Below, piece after piece: positions 1 to 64,000 of a DNA stretch of 64,000 bases. A model generated the notes under the pieces. The model saw nothing but the letters and a program-made list of their open reading frames with translations. It had not been told where the DNA came from and made no database searches. The stretch comes from Westiellopsis prolifica IICB1. GTDB taxonomy: Bacteria > Cyanobacteriota > Cyanobacteriia > Cyanobacteriales > Nostocaceae. The stretch is taken from contig NZ_NAPS01000001.1 in assembly GCF_004323185.1 (NCBI RefSeq), positions 1,590,101 to 1,654,100 of the forward strand, given 5' to 3'. The translations under genes were made by a program, and so were the position numbers. Each line of letters begins with the position of its first letter. Positions within the stretch are counted from its first letter, which is position 1.

Positions 1-123
1 CGCAAAAATCATTTCGCCGAACCCAGAAATCATTTCGCCGAGCGCAAAAATCATTTCAGCGCATACAAAAATCATTTCGCCGCACGCAAAAATCATTTCG
101 GTGAGCGCTGTTACTTATTATAG
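1..123 (+). repeat. 21-bp tandem repeat, five units, open in one frame
   Basis: Five units with the core AAAAATCATTTCGCCG begin at 4, 25, 46, 67 and 88, exactly 21 bp apart. Because 21 is a multiple of three, frame 1 stays open across all units and reads a heptapeptide of the type R-K-N-H-F-A-E before a TAG at 121-123. The array runs off the left edge, so it may be the 3' end of a gene or a non-coding array. Third-position and first-position changes both occur between units. No family is recognised. Confidence 0.7.
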
Positions 124-277
124 TTATACCCAATATGATAAAATCATACAAATAGTTAAATATAAATACTGTTGAATTCTTAATTATTGCGTTGAATCAA
201 AAATCCACATAAATACTGATATCAGGGACAAGAAGATTACATTATCTTGAAAAAAGAATAATTCAATAAATACTCCC

Positions 278-658
278 ATGTCTGTAAAAACTCGTGGTTC
301 TGCTGCTGTTGATAAAGCTCAACGTCGTCTCGCCCTGCTTAAATCTATTGATGAGCATCTGAATTTAGGAAACGGATTAACCATTGAAGCCTACAATCAA
401 CTAATTAATACCACTCGTGCCAAGCTGGAAGCCCATAATAAACTGCTGTCCAATCTTGATGAATCTCGTCAGACATTAGACCAGATGGACAAGGCGCTTT
501 CAGAAATGTCTGAACGGATGCTCAGTGGAGTCGCGAGCATGTACGGCAAAAAAAGTATCGAGTATTCAAAGGCAGGCGGTTCTAATCGAAAGCGGAATAA
601 ACAATCTACTTTACAAGTTCCTCCAGTTGCCGAGCTTCTTGCCACTCAACCAACTTAA
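278..658 (+). CDS. Conserved-looking hypothetical protein, helical, 126 aa
   Basis: A small soluble protein of unknown function. It has no signal peptide or membrane segment. Residues about 10-85 are rich in Leu, Gln, Glu, Lys and Arg with heptad-like spacing, which suggests a helical or coiled-coil body. The tail from about residue 90 is basic and polar (a Lys/Arg/Asn-rich stretch) and looks disordered. The ATG at 278 is the first start in an open frame and follows an AT-rich leader. The composition is that of a normal chromosomal cyanobacterial gene. It stands alone between a tandem repeat and a 266-bp gap. I do not recognise the family; a phage-type or plasmid-type accessory protein would be an alternative. 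Confidence 0.6.
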   Translation: MSVKTRGSAAVDKAQRRLALLKSIDEHLNLGNGLTIEAYNQLINTTRAKLEAHNKLLSNLDESRQTLDQMDKALSEMSERMLSGVASMYGKKSIEYSKAGGSNRKRNKQSTLQVPPVAELLATQPT

Positions 659-806
659 ACTGCAATGGCGAACAAGTTAATTGATGGCAACGGCAGCTTG
701 AGCAATCACTCCGTTAGTCATTTGGATAAAATGTGATGTCTGCTTAATTGATCAATGCTAAATTGCGTTCGCTCATCTTGTCCACAGTGCGATCGCCTTT
801 TTCCCA

Positions 807-823
807 ATATCATATTATGATAT
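807..823. promoter_or_regulatory. Perfect AT-rich palindrome upstream of the 925 gene
   Basis: ATATCATA-T-TATGATAT is a 17-base perfect inverted repeat about 100 bp before the start at 925, just after a HIP1-like site. It could be a dimeric repressor operator for the gene pair downstream, but nothing else supports that. Confidence 0.25.
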
Positions 824-924
824 CATTCGCGATTAATCTTATTGTCGTTAAAGATTGCGCGAATGTTTAATTTCGTATCTATATTTATAACAGAGTTAAA
901 TAATCAAAAATTAGAAGTACAAAT

Positions 925-1176
925 ATGAAAATTAAACGCGAGAGAGAAGAAATTAAAACTATTAACGAAAATCTTAGAGCTATTGCCTACAGTATGGACT
1001 TGCTAATACCAGGATTATATTTTTGGTGTCCATATTTCACGATTAGAATTGGTGGTGCAGTACCTGATGATAACCCTTACAGATATCCCGGTAAAATTCA
1101 CAGTTTTGTAGGTGTCGGAATAGTCCTACCAGGATACAAAATATTTACGACCTACCAGGGCAGCTATGACGCTTGA
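925..1176 (+). CDS. Hypothetical protein, 83 aa
   Basis: A short open frame with a charged N-terminal helix (residues about 1-20, Lys/Arg/Glu-rich) and an aromatic, glycine-rich remainder. It has no recognised motif, signal peptide or clear membrane helix. The stop codon lies 11 bp inside the next frame (start 1166), an arrangement typical of translationally coupled pairs. The ribosome-binding site is weak. The family is unknown. The two short overlapping genes could be a toxin/immunity-type pair or two parts of one older gene split by a frameshift; the sequence alone does not decide. Confidence 0.45.
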   Translation: MKIKREREEIKTINENLRAIAYSMDLLIPGLYFWCPYFTIRIGGAVPDDNPYRYPGKIHSFVGVGIVLPGYKIFTTYQGSYDA

Positions 1177-1393
1177 TAAACACACAATACAAGGTTTAGC
1201 CGCATTTACTAGTAAAACATTATTGTCAAACGAGTTTGAAAAACTGATGCTTAATGCTGGATATTTTGAAATAGGAACTGCACCTGCTCAAGGTGGAAGA
1301 ATAAAAATATGGTGGTCACACGATAGTTATCCAAGAGTCGAATCCATCTACAGTCCCGATAAAAGTACTGTATTGACCGCATATCATGTTTAA
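1166..1393 (+). CDS. Hypothetical protein, 75 aa, possible small nuclease-like fold
   Basis: It starts inside the end of the 925 gene (11-bp overlap). After a helical first half the C-terminal part is beta-rich. It contains G-R-I-K-I-W-W-S-H, then Y-P-R-V-E, a Y-S-P-D turn and a final T-A-Y-H-V. Short proteins with this 'YSPD...TAYH' ending resemble RelE/BECR-type RNase domains found in polymorphic toxins, but that is an impression from layout and not a demonstrated match. No cognate antitoxin is recognisable apart from the coupled upstream gene. The following 120 bp lead directly to the photolyase start. Confidence 0.45.
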   Translation: MTLDKHTIQGLAAFTSKTLLSNEFEKLMLNAGYFEIGTAPAQGGRIKIWWSHDSYPRVESIYSPDKSTVLTAYHV

Positions 1394-1513
1394 AAAAACT
1401 ATGACTTATATTGCGATCGCCACACCCAGAACCTAATAGAATTTTCCAATAGACTGATGCTAATTAGCACTATTAGGTCTAATCTAGTACAGGCGAACTA
1501 TTTAAATGAGTGA

Positions 1514-2944
1514 ATGTCTGACTTAATTCTGTTTTGGCATCGTCGTGATTTACGTATTTCTGATAATACCGGACTTGCTGGCGCAAGACAACGCAGTGCA
1601 AAAGTAGTCGGTGTATTTTGTCTCGACCCGAATATTCTAGAACGGGATGATGTTGCACCTGCGCGGGTGACTTATATGATTGGTTGTTTAGAAGCTCTAC
1701 AACAGCGATATGCTCAAGCTGGTAGCCAACTATTGATACTCCACGCTCACCCGACACAAGCAATTCCAGCACTGGCGGCAACATTAGGTGCAAAAGCAGT
1801 ATTCTGGAATTGGGATGTGGAACCCTACTCTCAAGAACGCGATCGCACTATAATATCTGCACTCAAAGAAAAAGGAATCGAGTTTCTCGATCAAAACTGG
1901 GATCAGATTCTGCACGCACCAGATGAGATCCGCACTGGTTCCAATCAACCTTATACTGTTTACACTCCCTTCTGGAAGAATTGGGTTAGCAAACCAAAAG
2001 CAAAACCAGTAGAAACCCTGCAAAATGCTGAGGGTTTAACAGAATCAGAAAAAGAAACTGCCAAGAATGCTGGAGTTATTGCATTACCTTCAGCCAAAGA
2101 TTTAGGATTTGTCTGGGATAATGAATTAATTATTGCCCCAGGGGAAGAAGCAGCTCAAGAAAGATTAGAAGAATTTGGCGATCGCTCTATTAACGAATAT
2201 CAAGAACAGCGAAATTTCCCAGCCATTGACGGTACATCTCGGTTGAGTGCAGCTTTAAAATTTGGTGCGATCGGTATTCGCACTGTCTGGGAAGCTACAC
2301 AAAATGCTCTGGAAAATAGCCGTAGCGAAGAAACCCAAACCAATATCCGCACTTGGCAACAAGAATTAGCATGGCGGGAATTCTACCAACATGCCATGTA
2401 TAATTTTCCTGAATTAGCCGTAGGTGCATACCGCGAAGCCTTCAAAAGTTTTCCCTGGGAAACCAACCAAGAACACTTTCAAGCTTGGTGTGAGGGTAGA
2501 ACTGGTTATCCGATAGTTGATGCAGCTATGCGTCAGTTGAACGAAATTGGATGGATGCATAACCGTTGTCGGATGATTGTCGCCAGTTTCTTGACTAAAG
2601 ATTTGCTCATTAATCCCCAGTTAGGAGAAAAATATTTTATGCAGAAACTGATTGATGGGGATTTATCTGCAAATAATGGTGGTTGGCAATGGAGTGCTTC
2701 TAGTGGGATGGACCCTAAGCCTTTAAGGATTTTTAACCCCGCTAGCCAAGCGCAAAAATTCGATCCAGATGGTGAATATATTCGTCAATGGGTTCCAGAG
2801 TTGCGTTCATTTGATACTCAGTATTTACTTACTGGTAATATTACACCTTTAGAACGCCAAGCTGTTGATTATCCGACTCCAATTGTGGATCACAAACAAC
2901 AGCAAAAAATGTTTAAAGAACGTTATCAACAGCAAAAAGTTTAG
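1514..2944 (+). CDS. phrA: Class I CPD photolyase
   Basis: A light-driven flavoenzyme that splits cyclobutane pyrimidine dimers in DNA. At 476 residues it has the usual length. The N-terminal Rossmann domain (about 3-165) begins with the [10 protein letters not shown] motif. The helical FAD domain (about 280-470) carries W-R-E-F-Y (W287), W-M-H-N-R (347-351) and [12 protein letters not shown] (387-398), the signature of class I photolyases. W287 and W393 match the E. coli dimer-contacting tryptophans W277 and W384. In the photoreduction triad W391 and W315 are present, but the middle position (E. coli W359) is Pro368. Strong similarity to the deazaflavin (8-HDF) type is likely, though the antenna was not resolved. 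It is a single gene with its own promoter region. Confidence 0.96.
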
Positions 2945-3323
2945 AGATTGGGGGGATGAGGGGGATTGGGGGGACAAGGAGAACAAGGGAAGGGACTGTT
3001 TGATTTTATGAAGTCGTCTTCAGACGATTTGCGCTATTAGCGAAGGGTTTAAACCCTTTGCTGCCAAAGCTAAGTAAACATCCACAAAGGATTGCAAAGA
3101 TATTTAACTCATTCGTAAGTATTACTAACACTTTTTCTAGAATATTATAGAGAATATTTGAGAGATTTAATAACTCTGAATCTCAGCAATTAAAACACTA
3201 ACCGCTACTAGAATTTGCAACTACGAAATATACAGATTTAACTGCACAAAAAACTGAAATATTGCTTCTTTCACTCATTTTCAACAATTAATGTACATTC
3301 TCTTTTCCGAGGAGGCAGAAACG
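2945..3323. other. Intergenic region with foldback hairpins upstream of psbA variant
   Basis: After a G-rich stretch (2947-2997) there are two tight hairpins. TCGTCT-TC-AGACGA is at 3014-3027 and the perfect palindrome AAGGGTTT/AAACCCTT is at 3043-3058. They could end photolyase transcription and resemble other multi-hairpin elements in this window. The remaining 260 bp are AT-rich and presumably contain the psbA promoter; no convincing -35/-10 pair was identified. Confidence 0.5.
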
Positions 3324-4442
3324 ATGACAACTATCATTCAACGTCGAAAAGAATTTGATTTTTTTAATCTATGGGATCGATTTTGTGCGTGGATCACCAG
3401 CACTAAGAATCGAATTTATATCGGCTGGTTTGGGGTGCTGATGATTCCGACTTTGCTCGCTGCTACTATTTGTTTCATTCTCGCTTTTATTTTGGCCCCT
3501 GGCGTAGATATGGAAGGTATTAGAGAGCCAATAAAAGGTTCTTTAATGGATGGTAACAATTTGATTACCGCTGCTGTTGTGCCAACTTCTGCTGCGATTG
3601 GCTTGCATTTTTATCCTATTTGGGAAGCTGCTTCCTTAGATGAATGGCTTTACAACGGCGGTCCCTATCAGTTGATTGTGCTGCACTTTTTAATTGGTAT
3701 TTGGTGCTATTTGGGAAGACTTTGGGAACTTAGCTATCGCCTTGGTATGCGTCCTTGGATTGCCGTTGCTTTTTCTGCACCAGCCGCCGCCGCAACAGCT
3801 GTCTTGCTAGTTTACCCCATTGGTCAAGGTAGCTTTGCTGACGGTTTACCTTTGGGAATTGCAGGGACATTCCACTTTATGATGGCCGTGCAAGCAAATC
3901 ATAATATCCTGATGCATCCATTCCATATGTTGGGGGTTGCTGGAGTCTTTGGTGGCGCATTTTTAAGTGCCTTGCATGGTTCGTTAGTCACCTCAACGCT
4001 GATTCGCAATACCGACGAAAATGAATCTATCAACGCTGGGTATCGACTTGGTCAACAGGAAAGGACTTACAGCTACTTGGCAGGACATTATGGTTTTTTC
4101 GGTCGCCTGCTGATTCCCCCTGTTGCTAGTCGAAATCACCGCACTTTCTATTTCCTGCTTGCTTGTATGCCAACAATAGGTATCTGGTTTGCTGCATTAG
4201 GTGTTTGTTCTGTTGCCTTCAACCTGAATGGATTTAACTTCAATCACTCTATCTTAGATAGTCGGGGAGCAGTGATTCCCACAGATGCTGACATCCTCAA
4301 TCGAGCTAATCTTGGTATACAAGCAATGCACGCTCCTAATACCCATCATTTCCCACTGATTTTGTCTAGCGGTATACTAAATCATGAGGTAGATTCCAAC
4401 GCTGCTCGATCCCAATTTCCTAAATTTGCAGCTGCATCATAG
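3324..4442 (+). CDS. psbA: Divergent 'rogue/sentinel-type' photosystem II D1 protein
   Basis: D1 is the photosystem II core subunit that holds the manganese cluster, Tyr-Z, pheophytin and the QB site. This copy starts at ATG 3324, preceded by a strong GAGGAGG at 3309-3315; the in-frame ATG at 3291 is less likely. In standard D1 numbering, Tyr161, Asp170, His190, His198, His215, His332 and His337 are kept. Glu189 is Asn, Glu333 is Ala, Asp342 is Ile and the processed C-terminal Ala344 is Ser. In the acceptor side residue 130 is Leu, Ser264 is Ala, Phe265 is Ser and the iron ligand His272 is Tyr, with one residue inserted near 253. Such a protein should not support water oxidation. This fits the 'rogue' or 'sentinel' D1 class known from nitrogen-fixing cyanobacteria. 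ChlF (chlorophyll f synthase) is the alternative, but no far-red gene cluster is nearby and D170 and H332 remain. Confidence 0.9.
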
Positions 4443-5332
4443 GTACTCTGCAAAAAGGCAAGGAGTACTGCATCCGGATCATCAGCTTGCCGTAATGCTT
4501 CATATGGCAAAATGAACTCTTGCATCTGGGGACTGTAAAATGCTTCCTTTGGTTGGATGGGGTAGTCTTTAAATCCCTCTGGTTCGGGATAAGCATAGGA
4601 GTAAAAAACAGGTTCGGCCACTGCTCCACCACCAGGCCAAAACCCAAAGCTACTCACTTCATGGGAATAAGCCTCTTTTGTTACCCAATCTGCCATGTTG
4701 GGAACCCCACCTGGATGTTCTGGAGCGCGACGCCCAGAGAAACGGGTAAAAGCCAAGTCAAAGCTACCCCAGAAAAAGTGTACAGGGCTACATTTACCAA
4801 TAAAACGTGAGCGAAATACTTTCAACACCCTATCTGCTTGTACCAGAATACGCCAAAACCTTTGGGCGTACTCCGGATCATAAGCTGCATGTACGTGATC
4901 TTGATCAAAGGGAATTGGCTGGTTTACTTCTTGTGGACTTGTCCAAATCCGAACGGAAATGCCAATTGCGCTCAGTGTACCCATAACATCTTGGTAGAAG
5001 TCAGCTACCGAGCGAGGAGCAAGGGCGATTATTCTGGTGATCCCGTCGCTAGTCTCGATTTTTAACTGATGCTCAAGAAAGTCAAAGCTAATCTCTAAGG
5101 TGCGTGTTTCGTAAGGAATTGAAGAGGTCGTTAGTCCACGTGGGGTTACATACAGGGTAGAGTGCCACCAGTGGTTAATTTTGGGAGCCAGCGCCAGCCG
5201 AATTTTACCAATGATTTGAGTCCACAAATGCAGCGTTGCATATGTATCTTGCCATGCTGCAACAGGCAGACTGGGCCAGGTGGTATCAGTGAGTGTACTA
5301 TCAACAGGTTCTACCATAACGGAAACCTCCAT
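4382..5332 (-). CDS. DUF5996 family protein
   Basis: A 316-residue soluble protein of unknown function. The opening W-P-x-L-P, D-T-Y-A-T-L-H-x-W-T-Q-I-x-G-K-x-R-L-A-L-A-P and N-H-W-W-H are characteristic of the DUF5996 family, whose members occur singly in many bacteria. Later conserved-looking parts include [13 protein letters not shown] and W-P-G-G-G. The start at 5332 (or the Met six codons in, about 5317) is plausible. The 3' end overlaps the end of the psbA variant by 61 bp (4382-4442), so the two genes are convergent and read through each other's terminal codons. No enzymatic activity can be inferred safely. Confidence 0.85.
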
Positions 5333-5408
5333 GTAGGGATATTGGTAAATTACTATACTGAGTAGATTAGACGAGCTTGTGGACGCGATCGCAGTTTACT
5401 TAATTACA

Positions 5409-6026
5409 CTAATCAAAGTCTGCTGGTAAATCTGGGTTGCGGTAATGTTGAAAAAGTCGAGTGATTTGTGCTGGTGTGACACGCCCAATAGATAATTCGG
5501 GAATTTCATTTTCCGGGAAAAATCCTACTGCTTCTGTCTCAATGCTGGGTGTGGGGGAACCACCAATAAGTTCGCACAGAAAAAACAATTTATATATGTA
5601 ATGGGGATGGGGTGAGTGTCCTTGTCTGTTTCTGTCGTATGCTGCTAAGAGTTTGACAGCGCGAGTCAGATATCCTGATTCTTCAAATATTTCTTTAACG
5701 ACGACTTCACTGGGTGAAAAACCAATATCAGCCCAGCCACCAGGTAATGTCCAACCACCATCCACTCGTTCTTTTACCATTAATATACAATCATCGCGAA
5801 ATACTGCACCACGCACATCAACTTTGGGAGTCGCATATCCGACATCACGATCAAACAGATCCAAGATATAACTCAGTTCAGCGTTGGTGTGAGTTGCGAA
5901 AATTTCCGCAGCGATCGCTTGTATTGCTTGAAATCGTTCTAGATCATACGGGTTTTCGGAAAAAGTTAGTCCAGTTTGAGCGATCGCTTGTAATTTTTGC
6001 GCCCATTCTAACCATTTTGATTCCAT
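5409..6026 (-). CDS. Nudix hydrolase with N-terminal helical extension
   Basis: It probably hydrolyses a nucleoside diphosphate linked to another moiety, ADP-ribose-like compounds being the usual guess for this subgroup. The first 65 residues form a helical domain typical of the YjhB-type family. The Nudix fold follows, with V-R-G-A-V-F and the box at 97-119. In the box the first consensus Glu is Phe103 and the consensus Arg is Lys, but the catalytic K-E-I-F-E-E-S-G core is intact, and these substitutions recur in YjhB-like proteins. Usual length is about 200-210 residues; here 205. It lies 76 bp upstream of the DUF5996 gene on the same strand and could be co-transcribed with it. Substrate is not deducible. 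Confidence 0.88.
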   Translation of the reverse strand: MESKWLEWAQKLQAIAQTGLTFSENPYDLERFQAIQAIAAEIFATHTNAELSYILDLFDRDVGYATPKVDVRGAVFRDDCILMVKERVDGGWTLPGGWADIGFSPSEVVVKEIFEESGYLTRAVKLLAAYDRNRQGHSPHPHYIYKLFFLCELIGGSPTPSIETEAVGFFPENEIPELSIGRVTPAQITRLFQHYRNPDLPADFD

Positions 6027-6029
6027 ATT

Positions 6030-6168
6030 TTTTGGGATAGGGGATAGGGGATTAGGGATAGGGGATTAGGGATCAGGAATAGACAAGGTGGAGGCGGAAA
6101 AAAAATTGCTTTTTACTCCTCCCTTGTCCTCCTTGTCCTCCTTGTCTCCCTTGTCCCCTAGTCACTAA
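6030..6168. repeat. Purine/pyrimidine-strand-biased short repeats
   Basis: Imperfect repeats of GGGGATTAGGGATAG (6036-6080), followed by CTTGTCCTC-type repeats (6118-6160), separate pgk from the Nudix gene. They match the short tandem repeats scattered through this window. No clear terminator stem with a T-tract is seen. Confidence 0.5.
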
Positions 6169-7371
6169 TTACGCTTCGTCTAAAGCAGCAATTCCAGGTA
6201 ATACCTTACCTTCTAGCAACTCTAAGCTAGCACCACCACCAGTGGAAATATGGCTCATTTGATCGGCTAAACCAACTTTTTCGACTGCGGCTACAGAGTC
6301 ACCACCACCGATAATGGTGGTTGCACCGTTTTTGCCGATGTCAGCCAAAGTATGTGCGATCGCTTCTGTACCAACAGCGAATTTATCAAATTCAAATACG
6401 CCCATCGGCCCGTTCCAAACTACTGACTTACAATCAGCCAAAGCGTCTTGGAATAATTTCACAGAATCAGGGCCAATATCCAAGCCCATCCAACCATCGG
6501 GGATGTTCTCAATACTAACGGTTTGAGAATTAGCATCAGCAGCAAACTTATCAGCTACTACTACATCTGTAGGTAACAATAAGGTAACGCCTTTTTCTTT
6601 GGCTTTCGCTTCTAAAGATTTTGCTAACTCTAGCTTGTCTTCTTCCACCAAAGACTTACCAACACTCAAACCACGAGCTTTGTAGAAAGTAAAAATCATC
6701 CCACCGCCGATGATTAACTTGTCGCATTTTTCTAGCAGTGTTTCAATGACACCAATTTTGCTAGAAACCTTGGAACCACCGATGATTGCTGCTAAAGGAC
6801 GTTGTGGACTTTCAATGGCGCTTTGCAAATATTGCAATTCTTTTTCCACCAAATATCCAGCCACAGAAGGACTCAAAAATTGTGTTACACCCTCAGTAGA
6901 AGCATGGGCGCGGTGTGCTGTACCAAAAGCGTCGTTGACATACAAATCAGCATTAGCTGCTAATTTCTTTGCAAATTCGGGATCGTTTTTTTCTTCTTCT
7001 TTGTAAAAACGAACATTTTCTAATAACAGTACTTGTCCATTTTGTAAAGACCCGACTTTAGCTGCAACATCATCACCGATGCAGTCATCAGCTTTAACAA
7101 CTTCTTGTCCCAACAACTCAGAAAGACGTTTAGCAACCGGAGTCAGACGCAATTTTTCATCTACACCCTTGGGACGCCCGAAATGGCTTGCTAGAATCAC
7201 CTTAGCTCCCTTCTGCACCAAATCTTGGATAGTTGGTAGAGCTGCGCGGATGCGAGTATCATCTGTAATATTACCTGCATCATCTACAGGTACATTAAAA
7301 TCAACCCGTACAAACGCACGTTTTCCAGATAAGTCAGTTGCAGATAAATTTGCTAAAGTTTTCTTTGACAC
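6169..7371 (-). CDS. pgk: Phosphoglycerate kinase
   Basis: It transfers phosphate between 1,3-bisphosphoglycerate and ADP in glycolysis and, in cyanobacteria, in the reverse direction in the Calvin cycle; cytosolic. The 400-residue length is typical. Motifs include the N-terminal F-V-R-V-D-F-N-V-P substrate motif (about 20-28), the [11 protein letters not shown] segment, [10 protein letters not shown], the [11 protein letters not shown] hinge and nucleotide region, and the C-terminal [13 protein letters not shown] loop. The start at 7371 follows an AGGAGG-like sequence (minus strand). It is a single gene, divergent from the Usp gene. Confidence 0.98.
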
Positions 7372-7586
7372 GTCACAAACCTCCTGATTGCCTTTTTGTT
7401 ATGTTTTACATTTATTAGATCCTTTCTGTGATTGTACAGGAGTACGTGGTGCAAAGAATTGTTAAGTGATTAGTTTCTTGTTAATTGTCTGCGGTGACAA
7501 TACCAAAACATGTGGAGAAATAGCCACTCTCATGCTCTACCAACAGGAAGCAGACAGTAAATTCTATCAACTAACAGGTGAATGTA

Positions 7587-7997
7587 ATGTTCAAAAAAGT
7601 TCTGTTTCCAATTGACCAAAGTCGGGAAACTCAGGAAGCAATCAATGTCGTGATAGATGTTGTACAAAAATACAGCAGTCGTTTGGTGCTTTTGAGTGTG
7701 GTGGAAGAACCAGATACAGATGCACCAAAAGAGGATGTTGTCATGTCCTCACCTGAAAATGTTGCCAAACTGCTAGAGACTGCTAAAATTGCCTTTTCCC
7801 AACAAGGAATTCAAACAGAAACAATTGAAAGACAGGGGAAACCCGCATTTGTAATTTGTGATGTAGCTGATGAGATAGAAGCAAATCTAATTGTCATGGG
7901 CTGTCGCGGACTTGGTTTAACTGACGAAGGCGCCCATGAGAGTGTTACAAACCGTGTGATTAATTTGTCTCCTTGTCCGGTGTTGATTGTAACGTGA
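7587..7997 (+). CDS. Universal stress protein (UspA family)
   Basis: A small ATP-binding-fold protein of the UspA family, usually a dimer involved in stress tolerance. The N-terminus M-F-K-K-V-L-F-P-I-D-Q-S and the C-terminal I-V-M-G-C-R-G-L-G ... V-T-N-R-V-I-N-L-S-P-C-P-V-L-I-V are diagnostic. The latter approximates the G-2x-G-9x-G-[ST] nucleotide motif, but the second half departs from it, so ATP binding is uncertain. I place the start at ATG 7587 because an in-frame GTG at 7578 adds only three residues and the AACAGG upstream fits 7587. The product is 136 aa, a normal single-domain length. Confidence 0.93.
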   Translation: MFKKVLFPIDQSRETQEAINVVIDVVQKYSSRLVLLSVVEEPDTDAPKEDVVMSSPENVAKLLETAKIAFSQQGIQTETIERQGKPAFVICDVADEIEANLIVMGCRGLGLTDEGAHESVTNRVINLSPCPVLIVT

Positions 7998-8023
7998 GCG
8001 GGGAGCGGGGATCGGGCATGAAT

Positions 8024-8130
8024 CAGTTAACAGTTAACAGTTAACAGTGAGCAGTTTAATTTGATAACTGATAACTGATAACTGATAACTGATAAGTCTC
8101 CCTTGTCCCCGATCCCCGATCCCCGATCCC
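8024..8130. repeat. Three adjacent heptanucleotide tandem repeats (STRR)
   Basis: CAGTTAA units at 8024-8047, ATAACTG units at about 8063-8094 and CCCCGAT units at 8108-8130. Heptamer tandem arrays of this kind (short tandemly repeated repetitive sequences) are known from heterocystous cyanobacteria. Three kinds are stacked within 110 bp at the 3' ends of two convergent genes. Confidence 0.85.
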
Positions 8131-8139
8131 TTTTCCCCT

Positions 8140-10065
8140 CTAATCAACCGTCACCCGGAAGCGGATGAAACCAGTCTGTCCGCCGGGAATGTTGGCGGGT
8201 CCAACAACTACTGCACCTTGATTGTTGCTACTACCACAAATATTGGCAAACTCTTGTAGTGGTGCTAGAGGTGATAAGACTTGTCCTTGGTTGCTAATTC
8301 CAATCACGGAAAGACTGTTAGAAACATAGCTGGTACCTGCTGGAATCAGATCGCAGAACCTTGCATTTTGTAGCTGCTGAGTACCATCAGCAAGAAAATA
8401 AACTGTATACTCAACTTGATCACCACTGCTTAAGGGTGGTTGGAGATTAATTTGACCAACAGGCGATCGCCCAGCTTGCTGTAATCTGTCATCATCATTA
8501 TTATTGGGGTCATTGATAAAAGTGTTGAAGCTGACACCACTGATGGGCTGATTGTTTCTCAAAGCATTGGTGATGCGCTTGACTATCCGCAGATTCGTTT
8601 CTCCAGATGCTCCCGCCTGACCTGGACGGAAACCAAAGTCTATGTTGAGATTTTCGGAGTTTGCGTCAGTGATACTAGCTGTTAAAGTCGTGTTGGTTGT
8701 GGCTGTGAAATCGCTTGGTTGTGTTACCTCTACAGTGTAATTACCTGGCTGCAAACCAGTAAACAAATAATTACCGTTGTTATCAGTACGAGTTGTACTC
8801 ACGACTTGACCAGTACTATTCCGTAGGGTTACAGTAACATTTGCTATTCCTGTATCACCATTATCAACACTGCCATTGCCATTTCGATCTGTGAAAACAA
8901 AGTCCCCAATCGCACCACCAGGCGGTCGGCGCAAGCCAAAATCAACAGTATCTAAAGACTGACCAGGATTCAGTGTCACGTCAACTTGCCTACCACCACC
9001 AGTTGTGACATCTGGTAAATTAAAAGGAGGAGTGACACTTACTCTGTAAGGGCCTGCTGGCAAATTGGTGAAAGAATAATTACCGCTAGCATTAGTATTT
9101 GTTGTCTGGGTAGTGTCGTCAGGAGTACCTAGTTGTCCGTCGGGACCTGGTAAAGTTAGGGTAAGGGGAATATTACCAACTCCTGGTTCACCTGGGTCTT
9201 GTTGACCGTTACCGTTAGTATCATTAAAGACAGTATCACCAATGGAACCTGGTGCTGAAGGCGCACAGATAGTTAGATCAGCAAGACCAATAGTTTCATC
9301 TTGTCCAGGTCGTTGATTTTCGACGTATGATAATGGTCCACTCTGGTAAACGATGCGAATTTGGGTGACAGGTTGGGCAAATGTCGCAAAAACATTACCT
9401 AAACTCTGATCATTAGGTGAATTTCCTGGTCCCACACGCGGATCGGCTCCCCGTGCCACATTAGCGCTAACTATTTGAGCAACCGCACCAGCTCCAATAT
9501 TAGTCAGGGTAACTGGTACACTTTGACCTTGATTGAATGCAGTAACTGTAACTTGATCCTGATAGGGAAGTTCGTCTTGGCGATCGCGATCCACGTCCAA
9601 TAATGTCAGGGGAACAGGGAAAGTTACTGGTTGGGCAAAAGTGATAGTAAGTGTTGCAGTACCTTCCCGATAGTTTACGGTTGAACTTTGTTGTGAAGCA
9701 TCTATTCCCCAGCGCAAATATGGACTATTAATGCCACCATAAGGGCCAGGGACAACCCCGTAGGGAACCGGGCCAATAACTTGAGGTGGTTGATCTCGGA
9801 TAAATCCCGCTGGACTTTCCGTCATCTGAAAATTAGTGCTGACGCCCCCAATGTTGAAAGTTTGATTAAAGTTTGCCGTTTGGAAGTTACTCGTTCCCCA
9901 GCTGAGAGTTTCTTGTGTAGTACCCGCTGGACAACTTGTCTGTTGTGCAACAGCTTTTTGATTGAAAATACTTCCTTGTAGAGGAATTTGGGGAATAGCC
10001 AATAGTGCTGCTAGCAGCGTACCCCCACAAGGATGAAAATTTAAATGTTTAAATAGAGCTTTCAT
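8140..10065 (-). CDS. Secreted SdrD_B-repeat surface protein
   Basis: A 641-residue exported protein. Residues 1-41 form a signal peptide ending A-V-A-Q-Q. Residues about 45-265 are a beta-rich region of unknown family. Two SdrD_B (Cna-B-like) domains follow, each opening with G-x-I-G-D and a D-x-N-G-N-G calcium-loop motif (about 270-375 and 385-480). The last 150 residues are a DUF11-like beta domain with a D-L-I-P-A-G-T-S-Y-V motif. Such modules make stalk-like adhesins. There is no LPXTG anchor, so attachment must be indirect. An AGGAA sits just before the ATG. It is the last gene of the surface-protein group running down from 17117, but 118 bp separate it from its upstream neighbour, so it may have its own promoter. 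Function in adhesion is inference. Confidence 0.85.
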   Translation of the reverse strand: MKALFKHLNFHPCGGTLLAALLAIPQIPLQGSIFNQKAVAQQTSCPAGTTQETLSWGTSNFQTANFNQTFNIGGVSTNFQMTESPAGFIRDQPPQVIGPVPYGVVPGPYGGINSPYLRWGIDASQQSSTVNYREGTATLTITFAQPVTFPVPLTLLDVDRDRQDELPYQDQVTVTAFNQGQSVPVTLTNIGAGAVAQIVSANVARGADPRVGPGNSPNDQSLGNVFATFAQPVTQIRIVYQSGPLSYVENQRPGQDETIGLADLTICAPSAPGSIGDTVFNDTNGNGQQDPGEPGVGNIPLTLTLPGPDGQLGTPDDTTQTTNTNASGNYSFTNLPAGPYRVSVTPPFNLPDVTTGGGRQVDVTLNPGQSLDTVDFGLRRPPGGAIGDFVFTDRNGNGSVDNGDTGIANVTVTLRNSTGQVVSTTRTDNNGNYLFTGLQPGNYTVEVTQPSDFTATTNTTLTASITDANSENLNIDFGFRPGQAGASGETNLRIVKRITNALRNNQPISGVSFNTFINDPNNNDDDRLQQAGRSPVGQINLQPPLSSGDQVEYTVYFLADGTQQLQNARFCDLIPAGTSYVSNSLSVIGISNQGQVLSPLAPLQEFANICGSSNNQGAVVVGPANIPGGQTGFIRFRVTVD

Positions 10066-10083
10066 TTTCTAGTTCCTAAATAT

Positions 10084-10183
10084 TTCATTTGAAAATAGGG
10101 ATCGGGGAAAGGGGATCGGGAATTAAGGATTGGTTATTCTCCCCACACTCCCCACACTCCCCACACTCTCTTATCCCCGATCC
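10084..10183. repeat. Short repeats between surface-protein genes
   Basis: GGGATCGGGG-type and CTCCCCACA-type (CCCCACACT, three units at 10140-10168) short repeats fill the gap between the SdrD_B gene and the OmpA-type gene, ending in another CCCCGATCCC. Confidence 0.5.
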
Positions 10184-12376
10184 CTACCTCGGAGCTTCTA
10201 TTTGCAAGTCTTGTTCTTGTGGTTCTACGATGAGTTCGATACCTCGCACGTCTTTGTAGATGATTTCTGTACGGCGATCGCGTGCGTAATCAACACGTGT
10301 ACTACCTTGGGTTTTCCGTTGGGTTTCACCGAAGGAACGAATGGTCATCCGTTCGGGACTAATACCTTTACGCAGCAGGTAATTTCTTACAGATAAGGCC
10401 CGACGTCTACCCAGTGCCAAGTTATACGCATTGCTGGCACGAGGATCGGTGTGACCTTCTAACTCGACCACAATGAAAGGATATTTTTGCAATACTGCTA
10501 CTACCCGATCCAAAACAGCAGCACTTTCAGCACTAATAAAGGATTTATCTAAGGCAAAGTGGACATTATTTGGTGCTTGGATGCGGATGATTTCTGGGGG
10601 TTCTGGTGGTGGCGGTGGTGCTGGTGGTTCTGGTGGTGGTGGCGGTACTGGTCGAGAAGTACACTGTGGAGGCTGGGTTGGTTGAGAACTAGGCTTTAAA
10701 TTCGGTTTTGTGCCATCAGTGCCAATAATTGCTGCCAGAGCTGGTTCCGATGTCCCATATTCCGGATCAGTGGCGATCGCACTGACTACATCTCCGGTTT
10801 GCAAGTTCTCGACTGTGGTGCTAAACTTACCACTCTGATCTACAGGTACGGTTGCTAATACTTCACTTAATGCGCCGTAACCCCGTTGATAATCACCTAA
10901 GCGGTAAATTGTCACTTGCGAACCGCGATCGGCTTTACCTTGTAAAGTGACGCTGTTACTTGTCGGCAAAAATGCCCTTTGTTTAAACTCTGGAGCATTA
11001 ATCGCTCCATTCCCAGTTTCCAGGCGACGATTAGGGGAATCCCGGCGCGGATTGGGGCCATCTCCGATTTGAAAGTCGCTGACATCCAAATTTTGCTGAG
11101 TATTCAGGTCAATGCTCAAACCTTCTAACGTCGCAAATTTATTATTTTGAATAATATTCTTCACGCCTGGTTTTCTTTGACTAACATCATTCCTGGGAAA
11201 AGCCGACACCACGACCCCCGGCCCGGTTTGATAGTCAATTTCATTACCAACTACCTGGTGATTACTACCCATGAGGTAAACTGCTGCTCGGCGCAAGCGT
11301 CTACCGTTGTAAGTGATTTTGTTATTCTGGATTGCTACACTACCTTGAGGTTTGAATAAATACACACCAGCCCCATCATTACCACAAATCAAATTGCCTA
11401 AAATTTGCGACTGGTTGACCAAACCTTCAAATCTCAAAGCATCGGGCATCCCTGCAATACCGTTAGCAACGAGAATATTTTCTTGTACTACCGTATTTTC
11501 ACCACGTACAGATGTAATTACAGCACTGCCATCATGATAATAAATCCGGTTACGCCGGATTGTTGCTCCTTGGGAGTTAAAAACATAAACCCCAAATGCT
11601 GAGGTTTGTTCTGGCATTTGTTCATTAGTTGTTAATCCCAGCCAGTTGTTTTCAATCACAACATTTTTGGGTGGCACATCGGAGGCGCGGAAGGGAAAAC
11701 TACTGTTGGGTGGTTTTTGACGACTGATATCTGGAGGTGGGAAAGGGTGAGCTATGACAATATCCCCCGGTGGTGTAGTGAGAGTTACTGGCTTGGGATC
11801 AGTGTCAAAAGCGATATTTCCCAAAATCTGTTTTATCGGTTTACCCGTAAAACCGTAAATACTCAAGCCACGAATTGTTACACCATCAGCAACCACAGTC
11901 AATCCGCGCAAAATCTCTTTATTAGCTGCGGGGGTGATTGCTACTACTGGTACAGGAATGGCAATTTCCGCGGTTGCTGAACCTTTTGGATCGTATCCTG
12001 GTTGAGTTGAGCCATCGATAACTAATCCGGGAGTAGCTAAATCTGGTAGTTGGGTTTGTAACTCAATGGTAGTTGTACCAGCAGGTAAATTAAACTCAAT
12101 TCGAGAAGCACCAGTTGTGGTTGGTGTCACCTGTGCTTTCTCAGCTGCACTGAGTTGTGCTGTTGGTAGCGTACCATTAACGATCGCGATCGCTTCTCGC
12201 AAAGTTACGGCATTATCAGGGGTAGGACTCCCGTCTTGATTGCTATTTACCACCACTCGCACACCGGGAGTGGGGGTTTGAGCGAAAGCAATTTCTGGAG
12301 GTAAAAGGTACACAGTTAAAGGTAAAAGGTAAATTATTCCTTTTGCCTTCTTTTTTTTTAATTTCAATTTGGACAT
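10184..12376 (-). CDS. Exported beta-helix protein with C-terminal OmpA peptidoglycan-binding domain
   Basis: A 730-residue envelope protein. Residues about 12-33 are a hydrophobic signal segment ending I-A-F-A-Q. Residues about 35-440 contain repeated short beta strands with N-x-I and G-N-x-I steps, typical of right-handed parallel beta-helix (pectate-lyase-like) folds. Residues about 440-540 form an Ig-like/carboxypeptidase-regulatory module. A Pro-rich linker (about 560-600, runs of P-P-P-E-P-P) leads to the OmpA domain, with V-E-L-E-G-H-T-D and L-G-R-R-R-A-L-S-V-R-N-Y-L motifs near 640-680 that bind diaminopimelate in peptidoglycan. AGGAGTGA precedes the ATG. It probably tethers a surface structure to the wall; the partners are likely the other proteins of this group. 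Confidence 0.87.
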   Translation of the reverse strand: MSKLKLKKKKAKGIIYLLPLTVYLLPPEIAFAQTPTPGVRVVVNSNQDGSPTPDNAVTLREAIAIVNGTLPTAQLSAAEKAQVTPTTTGASRIEFNLPAGTTTIELQTQLPDLATPGLVIDGSTQPGYDPKGSATAEIAIPVPVVAITPAANKEILRGLTVVADGVTIRGLSIYGFTGKPIKQILGNIAFDTDPKPVTLTTPPGDIVIAHPFPPPDISRQKPPNSSFPFRASDVPPKNVVIENNWLGLTTNEQMPEQTSAFGVYVFNSQGATIRRNRIYYHDGSAVITSVRGENTVVQENILVANGIAGMPDALRFEGLVNQSQILGNLICGNDGAGVYLFKPQGSVAIQNNKITYNGRRLRRAAVYLMGSNHQVVGNEIDYQTGPGVVVSAFPRNDVSQRKPGVKNIIQNNKFATLEGLSIDLNTQQNLDVSDFQIGDGPNPRRDSPNRRLETGNGAINAPEFKQRAFLPTSNSVTLQGKADRGSQVTIYRLGDYQRGYGALSEVLATVPVDQSGKFSTTVENLQTGDVVSAIATDPEYGTSEPALAAIIGTDGTKPNLKPSSQPTQPPQCTSRPVPPPPPEPPAPPPPPEPPEIIRIQAPNNVHFALDKSFISAESAAVLDRVVAVLQKYPFIVVELEGHTDPRASNAYNLALGRRRALSVRNYLLRKGISPERMTIRSFGETQRKTQGSTRVDYARDRRTEIIYKDVRGIELIVEPQEQDLQIEAPR

Positions 12377-12428
12377 TACTCACTCCTATGGCACCACGTT
12401 TGAAAACAATGAAGTATGAATTATGAAC

Positions 12429-12518
12429 AGGATTTACGCAAAAATTGCCACAAAGTTTAATTTATTGAACCGCCAAGACGCCAAGACGCCAAGGATTTTT
12501 TGAGTGTGCGTAAGTCCT
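12429..12518. mobile_element. MITE-like element, AGGA(C/T)TTACGCA termini
   Basis: AGGATTTACGCA (12429-12440) and TGCGTAAGTCCT (12507-12518) are inverted repeats with one mismatch, 90 bp end to end, in the gap between two surface-protein genes. The interior holds a GCCAAGAC 8-mer repeat. The same termini occur at 25470-25563. No coding sequence lies inside. Confidence 0.65.
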
Positions 12519-12537
12519 AATGAAGAATGCCAAAATA

Positions 12538-15500
12538 TCATCCTTCTTTCTGGCCTCTAATTTCTGCTTTCAGCTTTTGTTTAAGGGCCTGTGTCTGTTT
12601 CAAACGCTGAATCAATTTACTTTGGGATGTCTGTTTTCCTGGTTCTGTTTGCGCCGTTGGGATTTCTGACTCTTGTTCTTGCTTGGGTACTGGTTTTTGT
12701 AAACCAAAGCCGCCTAAAAGTTCGTTTAATTTCAGGCTGATATTCACATAGAAACCACCTTCGGAACGATAACCGGTAAAGTCGCGGTCATCCACACTAC
12801 CAAAGCTGTAACCGAGGCCCAAACGCAAATCAGGAGTGACGTAATATCCAGTTTCCACTGCAAAACCGAATTCGTCGTAGTCAGTGCCGCTATTAGAGTT
12901 TTGTCCAATCCATCGTCCTTCAACAGCTAAGTCGTTGCGATAACCCAGTCGAAAAGCTGCTCGCAACTGTGCCAAGTTTGTACTACCGTCATATCTTTCG
13001 TCGTCGAAGTAGGTGACGCCATTACGCAAAGCATATTTACCGTAGAATTCCCAGCGCCAATTGGGGGCATAAATACCCTCTGCGGAAAAGATATGACCTG
13101 TGGCTGTACTACCTGTAAGTTGAGTTTCGGGAATCGAATCAAAGTTTTGCCGCCATTCGTATTTCAGTAGCCCGTTGAATTTGTCGTTGGTGGGGTCGCG
13201 GTATGCCAAACCGATTTTGAGATTTGCTGTGTCTCCCAGTTCTTGGAATCTGATCCCGTTTGTATCGATACTGTTGACGGTGCTAGGAAGGTAGACGTTA
13301 GCTTCTCCTGCTTGTTGGAAGCGGACTAAGGCTGTTAAAGCTGGAGAGATTTTTCCGGCGGCGGCGGCAGAAATTACTAGGTTATTACTTTGATCACCAT
13401 CACGATATTCAAAATCGGCGCGGGCTTTAAAATCAGGATTATCGGTGTATTCAAATCCCAAGCTGTAGACGGAACCAGAAAACAGTCCTAAAGTCGAAGC
13501 AGTTTGACCAACTGCGTAGTATTGCGGATATCTATCTCCGGCTGCTGTACCATTAAAGATATTTTTGAACACGTATTGATAACCCAGGTTGACTTTTAAT
13601 CCGGGTGCAACTTTCAAACCCTGAGCCACGCCGAGAGCGCCTTGTCCCTGCAAGCCACCAAAGCCAGAGAGTACAGAATAACGACCCAGTAGGGAAGTAT
13701 CATCTGATAATTTTTGATCGACAATTGTGTCTAAGGTGGTGAGGGAATTCCCTGGCAGTAATTCGCTGTCATCATAAAATTGGTGTGCTAGTCGGAATGT
13801 CACTCCCTCAGCAGCTTTCCAGTCTAAACCTAAAGTAGTCCGGTTGGGATACAAGGGGTCAGAGTCACCCAAATTTAGTTCGTTTTGGGCTTGGAAAGTC
13901 AAGGTATCTGTCAATGGGAACTTCAAACGGGAGACAATTTGACTCGCATCACCATCTAAGTCATCACCAATACGATCATCACGGGAACGGTTGACGTATT
14001 CCAAGCTGAGATCACTATTACCGAGCTTTTGCAAAATTCCTGCCCGGAAGGTTCTCAGTTCGTTACTGACTCGTTCACCAGGACGGTTTTGTGGCTGTGG
14101 GTCGAATAAATCAAAGAAGTTAGTAATGGAGGTGGGTGTAGTACCATAGTTTTCTTCGACGTCGTAGGCAACTCTAAAGCTAGTCAGGTCACTCAGTTTG
14201 GTGAGTAAAGATGCTCCGTAGCGGGTTTGTCCGGGTGCAAAGCTAAAGGTTGCGTTGTTGGAGAAGTTCGGCTCGACGGCACGATAGTAAGCTTGACCGA
14301 AAAGATTTTGTGTGATATTTCCAAAAGCTTCTAAGCGGTAAGCGTTTCCACTGGCTTCTTCCCCTGTAATCAGATTGTTATTGGAGTGGGCAAATTCCCC
14401 GACTATCTTGCCTGCATTTCCTAAAGAGATTAAGAAATCTCCACCGAATAGTTCAAAATCTTGGTCGCCTTGGTCTTCCCGCAGATAACTAACAGCGCCG
14501 AAGGTTTTATTGGTGAAATCGTTGGAGAAGTTATATTGCAAGCGTCCCCCCAGGAGGTTGGAGTCTTCGCCGCCTTCATTCTGGTAAGTAACGACAATAC
14601 GTCTAACTAAAGTTGAACCAAAGGGGTTGAGTTCTGTGGCAAAAACCGGACGATTAAACCGCACTGTGCCGCGATCATAATCAATCTCGTAGTCGGCACC
14701 ACGCACCATTTGTTTGCGTTCTACCACCGTACCAGGGCGGTTAATTTCCTCTGCTTCGAGATAAACAATTTCACTGCCAGGAACTAATAGACGTTTGGAA
14801 AGGAAGTAGTAACCACCAGTACCATCAGGAACGATGGTATCCCGTTGGAAACCTTCTATATTGTTGGCGTATAAGCCTGTGATTTGCAGGTTGCCCAGGT
14901 TGTAGTTGGCTTTGAAACCGTGGAGTTGGCGGGAGGTAGCTGTATACAGTTGGGAGGCGCGAGCAAATTCATTGGTGGTGTAGTCGCCCCACATGAAGTA
15001 ATCTGGTTCTGCTCCCACAATCGACGGAGTACGTTCTAAGCGAGCGTAGAAACTATCAATCGAAGGGGTGGTGGGGGTAGCGGTGGAACTATCGCCGTAA
15101 ACTGGATAGGGTTGTTCGCAGAACTGGACACCACCAAACAGGCGATTGTTACCCTCACAGTCTTGATTGATGGCGCGATCGCTATTGAATGCTCCTGTAA
15201 ATAACCAATCTCCGATTTTTCCTGTAGCAAAGGCAGCTCCATAAAAATCTACGGTTGTGCCTTTGTCTATCTCGTCAGGATTGAGAAATTCTTGGAAGCT
15301 TCCCCAATAATTAGTTCCTCCTGGTCCAATCCGCAAATTCAGTACCCCTGTTACTAGGGAAGGTCGCAGATAGGTACTGAATTCTATTTGGGTGTAGGCT
15401 TCTATGGGTACTTGGGCAAATTCCTCTAGCCAGGAATTATCTGTCTGTTGGGGAAAGGTGGGATTTTTGATATCACCCAATTCTCTGGGAACATTGAGCG

Positions 15501-16182
15501 ATGGTTTTTTGATTTTATCGATCGCGGCTCGAATCCGGACTTGTTGGGGTTTGATGTCTGATTGTAAGGTGGCGATGAATTCTCCATCAATCACACGCAC
15601 CTGAAACCCGCCCTGGTCTTTGTCTTGGTCGGCGCCAACGAATTTACCGGCACTGGTGGTGAGGGTTGCGATCGCATCTTTGCGAATAATCTCACCTTTT
15701 TCATCAATAATTCTTCCTTGCAGTTTAATTGTGGAACGTCCATCGGCTTGCACACGCGGATCGCCGATAGGTGTGATTTCCAGCGTGATTTTTGATTTAC
15801 CTGGAATCGTAGCAGGGGTAGTTATTGGTGAATTCTCTATTGATGGTGTTGTCTCTGGTGTTGGCGAAGTGGGTTGTTGTTGGATTGGCGAGTTAGGGTT
15901 TTGTTGAAATTCAATTGTCGGATCTTGTTGAAATACCGAGTTAGGATCACCGGAAGATGGGGAATTCTGGGCAATCAGGACAGGGGAAGACGCGGAGATT
16001 TGTTTCACCTTGTTTCCTTGTCCCCTTGTCCCCGTGTCACCGTGTCCCCGTGTCACCGTGTCCCCCTGTTTTCCAGAGACCACACTGGCAAAAACTGCGT
16101 TGGGAGAAACAAATAGTAAGGAAAGACCAAAAAGGTAAAAGAAAGAATTTTGATTTTGGTAAAGCTTTTTGATTTTTTTCAT
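12538..16182 (-). CDS. Large outer-membrane beta-barrel protein with N-terminal Ig-like domain
   Basis: A 1214-residue protein with a signal peptide (about 12-33). After a low-complexity Gln/Pro/Thr linker (about 70-125), residues about 130-225 form a bacterial Ig-like (Big_1/invasin type) domain with a T-L-T-T-S-A-G-K-F motif. From about residue 265 onward the sequence alternates polar and aromatic strands, with many G-x-x-Y and N-L-x-x-x-G-L-x-Y steps. This looks like a many-stranded outer-membrane barrel, reminiscent of but not clearly a TonB-dependent receptor. The C-terminal tail after about 1165 is Lys/Gln-rich rather than ending in an aromatic, which is unusual for a barrel. Residues 38-60 are encoded by a tandem nucleotide repeat. 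The start overlaps the stop of the upstream gene by 4 bp (ATGA), so the two are co-translated. Confidence 0.85.
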   Translation of the reverse strand: MKKIKKLYQNQNSFFYLFGLSLLFVSPNAVFASVVSGKQGDTVTRGHGDTGTRGQGNKVKQISASSPVLIAQNSPSSGDPNSVFQQDPTIEFQQNPNSPIQQQPTSPTPETTPSIENSPITTPATIPGKSKITLEITPIGDPRVQADGRSTIKLQGRIIDEKGEIIRKDAIATLTTSAGKFVGADQDKDQGGFQVRVIDGEFIATLQSDIKPQQVRIRAAIDKIKKPSLNVPRELGDIKNPTFPQQTDNSWLEEFAQVPIEAYTQIEFSTYLRPSLVTGVLNLRIGPGGTNYWGSFQEFLNPDEIDKGTTVDFYGAAFATGKIGDWLFTGAFNSDRAINQDCEGNNRLFGGVQFCEQPYPVYGDSSTATPTTPSIDSFYARLERTPSIVGAEPDYFMWGDYTTNEFARASQLYTATSRQLHGFKANYNLGNLQITGLYANNIEGFQRDTIVPDGTGGYYFLSKRLLVPGSEIVYLEAEEINRPGTVVERKQMVRGADYEIDYDRGTVRFNRPVFATELNPFGSTLVRRIVVTYQNEGGEDSNLLGGRLQYNFSNDFTNKTFGAVSYLREDQGDQDFELFGGDFLISLGNAGKIVGEFAHSNNNLITGEEASGNAYRLEAFGNITQNLFGQAYYRAVEPNFSNNATFSFAPGQTRYGASLLTKLSDLTSFRVAYDVEENYGTTPTSITNFFDLFDPQPQNRPGERVSNELRTFRAGILQKLGNSDLSLEYVNRSRDDRIGDDLDGDASQIVSRLKFPLTDTLTFQAQNELNLGDSDPLYPNRTTLGLDWKAAEGVTFRLAHQFYDDSELLPGNSLTTLDTIVDQKLSDDTSLLGRYSVLSGFGGLQGQGALGVAQGLKVAPGLKVNLGYQYVFKNIFNGTAAGDRYPQYYAVGQTASTLGLFSGSVYSLGFEYTDNPDFKARADFEYRDGDQSNNLVISAAAAGKISPALTALVRFQQAGEANVYLPSTVNSIDTNGIRFQELGDTANLKIGLAYRDPTNDKFNGLLKYEWRQNFDSIPETQLTGSTATGHIFSAEGIYAPNWRWEFYGKYALRNGVTYFDDERYDGSTNLAQLRAAFRLGYRNDLAVEGRWIGQNSNSGTDYDEFGFAVETGYYVTPDLRLGLGYSFGSVDDRDFTGYRSEGGFYVNISLKLNELLGGFGLQKPVPKQEQESEIPTAQTEPGKQTSQSKLIQRLKQTQALKQKLKAEIRGQKEG
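16003..16071. repeat. Tandem GTGTCACCGTGTCCCC repeat inside coding sequence
   Basis: Repeats of CCGTGTCACCGTGTCCC lie inside the barrel gene, directly after the signal peptide, and encode a linker rich in G-D-T-x-T-R-G. Related CTTGTCC-type repeats are otherwise intergenic in this window (6118-6160). Confidence 0.75.
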
Positions 16183-17117
16183 CGTTTCCCCCCTGAGAAC
16201 GCAGGCGTAACCCCAAAATTGACTCTTGCCATGCCACTGGGTGCTAATTTGACCAAGCGAGATTGGCTGTTGCTTTCGATAAAGTATTTATTCGGTGCCA
16301 GTGCATAGCCAGGTAAGCTTGTCAAATCTAGGGCTGCTGTCCGATAACCTGCAACGACATTGGCTAAGGAGAATAAACCATTCGCATCGGTAATGATCCG
16401 GTTGCCATCATCTAGATAAATCACAGCATTCGGTATACCTGGCTCGTTCGGCTGCTGTTCACCGTCAAAGTTTTTATCAACAAATACACGTCCAATTAAG
16501 GTGCCACAATCAGACAAAATACCTGGTCGAATTCGTAAGACATAGCTGGCTTGGTTACTGGTAAGATTACCTGCTCTAGCTTGGGCTGTGTTTCTACCAT
16601 CGCCCCGAATTGCATCTGGTGTCACCTCAGCAGCATAGTTGACTATCAAGCTTTGATTGGGTTGGAGTCCTTCATTGGAGGTGATGGTTACTGTCCGACT
16701 CGAACCGGTGGTTGCACTCAAGTTTACAGGTCTATTTCCTATCGAACCTTTGAGCGACTTGGAAATAAAGCGCATTCCCAAGGGTAATCTATCTGTAATT
16801 GATATCTGGTTGGTTGGGGAGTTACCAGTATTGCGAATCGTCAGAGTATAGATGACTGTATCACCCGGTTCGGCAGCTGCTCTGTCTGCTGTTTTGATGA
16901 TTTGTAGTGCTGCTTGACTAGCACTCAAAGTCACCTCATTGGAGTTAACTACCCTTCCTGTCGGACTGTCAGGAAGATTATCTGCACTCCCACGAGCAGT
17001 ATTTGTGATCACGCTTGTTTGAGAAAAAGCTGATGAAATCCCGAAAGTAAAAATACTAAAAATGTAAAAAGGACAAAAGAGGCTCCAATGCCTCAACCAT
17101 GAAATTTTAGAAGTCAT
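16179..17117 (-). CDS. Exported DUF11/SdrD_B-like protein
   Basis: A 312-residue exported protein and the first gene of the surface-protein group. A signal peptide (about 13-33, ending A-F-S-Q) is followed by a DUF11 domain (about 72-165). Its motifs are P-G-D-T-V-I-Y-T-L-T-I-R-N-T-G-N and I-T-D-R-L-P-L-G-M-R-F. The second half (about 205-305) is an SdrD_B/Cna-B-type domain with G-R-V-F-V-D-K-N-F-D-G-E-Q and T-D-A-N-G-L-F-S. DUF11 domains are extracellular beta sandwiches found in envelope and S-layer-like proteins. The stop overlaps the barrel gene start by 4 bp, so the two proteins are probably made in step and may work together. Confidence 0.86.
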   Translation of the reverse strand: MTSKISWLRHWSLFCPFYIFSIFTFGISSAFSQTSVITNTARGSADNLPDSPTGRVVNSNEVTLSASQAALQIIKTADRAAAEPGDTVIYTLTIRNTGNSPTNQISITDRLPLGMRFISKSLKGSIGNRPVNLSATTGSSRTVTITSNEGLQPNQSLIVNYAAEVTPDAIRGDGRNTAQARAGNLTSNQASYVLRIRPGILSDCGTLIGRVFVDKNFDGEQQPNEPGIPNAVIYLDDGNRIITDANGLFSLANVVAGYRTAALDLTSLPGYALAPNKYFIESNSQSRLVKLAPSGMARVNFGVTPAFSGGKR

Positions 17118-18795
17118 TGGAAGGCATTAATTAATAACAGCAGTTTTTCCAATATTTAGGGTTTTTAACCAAAAAACCAGTAATTATTGTGATTTTCAAA
17201 CAATTTCAACTACATTTGTTAAATAACAGATGTATGACAGCGTTGGAGAATTATTCAGTTAAATCACAAATTATTTTGAAGTCACAGAAGCTTGCTAGTG
17301 GCTTGGACTTTCTTCTGTTGTTGGTTTGCAAAATCAATCTTGCGAGTAAGATGGAAAGACAACAGACTGAATTGTTTACTTGATGATAAAATCGCAATTT
17401 CACCGCCCTTGAGTAAGATTATTTTTTTGTGATGGGAGTCTAATTATCTCAGATTTGTGACTGTAAATAATGCAGATGTTTAAATAACATGACAAATACT
17501 GTCTGTAATCTTGTATTGTCATGAGGTAAGACCACTGATAACCCTACTCTGATTAAATAACATAGCTATTACAGCACTATCGTTGCAGCGAAGATATGCC
17601 AGCAACGAAAGAATAAAACAATAATTAGCTCTATTGAATAAAGCACAAACTTATTTAAGTTTTGTCTTTAGAGCATTGAACTCTTACGGAGTCACTACTA
17701 GGGAGAACTTTAATTAAAGTATTGCCAAACAGAGAGTCATGAATTAGATGATAGGGGAATTCCGTTATCAACCTAATTGATGGTCACATAGTAACGACAG
17801 TTATTTAACCTGGCTCTTAAGTTAATACGTTTCTGATGCAAAACCTCAAAAACGCTGTTCTCAATCAGCTAGGTTAAATTTTATTTTTAAAATCGCACTT
17901 CAGTAATATTACCCACAAATGAATTATAAGCAATCAGGGTTATAAAAATTTATTCAGTATTTTTTATTATCTTTACAAAAGGGAACCTATGCGTATCAGA
18001 ATATTTCCTGAGAAATATAAAATTAGGTTAAATAAAATACTATTGTTTCCAATAATTTAATATTAAACACAGATGATGACTAACTTGCCAAATACTTGTT
18101 ATGCCTTAATTTAAAAAAAAATAATCTAATTTGAGAAAAATCAGAGTATCAATTATTTTAAAATGTGAGTGCTTTAATTTACAATTATTTGATTTTTGAT
18201 AAATTTCTATCTTCGTTTTTTTCTTTGGAGAGAATGTAAAAAAATATAATAATAATAATGTTCGGTACTGAATTATCCCTAACTAAGTTAGAGCAGACAA
18301 TTATGAAACTGTCCACTTATATATACAAAGATTTTTGTGTATTTCTCTGAATAAAGAAATACATCTGCAAAAATTTATGCTTTTTGGTAATCAAAAATAA
18401 CTAATAAATATTTACAAAAAAATATCTATAAGAATTATTTTGTGAGTAAAAACAAACTCATCCTCGACAGGCTTGGGTTTTCGATTTCAAAGCCTATTCA
18501 TAAAATAACTATTAAGTTAGAGTGTGATTATACCAAAAAATATTGTCATTCACAAAAACAATACTTATATCATGTTGGCTTGAACAGTTGTATTATTCGT
18601 AGATGTCGGTAATCGGTAATGACAAAAACCTATTAAATAAACTTAATGACTAAGCTTTTGATCATAAGCAATTAGCCGAGCTTTATATAACTTAGAAGCG
18701 CAAGCGGATTTTTGCAATGTACACCGATGCACACCGATGAGATTGTAGTTTATATAAACTACAAGAACTGTAATTTATTCTTTTAGACGACTAAT
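17118..18795. other. 1.7-kb AT-rich gene-free region
   Basis: No open frame with coding character is seen on either strand; the longest (17189-17383, plus) has no ribosome-binding site and odd composition. The region upstream of 17117 must contain the promoter of the surface-protein group. AGGCTT...AAGCCT (18469-18495) is one possible stem. No tRNA, riboswitch, CRISPR unit or transposon end was recognised. Confidence 0.5.
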
Positions 18796-19434
18796 TTAAT
18801 AGGTGTCGTCATATTCTGGTGCATCAACTCGTCTTGCTTCAGTCCGGGGTGGTAGGAATTCCGCTCGACGTACAGGAGCTAAGGGTGGTGTAGGGCCATT
18901 GTAGGGATGAATCACCTGAACAGTACGACTAGAACGTTGTTTAGGAGAAAATAAAGATAATACTCCAGCTACGACAATACCCCCACCAATGGTGAGAGAC
19001 ATACCTCCCACAGCCCAAACTATAGGTGAAGACCACCAGCGATTTTGAGATTGTTCTTGTTGCTGCAACTGTGCTGTACTATTTTGGCTTTGTAATTGCT
19101 GTTGATAATAAGCAGCAGCGTTTTGAGCATTTGCGGCTTGAACTTGAAGCTGCTGAAGCTGGATTTTGAGTTGGTCATTTTCCCGCTTGAGCATGTCGCT
19201 TTCCATCTTTGCTCGTTCAACGGCGACACTCTGATCAGGATTGGGGCTTACGGGTGGGCTTTGGGGGGGTGCTTGGTAGGGGGGGGGGTAGTAAGGTTGT
19301 TGCGGCACTAAATTTGGTATTTGAGGAATTGCAATGTTTGGTTGTTGCAGAGATGTTCCTGTCCCTTTCAGCAAAAGGATAGCTGCTAGCCCAGCAACAG
19401 CAACGCCGCCGATAAATGCCATACTTTCACTCAT
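18796..19434 (-). CDS. Membrane protein with Gln-rich coiled coil
   Basis: A 212-residue protein of unknown family. A hydrophobic segment at 5-24 is followed by a Pro/Gln/Tyr-rich linker (about 30-70), a Gln/Ala-rich coiled coil (about 72-130) and a second strong membrane helix (about 138-162). It ends in a polar tail with R-R-A-E-F-L-P-P-R-T and D-D-T-Y. The layout suggests two membrane passes with a coiled-coil loop, or a signal anchor plus a transmembrane helix. The coding strand contains long C and G runs (for example 19281-19290). It is isolated, with more than 370 bp on either side free of genes. It could be an envelope organiser, but no role is established. Confidence 0.65.
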   Translation of the reverse strand: MSESMAFIGGVAVAGLAAILLLKGTGTSLQQPNIAIPQIPNLVPQQPYYPPPYQAPPQSPPVSPNPDQSVAVERAKMESDMLKRENDQLKIQLQQLQVQAANAQNAAAYYQQQLQSQNSTAQLQQQEQSQNRWWSSPIVWAVGGMSLTIGGGIVVAGVLSLFSPKQRSSRTVQVIHPYNGPTPPLAPVRRAEFLPPRTEARRVDAPEYDDTY

Positions 19435-19806
19435 CGCCTTTACCCCTATATAGCGACGTCACTACGGTTTCTTGGAATCTAGACACTCTCACACTCATAT
19501 AAATCTACATTACAGAACTATACATTACACCCGATACTAAACTATTGCATAATAGTCTATATTTTAATGCCGCGTATCTGCTTTATATATTCAAGACTAT
19601 ATTTGTTAAATTGTCTACCAAGGTTAGGGGAAAAACTTGATAAATAGAGACAGAAGAAAAAAGTAAACAGAAGAACGCAGAAAAGAAAAGTAGTTCTGGG
19701 TGAGAGTTTTACTGGTTGATGGCTGAAGTTTCAGTATCTACCTATACTTATTACTTTTTTTTAACTAACTTCTCAGTAATACTTCTGTATCTGTCCCTAA
19801 ATTAAT
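19435..19806. other. Intergenic gap, nothing recognised
   Basis: AT-rich sequence between the coiled-coil membrane protein and trpA. It presumably contains the upstream promoter of the former; no stem-loop with a T-tract or repeat family was identified. Confidence 0.4.
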
Positions 19807-20607
19807 TTATTCACTAGCGATCGCCTGCTTCAAACTTTGACAAAACAAGGCGATTTCATTTAATCCTTCTTGGGGTGTACCTTGGCTGAGTCGTTTGACA
19901 AACGCACTACCAACAATAACTGCATCTGCACCCCAGTCTTTAACTTGTCTTGCTTGTTCTGTTTGGGAAATACCAAAACCAACACCGATGGGTTTATCTG
20001 TCACACTACGAATTTGCTTGAGTAAATCTGACGCTCGCGATTCTATTTGCGATCGCATTCCTGTGACACCTGTGACACTAACTAAATATATAAATCCTTG
20101 GGAGGCGCGAGCAATTGCTGCAATACGTTCAGCAGAACTGGTGGGAGCAACAAGTAAAATTACATCAATACCAATTTTTGCTGCTGGTTCGAGTAAATTA
20201 GCGGCTTCTTCTAAGGGTAAATCTGGAACGACTAAACCAGCTACACCAGCAGTGGCGATTTGTTGGAGAAAATTTTCTATACCCCGATTGAGAATCGGAT
20301 TGTAGTAGGTGAAAAGAATAATTGGCGATCGCAAACTCGCACTAGTTGCTTTCACCATTTCTAGCACTTTATCTAAAGTTATTCCTCGTTCTAAAGCACG
20401 GGTAGCTGCGGCTTGAATTACTGGTCCATCCGCCAGAGGATCAGAGTAGGGAACACCCAACTCTATTATGTCCGCGCCACTGCTATCTAGAGTTCGCAAA
20501 GCTGCTGCGGTTGTTTCTAAATCTGGATCGCCAGCAGTAATAAAAGGAATTAAGGCGCACTTGCGATTTTGTCTGAGGGTTTCAAAGCAGTCAGAAATTA
20601 GTGTCAT
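19807..20607 (-). CDS. trpA: Tryptophan synthase alpha chain
   Basis: It cleaves indole-3-glycerol phosphate to indole and glyceraldehyde 3-phosphate, passing indole to TrpB. The 266-residue TIM barrel has F-I-T-A-G-D-P-D (about 23-30), [16 protein letters not shown] (about 46-61, containing the catalytic Glu and Asp), [18 protein letters not shown] and the phosphate-binding G-V-G-F-G-I-S loop. trpB is not in this window. It follows ndhL and the DUF3007 gene on the same strand, an order I know from other Nostocales, with a repeat-filled gap of 117 bp. Confidence 0.98.
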
Positions 20608-20631
20608 TGGTCATTAGAGACTCGAGGAATA

Positions 20632-20722
20632 TCGCGTCTGTAAAATGGTCATTGGTCATGAGTCATTGGTCATGAGTCATTAACTTGAGGACAAATGACA
20701 AACAACAAATGACAAATGACAA
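20632..20722. repeat. GGTCATGAGTCATT / ACAAATG short repeats
   Basis: GTCATTGGTCATGAGTCATT units and ACAAATGACAA units lie between trpA and the DUF3007 gene. A half-copy of the ATCGCGTCTGTA hairpin family precedes them. The same combination occurs at 40095-40235 after gloB. Confidence 0.7.
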
Positions 20723-20724
20723 TT

Positions 20725-21054
20725 TTACACCTGAGAATCCTTTTCTTGTTCGATCTCGGCTTGAATTTTTGCGAGTTCTTCGGGTGAGAGTTCGTCTAAG
20801 CGCTTTTGGAAATAAGCTTGTTCGTATCGATCGCGCTGTTGATGGTAGGTCATTTTGTGGTTAACAGCGCGGAAAATATAAGTCATCAACCAGCCTATTA
20901 ACCCACCGACTAGGAAGACTTGACTCCAGATACCTGCTTCTAAATTATCCAGACCAGCCAATTGCAGCACTAGATAAGCCAAACCACCTGTAATAAAAAC
21001 GCCAAAAACAATTCCTAAAGCGTCAAGACGTCGCATAAGTATATGACCTACCAA
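20725..21054 (-). CDS. DUF3007 family membrane protein
   Basis: A 109-residue protein with two membrane helices (about 9-33 and 40-62) followed by a charged amphipathic tail with Y-F-Q-K-R-L-D-E-L-S-P-E-E-L. This layout and the position 6 bp downstream of ndhL identify the DUF3007 family, which commonly accompanies ndhL in cyanobacteria. Its function is not established; a link to the NDH-1 complex or thylakoid membrane is inferred only from the gene order. Confidence 0.88.
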   Translation of the reverse strand: MVGHILMRRLDALGIVFGVFITGGLAYLVLQLAGLDNLEAGIWSQVFLVGGLIGWLMTYIFRAVNHKMTYHQQRDRYEQAYFQKRLDELSPEELAKIQAEIEQEKDSQV

Positions 21055-21060
21055 CTTAAA

Positions 21061-21288
21061 TTACGCTTCAATTTGTCGCCGTTTTGGTCGTATATTTACA
21101 AACGGTGACAGAACTAATAAACCTGGAAAGAAGAAGAACACCAGAAAATACATGAATGCGCGTTCTATAGAACTGGCTACGTACCAACGCTGATTCAGAT
21201 AGAACAGTACAGCTACGGGTATGACTAACAAATAAGCTCCAGCCAAAACCAAATAGAGCAATGGTACTATAATTCCTTCTTCAATCAT
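21061..21288 (-). CDS. ndhL: NAD(P)H-quinone oxidoreductase subunit L
   Basis: A small cyanobacteria/chloroplast-specific membrane subunit of the thylakoid NDH-1 complex, involved in respiration, cyclic electron flow and CO2 uptake. It has 75 residues and two membrane helices. The motifs [24 protein letters not shown] and [13 protein letters not shown] are typical of NdhL. It is first in a probable ndhL-DUF3007-trpA unit. Confidence 0.95.
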
Positions 21289-21370
21289 TAGTTTTCCTCT
21301 TTCCGCAAAAATGGCCTAATGGTGCATCTGCTTTCCATCATAGTACTTCTTTGCAGCAACTACTTTACAA

Positions 21371-21494
21371 TAGACCTCTTGCAAAAATATTTTTACCCCA
21401 CCCTAACCCTAAGCGTAAACGCTTAGGGAACTAAATCTTCCCCTCGTTCACGGGGGGATTGAGGGGGGTTAATTCGACTTTTGCAAGAGGTCTA
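21371..21494. mobile_element. MITE-like element with 16-bp perfect terminal inverted repeats
   Basis: TAGACCTCTTGCAAAA (21371-21386) and its exact complement TTTTGCAAGAGGTCTA (21479-21494) bound a 124-bp element with no coding capacity. The interior has a further stem (CCTAAGCGT/ACGCTTAGG, 21408-21426). It is probably a non-autonomous derivative of an insertion sequence; no autonomous copy is present here. Confidence 0.8.
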
Positions 21495-21640
21495 ATATTG
21501 ATTTTGATGATCTGCGAAATCCCTCATCCGCTCATGTAAAGGTAGGGGTTCTCACCCTCCCAGATTATTTTTGATAGAACAGACCACTAGTCAATACTGC
21601 AAGGAATAGAATTTTCCGTCATAATTTTGAATATGTACCA

Positions 21641-21658
21641 GACGCGATATATCGCGTC
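21641..21658. repeat. Palindromic repeat GACGCGATA/TATCGCGTC
   Basis: A perfect 18-bp palindrome immediately before the mscS stop codon (at its 3' side). It belongs to the same family as 38576-38603, 40095-40122 and 54597-54624. A flanking CGTCATAATTTT is also shared with 29698-29709. Confidence 0.75.
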
Positions 21659-21660
21659 TA

Positions 21661-23235
21661 TCAATTCTTGGAAAAACCGCAAATTTCAATTTCTTCTTGA
21701 CTAAAATTATCCTTCAATATCTTGCGGAGAACACGCTGAATATGCAGGTGTTTTCCCGGTTTGACTTTTGTCAGTGTTAGCAGTAATAGGTTATTCTCTC
21801 CAAAATGTTCTATGCCAGCTACACGGGTGGGTTCTAGAACATCCTGTTCATCCGCCTTTAATTGTTGTCCTACTTTCTCAACCACTCTATATACATGATC
21901 TAAATTGGAGTCATAGGAAACGCTAAGTTCCACTCTTGCATATATATACTGTTTGGAGAAATTGATAATTGATCCAATGTCTCCATTACGAATAATCTGC
22001 AATTGACCATCAGGATGACGGACGTGAGTAGTTCGCAATTCAATCGCTTCTACAATTCCCTCAATATTTCTTTCTTCTACTTTCCCGACTTCAACATAAT
22101 CACCCACCAAGTAATAGTTTTCAAACAAAATCAAAAATCCACAAACAACATCATTAATCAGGTTTTGCGCCCCAAGACCAACTGCAATACCCACAATTCC
22201 TGCACCTGCTAAGATGGGCGCCGGATCAATTCCAATTAGCTTGAGTATAGTAACTCCGGCAGTGAAGTAGATAAAATATTTGGCAAAACTCCGCATTAAA
22301 GGAATCAGCGTCAACCGTTTCTGTCGCTGTGAATCGTTTGCCTCTGTGGCTTTGAGGTAGAATTCATCAAGGATAAAGTAAGCGATTTCAATCAAAACAT
22401 TGCTAATAAAATAAACCCCAATAATCTGCACAATTTTAGGGGTATAAGCACTTACCCAAGCTATTGGTTCTATTTCTGGAACAACAAGGTTTACTATGCC
22501 AACATAGAGGATGTATTCTAAACATTTTTTGAACAGGGGAATTAAGTGGCGTAAACGCTCGTATAAACGCAGTAAATTGTTAGAACTGGAGTATTTAAGA
22601 CTTAGCGCGTCGAGAGTGTCAACTATAGTAGCAACAGCTTTGACAATGAGTAAGCCAACTGTGACAATAATGTATATTTTTAAGGCAATGTAAAGATATT
22701 TGGGAACTACTTCTGGAAGGTAGCAAAATTTAGCACTCAGGATAGCTGATGATATCCAAAGAGTATGATTGATAATTCTTTTTAAGACCTGAAAAAAAGC
22801 TTGAGTACTCTCATCATTAGCCTTTATTTGGTCGGCTTTCTTGGCGTAATTACAAACCCAGTCTATACCTTTGTTTAAAGGTGGTATGCTAAGTTTAACT
22901 AGCATTAGCAAACTCACAGTTTTAAAAATCGCTGTGAAGAGATTGATCCAAAATTGAGTAGGAAGACTGCGAATCAGATTAAGTTGAAATTCTTGAATGT
23001 TTCCACCTCGATAAATCACCATCCCATTCACACCAATCAGCACAAGACACAAAATCACAGAAATGAAAATTAAAAGTCTGCTGATATTCCGGCGTAAGAA
23101 GGTGATATTTGCAATTCTTCCTTGCAGCCAAGAAACTTTAGCAACCTGCTGGAAGATTATGCCAATCAGCCAGTTCAACAGAGAGAAAATGAGTATTAAA
23201 AATACTACTTCAATCAGGATTATTAGTATATTCAT
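21661..23235 (-). CDS. MscS-family mechanosensitive channel
   Basis: A 524-residue inner-membrane protein. Several membrane helices (about 5-30, 50-75, 95-120, 150-170, 185-210, 255-280, 315-340) precede the MscS pore and beta domain. The pore helix region has G-A-G-I-V-G-I-A-V-G-L-G-A-Q-N-L-I-N-D. It is followed by Y-Y-L-V-G-D-Y-V-E-V and G-I-V-E-A-I-E-L-R-T-T-H-V-R. The C-terminal alpha/beta domain is intact. The protein is longer than E. coli MscS (286) because of the extra N-terminal helices, as in many cyanobacterial homologues. It would release solutes on osmotic downshock. A single gene. Confidence 0.93.
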   Translation of the reverse strand: MNILIILIEVVFLILIFSLLNWLIGIIFQQVAKVSWLQGRIANITFLRRNISRLLIFISVILCLVLIGVNGMVIYRGGNIQEFQLNLIRSLPTQFWINLFTAIFKTVSLLMLVKLSIPPLNKGIDWVCNYAKKADQIKANDESTQAFFQVLKRIINHTLWISSAILSAKFCYLPEVVPKYLYIALKIYIIVTVGLLIVKAVATIVDTLDALSLKYSSSNNLLRLYERLRHLIPLFKKCLEYILYVGIVNLVVPEIEPIAWVSAYTPKIVQIIGVYFISNVLIEIAYFILDEFYLKATEANDSQRQKRLTLIPLMRSFAKYFIYFTAGVTILKLIGIDPAPILAGAGIVGIAVGLGAQNLINDVVCGFLILFENYYLVGDYVEVGKVEERNIEGIVEAIELRTTHVRHPDGQLQIIRNGDIGSIINFSKQYIYARVELSVSYDSNLDHVYRVVEKVGQQLKADEQDVLEPTRVAGIEHFGENNLLLLTLTKVKPGKHLHIQRVLRKILKDNFSQEEIEICGFSKN

Positions 23236-23392
23236 CTTTTGATGAGAAATTAAGCTGTCACGTCTTTATTTTTATAAAGTATTTTTGATATATCAAGGAT
23301 CATCAGATTTTTGATTTTGGATTAAAAATCTTTACCAGAATAATTTCACTTTTAATATCTCTGATTTTTCAGAAAAATGCAAGGATAGTTAA

Positions 23393-23426
23393 GACAGTTA
23401 AGACAGTTAAGACAGTTAAGACAGTG
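23393..23426. repeat. Decamer tandem repeat GTTAAGACAG
   Basis: About four units of the 10-mer, nearly perfect, between mscS and the structured elements. It differs from the heptamer arrays elsewhere in having a 10-bp period, close to one DNA turn. Confidence 0.8.
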
Positions 23427-23476
23427 AACTGACATCTCGCGACAGTTGCAATCAGCCGTAAAAAAGTTTTTCGGAT

Positions 23477-23759
23477 CAAAGCTTAAACCCATTAAAATAA
23501 GTTAAAATCTGAGCCAGTCGGTTTTGAACCGATTTAAGCTTTCAGCGCAAATTTTAATTTATGGCTAGGTGTAAGATATAGGTTAACTCATATCTTGCAT
23601 CAGGTTTTCATCCCGCCAATAAATAAATTTATTGGCTAATAGCTAAAGTCAGATTTATCTGACTAGGACGATGTTTGAGTCCGTTTTAACGGACTTATGC
23701 TATTAGCCTCAAAATTAATTCTGAGGCGGGATACGGAGTTGGTGCAAGATATAAGTTAA
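23477..23759. mobile_element. Two abutting multi-hairpin foldback elements
   Basis: The right copy has 17-bp terminal inverted repeats (23583-23599 and 23743-23759, one mismatch). Its body is a set of nested or serial stems: ATCCCGCC/GGCGGGAT outside, CTAATAGC/GCTATTAG inside, and hairpins CCAATAAA..TTTATTGG, AGTCAGAT..ATCTGACT, AGTCCGTT..AACGGACT and CCTCA..TGAGG. The left copy (23477-23585) is an inverted relative of 44392-44498, sharing AAAGCTTAAACCCATT, the TCGGTT..AACCGA hairpin and the (A)GATATA terminus. No coding sequence is inside. It is probably a non-autonomous element or a structured repeat family. Confidence 0.7.
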
Positions 23760-23893
23760 GACTGTTAATCATCAATATAAATTTGACTTACTGAATACTA
23801 AATGATTTGTGACAGACTCGAATATAACTTTTGTTATTTATTTAAAATTAATTTTAGGAGCGTAGACGTCAAAGTGCATCTACGCCCCTAAAA

Positions 23894-25240
23894 TTACACG
23901 TTCACTATCTCTCTTGTATCTGTTGTTTTTTCGGTTGTGTAATTATTTATTTGTTGTTTTCCTGTAATTAATCTGGCGCCACGATGACGAGTGAAGTAAT
24001 TCCATCCCCACTGAATCATGACTATGAGTTTGTTATCAAATTCAATTAAGAAGTAAATATGAACTAATAACCAAAATAGCCAAGCTACGAAACCTGTAAA
24101 TTTGATAAAACCTAAATCTACAACGGCTGAGTTTTGCCCAATGACTGCTAAACTACCTTTGTCGATATAATAAAATCTTGGTAATGATGTTTGAAAGTGA
24201 AGTTTTTGTTTAATGAGTGAAGCAACGTACTCTCCTTGTTGCATTGCGACGGGTGCGACACCAGGTAAGGGTTTACCGTTTTGATGAGCAAAATGAGCTA
24301 AGTCACCAATTACAAAGATATTCGGATAGTTGTTAAGACTCAAATCTGGTTCAACTATAACTCGTCCGGCGCGATCGCATTCTACTCCTGTTCTTTGTGC
24401 CAATACTTTTCCTAGTGGCGAAGCTTTGACACCTGCTGCCCATAATACTGTTTTGGCATGAATTTGTGATACTTCTTCACCTTGTTTAATGGTAACGAGA
24501 TCATTGTCGATATTTGTCACTAAGGTTTTTGTCTGTACTTTCACACCCAAGCGCTGAAGAGATGTTTCTGCTTGTGCTGATAATTCTGGGGCGAATGGTG
24601 GCAAAATTCGATCTAAACCTTCAAGTAAAATAACTTGGGCTTCGGTGGTGTCGATGTTGCGGAAGTCTTCTTTCATTGTGTGGTACGCTAATTCTGCGAT
24701 CGCACCAGCTAATTCCACACCTGTAGGTCCACCACCAACAATTACAAATGTTAACCAAGCACGGCGCAGTTGCGGATCAGTTTCTTTTTCCGCAGCTTCA
24801 AACGCCATAAATATCCGATGACGCATTTCTATTGCATCTTCCACTGTTTTTAAACCAGGAGCAAATGATTCCCATTCATCTTTCCCAAAATAGGAATGTT
24901 TAGCACCTGTAGCCACAATTAATGTATCGTAGGGTATGACTTCATCACCCATGACAACTTTTTGCGCTTCGGGATCAATATCATTCACTTCTCCCAACAG
25001 CACTTTTGTATTCTTACTTTTGCTGAGAACTGAACGCAGGGGTGAAGAAATATCAGCAGGCGATATTGCACCTGTCGCAACTTGATACAAAAGCGGTTGA
25101 AAAAGGTGAAAATTGCGTCTGTCTATGAGTGTAACATCTACATTCGCATGATTAAGTGATTTTGCGGCATAAAGTCCGCCAAAACCGCCACCAATAATTA
25201 CTACCTGATGGGGTGGTTGAGTCTCTGTCGTGTTCGTCAT
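23894..25240 (-). CDS. Type II NAD(P)H dehydrogenase (NDH-2)
   Basis: A single-subunit flavoprotein that oxidises NAD(P)H and reduces quinone without pumping protons. In cyanobacteria it may mainly sense or adjust redox state. The 448-residue length is normal. An FAD-binding G-G-G-F-G-G (about 17-22) is at the N-terminus and a second G-G-G-P-T-G-V-E for NAD(P)H is near 168-175. The V-A-P-V-A-M-Q-Q-G-E-Y and D-L-A-H-F quinone/FAD signatures are in the second half. A hydrophobic C-terminal stretch (about 385-405) would attach it to the membrane. It is a single gene, with ndbA/B/C assignment left open. Confidence 0.95.
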   Translation of the reverse strand: MTNTTETQPPHQVVIIGGGFGGLYAAKSLNHANVDVTLIDRRNFHLFQPLLYQVATGAISPADISSPLRSVLSKSKNTKVLLGEVNDIDPEAQKVVMGDEVIPYDTLIVATGAKHSYFGKDEWESFAPGLKTVEDAIEMRHRIFMAFEAAEKETDPQLRRAWLTFVIVGGGPTGVELAGAIAELAYHTMKEDFRNIDTTEAQVILLEGLDRILPPFAPELSAQAETSLQRLGVKVQTKTLVTNIDNDLVTIKQGEEVSQIHAKTVLWAAGVKASPLGKVLAQRTGVECDRAGRVIVEPDLSLNNYPNIFVIGDLAHFAHQNGKPLPGVAPVAMQQGEYVASLIKQKLHFQTSLPRFYYIDKGSLAVIGQNSAVVDLGFIKFTGFVAWLFWLLVHIYFLIEFDNKLIVMIQWGWNYFTRHRGARLITGKQQINNYTTEKTTDTREIVNV

Positions 25241-25802
25241 AAGTTTTGCTTCCTTTTGTTGATAATCATGCCACTATTCTTAACAAATTTTTACAAATTT
25301 GTTCACCTGATTCTGTTTATTTTTTACATTTTAATTTTTGTAAATGTAGTTAATAATACAAACAAAAAGTAATCCAAACTACATTTTAACTTTGTCTTGG
25401 GCTTAGGATAAGTGTGAAATTAATCATAAAAAAAGGCTTTAGTAATAACTAAATTTTATTTGTTGAGTTCAGGACTTACGCAAGATGTGACCGAAAACCT
25501 TATTCTTGCGTAGCGGTAATTCATGAATTACCGCTACCTTCGTTATGTTTTGCGTAAGTCCTGGAGTTGTTTCATAAAGTTATGGAACTTACGTAAAAAC
25601 TCAGTCTTTAAGTGATTTTGTGGACAATTTTTCTAATTTACTTTTTCGTCAAAAATGCATAAGTTAGTTTTATGCTACCCAAATAAATAAATAGAAGAGA
25701 AGCTAAGTTTTAAGAACTTAGCTTTCATTTAGTTTATGAAATAGGACTTCACGCACTTGAGTCAATGCGTAATTCCTAACTCATAAAGATATATCATTTA
25801 CC
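25241..25802. other. Intergenic region with two AGGACTT-type inverted-repeat elements
   Basis: Apart from the 94-bp element at 25470-25563, a shorter one (AGGACTTCACGCA...TGCGTAATTCCT, 25744-25780) lies 22 bp before the next gene start. The rest is AT-rich and should contain the divergent promoters of NDH-2 and the 25803 gene. Confidence 0.6.
25470..25563. mobile_element. MITE-like element with CAGGACTTACGCAA termini
   Basis: CAGGACTTACGCAA (25470-25483) and TTGCGTAAGTCCTG (25550-25563) are perfect 14-bp inverted repeats. The centre is a perfect 26-bp palindrome (25511-25536, half-site TAGCGGTAATTCA), so the element can fold completely. It has the same termini as 12429-12518 but an unrelated interior, suggesting that only the ends matter for movement. 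Confidence 0.75.
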
Positions 25803-26441
25803 ATGAGTTTTTTTATGCAGATTCATCGTGATAAATTTCAAGATTTTCATCACAGTCCAGATTGTCAAGTTTATGGGAAAAAAGTTGATACAAAGAATGG
25901 AAGAGAAGAATATTTGTTGATTGCTCCTCTTGAGCTTGTGAAGATAAAACAGTCTGATAATAGTGCTATATTTCTTCCAAATTTCAAAATTCCTCAGAAC
26001 CAAGTCTCCGTTTTAACTACTGGTGGTGGGAATGTCGGTGTGATTCATAAATTTGACTGGTCATTGATCAATTCTAATGGCAAACCAGTTGTATATATTC
26101 AACCCCATAAGAATTTTCCTCTTCATAAAATATCTGATGTTACTAAAGACCAAGATTCTCAGCCAAATGTTAGTGTAGACGAATCTGTCATATTAGAATT
26201 TGATGGTTCACAGATTAAAGGAACTGTTAAAACAGCCCAGCCACAGAAACAAGCTTTTGGTGATTTTTCTTCTATGGTTGAAGTTTTTCAAGTAAAATTC
26301 GAGCAGAATTTATATACTTCGCATCATGGTTCACGAGTAATTATTAGTAGTAGCAAAAAATCACTTGGGATGCTGATTGCTACTCAAATTCAAGGTGATG
26401 GAACATCTCTTGCTTATGTGTTTCCTGCTCATCTTATTTAA
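25803..26441 (+). CDS. Unknown protein, possibly degenerate trypsin-like domain
   Basis: A 212-residue soluble protein of unknown family, beta-rich, with no signal peptide. It probably begins at ATG 25803, or at the Met four codons later. The C-terminal 45 residues (H-H-G-S-R-V-I-I-S-S-S-K-K-S-L-G-M-L-I-A-T split over the usual strands, then A-Y-V-F-P-A-H) are laid out like the end of trypsin-like proteases, where G-D-S-G-S is followed by G-x-L-I/V-A and an alanine-rich strand. Here the G-D-S-G serine motif is absent, so no protease activity is expected if the resemblance is real. It stands 151 bp upstream of the secreted 26593 protein on the same strand. Confidence 0.55.
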   Translation: MSFFMQIHRDKFQDFHHSPDCQVYGKKVDTKNGREEYLLIAPLELVKIKQSDNSAIFLPNFKIPQNQVSVLTTGGGNVGVIHKFDWSLINSNGKPVVYIQPHKNFPLHKISDVTKDQDSQPNVSVDESVILEFDGSQIKGTVKTAQPQKQAFGDFSSMVEVFQVKFEQNLYTSHHGSRVIISSSKKSLGMLIATQIQGDGTSLAYVFPAHLI

Positions 26442-26592
26442 AATAGTTAAAAACATAGTTTAGTTTGTATTTCCTAATTTTTTAATTTGGGGTCTTCCGA
26501 AAATGAATATACAAGTAATCTGAATTTAGGATTTTTGGTAAAAATTGAAAATACCCAAATTCAATAAATATCAATTGCATAAATTTTAAGGT

Positions 26593-28344
26593 ATGAGTCG
26601 ATATTTTATGATGCGTCGTATTGTTTTTGTATTTATCTCTTTTTTACTAAACGTTGTAGAAACTCCATTTGTACAAGCACAGACACAAACTAATCAACAA
26701 ACGCAAACACAAAATTCACAAACACAAAATTCACAAACTCCAAATAAAAAACCTGGACTAGAGTCTGAACCAGACTTACTTCCAAGAGCTATCAGATTAT
26801 CAATCGTAAATGGCGTAATTGAATATCTGCAAAATAGTAAACAAGTTACTATCGGATTGGAATGGTCTTTATTACCGATTGATGAAAATTTACTAGAATC
26901 AGCAAGAGAATTCTATGAAAAAGATGAACCAGTAACTTGTTCAATTCGTAATGAGAATCTTGGTAAGTCAAATAAGTGGATTGAGGATTTATCTGAAAAA
27001 TGTCAACAACGTTTGCGTGAAGCATTCATGGTATCAGACCTAAAAACTTTAAATTCTGATCCAAATTCTCAGATAAAATTTCAAAAATATTGGAATCCTG
27101 AAGAAAATGGAGATGGAGTCCAGCTTGTTAAACAAGGATCTGTCACAGCATCGGAGTATTTTGGTCTTCTGCGAGATAATATCCAAATTACAAATTTATT
27201 GAAGAGTAAGGGTATTTCCTATTCTTTTGATGTTAGTGGAGCAACACCCCAAGGACAATTTCCCCGCATTAGTGATCAAGATATTACTTGGGATATGAAA
27301 ATTTATAGGTTTGCTGTTGCGCGTCCACAGAATCAACCTATATATATTTATCGCTTTGTTGTCAAAGCTGTTATAGAACCATTTAATCTCACTTTTGCGA
27401 AAGCGGACAATACAAAAGCTGATTTGAACGTTGCTATCAGCTTTAAGAGAGGGGAAGAAACAGTAGGATTAAGTAATCTAAAGCTTATTGCTTCACCCAT
27501 TCCAATAGAAATACAAATGAAAAAAGGTCAGCAGACGAATTTAAAAAAATTAGAAGACGCCAAAGCTTTTACACAATTAAATACTGCTTTAAGTTTTTTC
27601 GGTAGTCCTGATTTAAGTCAAATAGTCAGTAATAACTTTTTGGGAGGGACTAGTAATACTAGCATTATTACAGGTGGCTTGATTAACGATAAAGTAGCAC
27701 AACCAATTATTGGACTTAATCTGGATCTACTAGATTTAGGTAGTTCTAAAGTTGGTGGTTTACTCGGAATTGGATTAACTGATAATAATTCTCTTTATAT
27801 TGGACCTAGTTTTCAGTATTCTATTCTTACCTTGTCCGCTGGTGGGAGAATTTTTGAAAAAAAAGACTTTACGAGAATAGAACCAGCAGGTGTTATATCT
27901 TTTGATTTATCTCAAGTAATTGGTGGTAAACAACAAAATCGCAAGATTGAGCTTGATGAAAGTAAAGTTGGTGGAGACTGGGGAAAAGCCAGTGAAGAAA
28001 TTGTTAAGGATTTGACACTTGTAGATTGGGGAGTCACTCAAAATCCTAATATTCAGCAATCTTTGACACTCGTTAGAGAAAAAGATTGTACAGGAAATCA
28101 AATTCAACCCACTGAATATGCTGAACTTCCAATTAATATTAGTACAGGTGAAAAATCAAGCTTGAAGTTTATACCTCAAGGTATATACAAATATCAAGGA
28201 CTAGATAAATTACCAATCATATATGCATTACATGATGATGGTGTCCCTGTAGAAAAAAATTTCGATATTAATTTCTGTCCGACTGGAGAAAAACAAACAG
28301 TAAAAAGGATTCGTTTGAGTGTAGAAATGGTTAATCCAAGTTAA
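26593..28344 (+). CDS. Unknown exported protein, 583 aa
   Basis: A signal peptide (about 8-30, ending V-Q-A-Q) is followed by a low-complexity Gln/Thr/Asn linker encoded by a 15-bp tandem repeat (about 26697-26740). The rest is a mixed alpha/beta protein. Residues about 355-440 contain short alternating strands around G-G-L-L-G-I-G-L, Y-I-G-P-S-F-Q-Y-S and S-A-G-G-R-I-F, as in small outer-membrane or porin-like hairpins. The C-terminal part has cysteines in C-T-G-N-Q and F-C-P-T-G that could pair in an oxidising compartment. An in-frame ATG at 26611 is an alternative start. The family is unrecognised. It may form an operon with the 25803 gene. Confidence 0.6.
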   Translation: MSRYFMMRRIVFVFISFLLNVVETPFVQAQTQTNQQTQTQNSQTQNSQTPNKKPGLESEPDLLPRAIRLSIVNGVIEYLQNSKQVTIGLEWSLLPIDENLLESAREFYEKDEPVTCSIRNENLGKSNKWIEDLSEKCQQRLREAFMVSDLKTLNSDPNSQIKFQKYWNPEENGDGVQLVKQGSVTASEYFGLLRDNIQITNLLKSKGISYSFDVSGATPQGQFPRISDQDITWDMKIYRFAVARPQNQPIYIYRFVVKAVIEPFNLTFAKADNTKADLNVAISFKRGEETVGLSNLKLIASPIPIEIQMKKGQQTNLKKLEDAKAFTQLNTALSFFGSPDLSQIVSNNFLGGTSNTSIITGGLINDKVAQPIIGLNLDLLDLGSSKVGGLLGIGLTDNNSLYIGPSFQYSILTLSAGGRIFEKKDFTRIEPAGVISFDLSQVIGGKQQNRKIELDESKVGGDWGKASEEIVKDLTLVDWGVTQNPNIQQSLTLVREKDCTGNQIQPTEYAELPINISTGEKSSLKFIPQGIYKYQGLDKLPIIYALHDDGVPVEKNFDINFCPTGEKQTVKRIRLSVEMVNPS

Positions 28345-28434
28345 AAGTTAAAAGACAAAAGAAAGAAAAATAAAATATATATTTAGGTTTAGTGTCCCTA
28401 AGTTGATTTATGGGGATTATCTTTTGACTGACCA

Positions 28435-28500
28435 TTCCGAGCAGGGTACAAGAAAGCGGACTCGTCCGTGGAATAAATCGAAAATCGAAAATCCAAAATC
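28435..28500. repeat. Dispersed repeat, also near 63100-63150
   Basis: The 26 bases at 28435-28460, including CCGAGCAGGGTACAAGAAAG, occur as an exact reverse complement at 63125-63150. The homology continues more weakly into ATCGAAAATCCAAAAT. The element lies between the exported protein and the aldo/keto reductase. Confidence 0.7.
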
Positions 28501-28606
28501 GGATGACTTTTATCTTTTTACTTTTTAACTGATTTGCTGTAAGCTAAACTTGATTTTTGCCATTTTCTTACCGCCTTAATCTCATGACAGCAGTGGAGAA
28601 ATAACC

Positions 28607-29605
28607 ATGTTAACGCGTCAGTTGGGAAAGAACGGGCCGACTATATCAGCAATCGGCCTTGGATGTATGGGTATGTCGGATTTCTATGGACCAGCAGACC
28701 GAGAGGAGAGCATCGCAACTATTCATGCTGCTCTCGATGCAGGTATAACATTACTAGATACTGGTGATTTTTATGGAATGGGTCACAACGAACTGTTATT
28801 GCATGAAGCACTGACAGGACGACGACGGGAAGATGTGTTTATTGCAGTCAAATTTGGAGCGTTGCGATCGCCTGATGGTAATTTTATCGGTTTTGATGCT
28901 CGTCCTCAAGCTGTGAAAACTGCACTTGCCTATACATTACAACGATTAGGAACCGATTATATAGACCTGTATCAACCAGCTCGGCTCGATCCAGCAGTGC
29001 CAATTGAAGATACAATCGGAGCGATCGCCGAAATGATCCAAGCTGGATATATTAGATATGTCGGATTGTCTGAAGCAAGTGCAGACACGCTGCGACGCGC
29101 ACATGCGATTCATCCGCTTACCTGGTTGCAAATCGAATACTCACTTCTCAGTCGTGGAATTGAAAATGAAATTCTCCCGACTGTGCGGGAATTGGGTATT
29201 GGGGTCACCGCTTACGGTGTACTTTCGCGGGGTTTGTTGAGTGGTCATTGGTCAAAAGACCGTTCCCAAACAGCGCAGGATTTCCGCAGTCATTTACCCC
29301 GCTTTTCTGGAGAAAATCTGGAGCGGAATTTGTCGCTAGTCGAAGCACTCCGCAGTATTGCAGAAGAACAGAATGCGACTGTTGCACAAGTGGCGATCGC
29401 TTGGGTTTTGTCACGAGGTAATGATATCATTCCGTTGATTGGAGCGCGACGTCGCAATCGGTTAGAAGAAGCACTCGCTGCTATCAATCTACACCTTACA
29501 GATAATCAACTAGCTCAAATTGAAACAGCAATTCCACCTGACGCTGTCGCTGGCGATCGTTATGATTCAGATCAGATGGCGATTTTGGATAGCGAAAAGA
29601 GTTGA
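28607..29605 (+). CDS. Aldo/keto reductase
   Basis: An NADPH-dependent oxidoreductase with a TIM-barrel fold, 332 residues. Motifs are L-G-C-M-G-M-S (18-24), L-L-D-T-G-D-F-Y-G (49-57, with Asp51 and Tyr56 of the catalytic tetrad), V-K-F-G (81-84, Lys82) and the C-terminal cofactor region I-P-L-I-G-A-R-R. At the fourth tetrad position the usual Q-H-R is P-A-R, so the catalytic His is Ala125. This substitution is found in a recognisable subset of the family and may change substrate range rather than abolish activity. The natural substrate is unknown. A single gene. Confidence 0.94.
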
Positions 29606-29679
29606 AAAGGGATTAGAGATTGGGGAATGGGGAAGAGATTTTCTGGCGTTGCTGAATCAAGATATGAAAGCCAATACGC

Positions 29680-29760
29680 TTGGTGTTAAGAATTTTTCGT
29701 CATAATTTTAAGCATGTAGAAACATTGCACTGCAACGTCTCTAGACATCGAAAAACCACG
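29680..29760. repeat. Hairpin-repeat remnant
   Basis: TTTTCGTCATAATTTT followed by ATGTAGA and TTGCACTGCAACGTCTCTAGA resembles the CGTCATAATTTT-linked palindromes at 21617-21658 and 38576-38620, here with the core replaced by a GTTGCA-type hairpin like that at 40933-40955. Confidence 0.5.
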
Positions 29761-29822
29761 CCAATAATCTTAACCGAACTGTATTGAGATATAAGGTAAC
29801 TTACCTAACTTCCAATTTCTTG

Positions 29823-30770
29823 CTATAAATTAGCCTTAAGTTGTCGCAATTGCTTTTTCAAATTCTCCAATCTACTTTCCCACTGATTTTTATTAACAGG
29901 TACGGGGATATCTACTGCTGGTAAAGCTGAATTGAGATTGCGGTAGTATTCCCAAATTTCCCAGTAGGGACAACCTGGTTGAATGCGAATACCTGCCCAA
30001 TGTAAATATTGTAGGGGTTGATTGACTGCGGGATCAAATAGTACATGATCCTGAGTTTGAAAATTTGGAGTTCCCGCCCAATTTCCTGGTGCTTTCCCCT
30101 CACGACGGACTATATTAAAACGACGAGGAATGCGCTTGAGAAGCATATAGTTGATAATTGGTTGGTCAGATGTTTTTTGAGAAAAATCAAAATATTCAGG
30201 ATGAGCAGCACATTCAGCGAAAGTTTCATACAAATCCTGTTCCGAAATTAGGTTTTTCTTAGAACCCCAAAAACCACCATTAAAAATATCTGAAATTTGA
30301 TTTTCACTAAATATTTTGTTTTCTAAAATTCTGGATGTAAAAACATTATCAATACCACCCAAATGTTGATAGTCGCAACAGATAAAATCTACTGTTTTGA
30401 GATAATTGAGATTATCGATAATTCTTTCAAAAACAACAATATCTGTGTCAATGTAAAGAAATTCATCAAAAGGGCCAAACCAACAAGCTTGTTTGCGGAA
30501 TTGATTTGGTCGTGCGAAAAATTTACCGCCGAAACTGTCATGTAATTTATGAGATAGTCGGTTGATGAACTCTAAATCTTCATAAATTCCGACTTGATAA
30601 TGTTTGCTGAGGATGTTGGCAATGTTGTGATAATTGTCATCATAAGGAATCATGACAATTGGCGTTTCTTGGTCATACAATCTGATACTATTGAGGAGTG
30701 CGATCGCATGATCAGTTACCTTGTCATTAGCAATAATATAAATTCCCCGATTCATGAGATTATACCTCAA
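29823..30770 (-). CDS. Npun_R2821/Npun_R2823 family protein (glycosyltransferase-like)
   Basis: A 315-residue cytosolic protein of a cyanobacterial family named after Nostoc punctiforme. The N-terminal N-R-G-I-Y-I-I-A-N-D-K-V-T-D-H-A-I-A-L-L pattern and the central F-L-Y-I-D-T-D-I-V-V (about 118-127) with a D-T-D triad are like GT-A/GT8 glycosyltransferases, where D-x-D binds the metal of the sugar nucleotide. Y-L-H-W-A-G near the end is shared with its neighbour. It is a paralogue of the upstream gene and overlaps it by 11 bp. It is the last gene of the glycan locus; sugar and acceptor are unknown. Confidence 0.87.
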   Translation of the reverse strand: MRYNLMNRGIYIIANDKVTDHAIALLNSIRLYDQETPIVMIPYDDNYHNIANILSKHYQVGIYEDLEFINRLSHKLHDSFGGKFFARPNQFRKQACWFGPFDEFLYIDTDIVVFERIIDNLNYLKTVDFICCDYQHLGGIDNVFTSRILENKIFSENQISDIFNGGFWGSKKNLISEQDLYETFAECAAHPEYFDFSQKTSDQPIINYMLLKRIPRRFNIVRREGKAPGNWAGTPNFQTQDHVLFDPAVNQPLQYLHWAGIRIQPGCPYWEIWEYYRNLNSALPAVDIPVPVNKNQWESRLENLKKQLRQLKANL

Positions 30771-31770
30771 CTTTTATGCCTAATTTTCTAAAAATCCGTG
30801 TCGTTAAACTTGGTGGCGCGTTGTAAGCTTTGGCTTTAGTGTTAAACTTCGGTTGTTGTTCTGGCTGATGCAAATAGCGATAGTGTAAGAATAGATTACG
30901 ATAGGGAAAATCAATATTTTCACCATCACAAACTCGATTAAAAAGCTTGGAAGATAAACCAATATAATGCAAATAAGTTAATCTATTACCCTGATCATAG
31001 AGAACATGATTTCGGTTTTCAAAATGCGGAGAAGTCACACAACAGCCAGTAGCTTTGTTTGCAGGTAAATTCAGGGCAAAATTATAGAATGAAACGTTTG
31101 CTCTCATTCTCATATAGTTGAGAACAGATTGATTGGGAGCAGACATATATAAAACATCTGATTCTCCTGCATTTAATTTAGACAGTAACCAATCTCTTTG
31201 TTCTAGAGGAAATATACCTCGTTTAGAAGCATAAAAACCAGAACAGAAAATTTCTGAATTAATTTGTTGTTGATTAAATATTTCTAAAAGCTGAGGAGAT
31301 TGCAAGTTATAGATATGAGCAGGATCTTTATACTGAAAGTCATAGACAACAAAATCATGATCTTCTAACTGCTCAAAAATAAAATCTAAAGGCTGCATCA
31401 CTAAGGTATCAGCATCTAAATAAATAAAATTTTCAAAGAGACTATCAGAATCAAATGCACAGTAACGGCGATTTTCACCTACTCTGTAAAACTTTTTAAT
31501 TCCTCTTTCTTCCCAAGTTTGAATAGCATTTGGATGAGATTGCCATACTTTCAAAGAAAACTCTTCCCAACGAGTAAAAATATCATTATTTTCTAGTAGA
31601 GTGACATTATTTCGCGATGCAACTTCGGCACGAACTTTTTCTATTTGGTCATTATAGGCAATCACACATACAGGTAAATTATTGCCAGCATTAACTTCTA
31701 TACTATTCAGTAACGCTACTAATTGATTATAAACTAAATCATTGGCTAAAGTATAGATTCCATTTTTCAT
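30760..31770 (-). CDS. Npun_R2821/Npun_R2823 family protein (glycosyltransferase-like), second copy
   Basis: A 336-residue relative of the adjacent gene, sharing the opening N-G-I-Y-T-L-A-N-D-x-V-Y-N-Q-L-V-A-L-L-N-S-I and the D-x-D element F-I-Y-L-D-A-D-T-L-V (about 130-139). It also shares N-H-V-L-Y-D and Y-L-H-Y-I-G near the end. The two arose by tandem duplication and are now quite divergent. The last 11 bp overlap the start of the downstream copy, and 10 bp separate it from the GT10-like gene upstream. A role in adding sugars to the product of this locus is inferred from the fold and context. Confidence 0.87.
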   Translation of the reverse strand: MKNGIYTLANDLVYNQLVALLNSIEVNAGNNLPVCVIAYNDQIEKVRAEVASRNNVTLLENNDIFTRWEEFSLKVWQSHPNAIQTWEERGIKKFYRVGENRRYCAFDSDSLFENFIYLDADTLVMQPLDFIFEQLEDHDFVVYDFQYKDPAHIYNLQSPQLLEIFNQQQINSEIFCSGFYASKRGIFPLEQRDWLLSKLNAGESDVLYMSAPNQSVLNYMRMRANVSFYNFALNLPANKATGCCVTSPHFENRNHVLYDQGNRLTYLHYIGLSSKLFNRVCDGENIDFPYRNLFLHYRYLHQPEQQPKFNTKAKAYNAPPSLTTRIFRKLGIKVEV

Positions 31771-31780
31771 ATTTTTATCC

Positions 31781-32725
31781 TTACTTGTTCACAAAATTTG
31801 ATAACCAGTTGAGCAAATTTAATTCATGTAAAATAATTTGACGAGCTTCAGCTATAGCATCTTTAGCTTCATACCAAGCATCAGGAGTTTTAGTCATTTC
31901 TCGAATGTAATTAATACCTTTTTCATCCAAACTAGGTAAGCGTAAAAAACTACCGGGTGGTAATAACTTATCAGCTGCTGAACCTCCATAGTAAATTGGT
32001 AAACACCATGCTAAAAGTGCATCCCATAATTTTTCACTAACATACCAATTATTGCCGCTATAATTTTCAATTGCTAGATTGTAATAGTACGGAGCCATGC
32101 CATACCATTTGTTACTTAATTCACCTGAAGATTGTACCCAGTTTGGTAAATCTCGTCCGTAAAAATCAACTATAATTCTACTAGTTTGTAAAGCCTGCAA
32201 AAAATCTAAACGCTGGCGATGGTTAGCAGTACGACTAATTCCAGAAGTAATCCAACTACAATTGGAAATCTTTGCTGGCGGTGACATTTCATCCAAATCT
32301 CGAAAGGAATTAGCATGATACCAGATTGCAGGCATATAATCAGGATTTGGAGCAAAATCATCAGGACCCGAAACATAACCGCAATATTTTTGAGCTTCTT
32401 GATAAGCTAGTTTATGTTTTTCAACAACTTCATCTAGAGGTGGTTCACGTAGTAAATAAATAATTTTTTCTTGGGGAACATTACGTAGAAAATTTTTAAT
32501 CTTAATTTCAGAATTTTGTGGTTTCAGGAAGTTATCTAACCAAGATGTTTTTTGATTAGGTTTAGGGAAATTAAACTGATACATTAATAGAAAATCTGGC
32601 TTGGATGCTAGTGATTGCATTTGTATATTTCCCCAAATACCAAACGGTTGGGGTGTTTGTTGCCATAGCCAATCAGCTTGTTTTTCTAATGCGTGATAGC
32701 TGCTAATCATGCCAATTTTTGTCAT
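31781..32725 (-). CDS. GT10 (fucosyltransferase-like) glycosyltransferase
   Basis: A 314-residue enzyme. The C-terminal region has N-L-A-I-E-N-Y-S-G-N-N-W-Y-V-S-E-K-L-W-D-A-L (about 222-243), then L-P-I-Y-Y-G-G. This corresponds to the GDP-fucose-binding alpha-1,3-fucosyltransferase signature of family GT10 (F-x-x-x-F-E-N-S ... Y-V-T-E-K-x-x-x-A). The N-terminal half has L-L-R-E-P-P, typical of the acceptor domain. It therefore probably transfers fucose or a related sugar from GDP. It lies between the duplicated Npun genes and a GT4 gene, all on the minus strand and closely spaced. Confidence 0.87.
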   Translation of the reverse strand: MTKIGMISSYHALEKQADWLWQQTPQPFGIWGNIQMQSLASKPDFLLMYQFNFPKPNQKTSWLDNFLKPQNSEIKIKNFLRNVPQEKIIYLLREPPLDEVVEKHKLAYQEAQKYCGYVSGPDDFAPNPDYMPAIWYHANSFRDLDEMSPPAKISNCSWITSGISRTANHRQRLDFLQALQTSRIIVDFYGRDLPNWVQSSGELSNKWYGMAPYYYNLAIENYSGNNWYVSEKLWDALLAWCLPIYYGGSAADKLLPPGSFLRLPSLDEKGINYIREMTKTPDAWYEAKDAIAEARQIILHELNLLNWLSNFVNK

Positions 32726-32801
32726 AATAATTAGTGGTTATTTTTTAATAATTCAACTTTGTGTCTTAGTGTCTTGGTGGTTCAATAAATATTTATAATC
32801 A

Positions 32802-34025
32802 TCAGCCTGATATAATTAATTCAGGATGGAGATATTCATCAACGTAACTAAGGATTTTGGCAGCACGATTTTCCCAGGAAAATTGTTTGACAAATTCGAT
32901 GATCTCTGGGTATCCTTCTTCTCTACGAGGATATGTTTCTAGTACCTGCTTTAATGCTGCGGCAAATTTCCTGGGATTATCTGGTTCACACCAAGCAGCG
33001 ATCGCGTTAGTTTTTTTAAACTCCATTAATGAGGGAATTTCTGTTGCGACAATTGGATTACCAGAGGCTAAGTAATCAAATAATTTCATTGGTGATGTAA
33101 ATGTTGCAGCTGCACCGGAACAGTGAGGATGAGCTAAAACATCAGCTGCTTGTAATAAAGATGCTAAATCTTCATGCAATATATAACCTAAAAAACTGAT
33201 GTTATTCGCCTGTTGTTGTTGCGCTAATTGTTGATAGTAAGCAATTTCTTTTGCATCGCCACCTGCACAAACAAATTCGATATTTGCTAATTGTTTGGCA
33301 ACCTCAATTAAAATATCAATTCCTTTAAATTGTCTTAAGGCTCCTGAATAAATTACTAGTTGTTTACGTCCATTCTTAAGTAGTTTTTGCCGCCATTTTC
33401 TTGCTTTCTCTGGTTGTCTTTCTATAAAAAAGCGATTATAGCCATTATGCAATTTTATTACTTTTTCGGCTGGCATTCCTTTAGCAATCATCCCATCTCG
33501 GACGGTATCAGCAACTGTAACAGCTACTTGAAATAAGGGATGATTAACGATTTCTGGCTCGAATTTTTTGTCTTCATGGTGATGATGTTCGTAAATAGCG
33601 GGAACGCCATGTTTGATAGCAGCTTTGATAAAATTCCAGTTCCAAGCATGAACAAGTTTGGTTTGAGAAAGAATATGAAATGGTAAATAATACTTTGTGG
33701 CGATGGTATTAGAATTAGTGAATTTTCTTTTGATATGATCAATAGGCCAGGGCATTGGTAAGGGTGCGATTTTTAATTTATCTTGCAGATTGTAGTATTT
33801 CACAAGTTCTGCTGATACTTTTATTGGTTGAAAAGGACGCGCTAAATTTAAAGGATTGAGTGCAGATAATCCTTTCGAGGGATAAGCTAAAACAGTTGAA
33901 TAACCTAAATTAGCTGCTCCATTAGCTGCGTTGGTAGATTGAACTAAACTCGCTCCCGGTTTTGGGATTTCGTCTATCAAAAAAAATACGTAATGTTTGT
34001 GAGCAAAAGAATTTTTCATATTCAA
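32802..34025 (-). CDS. GT4 glycosyltransferase
   Basis: A 407-residue GT-B-fold enzyme. Motifs are the donor-site V-I-Y-S-G-A-L-R-Q-F-K-G-I-D-I-L-I (about 220-240), A-D-V-L-A-H-P-H (about 295-302) and S-P-M-K-L-F-D-Y-L-A-S-G-N-P-I-V-A (E-x7-E region, with the second Glu of the usual pair in the E-I-P segment). It would add a sugar to the growing surface glycan. The start overlaps the end of the exporter gene (34022-34025, 4 bp), so translation is coupled. Confidence 0.9.
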   Translation of the reverse strand: MNMKNSFAHKHYVFFLIDEIPKPGASLVQSTNAANGAANLGYSTVLAYPSKGLSALNPLNLARPFQPIKVSAELVKYYNLQDKLKIAPLPMPWPIDHIKRKFTNSNTIATKYYLPFHILSQTKLVHAWNWNFIKAAIKHGVPAIYEHHHHEDKKFEPEIVNHPLFQVAVTVADTVRDGMIAKGMPAEKVIKLHNGYNRFFIERQPEKARKWRQKLLKNGRKQLVIYSGALRQFKGIDILIEVAKQLANIEFVCAGGDAKEIAYYQQLAQQQQANNISFLGYILHEDLASLLQAADVLAHPHCSGAAATFTSPMKLFDYLASGNPIVATEIPSLMEFKKTNAIAAWCEPDNPRKFAAALKQVLETYPRREEGYPEIIEFVKQFSWENRAAKILSYVDEYLHPELIISG

Positions 34026-36271
34026 TTTAGTTTAATACTATCTTCAAAAGTTTCTAAATAATTAAGTAAGCGGATGGCAGATTGTAGCGCTTTTTGAAGA
34101 AATTCATTTTCTTGCTGAGGATTCTTTATTGATTGATTTAAAAGTAAACGCAAATAGTTAATGATTTCGTTAATATCTGTGTAAAATTTCTTTACGGTAT
34201 TTTTGAGGTTTAAGTGTCGGAAGTTTATGTTGTTTTTTTCTGGGTTAGGAGATAGATTTTGCCATGTCATTTCTATGTTGATGATATCTTCCACAACATC
34301 AACAATATTGAGAATTTTCAAAGCAGATTTGTAAGCGTCTGCGATTAAATTCTGTCTTTCTTGAGGATTGTCTGCTAAGTTATCAACTAATAACAGTAGC
34401 AAACCAATCATTGAGTTTAACCGTATGCGAAATTCATGATAAATCCGCATTAAACCTTCTTGATATTTGCTGGTAGATGTTTTCTGTTCGTCAAATTGCA
34501 TTGAGTACAAACGGGAATAATGACCATTTTTTTGTAAGAGTTCTTGATGAGTTCCTACTTCTACTACACGGCCTTGATCTAAGACGGCGATTTGATCAGC
34601 TTTCTGCACGGTAGATAAGCGGTGTGCAATTACCAAGGTGGTACGATCGCGACTGAGATCATCTATGGCTTGTTGTACTAAGCGTTCAGAAACTGTATCT
34701 AAGGCGCTGGTAGCTTCATCTAATATGAGGATGTCTGGATTTTGTAACAAAGCCCGTGCGATCGCCAGACGCTGTTTTTGTCCACCTGATAACATGACAC
34801 CGCGATCGCCAATCAATGTATCAAATCCTTGGGGTAATTTACTGATAAATTCGTAAGCATTAGCCTGCTGAGTTGCAGTAATAATTTCATCATCGCTAGC
34901 ATCAGTACGTCCGTAAGCAATGTTGTTTCGCACTGAATCATTAAACAAAAACGTGTCTTGACTAACTATTCCCATCCCTTTACGTAGAGATGTAATTTCA
35001 AACTCCCGTATGTCAATTCCATCAATGGTAATAGAACCGGAAACCGGGTCATAAAATCTTGGTAAAAGGTCTGCAATAGTTGATTTTCCCGCGCCAGAAG
35101 TACCTACCAAAGCTAAAGTTGTACCATGTGGTAGAGATAAATCCACATCTTTGAGTACCATTTTTTCATGACCGGGGTAAGCAAAAGATATATGATTAAA
35201 ATTAATACTATTTTTTATTCTAATGTAAGTAATACTACCGTTTTTCATTAAAGGCTTGTCATCCCGGCGCAGAAAGTCAGCAGTTACTTCTACACTGGTG
35301 GTTGCATTTGCAAAGCTATTGCGGAGAGTATTTAACTGAGCAATTAACGGTAATAATCTCAGTAAAATTAATAAATACGTGAGTAAGACTGTTGAAAGTG
35401 AAGTAATTTCTTTTTGAAAAAACGTGCGGCTTAAGATGACTATTAATAATAGAGAAATAACTCCCATCACCTCACTGATTGGTGCGATCGCTTCCGAATT
35501 CATTTGAGAGCGAAAATCGGCTTTTTCACGTTCTCGAATAAATTTTTGAATACGTTGATATTCTCTTGCTTCGTTACCTGTTGCTTTAACTAACCGAATA
35601 CCACTGAGAATTTCTAAAATCGCGACTGAATATGCTTTTGACATTTCACTCAGCAGTTTTCCAAAAGTGCGAGAGCGAGCAATTATATACTGATTAATTA
35701 GTGTCACGAAAGATAGCAAAATAGTAGCAGCAATTGTTAACTGCCAAGAAATCGATATTAGTAGACCGACAAAAACTAAGATCGTAATTCCTAGAATTAC
35801 TAATTTTACGCTATTGCTAATCGTAGTTGCAGCCCTACCAATTTCCCCACCCAAGCGATTGATTAAATCCCCAACTTTCATCTTGGCATAATAGTCTATA
35901 TCTATTTCTAGTAATAGCTGTACACCTACTTCTCGCATGTCAGAAGTCAAGCGACGTGATAAATAGCTAGATGTTAAAGCACTAGCATAATTCGCTATAT
36001 TTTTTAAAAAAATTATTAATATAATTGCTCCAGACATTAGCCATAAACGGTTATTATCCGACATTTTATCAAACGGAGATATAATCGCTTTCAGAATAGG
36101 AGGAGCGTTACTTAAGTCTACTTCTTGTCCCACAATTTTTAAAATTATAGGCACAATTAAAGTTGTACCTACTCCGTTAAATAAAGCTCCAGAAAATCCT
36201 AATACTATTGTGAGAAAAATTAGACCTGGATAGGGTTTAGCAAATCTGAGTAGTAGTTTCTGAGTAGACAT
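34022..36271 (-). CDS. MsbA-like ABC exporter with C-terminal HisKA-like hairpins
   Basis: A full-size half-transporter (749 aa, against about 580-610 for MsbA-type). Transmembrane helices span about 1-320. The ATPase has Walker A G-T-S-G-A-G-K-S-T (390-398), Q-loop V-S-Q-D, signature L-S-G-G-Q (494-498), Walker B I-L-I-L-D-E (514-519) and switch His550. It would flip or export a lipid-linked glycan. After residue 600 there is an extension. Residues about 605-665 have Y-H-E-F-R-I-R-L-N-S-M-I-G and L-N-I-V-D-V-V-E-D-I, matching the dimerisation/phosphoacceptor helices of histidine kinases (His612). Residues about 702-745 are a second, more degenerate copy. No HATPase domain follows. It sits between sugar-transferase genes. 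Confidence 0.9.
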   Translation of the reverse strand: MSTQKLLLRFAKPYPGLIFLTIVLGFSGALFNGVGTTLIVPIILKIVGQEVDLSNAPPILKAIISPFDKMSDNNRLWLMSGAIILIIFLKNIANYASALTSSYLSRRLTSDMREVGVQLLLEIDIDYYAKMKVGDLINRLGGEIGRAATTISNSVKLVILGITILVFVGLLISISWQLTIAATILLSFVTLINQYIIARSRTFGKLLSEMSKAYSVAILEILSGIRLVKATGNEAREYQRIQKFIREREKADFRSQMNSEAIAPISEVMGVISLLLIVILSRTFFQKEITSLSTVLLTYLLILLRLLPLIAQLNTLRNSFANATTSVEVTADFLRRDDKPLMKNGSITYIRIKNSINFNHISFAYPGHEKMVLKDVDLSLPHGTTLALVGTSGAGKSTIADLLPRFYDPVSGSITIDGIDIREFEITSLRKGMGIVSQDTFLFNDSVRNNIAYGRTDASDDEIITATQQANAYEFISKLPQGFDTLIGDRGVMLSGGQKQRLAIARALLQNPDILILDEATSALDTVSERLVQQAIDDLSRDRTTLVIAHRLSTVQKADQIAVLDQGRVVEVGTHQELLQKNGHYSRLYSMQFDEQKTSTSKYQEGLMRIYHEFRIRLNSMIGLLLLLVDNLADNPQERQNLIADAYKSALKILNIVDVVEDIINIEMTWQNLSPNPEKNNINFRHLNLKNTVKKFYTDINEIINYLRLLLNQSIKNPQQENEFLQKALQSAIRLLNYLETFEDSIKLN

Positions 36272-36464
36272 TGGGAAGTGAAATCAAAATATACTCATTC
36301 TTAACATGATTATTGACTAAATGTTTGAAATAGCTCAAAAGTGATGTTGAGAAAGTTAAATAATTAGAATATTGGTATTCAGTGTTTTTACGGTTGCATC
36401 TTGATTTATGTAAAGGTTAGTCAATCCAAATATAATCAGATTTTAGAATGCATATTATCAAAAC

Positions 36465-37631
36465 TTACAACCGAGTAATTACTGATTTTAAACTAGATGC
36501 CATCGCCTCTAGACTATATTTTTCTATGCACCTTTCCCTAGCTCTTTTTCCACGTTCATTTGCTGCATCCAAATCTTTAAATATCAATTGAATTTGCTCG
36601 GCGATTTCTTCAGGAGAATCTGGTTTTGCTAAATATCCTGTATCCCCTAAAATATCAGGAATATCTCCTACCTTTGTTGATAATACAGGTTTAGCCATCG
36701 CCATTCCATCTGTTAGTTTCAGAGGGAATTGAGCGCGAGTTTCTGGGGTGTCTCGTTGGGGAACAACAACAATATGAGCAGCAGCTACTACATCCGCTAT
36801 TAAATCAGCTGAAAAGTTGGGTAATTTAATTATCCAATGTCCCCATTTTTCTTGAAGTTGACGATCATAATCATCGTAAGGACTACCACCAACAATAACT
36901 AGTCTGAAATTTGGCTGATTAATTTTTTCTAGTGCGATGAAAATATCTTCTAAACCTTTATAAGGTCTTGGCGCACCGGGAAACATCAAGATTTTATATT
37001 CCGATAAACCATAACGCATTCTACTAGCATTACTGTCATATCGAGATGGATCAAATAAATAGGTATCTTTGCCATTGGGAACAAATATACCTCCAAAGCG
37101 TTGCTGTAAAAATTGATTATGTACAGTCACAGCATCAGCCTGATGAATCAAACTTTCCATCCATTTCAAATACAAAGGATGATATGGTGATCTTAAAGCA
37201 CCATTTGATTGAATTACATCTCTAGCTAATTGTTTGAAGCTGGGACGATAACGCCAATCATCGCCACCGTACCAACTCATTTCCCAATCATCAATATCTA
37301 CAATTACAGGACGATGAGTATATAGTTTTTTTATTAGCGCAACTCCAAAACTCGCTGGTTGAGGTTTAATTGCATAAATAATATCTCCATCAATACGTTT
37401 TAATATTTGACCTATTGATTTAAAAAAATCTGGATAATTTTTACCTTCTACAGTATAGACTTTGGTATCAGCAGGAATAGCTGCATATAACTCTTTGCCA
37501 AATAGAAAACCTAAAATTTCTACTTCAAATCCTAATTGAAGTAATGATTTTTGTAGTAATGATGCTCGAATATAACCATCATTGGTTGATAAATTCCAAA
37601 CTAGTATTGATATTTTTGATTTTTTTTTCAT
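36465..37631 (-). CDS. GT4 glycosyltransferase
   Basis: A 388-residue GT-B enzyme. Features are S-L-Q-K-S-L-L-Q-L-G-F-E-V-E-I-L-type first half (about 25-40) and M-F-P-G-A-P-R-P-Y-K-G-L-E-D-I in the donor domain (about 215-230). The second half also has V-V-P-Q-R-D-T-P-E-T-R-A-Q-F-P-L-K-L-T-D-G-M-A, where the T-x7-K-L-x-D-G-M-A arrangement takes the place of the E-x7-E motif. It probably acts early in assembly of the glycan exported by the neighbouring ABC protein. Six bases separate it from the downstream end of the 37638 gene. A 193-bp gap follows before the exporter, so two transcription units are possible. Confidence 0.88.
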   Translation of the reverse strand: MKKKSKISILVWNLSTNDGYIRASLLQKSLLQLGFEVEILGFLFGKELYAAIPADTKVYTVEGKNYPDFFKSIGQILKRIDGDIIYAIKPQPASFGVALIKKLYTHRPVIVDIDDWEMSWYGGDDWRYRPSFKQLARDVIQSNGALRSPYHPLYLKWMESLIHQADAVTVHNQFLQQRFGGIFVPNGKDTYLFDPSRYDSNASRMRYGLSEYKILMFPGAPRPYKGLEDIFIALEKINQPNFRLVIVGGSPYDDYDRQLQEKWGHWIIKLPNFSADLIADVVAAAHIVVVPQRDTPETRAQFPLKLTDGMAMAKPVLSTKVGDIPDILGDTGYLAKPDSPEEIAEQIQLIFKDLDAANERGKRARERCIEKYSLEAMASSLKSVITRL

Positions 37632-37637
37632 AAATAT

Positions 37638-38480
37638 TCATTTTCCACGCCAAGGATTAGTAACTTGATTAGGAATAACAAATTGAGCAAATTTATCAAA
37701 TACTTTTGTATATACTGAACTAGTAAGATTTTTAGCGTACTGAGGTCTATAGGCGTATGTACAGTGAAGTACTTTAATATCTTCTTCAATTTGATAGCAG
37801 TCTTTCCACTTACTTAAATAGTTGTACGTAGGTGGTAATACCTTAATTTTAGGACGCACAGTTTCAATAGCAGCTGCAAAAGCTCCCTGATCTCTTAATA
37901 AAAGCTGATCTTGATGATTTTGAATAATTTCAAAATACTTTCTAAATTCCGCAAAAAAGTTTTGGACTATTTCATTTTTACGAAAAGCGATCAAACCACT
38001 ATTGTACTGAACACTATTTTCTTGCAGTGGTAGACCTATAGATTGTAATATTTGCAAAACCTTGGGTAAATTTTCTTGCTGATTACCTCTGAGTAAATTT
38101 GTAGCTTTGGCAATAGCAGGTTGAACATCTTCTGTTAACAACAAATCAAATTGTTCCAAATATTCAAATACATCATTAATATTAGTCAGCAAACAAATAT
38201 CTGAATCTAAGAAAATAGTTTGATCAAATTCAGATAATGAATATAAAGAAATTTTTGCTAGTCGCGATGCTAAAACGGGATTTTTATTGCTTGGAGCTGC
38301 CTTTAAAATTACATTTTTAAAAGCTGTGAGTAAAGGATAGAAAATTTGCGGGACGCGGTCAACAAGAATAATTATTGGTTCTTGATGAAATTTTCTAATA
38401 GCAGCTAAAAAATGAATGCAGTCTTGTAATGAGTATAGACCTGTTAAAATCGTAATAAATCCTCTTGTTTTATTTACCAT
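37638..38480 (-). CDS. GT8-like sugar-nucleotide transferase
   Basis: About 280 residues from the ATG at 38480; a TTG at 38525 would add 15 residues but has no ribosome-binding site. The body resembles GT-A fold enzymes of the GT8/glycogenin kind. It has I-F-L-D-S-D-I-C-L-L (about 95-104) with the metal-binding D-S-D, Y-N-S-G-L-I-A-F-R-K (about 165-174) and R-D-Q-G-A-F-A-A. The family membership beyond 'nucleotide-diphospho-sugar transferase' is not certain. As the first gene of the minus-strand glycan locus it may act on the first sugar. Confidence 0.8.
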   Translation of the reverse strand: MVNKTRGFITILTGLYSLQDCIHFLAAIRKFHQEPIIILVDRVPQIFYPLLTAFKNVILKAAPSNKNPVLASRLAKISLYSLSEFDQTIFLDSDICLLTNINDVFEYLEQFDLLLTEDVQPAIAKATNLLRGNQQENLPKVLQILQSIGLPLQENSVQYNSGLIAFRKNEIVQNFFAEFRKYFEIIQNHQDQLLLRDQGAFAAAIETVRPKIKVLPPTYNYLSKWKDCYQIEEDIKVLHCTYAYRPQYAKNLTSSVYTKVFDKFAQFVIPNQVTNPWRGK

Positions 38481-38575
38481 TATTTTATTAATACAGTATC
38501 TTGATTCAGGGTTAATTATGCCCAAGGTTATTCAATACTTCTTGGGTAAGACAAATCTATTGATATTGAAACCCT

Positions 38576-38603
38576 GTAGAGACGCGATATATCGCGTCTC
38601 TAC
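38576..38603. repeat. Palindromic repeat GTAGAGACGCGAT, 28 bp
   Basis: A perfect 28-bp palindrome (half GTAGAGACGCGATA) in the leader region of the glycan locus. It is followed by a CCAAAATTATGACG segment shared, inverted, with 21617-21640. Closely similar palindromes are at 54597-54624, 40095-40122 and 21641-21658. Confidence 0.85.
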
Positions 38604-38702
38604 ATGCCCAAAATTATGACGAAAAATCCTTAAACAATCACAATTGCATGGTTATTTAATTCTTGTCTAGTCAGCAAAGAATGAAATAATCTTACGTATT
38701 AG

Positions 38703-38927
38703 CTACCAATGAACTAATTTCAAACGCCCTGTTTGTATATAGTCAAAAATACGATTTATTTGGCGGCGTCCTCTTTCATCGATTTTACCGTTTGTAAATA
38801 CATGAGATGTGAGTAATGCATGATCTTGAGGACTCATCTCTCCTGTTGTAATAATCCGATTGACAATTGCTTCCACTGTTAATTCAGATTTATTTTGAAG
38901 AGTTTGGTAGATGGAATTGTGATTCAT
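38703..38927 (-). CDS. Small conserved hypothetical protein, 74 aa
   Basis: A small soluble protein. It contains L-T-V-E-A-I-V-N-R-I, a G-E-M-S-P-Q-D-H-A-L-L-T-S motif and R-G-R-R-Q-I-N-R-I-F-D-Y-I-Q-T-G-R-L. I have the impression of a family widespread in filamentous cyanobacteria, mostly of 70-80 residues, but no function is known to me. It is predicted to be helical. It is flanked by more than 160 bp on each side without a partner. The start ATG has an A/T-rich leader without an obvious ribosome-binding site. Confidence 0.65.
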   Translation of the reverse strand: MNHNSIYQTLQNKSELTVEAIVNRIITTGEMSPQDHALLTSHVFTNGKIDERGRRQINRIFDYIQTGRLKLVHW

Positions 38928-39320
38928 TTTTTTGTGGCAGATGCAAAATTATTTAAATTTTTGCTCTATTTTTAATCAATTGAAGACAGTCATTAATCTC
39001 ATAGCAAACTATGAATATTAATAGATAAAAGCAAATATTGATTCTGCTTGAGCAAAAATATTTTTATGTTTTGACTACGCAAAACAACCAAGATAAATTT
39101 AACTTTTTCTTTGGTTTTCTACCCTGAGAAATTCTACTGATAAATTGATCTATTGTTTCTATTGAAAAAACTAAATACCGTAAAATTACGGTTGTTGATT
39201 TCCGTTTTTTAAAGATTATTCGGGCTATAATGACAGAAATCTTAATACTTTATATAGCTTGTGCTGTTCGCCTCAAGCTTTTGTTAGGTATAGGATCGAA
39301 GCGTGAAGGAAGCAAAGTTA
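38928..39320. other. AT-rich intergenic region
   Basis: Only a small stem (ACCGTAAAATTACGGT, 39177-39192) stands out, about 140 bp upstream of gloB. It could be part of the gloB leader or an upstream terminator. No small gene or repeat family was found. Confidence 0.4.
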
Positions 39321-40094
39321 ATGGAAGTAATCCGGGTAGAAGCACTTTCAGATAATTACATCTTTCTGTTGTGCGATCGCCAACAAAATATCGCCGCTGT
39401 TGTCGATCCCGCCGAAGCAAAACCAGTTTTAACAAAACTTCATGAACTACAAGTAGAACTCGTAGCAATTTTTAATACACACCATCATTTAGATCACATC
39501 GGTGGTAATCAAGAATTGCTACAAAAATTTCCACAAATAAAAATATATGGTGGAATAGAGGACCGGGGTAGAATTCCTGGTCAACAAATATTTTTGCACC
39601 CAGGCGATCGCGTCCAGTTTGCAGACAGAATCGGCGAAGTGATCTTTGTACCCGGACATACCCGCGCTCACATCGCCTATTATTTTCCTCCCCAGAATGC
39701 AGACGAAATCGGAGAATTATTTTGTGGCGATACTCTATTTGCGGGTGGATGTGGTCGCTTATTTGAAGGTACACCCACACAGATGGTAGACTCGCTGAGT
39801 CAATTACGTTCTTTACCTAATTCTACGCGGGTGTGGTGCGCCCACGAATACACCTTAAAAAATTTACAATTTGCTCTGACTGTAGACAGTAATAACCCTG
39901 ATTTACAAACTCGTTACGAACAAGTGAAAACCTACCGCAGCAGAGGAGAACCAACAGTTCCTTCACTCTTAGGAGTTGAAAAGCTGACAAATCCCTTTTT
40001 GCGTTGGGAACAGCCAGCATTACAATCAGCAGTTAACAGCCATGATCCGATACAAACCTTTGCACGTCTACGGGGAATGAAAGATAGATTTTAG
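39321..40094 (+). CDS. gloB: Hydroxyacylglutathione hydrolase (glyoxalase II)
   Basis: It hydrolyses S-lactoylglutathione to lactate and glutathione, completing methylglyoxal detoxification. The metallo-beta-lactamase fold is shown by the [10 protein letters not shown] metal motif (about 53-62 of the product), P-G-H-T-R-A-H and C-G-D-T-L-F. A C-H-E-Y-T-like element and the C-terminal F-x-R-L-R-G region complete the glyoxalase II pattern. I use ATG 39321 (a GTG at 39303 adds six residues); it follows a GAAGGA stretch. The product is 257 residues, the normal length. Confidence 0.95.
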
Positions 40095-40401
40095 TACAGA
40101 TGCGATAAATCGCGTCTGTACAATGGTCATTAGTCAGGGAAGAGGTCAAACGAGAACTTGTCAAACTCGCGTTTAATTAATACTGAATGACAAACGACAA
40201 ATGACAAACGACCAATGACAAATGACAAATGACTTTTTCACAGTTATGGGTTGCGATCGCACCCTGCATTTCGCTAGGATCTGTAGGCTTATTGGCTATA
40301 AGCAAAAGCTTATTGGGGATCAAGCTACACATTTGTGAACTATCTTGCTCAAACCCCAAGAGATTGAGATTTTAAAGGCAACAACAGAAAAAAGAAAAAC
40401 A
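40095..40401. repeat. Hairpin plus short repeats between gloB and rplI
   Basis: GTACAGATGCGAT...ATCGCGTCTGTAC (40095-40122, one mismatch) directly follows the gloB stop and could terminate its transcript. Then come GTCATT- and ACAAATGAC-type repeats (40123-40235), as after trpA. The rest is the rplI leader. Confidence 0.7.
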
Positions 40402-40860
40402 ATGGCGAAACGCGTACAGTTAGTTTTAACTCAAGATGTCAGCAAGTTGGGTAAATCCGGCGATTTAGTAGAGGTAGCTCCCGGCTATGCTCGTAATTAT
40501 TTACTTCCTAAAAGTATGGCAACTTTTGCCACTCCTGGTATTCTCAAACAAGTAGAACGCCGTCGGGAAGTGGAACGCCAACGACAATTAGAACTGAAGC
40601 AACAAGCACAAGAGCAAAAAGCAACATTAGAAAACGCTGGTAGCTTCAGTATCGCCAAACAAGCTGGTGAAAAAGAAGCTATTTTTGGTACTGTCACCAG
40701 CCAAGATGTAGCTGATGTTATCCAACAAACCACCGGCTTAGAAGTGGATCGCCGTGGTATTTCTATACCTGATATTAGCAGGTTGGGTACTTACGAAGCA
40801 GAAATTAAGCTACACACTGAAGTCACAGCAAAAGTTAACATTCAAGTTGTAGCTAACTAA
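40402..40860 (+). CDS. rplI: 50S ribosomal protein L9
   Basis: A large-subunit protein that binds 23S rRNA. From ATG 40402 the product is 152 residues. A longer TTG frame (40345) adds residues foreign to L9, so I reject it. The N-domain has [21 protein letters not shown]-style opening and [10 protein letters not shown]. The long connecting helix and C-domain ([17 protein letters not shown]) follow. dnaB is 170 bp downstream; rplI-dnaB is a common cyanobacterial order. Confidence 0.97.
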
Positions 40861-40869
40861 CATCAGTGG

Positions 40870-40955
40870 ACAATTATCAGTTATCAGTTATCAGTTATCG
40901 CTGGTAACTGCGAAATATATTTTTTGCTGTGAAGACGTTGCATTGCAACGTCTTT
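40870..40955. repeat. STRR plus hairpin between rplI and dnaB
   Basis: TATCAGT heptamers at 40873-40896 are followed by an AAGACGTTGC-ATT-GCAACGTCTT hairpin (40933-40955). The hairpin may attenuate read-through from rplI to dnaB. Confidence 0.65.
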
Positions 40956-41030
40956 GTGCATTCAACAGGTCAAAAATTTTTGGACTATAAGAGAATATAG
41001 TCACATTAATCTAATATCTAAAAATTTTAT

Positions 41031-42383
41031 ATGTCTGAAGAACTAAATTTTCAAGCAATAGGTAGCGATCGCTTACCTCCGCAAAATATTGAGGTAGAAG
41101 AAGCGATATTGGGAGGAATTTTGCTCGACCCGGAAGCAATTAGTCGGGTGAGCGATCGCTTAGTTGCAGATTCTTTTTATATTAACGCCCATAAAGATAT
41201 CTATAAAGCTGCTGTCGTTCTGCATAGTCAAGGTAAACCAACAGATTTATTGTCAGTAACCAGTTGGTTAGCTGATAATGACTTATTGCATCGTGTGGGT
41301 GGTAGAAATAAATTAGCTTCCTTAGTTGATCGTACAGTTTCAGCTATTAATATTGACGCCTTAGCCTCATTGGTGATGGAAAAATATATGCGGCGTCAAT
41401 TAATCAAAGCTGGTAATGAAATTGTGCAATTAGGTTATCAAACAGAAAGCGAATTACCAGTAATTCTCGATCAAGCAGAACAAAAAATATTCGCCGTTAC
41501 TCAAGAACGTCCCCAGTCTGGTTTAGTTCACATTTCTGATAGTTTGGTTAATGCTTTTGAAGAAATAGAAACTCGTCATCAAGGTGTTTCATTACCAGGT
41601 ATTCCCTGTGGATTTTATGATTTAGACGCCATGACTAGCGGCTTTCAGCGTTCTGATTTAATCATTGTTGCTGGGAGACCGTCAATGGGAAAAACGGCCT
41701 TCTGCTTGAACCTTGGTTATAATGTCGCTGCTTTATATAAACTACCAGTTGCGATTTTTAGTTTAGAAATGTCTAAAGAACAATTGGTACAGCGATTAAT
41801 CGCGAGTGAAGCAGAAATAGAATCTGGTTATTTGCGGAGTGGACGCATCAGTCAAGCTCAATGGGAACCTTTAAGTCGTGCAATTGGCCTGCTTTCAGAA
41901 ATGCCAATTTTTATTGATGATACGCCGAATATTACAGTTACAGAAATGCGTTCTCAAGCGCGACGTTTGCAAGCCGAAGTTGGTTCAGATTTAGGATTAA
42001 TTATTATAGATTACTTGCAATTAATGGAAGGAGGAGGTGACAATCGTGTGCAAGAATTATCGAGAATTACTCGTAGTATTAAAGGTTTAGCTCGTGAGTT
42101 ATCAGTTCCAGTCATCGCTTTATCTCAGTTGAGTCGAGGAGTAGAAGCGCGGACAAATAAACGCCCCATGATGTCTGATTTGAGAGAAAGCGGATCGATT
42201 GAACAAGACGCAGATTTAGTAATCATGTTGTACAGAGATGAATATTATAACCCCGACACTCCTGATCGAGGTATTGCAGAAGTTAATATTACCAAACATC
42301 GAAATGGCCCAACTGGAACGATCAAACTTTTATTTGATCCACAATTTACGAAGTTCAAAAATTTAGCTAAACCAAATTATTAA
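41031..42383 (+). CDS. dnaB: Replicative DNA helicase
   Basis: The hexameric helicase of the replication fork, 450 residues. The N-terminal domain opens with P-P-Q-N-I-E-V-E-E-A-I-L-G-G-I-L-type sequence (about 16-31). The RecA-like domain has Walker A G-R-P-S-M-G-K-T (about 217-224), the F-S-L-E-M-S segment, Walker B L-I-I-I-D-Y-L-Q-L-M, the L-S-Q-L-S-R-G-V-E motif and D-L-R-E-S-G-S-I-E-Q-D-A-D. There is no intein, which is notable because many cyanobacterial dnaB genes carry one at these motifs. Confidence 0.98.
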   Translation: MSEELNFQAIGSDRLPPQNIEVEEAILGGILLDPEAISRVSDRLVADSFYINAHKDIYKAAVVLHSQGKPTDLLSVTSWLADNDLLHRVGGRNKLASLVDRTVSAINIDALASLVMEKYMRRQLIKAGNEIVQLGYQTESELPVILDQAEQKIFAVTQERPQSGLVHISDSLVNAFEEIETRHQGVSLPGIPCGFYDLDAMTSGFQRSDLIIVAGRPSMGKTAFCLNLGYNVAALYKLPVAIFSLEMSKEQLVQRLIASEAEIESGYLRSGRISQAQWEPLSRAIGLLSEMPIFIDDTPNITVTEMRSQARRLQAEVGSDLGLIIIDYLQLMEGGGDNRVQELSRITRSIKGLARELSVPVIALSQLSRGVEARTNKRPMMSDLRESGSIEQDADLVIMLYRDEYYNPDTPDRGIAEVNITKHRNGPTGTIKLLFDPQFTKFKNLAKPNY

Positions 42384-42715
42384 TTGTTAGTGGTTAATTT
42401 AATAAAGATCGAATACGTATAGTTCTTTGAGTGCTTTGATTAAGTTCAAGCGTAGACCATGTTATGAAATCACTAAGTACAAACTGTAAAGCTTCACAAA
42501 CTCTAGTTTCTATAAAGGCTGGTAGTTCTTGACAATCAGAAATTACATAGAAAATCAAAGCAGTACTACAGTATGTAATGTACTCTGTACTGAGGAAATA
42601 GTGCTACTTTGATAGAAATAGCGGGCAAGGTAAATAGCGTTGATATTTCTCAAATCTTATTGGTGGTTAGTGGTTAGTTGTTCGGTACTTAAAACCAACA
42701 ACCAACCACCAACAA
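42384..42715. other. Intergenic gap of dnaB / FKBP convergent pair
   Basis: Holds the gene remnant described separately and, at the right end, GGTGGTTAGTGGTTAG and ACCAACCACCAAC repeats (42661-42715) that could form a terminator-like stem for the convergent genes. Confidence 0.45.
42394..42606 (-). pseudogene. Probable 3' remnant of an unknown gene
   Basis: Between dnaB and the FKBP gene the minus strand is open for about 70 codons, from a TAG at 42604-42606 down to a TAA at 42394-42396, without an ATG. The reading looks protein-like (E-Y-I-T-Y-C, then E-L-P-A-F-I-E-T-R-V, W-S-T-L-E-L-N-Q-S, R-T-I-R-I-R-S-L). It has low stop density compared with the other frames. I take it for the truncated end of a deleted gene; chance remains possible. 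Confidence 0.35.
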
Positions 42716-43252
42716 TTAACTAACTTTCAATAATTCCACATCAAAAATCAGGGTAGCGTTAGGAGGAATGACACCGCCAGCACCACGAGCGCCATAACCT
42801 AATTCAGGGGGAATGATTAACTGACGACGACCACCGACTTTCATAGTACTGAGTCCTTCATCCCAACCTTTGATCACTTGTCCTTGACCAATTTTAAATT
42901 TGAAAGGTTGGTTGCGATCGCGTGAACTATCAAATTTTTTACCGTTTTCCAGGGTACCAGTGTAGTGAACTGTAACTGTTTGTCCTGGTTGAGGAGTCGC
43001 TCCACTCCCCTCTTCTAACTCAATGTACTTCAACCCAGAAGGGGTAGTAACGACGTTAGCATCAGAGTTAGCATCAGCCATAAAATCGCTCGCAATCAAA
43101 GTATTGTTCTCAATCATTGTAGTGGGTGCTGGTGTGTCGTCTTTGAGTTGGACAGCGATCGCAGACTCTTGTTTCCCACCGCCAATTTGCGCTAGTACCA
43201 AAACCACGACACAGACCAGCATGAAACCCACGCTGAGTAAAATTGCTTTCAA
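42716..43252 (-). CDS. FKBP-type peptidyl-prolyl isomerase, membrane-anchored
   Basis: It catalyses proline cis-trans isomerisation in folding proteins. Residues about 4-23 are a membrane anchor or signal sequence, followed by a spacer rich in Ala/Asp/Asn (about 35-68). The FKBP domain is at about 70-178, with [23 protein letters not shown] and P-P-E-L-G-Y-G. It is thus a periplasmic or thylakoid-lumenal isomerase; the lumenal family members in cyanobacteria look the same. A single gene. Confidence 0.95.
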
Positions 43253-43430
43253 AATCAGCCCTCCCTACTTAGCCTGTTTGAAAATTTAGCATAATCAGTA
43301 GGATAAAACTCAATTTAAACCAGAAAGCATACCGAGAGGAAATTTTAGATTTTAGATTTTGAAATTTAGATAAGTAGAACGATTTGAAAAAAACAAACTA
43401 TGTGAATTAATGTAAAATTACTGGAATCTA

Positions 43431-43484
43431 GTTCGTAGTAAGGACTTTAGTCCTTATTTGAGGACTAAAGTCCTCACTACAAAC
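43431..43484. repeat. GTTCGTAGTAAGGACTTTAG foldback repeat
   Basis: Two arms, each itself a small hairpin (AGGACTTTAGTCCT and AGGACTAAAGTCCT), flanked by GTTCGTAGTA and TCACTACAAAC. It is a sister of 47257-47314. It lies between the FKBP and phasin-like genes. Confidence 0.8.
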
Positions 43485-43569
43485 CTTTAATTATTTACGC
43501 TGTTCTACTTAGCCTATTTGCTAAATTCTTAATTTTTAATTGCACCATTAACCATTAGCAATTCAGCCT

Positions 43570-43893
43570 TTAGCGCCAGAGTTTATTTTCTAAATCTCGT
43601 ATCTGACGCTCCAATCGGTCAATTCTACCTCGTAATTCATCCACTTCTGATTGACGCGCAACGCCCAAATCTTGCATCATATTTCGCATTTGCCGTTGCA
43701 TGTTAACTTCCCAGTTACCTTGTTCAGATTTTAACTGGTCTACCATATCATCCATTACTGCTTTAGCTTGATCAGGATCGAGTTTACCATCCTTGACTAA
43801 CTGATCGCTGACTTGTTTCATTTTCTCTGCGACCAAGGATGTTGTACCAATACCAAGCATTAATAACTGCTGCATCCAGTTGTTGCTGTCCAT
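43570..43893 (-). CDS. Phasin-like / PHA-regulator-like coiled-coil protein
   Basis: A 107-residue cytosolic protein. It has a hydrophobic first stretch (W-M-Q-Q-L-L-M-L-G-I-G-T-T-S-L), K-M-K-Q-V-S-D-Q-L-V-K-D-G-K-L-D-P, and a long charged coiled coil at the end (E-V-D-E-L-R-G-R-I-D-R-L-E-R-Q-I). This is the layout of the cyanobacterial proteins annotated as phasin-family or polyhydroxyalkanoate-associated regulators. Whether this species makes PHA cannot be read here. A single gene. Confidence 0.75.
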   Translation of the reverse strand: MDSNNWMQQLLMLGIGTTSLVAEKMKQVSDQLVKDGKLDPDQAKAVMDDMVDQLKSEQGNWEVNMQRQMRNMMQDLGVARQSEVDELRGRIDRLERQIRDLENKLWR

Positions 43894-44029
43894 ACCTCAT
43901 TCCTATTAATCTTTAATCTCACTAGAAACAAGAACCTTACTTTTGCATCTAGCCATTAACCAATGCTGCAAGGATAATTACTCTAGACTATAGCTCTATT
44001 CTGACAAACGTACATAGGGATTCAAAGGA

Positions 44030-44338
44030 GTGATTATCGAACTACTGCGGGTGAAAGTACCACCTGAACACCGAGAACAATACATCCAAAAGGACGCCGA
44101 AATTTGGACAGCAGCACTTGCTGGTTATCCTGGTTTCCTGGGGAAAGAAGTTTGGATTAATCCCCATGACACAAGTGAGGTTATTTTAATAGTGCAATGG
44201 GCAACAAGGGAACAATGGAAAGCAATCTCTCAAGCTGAAATAGATGCTATTGATCAAAAATTTAATCAAGAATTAGGATTTCAGTCTCAAATAGTAGAGT
44301 TATCTGAGTATCAAGTGCGAAAATTCCCGCAGAATTAA
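44030..44338 (+). CDS. TIGR03792 family protein (ABM-like domain)
   Basis: A 102-residue single-domain protein with a dimeric alpha-beta-barrel (antibiotic-biosynthesis monooxygenase-like) pattern. It shows L-L-R-V-K-V-P-P-E-H-R-E-Q-Y, A-L-A-G-Y-P-G-F-L-G-K-E-V-W and I-V-Q-W-A-T-R-E-Q-W-K. These correspond to the cyanobacterial TIGR03792 family, of unknown function. The start is GTG 44030. The AAGGAG immediately before overlaps it, so AGGGA at 44016-44020 is the better ribosome-binding site. A single gene. Confidence 0.82.
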   Translation: MIIELLRVKVPPEHREQYIQKDAEIWTAALAGYPGFLGKEVWINPHDTSEVILIVQWATREQWKAISQAEIDAIDQKFNQELGFQSQIVELSEYQVRKFPQN

Positions 44339-44391
44339 AGTTTTTTGCAATTGAGAGTTTGCAACGCTTTGGGGTTTATGATCCACAAATA

Positions 44392-44498
44392 AACTTATAT
44401 CTTGCACCTAGCCCGAAATTAAAATTTGGGCTGAAAGCTAAAGTCGGTTTTTAACCGACTGGCTGAGGTTTTAACCCAGTTTAATGGGTTTAAGCTTT
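44392..44498. mobile_element. Multi-hairpin foldback element, relative of 23477-23585
   Basis: Starts with AACTTATATCTTGCA. It then has hairpins AGCCCGAAATT..AAATTTGGGCT (44410-44432), AGTCGGTT..AACCGACT (44442-44460) and AACCCA..TGGGTT (44473-44490), closing with TAAGCTTT paired to AAAGCTA. The order and stems match the element at 23477-23585 in reverse orientation. It sits just upstream of the methyltransferase. Confidence 0.75.
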
Positions 44499-44561
44499 GA
44501 ACTGGAAATTTATTTTTCGGCTGATTGCAACACAAAGCAGACTATTTGAGCAACTTTACTG

Positions 44562-45485
44562 ATGAACACGGCTGTAAATAATACTCCAAACTTTGCTTCG
44601 CACTTGGTAAATGGAATACTGGCAATTAAACCAGTGTACAACCTTGCCAAACACCAAGCCCGTCAAATGATGATTAAACGGGCAGAGAAAATTGGAGTAC
44701 CTTGGAGAAAACAAGTACAGGTACTGCGATCGCACAATTGGGAAAGCGAACTAGCAAAAGTACAAAATCCCCAACTCAAATACCCAGAATACTACGTCAC
44801 TTCATTTCACGCCTACGACAAAGGTAATCTCAGCTGGGATGCAGCTCTAGAAGTTGAAGTTGCTGCTTACGCAGTTCACGCTACCATCTGGGCTGGTGCA
44901 GGAGTACAAGGTGATAGCCAGCTACGTCAAAGTTACCATGATATCCTCAAGCAGCAAATTCTCACCCCACCACAAGATATTCTCGACTTGGGGTGCAGTG
45001 TGGGTATGAGTACTTTTGCCTTACAAGACATGTACCCCCAAGCTCAAATCACTGGTGTAGACTTATCTCCTTACTTCTTAGCAGTTGCCAACTATCGATC
45101 GCAACAGCAGCAACGCCAAATCAATTGGGTTCACGCAGCTGCTGAATCAACAGGTTTTCCAGACTCTTGTTTTGATTTAATCTCCATTTTTTTGATGTGT
45201 CACGAATTACCCCAGTCACCAACTCGGCAAATTTTTGCTGAAGCAAGACGTTTGCTGCGCCCTGGTGGACATTTGACAATCATGGATATGAATCCCAAAG
45301 CTGAAGCTTATCAAAAAATGCCTCCCTATATTTTGACGCTGCTCAAAAGTACCGAGCCATATTTAGATGAATACTTCAGTTTGGATATTGAGCAAGCAAT
45401 AGTAGAGGCGGGTTTCCAAACTCCTACGATTACTCGCAACAGTCCCCGTCATCGCACTATTATTGCTCAGTTCCTTGGGGAGTAG
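44562..45485 (+). CDS. SAM-dependent methyltransferase
   Basis: A class I (Rossmann-fold) methyltransferase of 307 residues. The SAM-binding motif I-L-D-L-G-C-S-V-G-M-S-T is at about 139-150, with the acidic residue of G-V-D-L-S at the end of strand 2 (about 166-170). R-L-L-R-P-G-G-H-L and M-D-M-N-P complete motifs IV-VI. The first 110 residues form an extra helical domain with a W-E-S-E-L and Y-Y-V-T-S-F-H-A-Y-D segment. The substrate cannot be deduced; a lipid or quinone type is possible. A single gene, downstream of the foldback element. Confidence 0.92.
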   Translation: MNTAVNNTPNFASHLVNGILAIKPVYNLAKHQARQMMIKRAEKIGVPWRKQVQVLRSHNWESELAKVQNPQLKYPEYYVTSFHAYDKGNLSWDAALEVEVAAYAVHATIWAGAGVQGDSQLRQSYHDILKQQILTPPQDILDLGCSVGMSTFALQDMYPQAQITGVDLSPYFLAVANYRSQQQQRQINWVHAAAESTGFPDSCFDLISIFLMCHELPQSPTRQIFAEARRLLRPGGHLTIMDMNPKAEAYQKMPPYILTLLKSTEPYLDEYFSLDIEQAIVEAGFQTPTITRNSPRHRTIIAQFLGE

Positions 45486-45544
45486 GGGTATACCACTACA
45501 CGAGTCAAGATTGTTTTACTTGTGGGACACGAGTTAAAAAGTCG

Positions 45545-45596
45545 TTGTCTACTCGTACCCACAAAGTTTTATAATAAATGTACAGAAACACGTACA
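45545..45596 (+). promoter_or_regulatory. yefM-yoeB promoter and operator
   Basis: A plausible promoter is TTGTCT (45545-45550) with TATAAT (45570-45575), the spacing being long at 19 bp. The motifs TGTACA (45579-45584) and CGTACA (45591-45596) are 12 bp apart centre to centre, just before the antitoxin start at 45604. In E. coli the YefM-YoeB complex binds adjacent repeats with TGTACA cores 12 bp apart, so autoregulation is strongly suggested. Confidence 0.7.
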
Positions 45597-45603
45597 TAAA
45601 CTA

Positions 45604-45909
45604 ATGTTTTCTTACGAAATCACATCCCCAACTGATGCGAGAAATGACTTTTTCAAGTTGTTAGACCTAGTTGTACAAAATCATCAGGTGTATATCATCA
45701 ATCGTCGTGATAGTGAGAATGTAGCCTTGATTGCTGAGTCAGATTTGGTAAGTTTGGTGGAAACAGTTTATCTTTTGCGCTCTCCTGCGAATGCACGTCG
45801 GTTATTAGATGCTATGGAAGAATCGAAAACGGGAAAGATTCAACCTCAAACTATCGCAGAACTTCAGCAGGAATTGGGAATTGAGCAAGAAGAAGAAAAA
45901 GAAAGCTGA
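45604..45909 (+). CDS. yefM: Antitoxin, Phd/YefM family
   Basis: A 101-residue DNA-binding antitoxin that neutralises the downstream RNase and represses the operon. The N-terminal fold has A-R-N-D-F-F-K-L-L-D-L-V, V-Y-I-I-N-R-R-D-S-E-N-V-A-L-I, and a typical E-S-D-L-V-S-L-V-E-T-V-Y-L-L. The C-terminal helical tail is the toxin-binding arm. The gene overlaps the toxin gene by 29 bp. It is preceded by an operator-like double TGTACA motif. Confidence 0.93.
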   Translation: MFSYEITSPTDARNDFFKLLDLVVQNHQVYIINRRDSENVALIAESDLVSLVETVYLLRSPANARRLLDAMEESKTGKIQPQTIAELQQELGIEQEEEKES

Positions 45910-46198
45910 AAGCGAGGAAATTAAGCCAGTTGTAGTTAATCGCAGTCCTGGTTTTAGTTCTAGGTTTAAAGAAGATTTGGCTTGGTGGTTCAAGCAAGAT
46001 TTTCAGAAAGCATCAAAAATTTTGGATTTGGTGACGACTGTGATGCAAAATCCCTTTGAGGGGATCGGTAAACCAGAACCATTAAAGTATTTGGATGCAG
46101 ATATCTGGTCACGGCGAATCGACTTAGAACATCGGCTTATATATCGGGTGGGAAATACTCAAATTGATTTTCTCGCTTGCCGTTATCATTACGAATAA
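45881..46198 (+). CDS. yoeB: YoeB-family ribosome-dependent mRNA interferase toxin
   Basis: It cleaves mRNA at the ribosomal A site when free of antitoxin. The YoeB core is F-K-E-D-L-A-W-W, N-P-F-E-G-I-G-K-P-E-P-L-K, W-S-R-R-I-D-L-E-H-R-L-I-Y and C-R-Y-H-Y at the C-terminus, which includes the catalytic Glu/Arg/His/Tyr set of the family. An open frame extends upstream to ATG 45809, but that would overlap the antitoxin by 101 bp. TTG 45881 with AGCAGGA eight bases upstream gives a 105-residue product of normal size, with a Lys-rich start (six consecutive Lys). Confidence 0.9.
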   Translation: MSKKKKKKAESEEIKPVVVNRSPGFSSRFKEDLAWWFKQDFQKASKILDLVTTVMQNPFEGIGKPEPLKYLDADIWSRRIDLEHRLIYRVGNTQIDFLACRYHYE

Positions 46199-46305
46199 GG
46201 GCTTTAATTTGTTTTATAATTCATCTTTATCGAGAACATTCATTGCCAAGATAAATTTTCCGGCTCGTCGAACTTCAACATTGGCACCAGCCACGATACC
46301 AGTAA

Positions 46306-47298
46306 ATGGCTGATCTATCTTTATTTCTCTGGGCAGTCGCACCCCCTTTGTTGCTTCTGGTTTTCTATTATTGGCGCTTTTCTAATAGCCCATCTTTACT
46401 GCGACTGTTGTTATTTTTTGTCTTTGGGGGAATATCTGGTTTCATAGCATTGAGTTTAGAGTGGCTTGTGGAAACACAACTCAACTCCTTTGCAGCTTGG
46501 CGACAAATTAGTCATACTCTTACAGGTGTCGCCCTACGACAATTACTAGAAGTAGGGCCGATAGAAGAAGGTTGTAAGTTAGCAATAGTTGTGGCTCTAG
46601 GTTGGTATTTTCAGCGTCGTCAATATCGCTTACGCCCCAGTACAATCTTTATCTCTACCATAACTGTTGCTCTGGGATTTACCGCCGAAGAAAACTGGAT
46701 TTATTTTGTTAACGATACAGCATCGACTTTAGAACGAGCGATCGCAACACCAGTTCACGCTATGTTCTCTGCACCCTGGGGTTATGCCATAGCATTATCT
46801 TTAAAAAATAAGACTAGCTTACGCCAATTTCACCCAAATATTACCCAAGCTTGGCTCAATTCTGTAATTTGTCATGCCATAGTCAATGTTCTATCTACTG
46901 CTTGGCGTTATCCCCAACCGTTGTCTTTCCTCAGCTATGGTTTGTTTCCCTTTTTGTTGTGGATGTTTTGGCGACTCGAATATTTACTGCGAAAAGTACA
47001 AGGAATACCAACCATGACTTTAATTAGTGGTTACACACCACAGCAGCGTTTTTGGCAGAGGGGTTTGGTATTATTTGCTCTAATGTTGGGTGGTAATGCA
47101 CTTTTTGGGTTATTTCTGTTGATCAGAATTCTCAATTCTTTGAGTTACACACAGTTTTTTGAACTTCATATCCTGTGGTTTATACTTAGTCGCCTCTGGT
47201 TTAATCTCGTTTTCGGACTAATCGCCTGGAAAATTTATCACTATTTGCGTACTCAAGTTCGTAGTAAGCACTTTAGTGCTTATATATTCAAGGACTAA
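46306..47298 (+). CDS. PrsW-family intramembrane protease
   Basis: A multi-spanning membrane protease of 330 residues with about eight membrane helices. The glutamic-type active-site motifs are E-E-G-C-K (about 86-90), A-E-E-N-W-I-Y-F (about 125-132), H-A-M-F-S-A-P-W-G (about 150-158) and C-H-A-I-V-N. PrsW proteases cleave membrane proteins; B. subtilis PrsW cuts an anti-sigma factor. The last 13 residues (V-R-S-K-H-F-S-A-Y...) and the stop codon are encoded by the foldback repeat at 47257, so the original C-terminus has been replaced. Confidence 0.87.
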   Translation: MADLSLFLWAVAPPLLLLVFYYWRFSNSPSLLRLLLFFVFGGISGFIALSLEWLVETQLNSFAAWRQISHTLTGVALRQLLEVGPIEEGCKLAIVVALGWYFQRRQYRLRPSTIFISTITVALGFTAEENWIYFVNDTASTLERAIATPVHAMFSAPWGYAIALSLKNKTSLRQFHPNITQAWLNSVICHAIVNVLSTAWRYPQPLSFLSYGLFPFLLWMFWRLEYLLRKVQGIPTMTLISGYTPQQRFWQRGLVLFALMLGGNALFGLFLLIRILNSLSYTQFFELHILWFILSRLWFNLVFGLIAWKIYHYLRTQVRSKHFSAYIFKD

Positions 47299-47314
47299 AG
47301 TCCTTACTACGAAC
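47257..47314. repeat. Foldback repeat at 3' end of the PrsW gene
   Basis: Sister of 43431-43484: GTTCGTAGTAAG-CACTTTAGTG-CT on one arm and AGGACTAAAGTCCT-TACTACGAAC on the other. The left arm differs from the consensus by two compensatory changes that keep its own small hairpin. The repeat supplies the stop codon of the PrsW gene. Confidence 0.85.
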
Positions 47315-47320
47315 TTTTAA

Positions 47321-48193
47321 TTAAATACGTGCTAAAACTGGCTGAGTTTCGGCAATATTTACAGAATTGGATTCTGTATCAGTGCAGTAAATTTCACAAG
47401 AATTATTTGGACTTTCAATTAATTTGACTTTATAAAGTTTGGCTCCCAATTTCTCAATAGGCGATCGCAACAAATTACTGATGTGAAGTGCAATATTTTC
47501 AGCAGTAGGTACAACTTCTGAAAAATAGGGAATATCTTTGTTCAAGAAAGTGTGATCAAATGGCTCAACCACATAGTCTTCTATGACTTGATTTAATGCA
47601 CCTAAATCCACAATCATGCCAGTACGTGGATCTATTTCGCCTTTCACTGTTACTTCTAAATGATAGTTGTGTCCGTGACCGTTGGGACGCGCACACTTAC
47701 CATAAATCTCGAAGTTATCTTGATCGCTAAGATCTGGATGCGCTAGCCTGTGAGCAGCGCTAAAGTGAGTACTGACACTGAGATAAGCTTCCATTCCGTT
47801 TCCCATATAGTCTGCCCAAAGTTCAGGATTTTCAAATAGCTGCACACGGACTAGAGGTAAATGGGGTGCTAGCTTTTGCCAAATCACCCTTGCAATATTT
47901 TCTGTCGTAGGCAAAATTTGTTGAAATTCTGCCCACACATCGTTGAGATAGGAAAAGTCTAGTTGGCTAGTTACTTCTTGCTTAATCACATGTTTGACAT
48001 CAGACAAGTTCAGCACCATGCCATATTTATCTAATTCCCCAATTAGGGAGACAAATAAGACATAATTGTGTCCATGTCCTGGAAAGCGAGAGCAAACACC
48101 AAATTTCTCTAAATTCTCAGCTTCACTCAATTCTGGCAACCAATAGCGATGGCTGGCCGAAAACTGAGCGCGGCGATTCACAACGCATTGCAT
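47321..48193 (-). CDS. Tandem 6-pyruvoyltetrahydropterin synthase / QueD fusion
   Basis: Two consecutive PTPS/QueD domains (about 1-130 and 135-280), together 290 residues. These enzymes act on dihydroneopterin triphosphate in pterin or queuosine biosynthesis. The second domain is complete. It has zinc His148 (S-A-A-H-R-L), C-A-R with Cys167, zinc His173 and His175 (H-G-H-N-Y) and Asp213-His214 (F-D-H-T-F-L-N). The first has the zinc histidines (H15, H40, H42) and Cys34, but D-F-S-Y-L-N at 79-84 puts Phe80 in the catalytic His position. It is thus probably not active. A single gene, divergent from the histidine kinase. Confidence 0.9.
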   Translation of the reverse strand: MQCVVNRRAQFSASHRYWLPELSEAENLEKFGVCSRFPGHGHNYVLFVSLIGELDKYGMVLNLSDVKHVIKQEVTSQLDFSYLNDVWAEFQQILPTTENIARVIWQKLAPHLPLVRVQLFENPELWADYMGNGMEAYLSVSTHFSAAHRLAHPDLSDQDNFEIYGKCARPNGHGHNYHLEVTVKGEIDPRTGMIVDLGALNQVIEDYVVEPFDHTFLNKDIPYFSEVVPTAENIALHISNLLRSPIEKLGAKLYKVKLIESPNNSCEIYCTDTESNSVNIAETQPVLARI

Positions 48194-48447
48194 GAGTATA
48201 GTGGGAGCATTATTTAATATTTCTTAATATTTTAACGCTTCTAGGGTCAATTATTTTGTGGTTAAAAGCGATTATTGACCAATCTCTTTGTCAGAAATTA
48301 GATTTATAACCTGCCATGACTGCTTGAAGCTAAATAAACTTATGTAAATCATCTTAAAGTATGTAAACTCTAAGTGCAGTTTTCCAGGTAATTTATAAAA
48401 GGCAAAAAATTATCTCAAAGCGAAGTCAACGACTACCGAGTATTTTT

Positions 48448-51240
48448 GTGAATATATTGTTGAAGTCTGTGACTGAATTGACAAGAAAAATTTTGCTTGT
48501 TGACGACTGTCTAGAAGACCGAGCAATCTACCGTCGCTACCTATTGCAAGACAAGCAACACACATACAATATTTTAGAAGCGGATACTGGGGAAGAGGGA
48601 CTTCAATTATGTCAGCAGCAACTTCCTGATGTGATTTTACTGGATTATTTGCTGCCAGACATGGATGGACTGGAATTTTTAACACACCTGAACACTCAGT
48701 TAGGTGAAAAAAATCTTCCAGTTATTATGTTAACGGGTCAGGGAAATGAACAAATAGCAGTACAAGCGATGAAAAAAGGTGCTGCTGATTATTTAGTTAA
48801 AAGCCATACAACAACAGTCGGTCTCAGTATCACTATTCAAAATGTCTTAGAAAAAACTAGCCTAGCGGGACAACTAGAGGAGAGTGAAGGATTATTCCGG
48901 GCTACATTCAACCAAGCAGCAGTTGGTATCGCTCACGTTGGACTAGATGGACAGTGGTTACTAGTAAACCAGAAGCTTTGTAAGATTGTGGGTTATAGCC
49001 ATGAAGAACTAAATCGGCTAACTTTTCAAGACTTAACACACCCCGATGATCTCAATATTGATTTGGAGTATATTTGTCTTTTGTTGACTGGGGAAATTCC
49101 AACCTACTCAATCGAAAAGCGTTATGTCCGTAAAGATAAAACCCTGATTTGGATTAATTTGACTGTTTCCCTTGTTCGCAAAGCCTCTGGTGAGCCAAAA
49201 TATTTTATTTGCGTTGTTCAAGATATCAGCGATCGCAAACAAATAGAACAGCGATTGCAAGCTGCTCATGATCAATTAGAAAGACGAGTATCGGAACGAA
49301 CTGCTGAACTTGAGCAAGCACAAGCCAAACTAAGCGATATCATTAACAGTGCGATCGCTGCCATTATCAGTTTTCGAGTTTTTGCCAATCGAGATTGGGA
49401 GTATGAATATTTTTCTACAGGCTGTGAAACCATCTACGGCTACACTCCTCAAGAATTCATGGCAGATAAACATCTCTGGCTGTCGCGAGTACTACCAGAA
49501 GACCGAAAAACAGTAATATTACCACTTTTTGAGTATTTCTTTGCTGAAGGAGCAACGAAGATAGAGTATCGATTTTGTCATCGGGATGGTTCTATACGCT
49601 GGATTGCTAGCACTTATACCTCTCGTCGTGATCAAGTAAGAGATTGCTGGATCATTACAGCTGTGAACACTGATATTAGCGATCGCAAACAAGCAGAACA
49701 GAAAATCTGTGAACAAGCTGCATTACTTGATATTGCATCGGACGCCATTTTTGTTCGCGATTTACAACACAACATTTTCTTCTGGAACCAAGGTGCTGAA
49801 CGCCTTTACGGTTGGCAAAGTTCAGAAGTACTGGGCAAAAAAGCGAATGAAATTTTTTTTGAGGAGACTTTACCTCAAATTGAATCAGCCATGAAGACTT
49901 TGGTGGATCAGGGTAAATGGCAAGGTGAACTGGAACATACTACAAAAGATGGTAAAAAAGTCATTGTCCAAAGCCGTTGGACACTAGTACGAGATTACAC
50001 AGGACAACCAAAATTTATTCTCACTGTTAACTCTGACATTACTGAGAAAAAGCAACTCGAAGTCCAATTTTATCAGGCGCAACGGCTAGAGAGCCTCGGC
50101 ACCCTAGCAAGTGGTATAGCCCATGACATGAATAATATTCTGTCGCCAATTCTGACAGTTGCTCAACTGCTACCACTGAAACTTCCCAATTTAGATGATA
50201 AAAATCGCCAACTATTCAAAGTATTAGAAGATAACTCCAAACGTGGTGCAGAACTAGTCAAGCAAATTCTGTCTTTTGCACGGGGAGCAGAAGGTAAGCG
50301 GATTCCTCTACAAATAAAACACCTGATCAACGAACTTGAGCGGATTGTCAAAAGCACATTTCCCAAGTCAATTGAAATCTACACCGAAGTATCACAACCC
50401 CTTTCTACAGTTTTCGCAGATTCCACCCAAATACATCAGGTGTTGATGAATTTATGTGTAAATGCTCGTGATGCCATGCCCCAAGGAGGTACTCTCAGTA
50501 TTGCGGCTGAAAACTTCTTCGTTGATGAAAACTATGCGAAGATGAATCTGGAAGCCAAAATAGGTAACTACGTGGTGATTACCGTCTCAGATACAGGATG
50601 CGGTATCCCAAAAGAGTTATCGGAGCGAATTTTTGAACCCTTTTTCACAACCAAAGAACCAGGTAAAGGGACGGGATTAGGACTTTCCACAGTTATTGGT
50701 ATCATTAAAAACCACGATGGTTTTGTAAACTTGTATAGCCAAGTGGGCAAAGGGAGCCAATTTAAGGTATTTTTGCCAACGAGTGAACAAGCCGCAACAC
50801 AGGGAGATGATCACTCGCAAATACCAAAAGGTAATGGCGAATTAATTTTGGTTGTGGATGATGAAGCATCAATTCGAGAGATTACCAAAACCTCGCTCGA
50901 AGAGTACAACTATACAACTCTAATTGCTCGTGATGGCGTTGAGGCATTTTCACTCTACGCCCAACACCAAAATGAAATTCGCCTTGTGTTGATGGATATC
51001 CAAATGCCATGGATAGATGGGTTAAACGCTATTCGCGTTCTACAACAAATGAATTCTTCTGTTAAGGTGATTGCCATCAGTGGACTTGCATCCAACCGTC
51101 AAATTTTAGAAGCTAATGGTATCAACGTCGGGGCATTTTTATTGAAGCCCTACACTCTTGAGGAATTATTAAACACAATTAAATATGTATTAAGTAATAC
51201 TCTCAATAGAGAAATTAATGCCAGTGACAAGATTATCTAA
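48448..51240 (+). CDS. Hybrid sensor histidine kinase with N- and C-terminal receiver domains
   Basis: A 930-residue soluble signalling protein. A receiver domain (about 13-130, phosphoacceptor Asp66, K118) is followed by three PAS/PAC domains (about 145-265, 295-415 and 420-535). A short coiled coil joins PAS1 and PAS2. The HisKA domain has S-G-I-A-H-D-M-N-N (phosphoacceptor His559). The HATPase region has V-N-A-R-D-A-M, D-T-G-C-G-I and G-T-G-L-G-L-S. A second receiver (about 798-925, Asp850) follows. No membrane segment is present, so it is cytosolic. The start codon is GTG 48448. The signal sensed is unknown. No cognate regulator is adjacent. Confidence 0.94.
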   Translation: MNILLKSVTELTRKILLVDDCLEDRAIYRRYLLQDKQHTYNILEADTGEEGLQLCQQQLPDVILLDYLLPDMDGLEFLTHLNTQLGEKNLPVIMLTGQGNEQIAVQAMKKGAADYLVKSHTTTVGLSITIQNVLEKTSLAGQLEESEGLFRATFNQAAVGIAHVGLDGQWLLVNQKLCKIVGYSHEELNRLTFQDLTHPDDLNIDLEYICLLLTGEIPTYSIEKRYVRKDKTLIWINLTVSLVRKASGEPKYFICVVQDISDRKQIEQRLQAAHDQLERRVSERTAELEQAQAKLSDIINSAIAAIISFRVFANRDWEYEYFSTGCETIYGYTPQEFMADKHLWLSRVLPEDRKTVILPLFEYFFAEGATKIEYRFCHRDGSIRWIASTYTSRRDQVRDCWIITAVNTDISDRKQAEQKICEQAALLDIASDAIFVRDLQHNIFFWNQGAERLYGWQSSEVLGKKANEIFFEETLPQIESAMKTLVDQGKWQGELEHTTKDGKKVIVQSRWTLVRDYTGQPKFILTVNSDITEKKQLEVQFYQAQRLESLGTLASGIAHDMNNILSPILTVAQLLPLKLPNLDDKNRQLFKVLEDNSKRGAELVKQILSFARGAEGKRIPLQIKHLINELERIVKSTFPKSIEIYTEVSQPLSTVFADSTQIHQVLMNLCVNARDAMPQGGTLSIAAENFFVDENYAKMNLEAKIGNYVVITVSDTGCGIPKELSERIFEPFFTTKEPGKGTGLGLSTVIGIIKNHDGFVNLYSQVGKGSQFKVFLPTSEQAATQGDDHSQIPKGNGELILVVDDEASIREITKTSLEEYNYTTLIARDGVEAFSLYAQHQNEIRLVLMDIQMPWIDGLNAIRVLQQMNSSVKVIAISGLASNRQILEANGINVGAFLLKPYTLEELLNTIKYVLSNTLNREINASDKII

Positions 51241-51429
51241 CTGATGTCTGTATTGGCATACATAAGAGGCACAGAGCCATTTTCGATCCATATTTAAAAG
51301 CTTTGAACTTCGCTCCAATAATTTAAAATTATACAAAAATAATATGATTTTTACTGATATAATGAGCATCTTGGTATTTTTGATACTATAGTGATATCAT
51401 TTTGATATAAGTTTTGGTTTATAAAAACT

Positions 51430-52371
51430 ATGGAAGAGAAAATCAAGGAATTTCCAGCGTTTAAGGTCAACGGCTTCATCATGTTGGCTGTGGTAGTCGC
51501 GCTCACGCTGGTGGGAGGGTGGTATCTTTGGTCTCGTGTACAGGGGCTAGAAGCTTTACTAGCAAGAGGTTTGAAGGTTACTGATTTTATCGGTGGTGAG
51601 GATAGCGTTGCAGAGCTTGTTGCTTGGTTAGTTGCCACACTCCTCATTGTTGTCATCCCCTCACTGTCGGGCTTCTTTAGTGTTGAGCCGAATCAAGCGG
51701 TGGTGTTGGTGCTGTTTGGGAAATACATAGGAACAGTTCGCTCATCTGGCTTTTGGTGGACAAATCCCTTTGCTCGCAAGCAAAAAATTTCGCTGCGGGT
51801 TCGCAACTTTAACAGCAAAATCATCAAAGTTAATGATGCTGAAGGAAGTCCCATCGAAATTGCGGCGGTTGTCGTCTGGCAGGTTTTTGATTCAGCTAAA
51901 TCAAAGTTTGCAGTGGATGATTATGAAGAATTTGTCGCTATTCAAAGTGAAACCGCCATTCGCTCTTTAGCCATTCGCTATCCCTACGACAGTCCAGATG
52001 AAACAGAAACTCCTTCGCTGCGAGGAATTCCTGATGAAATTGCTCACGCTCTGCAAAAAGAACTCCAAGCCCGTTTGGAAGTAACGGGTGTAGAAGTGAT
52101 TGAAGCACGGCTCTCACATCTTGCTTATGCACCAGAAATTGCTCAAATGATGCTGCGACGACAGCAAGCAAAAGCCTTAATTGATGCACGACGGCAGATT
52201 GTTGAGGGTGCAGTGGGAATGGTGAATGAAGCGTTGAATCGTCTCAGTCAAGAACAAATGGTTGATTTGGATGACGAGCGCAAAGCTTCTATGATTAATA
52301 ACTTGTTGGTTGTTCTCACCTCTGAGCAAACCGCCCAACCTGTTATCAATGCTGGAACGCTTTATAACTAA
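51430..52371 (+). CDS. SPFH-domain (stomatin/prohibitin-like) membrane protein
   Basis: A 313-residue integral membrane protein. A membrane helix at about 15-35 is followed by a second segment (about 62-85) and the SPFH domain (about 85-285). The domain begins [16 protein letters not shown] and has S-G-F-W-W-T-N-P-F. The C-terminal part is a charged helix ([13 protein letters not shown]) rich in repeats typical of SPFH oligomers. Such proteins form ring-like microdomains that hold other membrane proteins. A 58-residue gene begins 3 bp after the stop. Confidence 0.92.
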
Positions 52372-52374
52372 GAA

Positions 52375-52551
52375 ATGGGACAAAAAAAACGATTTTTGTT
52401 ACGTCTAGATGAGAGACTTTACGAGATGCTAGAGAAATGGTCGGCAGATGAACTAAGAAGCGTAAATGCACAGATCGAGTATCTGTTGGCTGAAGCTGTG
52501 AAGAAGGCGGGACGTTGGAAGGAAGACAAGGGTCAATCAGAGCAAGATTGA
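52375..52551 (+). CDS. Small Arc/ribbon-helix-helix-like protein, 58 aa
   Basis: A short gene immediately after the SPFH gene (3-bp gap). The sequence runs [20 protein letters not shown], then [18 protein letters not shown]. This is the strand-helix-helix pattern of Arc/CopG DNA-binding proteins, with an N-terminal strand of alternating residues, a first helix, a turn containing S-V-N and a second helix. A polar tail completes it. Such genes often follow SPFH genes in bacteria, in my experience, and are called 'Arc family DNA-binding protein'. It may be co-transcribed and autoregulatory; the target is unknown. Confidence 0.75.
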
Positions 52552-52662
52552 CTGTGAACCGAGAATCCCCGCCAGGGCTGGGGAATGTCAAATTCTGCAC
52601 TCAGGCTCAGGCAACAATTAGAATTGACATAGTGTGTCTTGGTTGGGAAAGTGTCTGATTCT

Positions 52663-54495
52663 ATGTCTCTTCGCGATCGCTACCTCGCTTTAGTTGATGA
52701 AATTGTGGAAACTACCCTCAAGGGCAAGATCAGTTCTGTTGAGCAAGTATATCAAATGTTGCTCAAAGGTGTAACGGCTGGAACGGGGGAAATTTTTGAA
52801 TTGGCGTTGAGCGATCGCCTCAATAACATTCAGCAGCAAGTGGACAATGAAAAAGACGAACTCAAAAAAGCCAAAGCTACCCGCAGTTTAAGGGCAATCA
52901 AGACAATTCAAACTCAATGGCAACGGGTTGAAGAACAAAACAAAGCCACAGAAACTACAGCAACCGCAGTTAAAGAAATTACCACAGCATCGCCCGGAGA
53001 ACAATTAGCTACTTTTTTACGTGTCACTGATCCCAATAGTCAGTATCGCCTGAACTTACAACAGCTTCAACAATTGTCAAAAACTTTACAACAGTTTGCT
53101 CAACCAGATTCTGATTTACAGCAAATTTCAGAAGGTATTACCCGTGGAATTGCATCTTGGCAGCGACTACAAGACCATTTAGTTAGCTGGATGTATGAGC
53201 AAAATCGTGAATCCTTGGGTTTTGGGGGTATCCCAGGCGAAAGCGGCCCTTGGGCTACTTGGGCTAAACAACTACAAAGCGAGTTACCCCATGCACTGTT
53301 TCGCGCCTTTGCAAAAGAGGAATCTGCCATTGATTTTGCCAGACAGTACCGTCAGATTAGCCTCAGAGATTGGGTAGAAATTACAATCATTTTCCAATAC
53401 TTACAACGGGGATTAGTCTACTGGTTTGACCAACAGCCTTACAATGTCAAAGCTGGATCAAAGCTTTCTATTTCTACACATTTGACCTTTGCAGTCATCT
53501 GGAGTCAACTGGCTAGTGGTTTTAGTGAAAATATCACCTACAGTAATGCAGCCTCGCAGGTGATGTTACAAATTTTGCGGACATTGGCTCAGGCTCAGTA
53601 TTTTCCCTTCTATGGTGGCATCTTTGCTTCTTTTTCTGGTAGTTACTTGCGCGATACCTTGAACTATCTGGATGAACCATTGCGGAGAGTCGAAGGTACG
53701 CAAGAAAAAGCCAGGATATTAACAATTTTGGGTTATTCACAACGAGCTTTGGGACAATATGACAGATCAATTAACTTTCATCAACAAGCTTTAGAGATTG
53801 CTCGTCATGCAGGCGATCGCCCCTGTGAAATCGCGAATCTCAACCATCTTAGCCGTACTTATGTGCAAGAGCAAAGATATGCAGAAGCAATAGATTACAG
53901 TCAAAGAGCATTAATCATGAGTCGGCAAACAGGGGACAGAACAGGAGAAGCCTATGCTCTAGTAAACTTGGGTTACAGCGAAGTCATGCAAGCTCAACAA
54001 CAAGAGCAAATAGAACCTGAAACCTATGAAATGCCAATTAACTATTTGCAGCAAGGTTTAAAACTATCAGAACAATTAGGCGATGTGCAAAGTAAAGCTT
54101 TGTGTTTAAGTAGTTTAGGAATTGCTTATTTAGTAATTGGAGATTCACAAAACGCTATTAAAAATTTAGAAGAAGGCTTTCAAACCGCACAGATATCTGG
54201 TGATTTATATCTCCAAGGATTAAATTTAGCTAATTTAGGTGAAGCAAATTATAACTTGGCAAATTTTGCCAGAGCGATTTACACAGGTTCTTTGGGAATG
54301 TATTTGTTAAACCAAATTGCTTCCCAAGAGTGGCTAAAAGTAGCGAAATTATTAACAAGATTACAAGAGCAACTTGGAGTAGAAGCTTTTCAAAATGCAT
54401 TGCAGCAAAATCGCTCGAAAATAATTTCTGTAATTGGTGTGGATGGGTACGATTATATTCCGCAGTTGTTAGAAGAATATAGACGCCAGATGTAA
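52663..54495 (+). CDS. TPR-repeat protein
   Basis: About 610 residues. I use ATG 52663; TTG 52639 and GTG 52651 are alternatives. The N-terminal 330 residues are helical, of unknown family, with a coiled coil near 50-95. From about 340 to 560 at least five TPR units can be counted, including A-R-I-L-T-I-L-G-Y-S-Q-R-A-L-G-Q-Y, I-A-N-L-N-H-L-S-R-T-Y, A-Y-A-L-V-N-L-G-Y-S-E-V and A-L-C-L-S-S-L-G-I-A-Y-L. These form a superhelical protein-binding surface. No catalytic C-terminal domain (such as CHAT) follows. It is a scaffold or regulatory protein; partner unknown. Confidence 0.85.
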   Translation: MSLRDRYLALVDEIVETTLKGKISSVEQVYQMLLKGVTAGTGEIFELALSDRLNNIQQQVDNEKDELKKAKATRSLRAIKTIQTQWQRVEEQNKATETTATAVKEITTASPGEQLATFLRVTDPNSQYRLNLQQLQQLSKTLQQFAQPDSDLQQISEGITRGIASWQRLQDHLVSWMYEQNRESLGFGGIPGESGPWATWAKQLQSELPHALFRAFAKEESAIDFARQYRQISLRDWVEITIIFQYLQRGLVYWFDQQPYNVKAGSKLSISTHLTFAVIWSQLASGFSENITYSNAASQVMLQILRTLAQAQYFPFYGGIFASFSGSYLRDTLNYLDEPLRRVEGTQEKARILTILGYSQRALGQYDRSINFHQQALEIARHAGDRPCEIANLNHLSRTYVQEQRYAEAIDYSQRALIMSRQTGDRTGEAYALVNLGYSEVMQAQQQEQIEPETYEMPINYLQQGLKLSEQLGDVQSKALCLSSLGIAYLVIGDSQNAIKNLEEGFQTAQISGDLYLQGLNLANLGEANYNLANFARAIYTGSLGMYLLNQIASQEWLKVAKLLTRLQEQLGVEAFQNALQQNRSKIISVIGVDGYDYIPQLLEEYRRQM

Positions 54496-54596
54496 CGCGA
54501 TCGCTTGTATTCACCTAAATCAAAAATTGCGATCGCTTTTTTTATGGGTGTAAATAGACATCTGGTGAAATTAATTGTGCTTTACCCAAAATCTTT

Positions 54597-54632
54597 GTAG
54601 AGACGCGAAATTTCGCGTCTCTACGTTTTTTT
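54597..54632. terminator. Hairpin plus T-tract between convergent genes
   Basis: A perfect 28-bp palindrome (GTAGAGACGCGAAA.., 54597-54624) is followed by G and seven T (54626-54632). It lies between the TPR and Hlip genes, which are convergent, so it can act as an intrinsic terminator for the plus strand. It belongs to the repeat family also seen at 21641, 38576 and 40095. Confidence 0.75.
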
Positions 54633-54675
54633 CTCAGAGGTCTAATGTATAGACACGCAGTGACGACTTGATTGT

Positions 54676-54891
54676 TTAGAAGTTGGCAAAAATATCAAAC
54701 ACACCGTGTCCTGTGAACACTTCAAATGCAATCAGAGACACAAAGCCAATCATTGCTAGACGACTATTGAGGACTTCAGCGTAAGGAGTGAACCCAGTGC
54801 GATCGCCTTGTTCATCTACATAAACCTTTGGTTCGATCGCAAAGTTGTTCATTTTTCCTTGGTCATCAACGATTGCACCGTTTGTACGCAT
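54676..54891 (-). CDS. High-light-inducible protein (Hlip)
   Basis: A one-helix chlorophyll-binding protein of the light-harvesting superfamily, protecting photosystems or chlorophyll synthesis under stress. ATG 54891 gives 71 residues; an upstream in-frame ATG adds twelve unlikely ones. The chlorophyll-binding helix is A-E-V-L-N-S-R-L-A-M-I-G-F-V (about 37-50), which matches the E-x-x-N-x-R-x-A-M-x-G-F consensus. A hydrophobic second half follows. A single gene. Confidence 0.95.
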   Translation of the reverse strand: MRTNGAIVDDQGKMNNFAIEPKVYVDEQGDRTGFTPYAEVLNSRLAMIGFVSLIAFEVFTGHGVFDIFANF

Positions 54892-55047
54892 AAGTATTTC
54901 CTGAATGAATAAAGGGGATAATTGCATTTATATTAAGAATAGTAACAATAAAGTTAAAAAATGTAAAGAAAATAAATTCTCTAATTGAAGTGCGATCGCG
55001 CCCAGAATGCGCGATCGTTACAGATAATCATGAGAAAAACGGGTAAG

Positions 55048-56700
55048 CTAGTTACTCGAAGCTTGGTTTTGATTTAGTTGCTGCAATTTTGTATCAATTC
55101 TCTGCTCCGCCGCTAATCGCTCTAAAGCATAGTCATTTAGATCTACGAAATACATGTTAGCCAATAATGTTGGGTGAACAACATTAATAAGTCGATATAT
55201 TTCTTGAGCAACTATGCGGTAGGAAGGATGTCCTTGTCGCGAACTGCGTAATTCAACAAGGTGATAAACTTCACGTAGATTCAACTTTATTCGCCAACGT
55301 ACTCGATAGGCAAAGGGTACAACATATTGTGCTGCATCTGGTAAATATGAGCTAATCAACTCAGTTGTTTCGGCTGCATATTCCAAAGCTTTACAGTAAC
55401 TTTGGCTTAGGTTCGCTTCTTCTAGTTCTGGTGGAACTACATACCCATGACGAACACAGTAGTGTTGACGTTCTTGTGTGAGAACACGATGTCGATGCAG
55501 ATCACGATACGCACCAAGATCAGCCAGCACATCAAAGGTGTAATAAGTTTCTTCAAAAGCGCGTCCAGGACGATGGAAGCGTGAGGAGCGATCGCCTACA
55601 TAGGTATTGATAATCTCAACTCGCTCTTGAGTTGATAAAGCAGTGACGTATGCTTTGATTTGCTCAAATGTCAAATCAGTGTGAGGATAAAGAATCGCTG
55701 CAACAACCTTGACTTCTGCATCTGGATCATACTCAACTAATTGAACAGTAGAGCTTGATCCTGGCTCAATTTGTCCTAAATGTTTTTGTGTAAGTAATTC
55801 TGTGTGTTCCCAATTTCTTGATAAATAACGGGCAAATTGAGCGCCCCGTTCAGTTTTGGCACGCTTGACAAATGAAGGTATGATTTGATCTAGTTCTTGT
55901 TGCATAGAAACTCCAAGAGTACGCACTTCTTGGTGAGGTGAAGCAGCAAGTTTGACTAGCAAATACTCAAATGCTCGTCCATTGCCAAACAACCCAACAT
56001 TAGTTAGAGTTGCCATTGGCAGTAAACCACGCAACAAGTCAAAAGTTTTAGCCCTTGTGGCACTGTTATATGCCCGCTCAGAAGTAGTAGTATCTCTGGG
56101 AGTACGAGCTTGTACCCAAATTAAAAGAGGCTCAATTAACTCAGTATACGTATCGAATAAATGATCTAATGTTGCCTCATAACGCTCTGCATGGCTTGAT
56201 ACCATAATCGACGGTTCGCGATAGTAGCGGTAGCGTCCGTTGATTTTGCGATTAAATGGAACGTATCTGGTTGACTTTTCTAGCGGGGAAATTCCTAAGC
56301 GACTGTCCTCTAGAACTTTAGCTGCAATATTACTAATTCCTTCACAAGCAAGGTGTGCGCCTCCTAATTCTGCGACTGAGTCATCACCATAACCAATCAA
56401 GACGCGATCATAAAAAGCCTCTGCTTGTTGAATCGCCACTAATTGATCAGCGTTATTTTCAGATCCTCCACCAACGATACGAGTAAAACTAGCTTCCGGT
56501 GCTTTGATAAACTCATCTAGTAAGATACGGCGTAAACTTTTATCACTACGGCTGTAGCGCGAGAACAATGCACCCTTAACAACTTCCGGCAAATTCCGCA
56601 AACCAAAAACAGCACGATCTGAATTTGTGATAAAAGGCTCTAACAATAAGCTCTCCTGTTCGGTCAGCAACTCTTCCAAAAATTCTTCCATATCTACCAC
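55048..56700 (-). CDS. Double-length ThyX-like (FAD-dependent thymidylate synthase) protein
   Basis: A 550-residue protein that reads as two ThyX-fold halves (about 25-255 and 290-520). Orthodox ThyX has 200-250 residues and one R-H-R-x7-S motif. Here the second half has D-L-H-R-H-R-V-L-T-Q-E-R-Q, and the first has S-T-R-Y-V-P-F and R-Y-Y-R-E-P where the flavin-binding elements should be. W-R-I-K-L-N-L-R-E-V-Y-H-L-V-E-L-R-S is the ThyX C-terminal helix, with the R-x-x-x-Q/G-H-P-S-Y-R ending. ThyX makes dTMP from dUMP with methylene-THF and NADPH. This longer family is recognisable in cyanobacteria and other bacteria, but its activity may differ. It is divergent from the dUTPase/DCD gene pair, with a 246-bp gap. 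Confidence 0.85.
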   Translation of the reverse strand: MVDMEEFLEELLTEQESLLLEPFITNSDRAVFGLRNLPEVVKGALFSRYSRSDKSLRRILLDEFIKAPEASFTRIVGGGSENNADQLVAIQQAEAFYDRVLIGYGDDSVAELGGAHLACEGISNIAAKVLEDSRLGISPLEKSTRYVPFNRKINGRYRYYREPSIMVSSHAERYEATLDHLFDTYTELIEPLLIWVQARTPRDTTTSERAYNSATRAKTFDLLRGLLPMATLTNVGLFGNGRAFEYLLVKLAASPHQEVRTLGVSMQQELDQIIPSFVKRAKTERGAQFARYLSRNWEHTELLTQKHLGQIEPGSSSTVQLVEYDPDAEVKVVAAILYPHTDLTFEQIKAYVTALSTQERVEIINTYVGDRSSRFHRPGRAFEETYYTFDVLADLGAYRDLHRHRVLTQERQHYCVRHGYVVPPELEEANLSQSYCKALEYAAETTELISSYLPDAAQYVVPFAYRVRWRIKLNLREVYHLVELRSSRQGHPSYRIVAQEIYRLINVVHPTLLANMYFVDLNDYALERLAAEQRIDTKLQQLNQNQASSN

Positions 56701-56946
56701 CTCAGTTTAGTGCTGCGATCGCTCCTTGCTTATTTTGCCTTAGCTATCAGTCGCTTAACTTTTGCAAGCAGGCGACTTTGAGAACTCATGTATTTCTAAC
56801 CAGAATATTCAAGTCACCTATCCTACCATTTAGATAGCTTTAGACTACTAATTTTTCGTTGTGGGTGATAGACAAATACTGAATACAGTATAAATAGTAT
56901 CCAGTAGGATATAATTGCCCAACAATGTTTTAAAAGCAACATAGCT
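56701..56946. promoter_or_regulatory. Divergent promoter region of the ThyX-like and DCD genes
   Basis: An AT-rich 246-bp gap from which both genes are read. TTGCAAGCAGG at 56762-56772 and TATAAT-type sequences (56890-56916) are present, but no pair was fixed confidently. A shared regulator of both directions is conceivable. Confidence 0.35.
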
Positions 56947-57648
56947 ATGAGTGTTATCCCTTTTATATTAGGTACTACCAATAGAACAATTGTGCAAACA
57001 AGAAAAGAATATGAAGATGCTGGTGGTTTGGATGGAGACGTAATATTTATACAAAATCTTGATCGTGATCAAATGCTTGATACAAAATCCAGCAATGCAA
57101 GTTATGACTTAAGGGTTGGTGACGAATACAGAGATCATAGAGACTCTGGTAAAACTGATTTATTAGATAACGGTAAAATATGTCTTCAACCAGGATCTGC
57201 AATCATCATTGAGACAGCTGAATCAGTTCAGTTTCCAAAATCTAGATTTGGTCATATAGTTCCAAAAGTGTCTCTTCTACAGGATGGTTTATCAAATACT
57301 TCATCAAAGATAGACCCTGGATACGAAGGAAAACTTCTTATCACAGTTTTTAACTTGGGAAAAAGAACAATTTGCCTTAAAAAAGGACAAACTTTTTGTA
57401 CACTTTATGTGCTTAGTATCCAAGGTGATGTTATACCTTATAAAAAAGGAAACCAGAGAATTTATGGAAACTCTAGAAGGGGTTTTATTGGTAAAGCTAG
57501 AGATTTTATTGAGACAAATCAAACATTTATTACAGGCTTGCTGCTTGTTATCAGCACAGTTACAGCACTAATCCAACTTGGAGAACTTGTAAATAAACAA
57601 CAAGTAAAAATGCCCCAAGAAATAAATAGAGAACATATAATAAAATGA
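56947..57648 (+). CDS. Membrane-anchored dUTPase/DCD-fold protein lacking the deaminase Glu
   Basis: A 233-residue protein. The trimeric dUTPase/dCTP-deaminase fold is visible. It has S-Y-D-L-R-V-G-D (52-59), a central P-K-V-S-L-L-Q-D-G-L region (106-115) and K-I-D-P-G-Y-E-G (121-128) with T-V-F-N-L-G (133-138), resembling dUTPase motif III. In dCTP deaminases the G-R-S-S motif and the Glu of the T-L-E-F strand are essential. Here they are P-K-V-S and Thr133, so deamination is unlikely. A hydrophobic helix (about 194-212) followed by a basic tail suggests membrane attachment, which I do not know from dUTPases or Dcd. The stop overlaps the start of the next gene (ATGA, 57645-57648). Confidence 0.75.
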   Translation: MSVIPFILGTTNRTIVQTRKEYEDAGGLDGDVIFIQNLDRDQMLDTKSSNASYDLRVGDEYRDHRDSGKTDLLDNGKICLQPGSAIIIETAESVQFPKSRFGHIVPKVSLLQDGLSNTSSKIDPGYEGKLLITVFNLGKRTICLKKGQTFCTLYVLSIQGDVIPYKKGNQRIYGNSRRGFIGKARDFIETNQTFITGLLLVISTVTALIQLGELVNKQQVKMPQEINREHIIK

Positions 57649-58211
57649 TTCTTTCTGATCAAGATATAATTACAGCTATTAATAAGGGTGAACTTCAAGT
57701 TTCACCTCTAAATCAAGAGTTTATACAACCAGCGTCAATAGATCTTACTTTATGCTCAACAATCCGAATATTTGACTTACAAAACACAGAATATATAGAT
57801 ATTAAAGAGTGGATAGATCCTTCTAAAGAAGTAGAGTTAGAAAAGGATGGAGCTTTCCTATTACGCCCAGATGATTTTATACTCGGAGCGACAGTTGAAA
57901 ATATAACTCTACCTAGCTATTTAGCTGCAAGAGTTGAAGGACGAAGTTCTCTTGGTCGCCTTGGATTAATGATTCAAGCATCAGCAGGTTACATATCTCC
58001 AGGTTTTTCAGGCAGTATCACTTTAGAAATCAAAAATATTTCTCGTATACCATTAAAGCTATATGTTGGGATGCGTATTGTACAGATTATCTTTGAAGTA
58101 ATGTCCTCTCCAGCTCTCAACCCATACGGTCATCCAAATTCTAATCACAAGTATCAGTATCAAAACAAACCAACTTCTAGCAAGATCTGGAAAGATTTTA
58201 AAGATTCCTAA
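57645..58211 (+). CDS. dCTP deaminase-like protein
   Basis: A 188-residue Dcd-fold enzyme that should convert dCTP to dUTP, feeding dUMP to thymidylate synthesis. Diagnostic are S-I-D-L-T-L (31-36), G-R-S-S-L-G-R-L-G-L-M (99-109) and I-T-L-E-I-K-N (125-131, catalytic Glu128). The H/R-I-D-P-G of canonical Dcd is Y-I-S-P-G at 116-120, where the Asp (linked to dUTPase activity in the bifunctional archaeal DCD-DUT) is Ser. Deaminase activity is therefore more probable than dUTPase. The last 20 residues are polar and basic. It is translationally coupled to the membrane-anchored partner upstream. Confidence 0.8.
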   Translation: MILSDQDIITAINKGELQVSPLNQEFIQPASIDLTLCSTIRIFDLQNTEYIDIKEWIDPSKEVELEKDGAFLLRPDDFILGATVENITLPSYLAARVEGRSSLGRLGLMIQASAGYISPGFSGSITLEIKNISRIPLKLYVGMRIVQIIFEVMSSPALNPYGHPNSNHKYQYQNKPTSSKIWKDFKDS

Positions 58212-58424
58212 TTGTTTGAGATTTTTGAGTGAATACTGAAGAATCAGACATTTATTGCTCATCTATAGTCAAAGCTTTACTTGCCAAGAAATCTTGAGCT
58301 TCTGGAGAAGAATTTGTAACTTGGCTGCTTTGGTGCTTTTAACACCCTTTCGCTAGCTGATATAAATTTCTCTAATCGTGGTTTATTACGAAGAGATTCT
58401 TCTCCAGTATAGGTTATTAAATTA
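58212..58424 (-). pseudogene. Possible frameshifted gene remnant
   Basis: In the gap between the two convergent deaminase genes the minus strand has a protein-like reading: T-Y-T-G-E-E-S-L-R-N-K, then L-E-K-F-I-S-A-S-E-R-V. It apparently shifts frame near P-K-Q-P-S and continues A-Q-D-F-L-A-S-K-A-L-T-I to a stop near 58258. No start codon is present. It may be the decayed end of an old gene downstream of dcd. Confidence 0.3.
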
Positions 58425-59006
58425 TTAAACCCTGGCAAGAGTTACAGTTTGAGGTTGATCCTGATACTTTCCAAAGCGATCAGCGTAAGTTGTTTGACAT
58501 GGCTCTCCTTCAAAGAAGAGAAGTTGCAGGACACCTTCATTAGCATAAATTCGACAGTCTGCACTAGAGGCATTACTAAATTCTAAGGTTAAGTAGCCTT
58601 CCCATGAAGCTTCAGCAGGTGTTATGTTCGCAATAATCCCACAACGTGCCATCGTAGATTTTCCAATACAAATAACTGTGATGTTAGGAGGAATACGCAA
58701 TCGCTCCAACGAGACACCCAATGCATATGAATTTGCTGGAATGATGAAAAAAGACCCATCTTCATCAGTTTGTAGTGGAATACGTTCCAGGTTATCAGGG
58801 TTAAACCGTTTAGGATTAACGACCGTACCTGGAATGTGTCTAAAAACACGAAAATCTGTTGGAGCTAGTCTCAAGTCGTATCCGTAGCTGGACAACCCAT
58901 AGCTAATAACTCGTCTATCATCTATTTGGCGGACTAGAGAACTTTCAAAGGGATCAATCATCCCTAATTTAGCTTGTTCAATAATCCATTTATCGTTTTT
59001 CAACAT
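58425..59006 (-). CDS. dcd: dCTP deaminase
   Basis: It converts dCTP to dUTP. The 193-residue protein has the classic order S-Y-G-L-S-S-Y-G-Y-D-L-R (33-44), G-K-S-T-M-A-R-C-G (about 114-122), P-A-E-A-S-W-E-G (about 129-136) and Y-L-T-L-E-F-S-N with the catalytic Glu. The start is MLKNDKW at 59006. It is the ordinary housekeeping form, and the two plus-strand DCD-like genes are extra copies of a different branch. Its 3' end faces them. Confidence 0.95.
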   Translation of the reverse strand: MLKNDKWIIEQAKLGMIDPFESSLVRQIDDRRVISYGLSSYGYDLRLAPTDFRVFRHIPGTVVNPKRFNPDNLERIPLQTDEDGSFFIIPANSYALGVSLERLRIPPNITVICIGKSTMARCGIIANITPAEASWEGYLTLEFSNASSADCRIYANEGVLQLLFFEGEPCQTTYADRFGKYQDQPQTVTLARV

Positions 59007-59253
59007 CCTTGACCTATGCTGTAAGAATTGAACTTTAAGAATATAGCAATTACTGTTTCTTCAAAAGGTCAACCATCTCTAATTAAAATTTGATCTCACC
59101 TACTTGCTCACCTCTGGTTGGTGTTACTAAATATCTGGCCTTGCTTTGTCAATAATTTTCTCAGTGTGTTTAAGTTCTCCTGATAATCGAGCAAACCGTC
59201 TTCAGAAATTGAAATACACTCCGCTTGCTGAAGATTTTTAGCTCCTAATCCCC

Positions 59254-59790
59254 TCAAGGTTGATGACTGCGACGAATTTCTGTAATTTGATCTGCCACCT
59301 CTAGAATCGAATTAGGCATATCCGGCCCTGTGAGAATGATATCGACATGAGCAGGACGTTTTGCCAAAAAGGCTAAAACCTCCGTTTCAGGAATCAAATT
59401 AAAGTTAATCGCTAAACTTAACTCATCCAAGACAACGAGAGAATACTTAGCCTCACATACGACCTTTTGTGTATGTTGCCACAACTGCTGTAAGGCTTGT
59501 GTTTCGCTTTCGTCGAGATGTGGTGTATCGATACAACGAGGCAAATCGCAGCGAATCCAATCTAAATTTTGTCCCAACCGAATCGGGCGTTCATGCCCTT
59601 GATTAATGCCTCCTTTGAGAAATTGCACTACTAAAACTGGCGTACCTTGACCAGCTATTCTCAGTGCCTGAGCCATGACATTTGTAAAAAAGTTACGATG
59701 TGTACTCGTGAAAACTTGTACTAGTCCCTCTATTGAGTATGGTAGGTCAAGTGTTAAATTTCTGTTTAGGTTTTCTAGCTGGGCAACCAT
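59254..59790 (-). CDS. CobO/BtuR-like protein with disrupted P-loop
   Basis: A 178-residue protein with the overall sequence pattern of corrinoid adenosyltransferases (cob(I)yrinic acid a,c-diamide adenosyltransferase). It has V-Q-V-F-T (24-28), V-L-V-V-Q-F-L-K-G (52-60), L-V-V-L-D-E-L-S (118-125) and I-I-L-T-G. The ATP-binding G-N-G-K-G-K-T-T expected after V-F-T is S-T-H-R-N-F-F-T (29-36), so neither the glycines nor the lysine is present. Function as an adenosyltransferase is doubtful. The acidic Walker B-like strand is kept. A role other than cobalamin adenosylation is likely; it may be a conserved cyanobacterial variant. A single gene. Confidence 0.8.
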   Translation of the reverse strand: MVAQLENLNRNLTLDLPYSIEGLVQVFTSTHRNFFTNVMAQALRIAGQGTPVLVVQFLKGGINQGHERPIRLGQNLDWIRCDLPRCIDTPHLDESETQALQQLWQHTQKVVCEAKYSLVVLDELSLAINFNLIPETEVLAFLAKRPAHVDIILTGPDMPNSILEVADQITEIRRSHQP

Positions 59791-60145
59791 AGTTGAGTAT
59801 TAAAAAAAATACAATACAATAAGGAGTTTTCGCTGAGGTTGATTCTAGTAAGTCTGCCTGTATAATCAAACTATTTTTAAGATGTGTAGTTTATTTGGCA
59901 AGTTGCATTCTTAGTCAAACACTACCTCTGTACTCAAGTCAAGGTTTATGAAGATTTAAATCATGATTTTGCCTATGAAGTTATTGGTAAAAATTAAAAC
60001 ATTAGTTTTGAAATTCAAATCAAAGAAAAAAATTGGCAAAATCTCTGAAATATCCCGATAAGCTTCTGAATTCTTCGGATATTAAATTTTTTTAACCGGC
60101 AAAACAGACTTAAGACAATTGTGAAATTGACAGGACTAGGAGTTT
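59791..60145. other. Divergent intergenic region, nothing recognised
   Basis: AT-rich sequence between the CobO-like gene and the adenylate-kinase-like gene. Both promoters must be here; no repeat family or stem was found. Confidence 0.4.
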
Positions 60146-60706
60146 ATGGTTGTAAAATTAGTCATTCTAGGAGGTTCAGGAGCCGGAAAAAGTACACAAG
60201 CCCAAAAGCTGTGTAGTCAACTTGAAATTCCTTTGATTTCCACAGGTGAACTATTACGTCAAGCAATCGCTAACTTTAGCAGCTTGGGTCGGCTGGCACA
60301 ACCATACATAGCAACAGGGGAACTAGTACCAGATGAGGCGATTATTGAATTCATTTTGAATCAACTCAAGCAGCCTGATGCTAATCGTGGTTGGGTGTTA
60401 GAAGGTTATCCTCGGACAGCGTTTCAAGCAGAAGAATTAGATTTTTTGTTGGATGAGTTAGGGCAACAATTAACCTGGGCAATTTATCTACAAGTACCAC
60501 AAGCAGTTATGGTTAGCCGTGCTTTAGGGCGTTCTCTTCCAGATGACCAACCAGAAATTGTCCAACGTCGTGTTGAATTATTCTACGATCGCACCATTCC
60601 CATCCTAGAATATTACGACCGTCGCCGCCGCCTCCTAACCATTAACGGCGACCAATCCCCAGAGATGGTACTACACACTATCATGAATCTGCTTTCTGTT
60701 TGTTAA
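60146..60706 (+). CDS. Adenylate-kinase-like nucleoside monophosphate kinase
   Basis: It phosphorylates a nucleoside monophosphate from ATP. 186 residues. The P-loop is G-G-S-G-A-G-K-S-T (9-17; G-x-P-G-A-G-K-G-T in classical Adk). S-T-G-E-L-L-R (about 32-38) and G-W-V-L-E-G-Y-P-R-T (about 81-90) follow. The LID is short, as in other short-type kinases. The differences from orthodox Adk suggest a paralogue with perhaps different base preference. An AGGAG ribosome-binding site precedes the ATG. Confidence 0.88.
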   Translation: MVVKLVILGGSGAGKSTQAQKLCSQLEIPLISTGELLRQAIANFSSLGRLAQPYIATGELVPDEAIIEFILNQLKQPDANRGWVLEGYPRTAFQAEELDFLLDELGQQLTWAIYLQVPQAVMVSRALGRSLPDDQPEIVQRRVELFYDRTIPILEYYDRRRRLLTINGDQSPEMVLHTIMNLLSVC

Positions 60707-60714
60707 TTTTGCTG

Positions 60715-60830
60715 GAGAATCCCCGATCCCCGTTACCCCTTCGCCCCTAATCCCCACTCCCTTGGGGGAGTGGGGGCCCCGAGTTCCCCAAAGGGGACCC
60801 CTACCTTCCCCAATCCTTAGATAGTTGTTT
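60715..60830. repeat. GC-rich palindromes and CCCCGAT repeats
   Basis: CCCCGATCCCCG-type repeats, then CACTCCCTT/GGGGGAGTG (60766-60783) and GTTCCCC/GGGGAAC-like stems (60782-60805), fill the gap between the kinase and rph. Confidence 0.55.
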
Positions 60831-60900
60831 AAATTTCCTGAAACTGCCAGTTAAAACGATACCCTGAAGGCAGTGTCTGATCAAATTTGAGGCTAGTGCA

Positions 60901-61641
60901 ATGGCTTGGCAGCGTCCAGACGGTCGAAAACCTTATGAACTGCGTCCCGTTACCTTTAATCAAGACTTTACTCGCTTTGCTTATGGTTCTGTTCTGGCAA
61001 ATTCTGGTGAGACTAAAGTGCTATGTACTGTCAGTGTGATTGAAGGAGTCCCTAAGTTTCTTGCTGGTACTGGCAGAGGTTGGTTGACTGCTGAGTACCG
61101 TATGTTACCAACTGCTACTCAGCAAAGGCAAGAACGGGAATTTTTGAAATTGTCTGGACGAACTCAAGAAATTCAACGTCTAATTGGGCGTAGTTTACGA
61201 GCAGCAGTAGATTTAGAACTGCTGGGAGAGCGTACACTGACTATAGATGCAGATGTTTTGCAAGCAGACGCCGGTACAAGAACAACAGCGATTACAGGTG
61301 GGTTTGTAGCTCTTGCACATGCTATTTCTAAATTATTGCAGCAGGGAGTTTTAGAGCGATCGCCTTTGCTTGGACAAGTAGCAGCTGTTTCTGTAGGGTT
61401 ACTACAGGGAGAGCCTTTTTTAGATTTAAACTATGTTGAAGATGTTGCCGCTACTGTAGATTTTAACGTGGTGATGAATCAAGGCTTGGGAATTATTGAA
61501 GCTCAAGGAACTGCGGAAGAAGGCTGTTTTAGCCGTACCCAGCTCAATCAACTGTTAGATTTTGCTGAAAAGGGAATTCAAAATTTATTAGCTACCCAAC
61601 GAGAAGCGATCGCTGATTGGGATCAAATATACCAGGATTGA
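60901..61641 (+). CDS. rph: Ribonuclease PH
   Basis: A phosphorolytic 3'-to-5' exoribonuclease that trims tRNA precursors. The 246 residues contain [15 protein letters not shown] and the phosphate/substrate motif [32 protein letters not shown] follows. It is the intact full-length form. A single gene with its own promoter. Confidence 0.97.
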
Positions 61642-61649
61642 CAATATCA

Positions 61650-61700
61650 GTGAACAATTAAAAAACTGATAACTGTTAACTATTAACTGTTAACTGTGAT
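61650..61700. repeat. STRR array after rph
   Basis: AACTGATAACTGTTAACTATTAACTG repeats, of the ATAACTG/GTTAACT heptamer kind. A similar run (GTAAACAGTGAACAGTCAACAG and GATAACTGATAACTGA, 62612-62680) follows the next gene. Confidence 0.7.
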
Positions 61701-61892
61701 TGTTACTGATGATTTTTATTAAGATTCGGCAAGATTTTATGAAATTGCCGTAATTGGTTTGAATAAACAAGTGTTATCTGCTGTCTGAAGTCCAGAGTCC
61801 AAAGTCCAAACCTTGGTAATTTGACCTTGACTTTACAAAGTCAGTAATTTCGATATGGTAATGCTGGAAGTCGCCAATATAATGAGGAAGCG

Positions 61893-62615
61893 ATGAAGAG
61901 AAAAGTTGAGGTTTTACCAGATCAAACAGCTTTAATAGCGCGAGCTAAAGCACTGATTCTCTCGCAAATTAATGCTGCTATTGAACAGCGAGGAAAATTT
62001 ACCATTGCCTTATCTGGCGGAAGTACACCCAAGCCGTTGTACGAAGCGATCGCCACCCAAAATCTCCCTTGGGATAAAATTCATGTATTTTGGGGGGATG
62101 AGCGTTATGTTCCGCCTGATCATCCAGATAGCAATGAAGGTATGGCCCGTCGTGCCTGGTTAAATCGCGTTAATATCCCAGCAGCTAACATTCATGCTGT
62201 ACCCACCACTGAAGGTGATCCAGTAGTATCTGCGGCTAAACATGAAAGGGAACTACAAGAATTTTTTCACTCTTCACCTGGAGAATTTCCGGCTTTGGAT
62301 GTGATTTTGTTAGGAATGGGTGATGATGCACATACAGCTTCTTTATTCCCACACACAGAAGCACTCAAAGTACGCGATCGCCTCATTACCGTAGGCAACA
62401 AAGATGGTAATCCTCGTATCACCTTTACCTATCCATTTATTAATGCAGCCAGATGCGTTATTTTCGTAGTTGCTGGCGCGAACAAAAAACCAGCCCTTGC
62501 TCAAGTTTTCGCACCAGAAGCAGATAACTCTACTTATCCATCCCGCCTCATTCAACCTGAAGGTGAACTGTGGTGGCTACTGGATGCAGCAGCTGGTGAA
62601 GAATTAAATCAGTAA
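61893..62615 (+). CDS. pgl: 6-phosphogluconolactonase
   Basis: It hydrolyses 6-phosphogluconolactone in the oxidative pentose phosphate pathway, the main NADPH source for nitrogen fixation in heterocysts. 240 residues, DevB type. The motifs are A-L-S-G-G-S-T-P-K-P-L-Y (40-51), F-W-G-D-E-R-Y-V-P (67-75), D-S-N and L-L-G-M-G-D-D-A-H-T-A-S-L-F-P-H (about 132-147). A GAGGAAG ribosome-binding site is upstream. FraH begins 700 bp downstream; the two genes are close in other filamentous cyanobacteria too. Confidence 0.97.
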   Translation: MKRKVEVLPDQTALIARAKALILSQINAAIEQRGKFTIALSGGSTPKPLYEAIATQNLPWDKIHVFWGDERYVPPDHPDSNEGMARRAWLNRVNIPAANIHAVPTTEGDPVVSAAKHERELQEFFHSSPGEFPALDVILLGMGDDAHTASLFPHTEALKVRDRLITVGNKDGNPRITFTYPFINAARCVIFVVAGANKKPALAQVFAPEADNSTYPSRLIQPEGELWWLLDAAAGEELNQ

Positions 62616-63311
62616 ACAGTGAACAGTCAACAGTTACAAACATTGAGAATAATGTAGTCACTGATAACTGATAACTGAATTGAACTACTTGTTAAAATCA
62701 GAAGCTAGAATCCTACAGTCAATAGCCCACAACGATGATATGAAAACCTCTTAAGCGATCGCTGATCCCTATTTTCAAGCTAGAATCCCACGGTCATCCG
62801 CTAACAGGATTTTAGATTACCCTGCGCTTCGACACGTAGACGCTTCTGCGGCTACTTGCAGAAGTCGCTACGCGCCTACCGTAGGTAGTGGCTTCTGTTA
62901 AGAGAAAGGGTTCCCGTAGGGTAAGTAGCCGCAGAAGCGTCTATGGATTTTGGATTGACGAGGCACGGGTGGCGTACTCTACCTTGAAGCCGCGCATAGC
63001 GCGTCTACGCGTAGCGTCCCGGAGGAAGTTACCTGCGTCGCCACATTGAGTGCCGTCCCCACGGACCGGTTCACTTTCTTGGGAATTTTGGATGCGTGGA
63101 TTTCCGATTGGTTCCCAGGATTTATCCGCTTTCTTGTACCCTGCTCGGAACGATTGGTCAATAGCCCACAATGAGGGTATGAAAACCTCTTAAGCGATCC
63201 CTGATCCCTGATCCCCGATCCCCGATCCCCGATCCCTATTTTCAAGCTAGAGTTGTGCCTCTGCTTGCCGACACTATTTTACGATGACCTCAAACACAAG
63301 GTTTAATTTCC
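62616..63311. repeat. Repeat-rich region upstream of fraH
   Basis: Contains a direct repeat (62719-62787 and 63158-63252), a perfect 21-bp inverted repeat (62837-62857 with 62923-62943), an array of TACGCGTAGCG-type short palindromes (about 62985-63020) and the inverse copy (63125-63150) of the 28435 repeat. No coding region is convincing; the overlapping minus-strand frames here (62941-63245) are repeat-derived. Confidence 0.75.
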
Positions 63312-64000
63312 ATGATCGTCTGCCCTAACTGCAATCACCACAACCCTGATGGCGCTACCCAGTGTGAAGCTTGCTATACCCCGTTACCAGCGACTACTAA
63401 CTGTCCTAGTTGTGGGGCAACCGTGCAGGCAGATGCTTCTTTTTGCGGACAATGTGGCTATCACCTGCGTACAGGTACTGTAACACCAGTAGCAGCAACC
63501 GTAGCACCTGACATTCCTGTGGAGGTAGAACCGTTAGTTGTACCTGATCCACTTGTACAACCGCAACCTGCATCAGTAAGTGGATCTGCCAGCTACACTA
63601 CACCTGACTCTCCACCTTTGCCACCAACGGCTGTAGCATTTCCTTCAGCAGAAAGTAGCCCACCACCACCCCCAATTCCAGCTTTTAATGCTGAGGAAAC
63701 TAGTCCCTCTCCACCACCAGCACCACCAGAACCTCCAGAACCTCCAGCGTCAGTGCCACCTCCAACCGTTGCAGCCCCACCACTAGTGGTTGCCGAAGAA
63801 GAGAGTCCAGTAGTTGAAATAGAAAGTGAAAGTGAAAGCGAAAGTGAGCCAGCACCACAACCTGCGCCAGCACCACCGCCACAACCTGTATCACCACCTG
63901 CTGCTTCGAGAACGCAATTACAGCAAGTAACTGCACGGCTTGTCCATGTCCAAAGCGATAGGCAAATTGAATTACCACAGAATCTGTCTGTAATTCATAT
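63312..64000 (+). CDS. fraH: FraH-like FHA-domain protein with zinc-ribbon head (partial)
   Basis: Only the first 229 codons are in the window. The protein starts with two zinc-ribbon motifs, C-P-N-C...C-E-A-C (4-22) and C-P-S-C...C-G-Q-C (29-47). A long Pro/Ala/Thr/Glu-rich segment (about 55-200) follows, with an E-S-E-S-E-S-E stretch and many P-P-P. Residues about 208 onward (Q-L-Q-Q-V-T-A-R-L-V-H-V) lead into an FHA domain, of which I-E-L-P-Q-N-L-S-V-I is the first strand. This architecture is that of FraH, needed in Anabaena for heterocyst intracellular membrane rearrangement and filament integrity. The Pro-rich linker is probably extracytoplasmic or flexible. Confidence 0.85.
   Translation, partial: MIVCPNCNHHNPDGATQCEACYTPLPATTNCPSCGATVQADASFCGQCGYHLRTGTVTPVAATVAPDIPVEVEPLVVPDPLVQPQPASVSGSASYTTPDSPPLPPTAVAFPSAESSPPPPPIPAFNAEETSPSPPPAPPEPPEPPASVPPPTVAAPPLVVAEEESPVVEIESESESESEPAPQPAPAPPPQPVSPPAASRTQLQQVTARLVHVQSDRQIELPQNLSVIH

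Follow-up and report, generated by a model that had tools for sequence, protein, structure and literature searches.

The closest described relatives of the protein considered here are the rogue or sentinel D1 proteins of Group 2, among them PsbA4 of Cyanothece 51142 and the rogue D1 of Crocosphaera watsonii; proteins of this group are expressed in the dark and lack Mn ligands (PMC4773611), and changes at their QB site have already been described (PMC4582080). Their role is debated: under the sentinel idea they should be inactive placeholders, but the effects of deleting psbA4 in Cyanothece 51142 are small, and acceptor-side changes seen in the dark arose without psbA4 (as reported in PMC9640542, which also cites Wegener for the absence of photosynthesis in Synechocystis when PsbA4 is its only D1). 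Group 2 and Group 3 psbA genes have further been linked with sqr (PMC5061849). ChlF, the super-rogue D1 of Group 1, is likewise a paralogue of D1 in which the Mn ligand set is missing, and Gln252 is an independent hallmark of it (PMC10535343). The low-oxygen D1' form of Group 3 resembles the present gene in being an extra psbA copy beside normal ones, but it has the full Mn ligand set (as does locus L005, below), which is found in standard D1 (Groups 3 and 4) and is absent from the protein described here. Finally, the atypical D1 of Gloeobacter kilaueensis (Group 0), compared here by its description only and standing outside the alignments, has been described as missing ligands of both the Mn cluster and the non-heme iron (PMC4390838); it therefore offers a precedent for the loss of an iron ligand in an atypical D1. 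The iron site itself consists of D1-His215, D1-His272, D2-His214 and D2-His268 together with bicarbonate (PMC9490181), and perturbation of the contacts of D1-Arg269/His272 or D2-Arg265/His268 harms both QA-to-QB transfer and bicarbonate binding (PMC13272216).

The window, by which the whole analysed stretch of 64,000 nucleotides is meant, carries at 3324–4442 on the plus strand (on which all features below lie unless noted) an intact reading frame for a D1-family protein of 372 residues. It starts with the ATG at 3324, preceded by AGGAGG (3310–3315) as a likely ribosome-binding site; a further in-frame ATG lies at 3291, and the nine aligned orthologues start at the equivalent of the Met at 3324. 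The contig that carries the gene is 3.48 Mb long, in a genome of 7.31 Mb. Its product scores well over the cut-off of Pfam Photo_RC, and its top NCBIfam match is psbA TIGR01151, the standard-D1 equivalog, at 590.3 bits, which falls just short of the curated cut-off of 596.05. Identity to the standard D1 of its own genome is about 68–69%, and the best among the matches listed from 512 cyanophage psbA records reaches 68%. An AlphaFold2 model built from 38 sequences is poor (mean pLDDT 50.7). Among the Pfam hits of the scanned reading frames of the window there is no sulfide:quinone reductase model.

The comparison covers 201 distinct sequences (80 standard D1, 92 Group 2 and 29 ChlF), which were kept from 253 loci if they had at least 330 residues, contained no X and were distinct over the first 350 residues, shorter or ambiguous rows being left out. 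Group 2 was defined by the lack of the full Glu189, Glu333 and Asp342 set and of the QD motif, so that every Group 2 sequence lacks one or more of these three ligands by definition. The wide searches for relatives scored, per genome, at most the best nine candidates (family search) or the best five (further search); from the latter the best 30 loci were taken, ahead of about a dozen others with comparable scores. For ChlF, 388 genomes of the class were searched with a DNA pattern for the QD motif, and 30 matched. Within the same family, at least 50 of 217 genomes have a match at 78–100% identity and at least 634 bits; seven more matches, at 70–71% identity and 582–595 bits, represent a second Group 2 type, and five of the seven lie in genomes that lack the first type. 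Among the named relatives are Atlanticothrix, several Nostoc, Hydrococcus and Crocosphaera watsonii WH 8501.

A tree of 78 rows (49 Group 2, 19 standard, 10 ChlF; the root was not inferred) places the 49 Group 2 rows on one side of a branch with support 100/96, recovered in 100% of 200 bootstrap trees, and separates ChlF (100/100) and standard D1 (93/93) from it as branches of their own. The C. watsonii WH 8501 sequence (L034), which is of the known rogue kind, falls inside Group 2, and the window protein lies within a subclade of ten rows (100/99), with its nearest row, L196, at 95%. When the organism's D2 proteins served as outgroup, they fell within Group 2 at the end of a branch of length 5, and no weight is given to that rooting. 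The window gene is a Group 2 (rogue/sentinel) D1 and hence of a known kind; this assignment, proposed in the preliminary description, is borne out by the tree, in which the gene groups with Group 2 and not with normal copies when ChlF, rogue and standard D1 are analysed together, and by a one-residue insertion. All 92 Group 2 sequences have the insertion after His252, and it is found in none of the 80 standard and none of the 29 ChlF sequences; it is diagnostic of Group 2.

Residues are numbered, and changes named, by alignment to a standard D1 of the same genome (L004). On the donor side, the Mn-cluster ligands are changed at E189N (3897–3899), E333A (4329–4334, together with the retained His332), D342I and A344S (4359–4367, Ile342-Leu343-Ser344 for Asp-Leu-Ala), while Asp170 (3840–3842) is retained; positions 341–344 read LILS, and the LDLA motif for C-terminal processing is absent. 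On the acceptor side, S264A and F265S alter the QB pocket (4125–4130), and H272Y replaces a non-heme iron ligand (codon TAT, 4149–4151). Position 130, which contacts the pheophytin, is Leu (3720–3722), and the single extra residue immediately after His252 is Tyr (4089–4091). Additional changes are N87A, N181H (3873–3875), F186V, E244R and S268H (4137–4139); the fourth of these removes Glu244, a residue close to the bicarbonate (site according to PMC9490181). Tyr161, His190, His118, His198, His215, Tyr246 and His252 are all retained, which speaks for retained cofactor binding. All ten residue statements of the preliminary description (Asn, Ala, Ile and Ser at 189, 333, 342 and 344; 170 and 332 unchanged; Ala264, Ser265, Tyr272 and Leu130) are correct, as are its inserted residue near 253 and its claim of alterations on the donor as well as the acceptor side. 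A misalignment of 264 and 272 caused by the insertion is ruled out: the GRL motif and Arg269 are in register, any other placement would cost one more deletion and one more insertion, and alignment to the sequence of a solved chain (7yq2_A) is concordant, with Ala opposite Ser264, Ser opposite Phe265 and Tyr opposite His272. Equivalents of His272 and Ser264 elsewhere in the protein, which had been raised as a way in which the description might fail, are not seen; in sequence alignment the equivalents are Tyr and Ala.

Most of these changes are shared by the group. Glu333 and Asp342 are absent from 92 of 92 Group 2 sequences (with one gap at 342), Ser264 from 90 and Phe265 from 79, and position 130 is Leu, Phe or Met in 71 of the 92 (it is Glu or Gln in 80/80 standard D1 and Glu in 29/29 ChlF). 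Conversely, Group 2 keeps Asp or Glu at 170 in 89/92, His332 in 89/92 and His337 in 92/92, and has His181 in 78/92 and His268 in 56/92; in ChlF, both His332 and Asp170 are gone in 29 of 29. The losses on the donor side and at the QB side are general in Group 2, and therefore only the loss of His272 sets the window protein apart. Of the features listed in the preliminary description, the loss of His272 is thus distinctive, and those at the Mn cluster, at 264/265, at position 130 and the insertion near 253 are not. Apart from the positions changed in the window protein, Ser198 is found in six Group 2 D1 proteins of genus g85 (L206, L211, L212, L213, L216, L217), with Gln198 in a seventh locus (L215), and also in a named Synechococcus MAG (L064); position 198 provides the axial ligand to a P680 chlorophyll.

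None of the 191 background sequences (80 standard, 29 ChlF and the 82 other Group 2) lacks His272. In the window's subclade, with ten members from four genera, it is lost in seven: six have Tyr (the window and genomes G057, G108, G109, G083 and G084), one has Asn (G004), and three keep His (G008, G048, G017). The codons at this position are CAT, TAT and AAT, the latter two each one base from CAT; the tree requires three changes between His and non-His, and Tyr may or may not be the ancestral state in the subclade. Since Tyr272, encoded by TAT, recurs in five other genomes, an assembly error is unlikely. Counted over positions 10–345 only, the 191 background sequences show no variation in 51 columns, of which the window protein changes only 272. 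As a control, among the other 82 members of Group 2, 58 change none of the positions conserved to at least 99% (computed with the close kin of each sequence left out), 16 change one and eight change two; a single changed conserved position is not rare in Group 2 (24/82 change one or two), and what is notable at 272 is that a cofactor ligand is concerned and that the loss is repeated across most of a clade. His268 does not serve as a general replacement, as L151 and L152, which lack His272, have Pro268; in the other five sequences without His272, the window protein included, a substitution by His268 is possible. The ten members also have Val186 and Asn189 in common. Two subclade members (L154, L101) carry Tyr for His332, and one Group 2 sequence, that of C. 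watsonii WH 8501 (L034, 5001–6044), has Gln at 215, another ligand position of the non-heme iron.

Compared with the described rogue proteins, the window protein has the same tree branch, lost Mn ligands, changed QB pocket and absence of an LDLA end, but differs in the loss of His272, in Val186 and Asn189, and in a foreign C-terminal tail of 22 residues. As judged from its residues, it is a lineage-specific variant of Group 2 D1 in which a non-heme iron ligand has been lost within one lineage. The literature searched contains no report of a loss of His272 in a rogue D1, and the main text of PMC12096807 does not mention 'H272'; key papers on rogue D1 lie outside this scope, so that no novelty is claimed.

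The tail stems from the surroundings of the gene. Window positions 3073–4380 match the psbA locus of G057 at 92.5% identity, and the sequence from 4384 onward corresponds to another locus of that genome; the junction falls at the stop codon (4382–4384) of a neighbouring DUF5996 gene, identified by Pfam on the minus strand (4382–5332) and itself outside the finding. The psbA frame has lost its own end and now reads through 61 bases of the complement of that gene (4382–4442), a convergent overlap with the neighbour's 3' end. Only the window has the 22-residue tail among the ten subclade members, and the G057 orthologue ends in SSGKPISVS and adjoins a DUF3987 gene. Upstream, 3073–3323 appears from homology with the G057 locus to be a region travelling with the gene, likely its promoter and 5' leader: in an alignment of the ten members most rows share a block starting near 3073, with no obvious similarity further upstream, and a 14-base core (at most two errors) occurs in this region in 9/10 subclade genes, 2/82 other Group 2 genes and 7/80 standard psbA genes. 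A sigma-70 promoter scan gave no promoter-like site within 3073–3323 and a single one in the region as a whole, inside coding sequence and fewer than in shuffles; there was no terminator. The first 12.5 kb of the window were set against 25 other loci, most of them with only 1.5 kb of flank: none combined psbA with a shared neighbour, apart from three with a weak Usp-domain match. A plasmid collection holds matches in Nostoc carneum NIES-2107 and Nostoc sp. MS1 (AP018183.1, NZ_AP023443.1), which are Group 2 genes by their coordinates, and a further match (75%) in Stanieria PCC 7437. The gene seems, from these alignments, to move together with its upstream region, with the plasmid location and the DUF3987 neighbour hinting at mobility. 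Elsewhere in the window (55051–59006), a ThyX gene adjoins three consecutive genes with dCTP-deaminase-like (DCD) domains.

The preliminary description had called for a check for other psbA copies, and a Photo_RC search of the genome returns eight genes: the window gene, five other D1 and two D2. Four of the D1 genes are standard and lie on one contig (C8), and the fifth lies on another (C7); all five carry the full Mn ligands, and none of the D1 copies of the genome has the Gln127-Asp128 motif of ChlF. Both D2 copies keep the WLHFF histidine, and the translation of L007 shows the HGATVENTLF histidine region. A nifH gene is present, with a score over the cut-off. The full-ligand D1 on the 140-kb contig C7 (L005/L014) falls at the base of the standard rows in a quick tree and may represent the low-oxygen D1' form.

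Comparison of the window gene with each of its nine orthologues in the subclade gives dN/dS values from 0.049 to 0.161 (Nei-Gojobori, first 345 residues; dS reaches 1.35, so that the most distant pairs are near saturation), the top value belonging to the pair with the G004 sequence, which has Asn272. For standard psbA genes from the same genus, ten pairs give 0.025–0.105. Purifying selection maintains the window gene.

The protein is probably a functional Group 2 D1 that replaces the normal D1 in photosystem II when oxygen is unwanted, assembles no Mn4CaO5 cluster and acts as a silent stand-in. The exchange would take place in the dark, at low oxygen or during nitrogen fixation, and the complex with the rogue D1 would be unable to build the cluster; a normal Mn4CaO5 cluster is very unlikely because Glu189, Glu333, Asp342 and the Ala344 terminus are missing (PMC12096807, PMC4773611). 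Leu130, which would make no hydrogen bond to the pheophytin, the changed QB pocket and Tyr272 would together lead mainly to recombination and not to the export of quinol, with the iron bound by the remaining three histidines and by Tyr272 or water, or else lost; the complex would dissipate light as a silent substitute for an active centre, whose place it holds, and the loss of His272 would be a further, lineage-specific step in giving up quinone reduction. We infer that such a complex binds pigments, can separate charge and exports few electrons; most likely it would be an oxygen-inactive photosystem II that is weakened on the acceptor side as well. A purely non-photochemical role, as contemplated in the preliminary description, appears less likely: TyrZ and its partner His190 persist, and so do chlorophyll ligands. 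With His272 still present in three of the ten subclade members, its loss is unnecessary for whatever role the subclade has, and the small phenotype of the psbA4 deletion counsels caution, the stand-in role being proven for no member of the group.

Two further readings deny the gene this role altogether. A decaying or silent copy without function might be suspected from the relocation of the gene and the fusion of its C-terminus to the complement of a neighbour, but is very unlikely in view of dN/dS values far below 1, the intact frame, the ribosome-binding site and the conserved upstream region, and dN/dS together with conservation speaks against a pseudogene. That the protein is a pigment-modifying enzyme of the ChlF kind is hardly conceivable: ChlF belongs to the same fold family and is likewise a D1 without Mn ligands, but the QD motif and Gln252 are present in all 29 distinct ChlF sequences kept from the QD-motif search, where the window protein has Leu127-Gly128 and His252 (neither Gln nor Arg), and it carries the Group 2 insertion and does not branch with ChlF; motif and tree contradict this identity. 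A relaxation of constraint, in which the acceptor side has fallen into disuse in the subclade, His272 drifts by single-base changes that bring no new function and the protein is kept for assembly or structure only, accounts for three changes at one site among ten close relatives with codons one base from CAT, and for the Tyr at His332 in 2/10 members. It is nevertheless unlikely, as the remaining protein is under purifying selection, the window protein keeps 50 of the 51 fully conserved background columns, and Tyr accounts for six of the seven losses, although partly through shared descent.

The donor side raises a different question. The conservation in Group 2 of Asp/Glu170, His332 and His337 is, as a residue pattern, unexplained by a mere placeholder, and some donor-side feature is on this evidence still under selection, because these residues and His181 are kept in Group 2 while His332 and Asp170 are gone in ChlF. 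A reduced metal site formed by Asp/Glu170, His332, His337 and often His181, which would oxidise Mn(II) or another donor and be coupled to a slow or alternative electron exit, would fit the retention of these residues in a group that has lost Glu333 and Asp342 throughout; the ChlF sequences indicate that such retention is not automatic, and D170E mutants trap and oxidise Mn (PMC4773611). This reading is nonetheless decidedly improbable: packing may account for the retention of His337 and His332, Asn189 removes a carboxylate, and the loss of the iron ligand makes the export of electrons harder. Also improbable is a centre, peculiar to this Nostocaceae-like lineage, in which two-electron quinone reduction is abandoned, the iron is ligated by Tyr or absent now that Tyr (or Asn) replaces His272, and a reduced donor site of Asp170, His181, His332 and His337 photo-oxidises a metal ion, making it a light-driven one-electron or purely dissipative device.

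For the debated role of rogue D1, ten close relatives with a natural split at His272 (seven lost, three kept) in an otherwise constrained protein provide a ready-made test of the need for an acceptor side, and the conservation of Asp/Glu170, His332 and His337 across the 92 Group 2 sequences raises the question of a task on the donor side. If the preferred reading, a silent stand-in with a weakened acceptor side, is true, an iron ligand kept in 80 of 80 standard D1 proteins would be dispensable in a photosystem subunit that is under selection; if the one-electron or dissipative reading is true, there would be a second job for D1 besides water oxidation and chlorophyll f synthesis.
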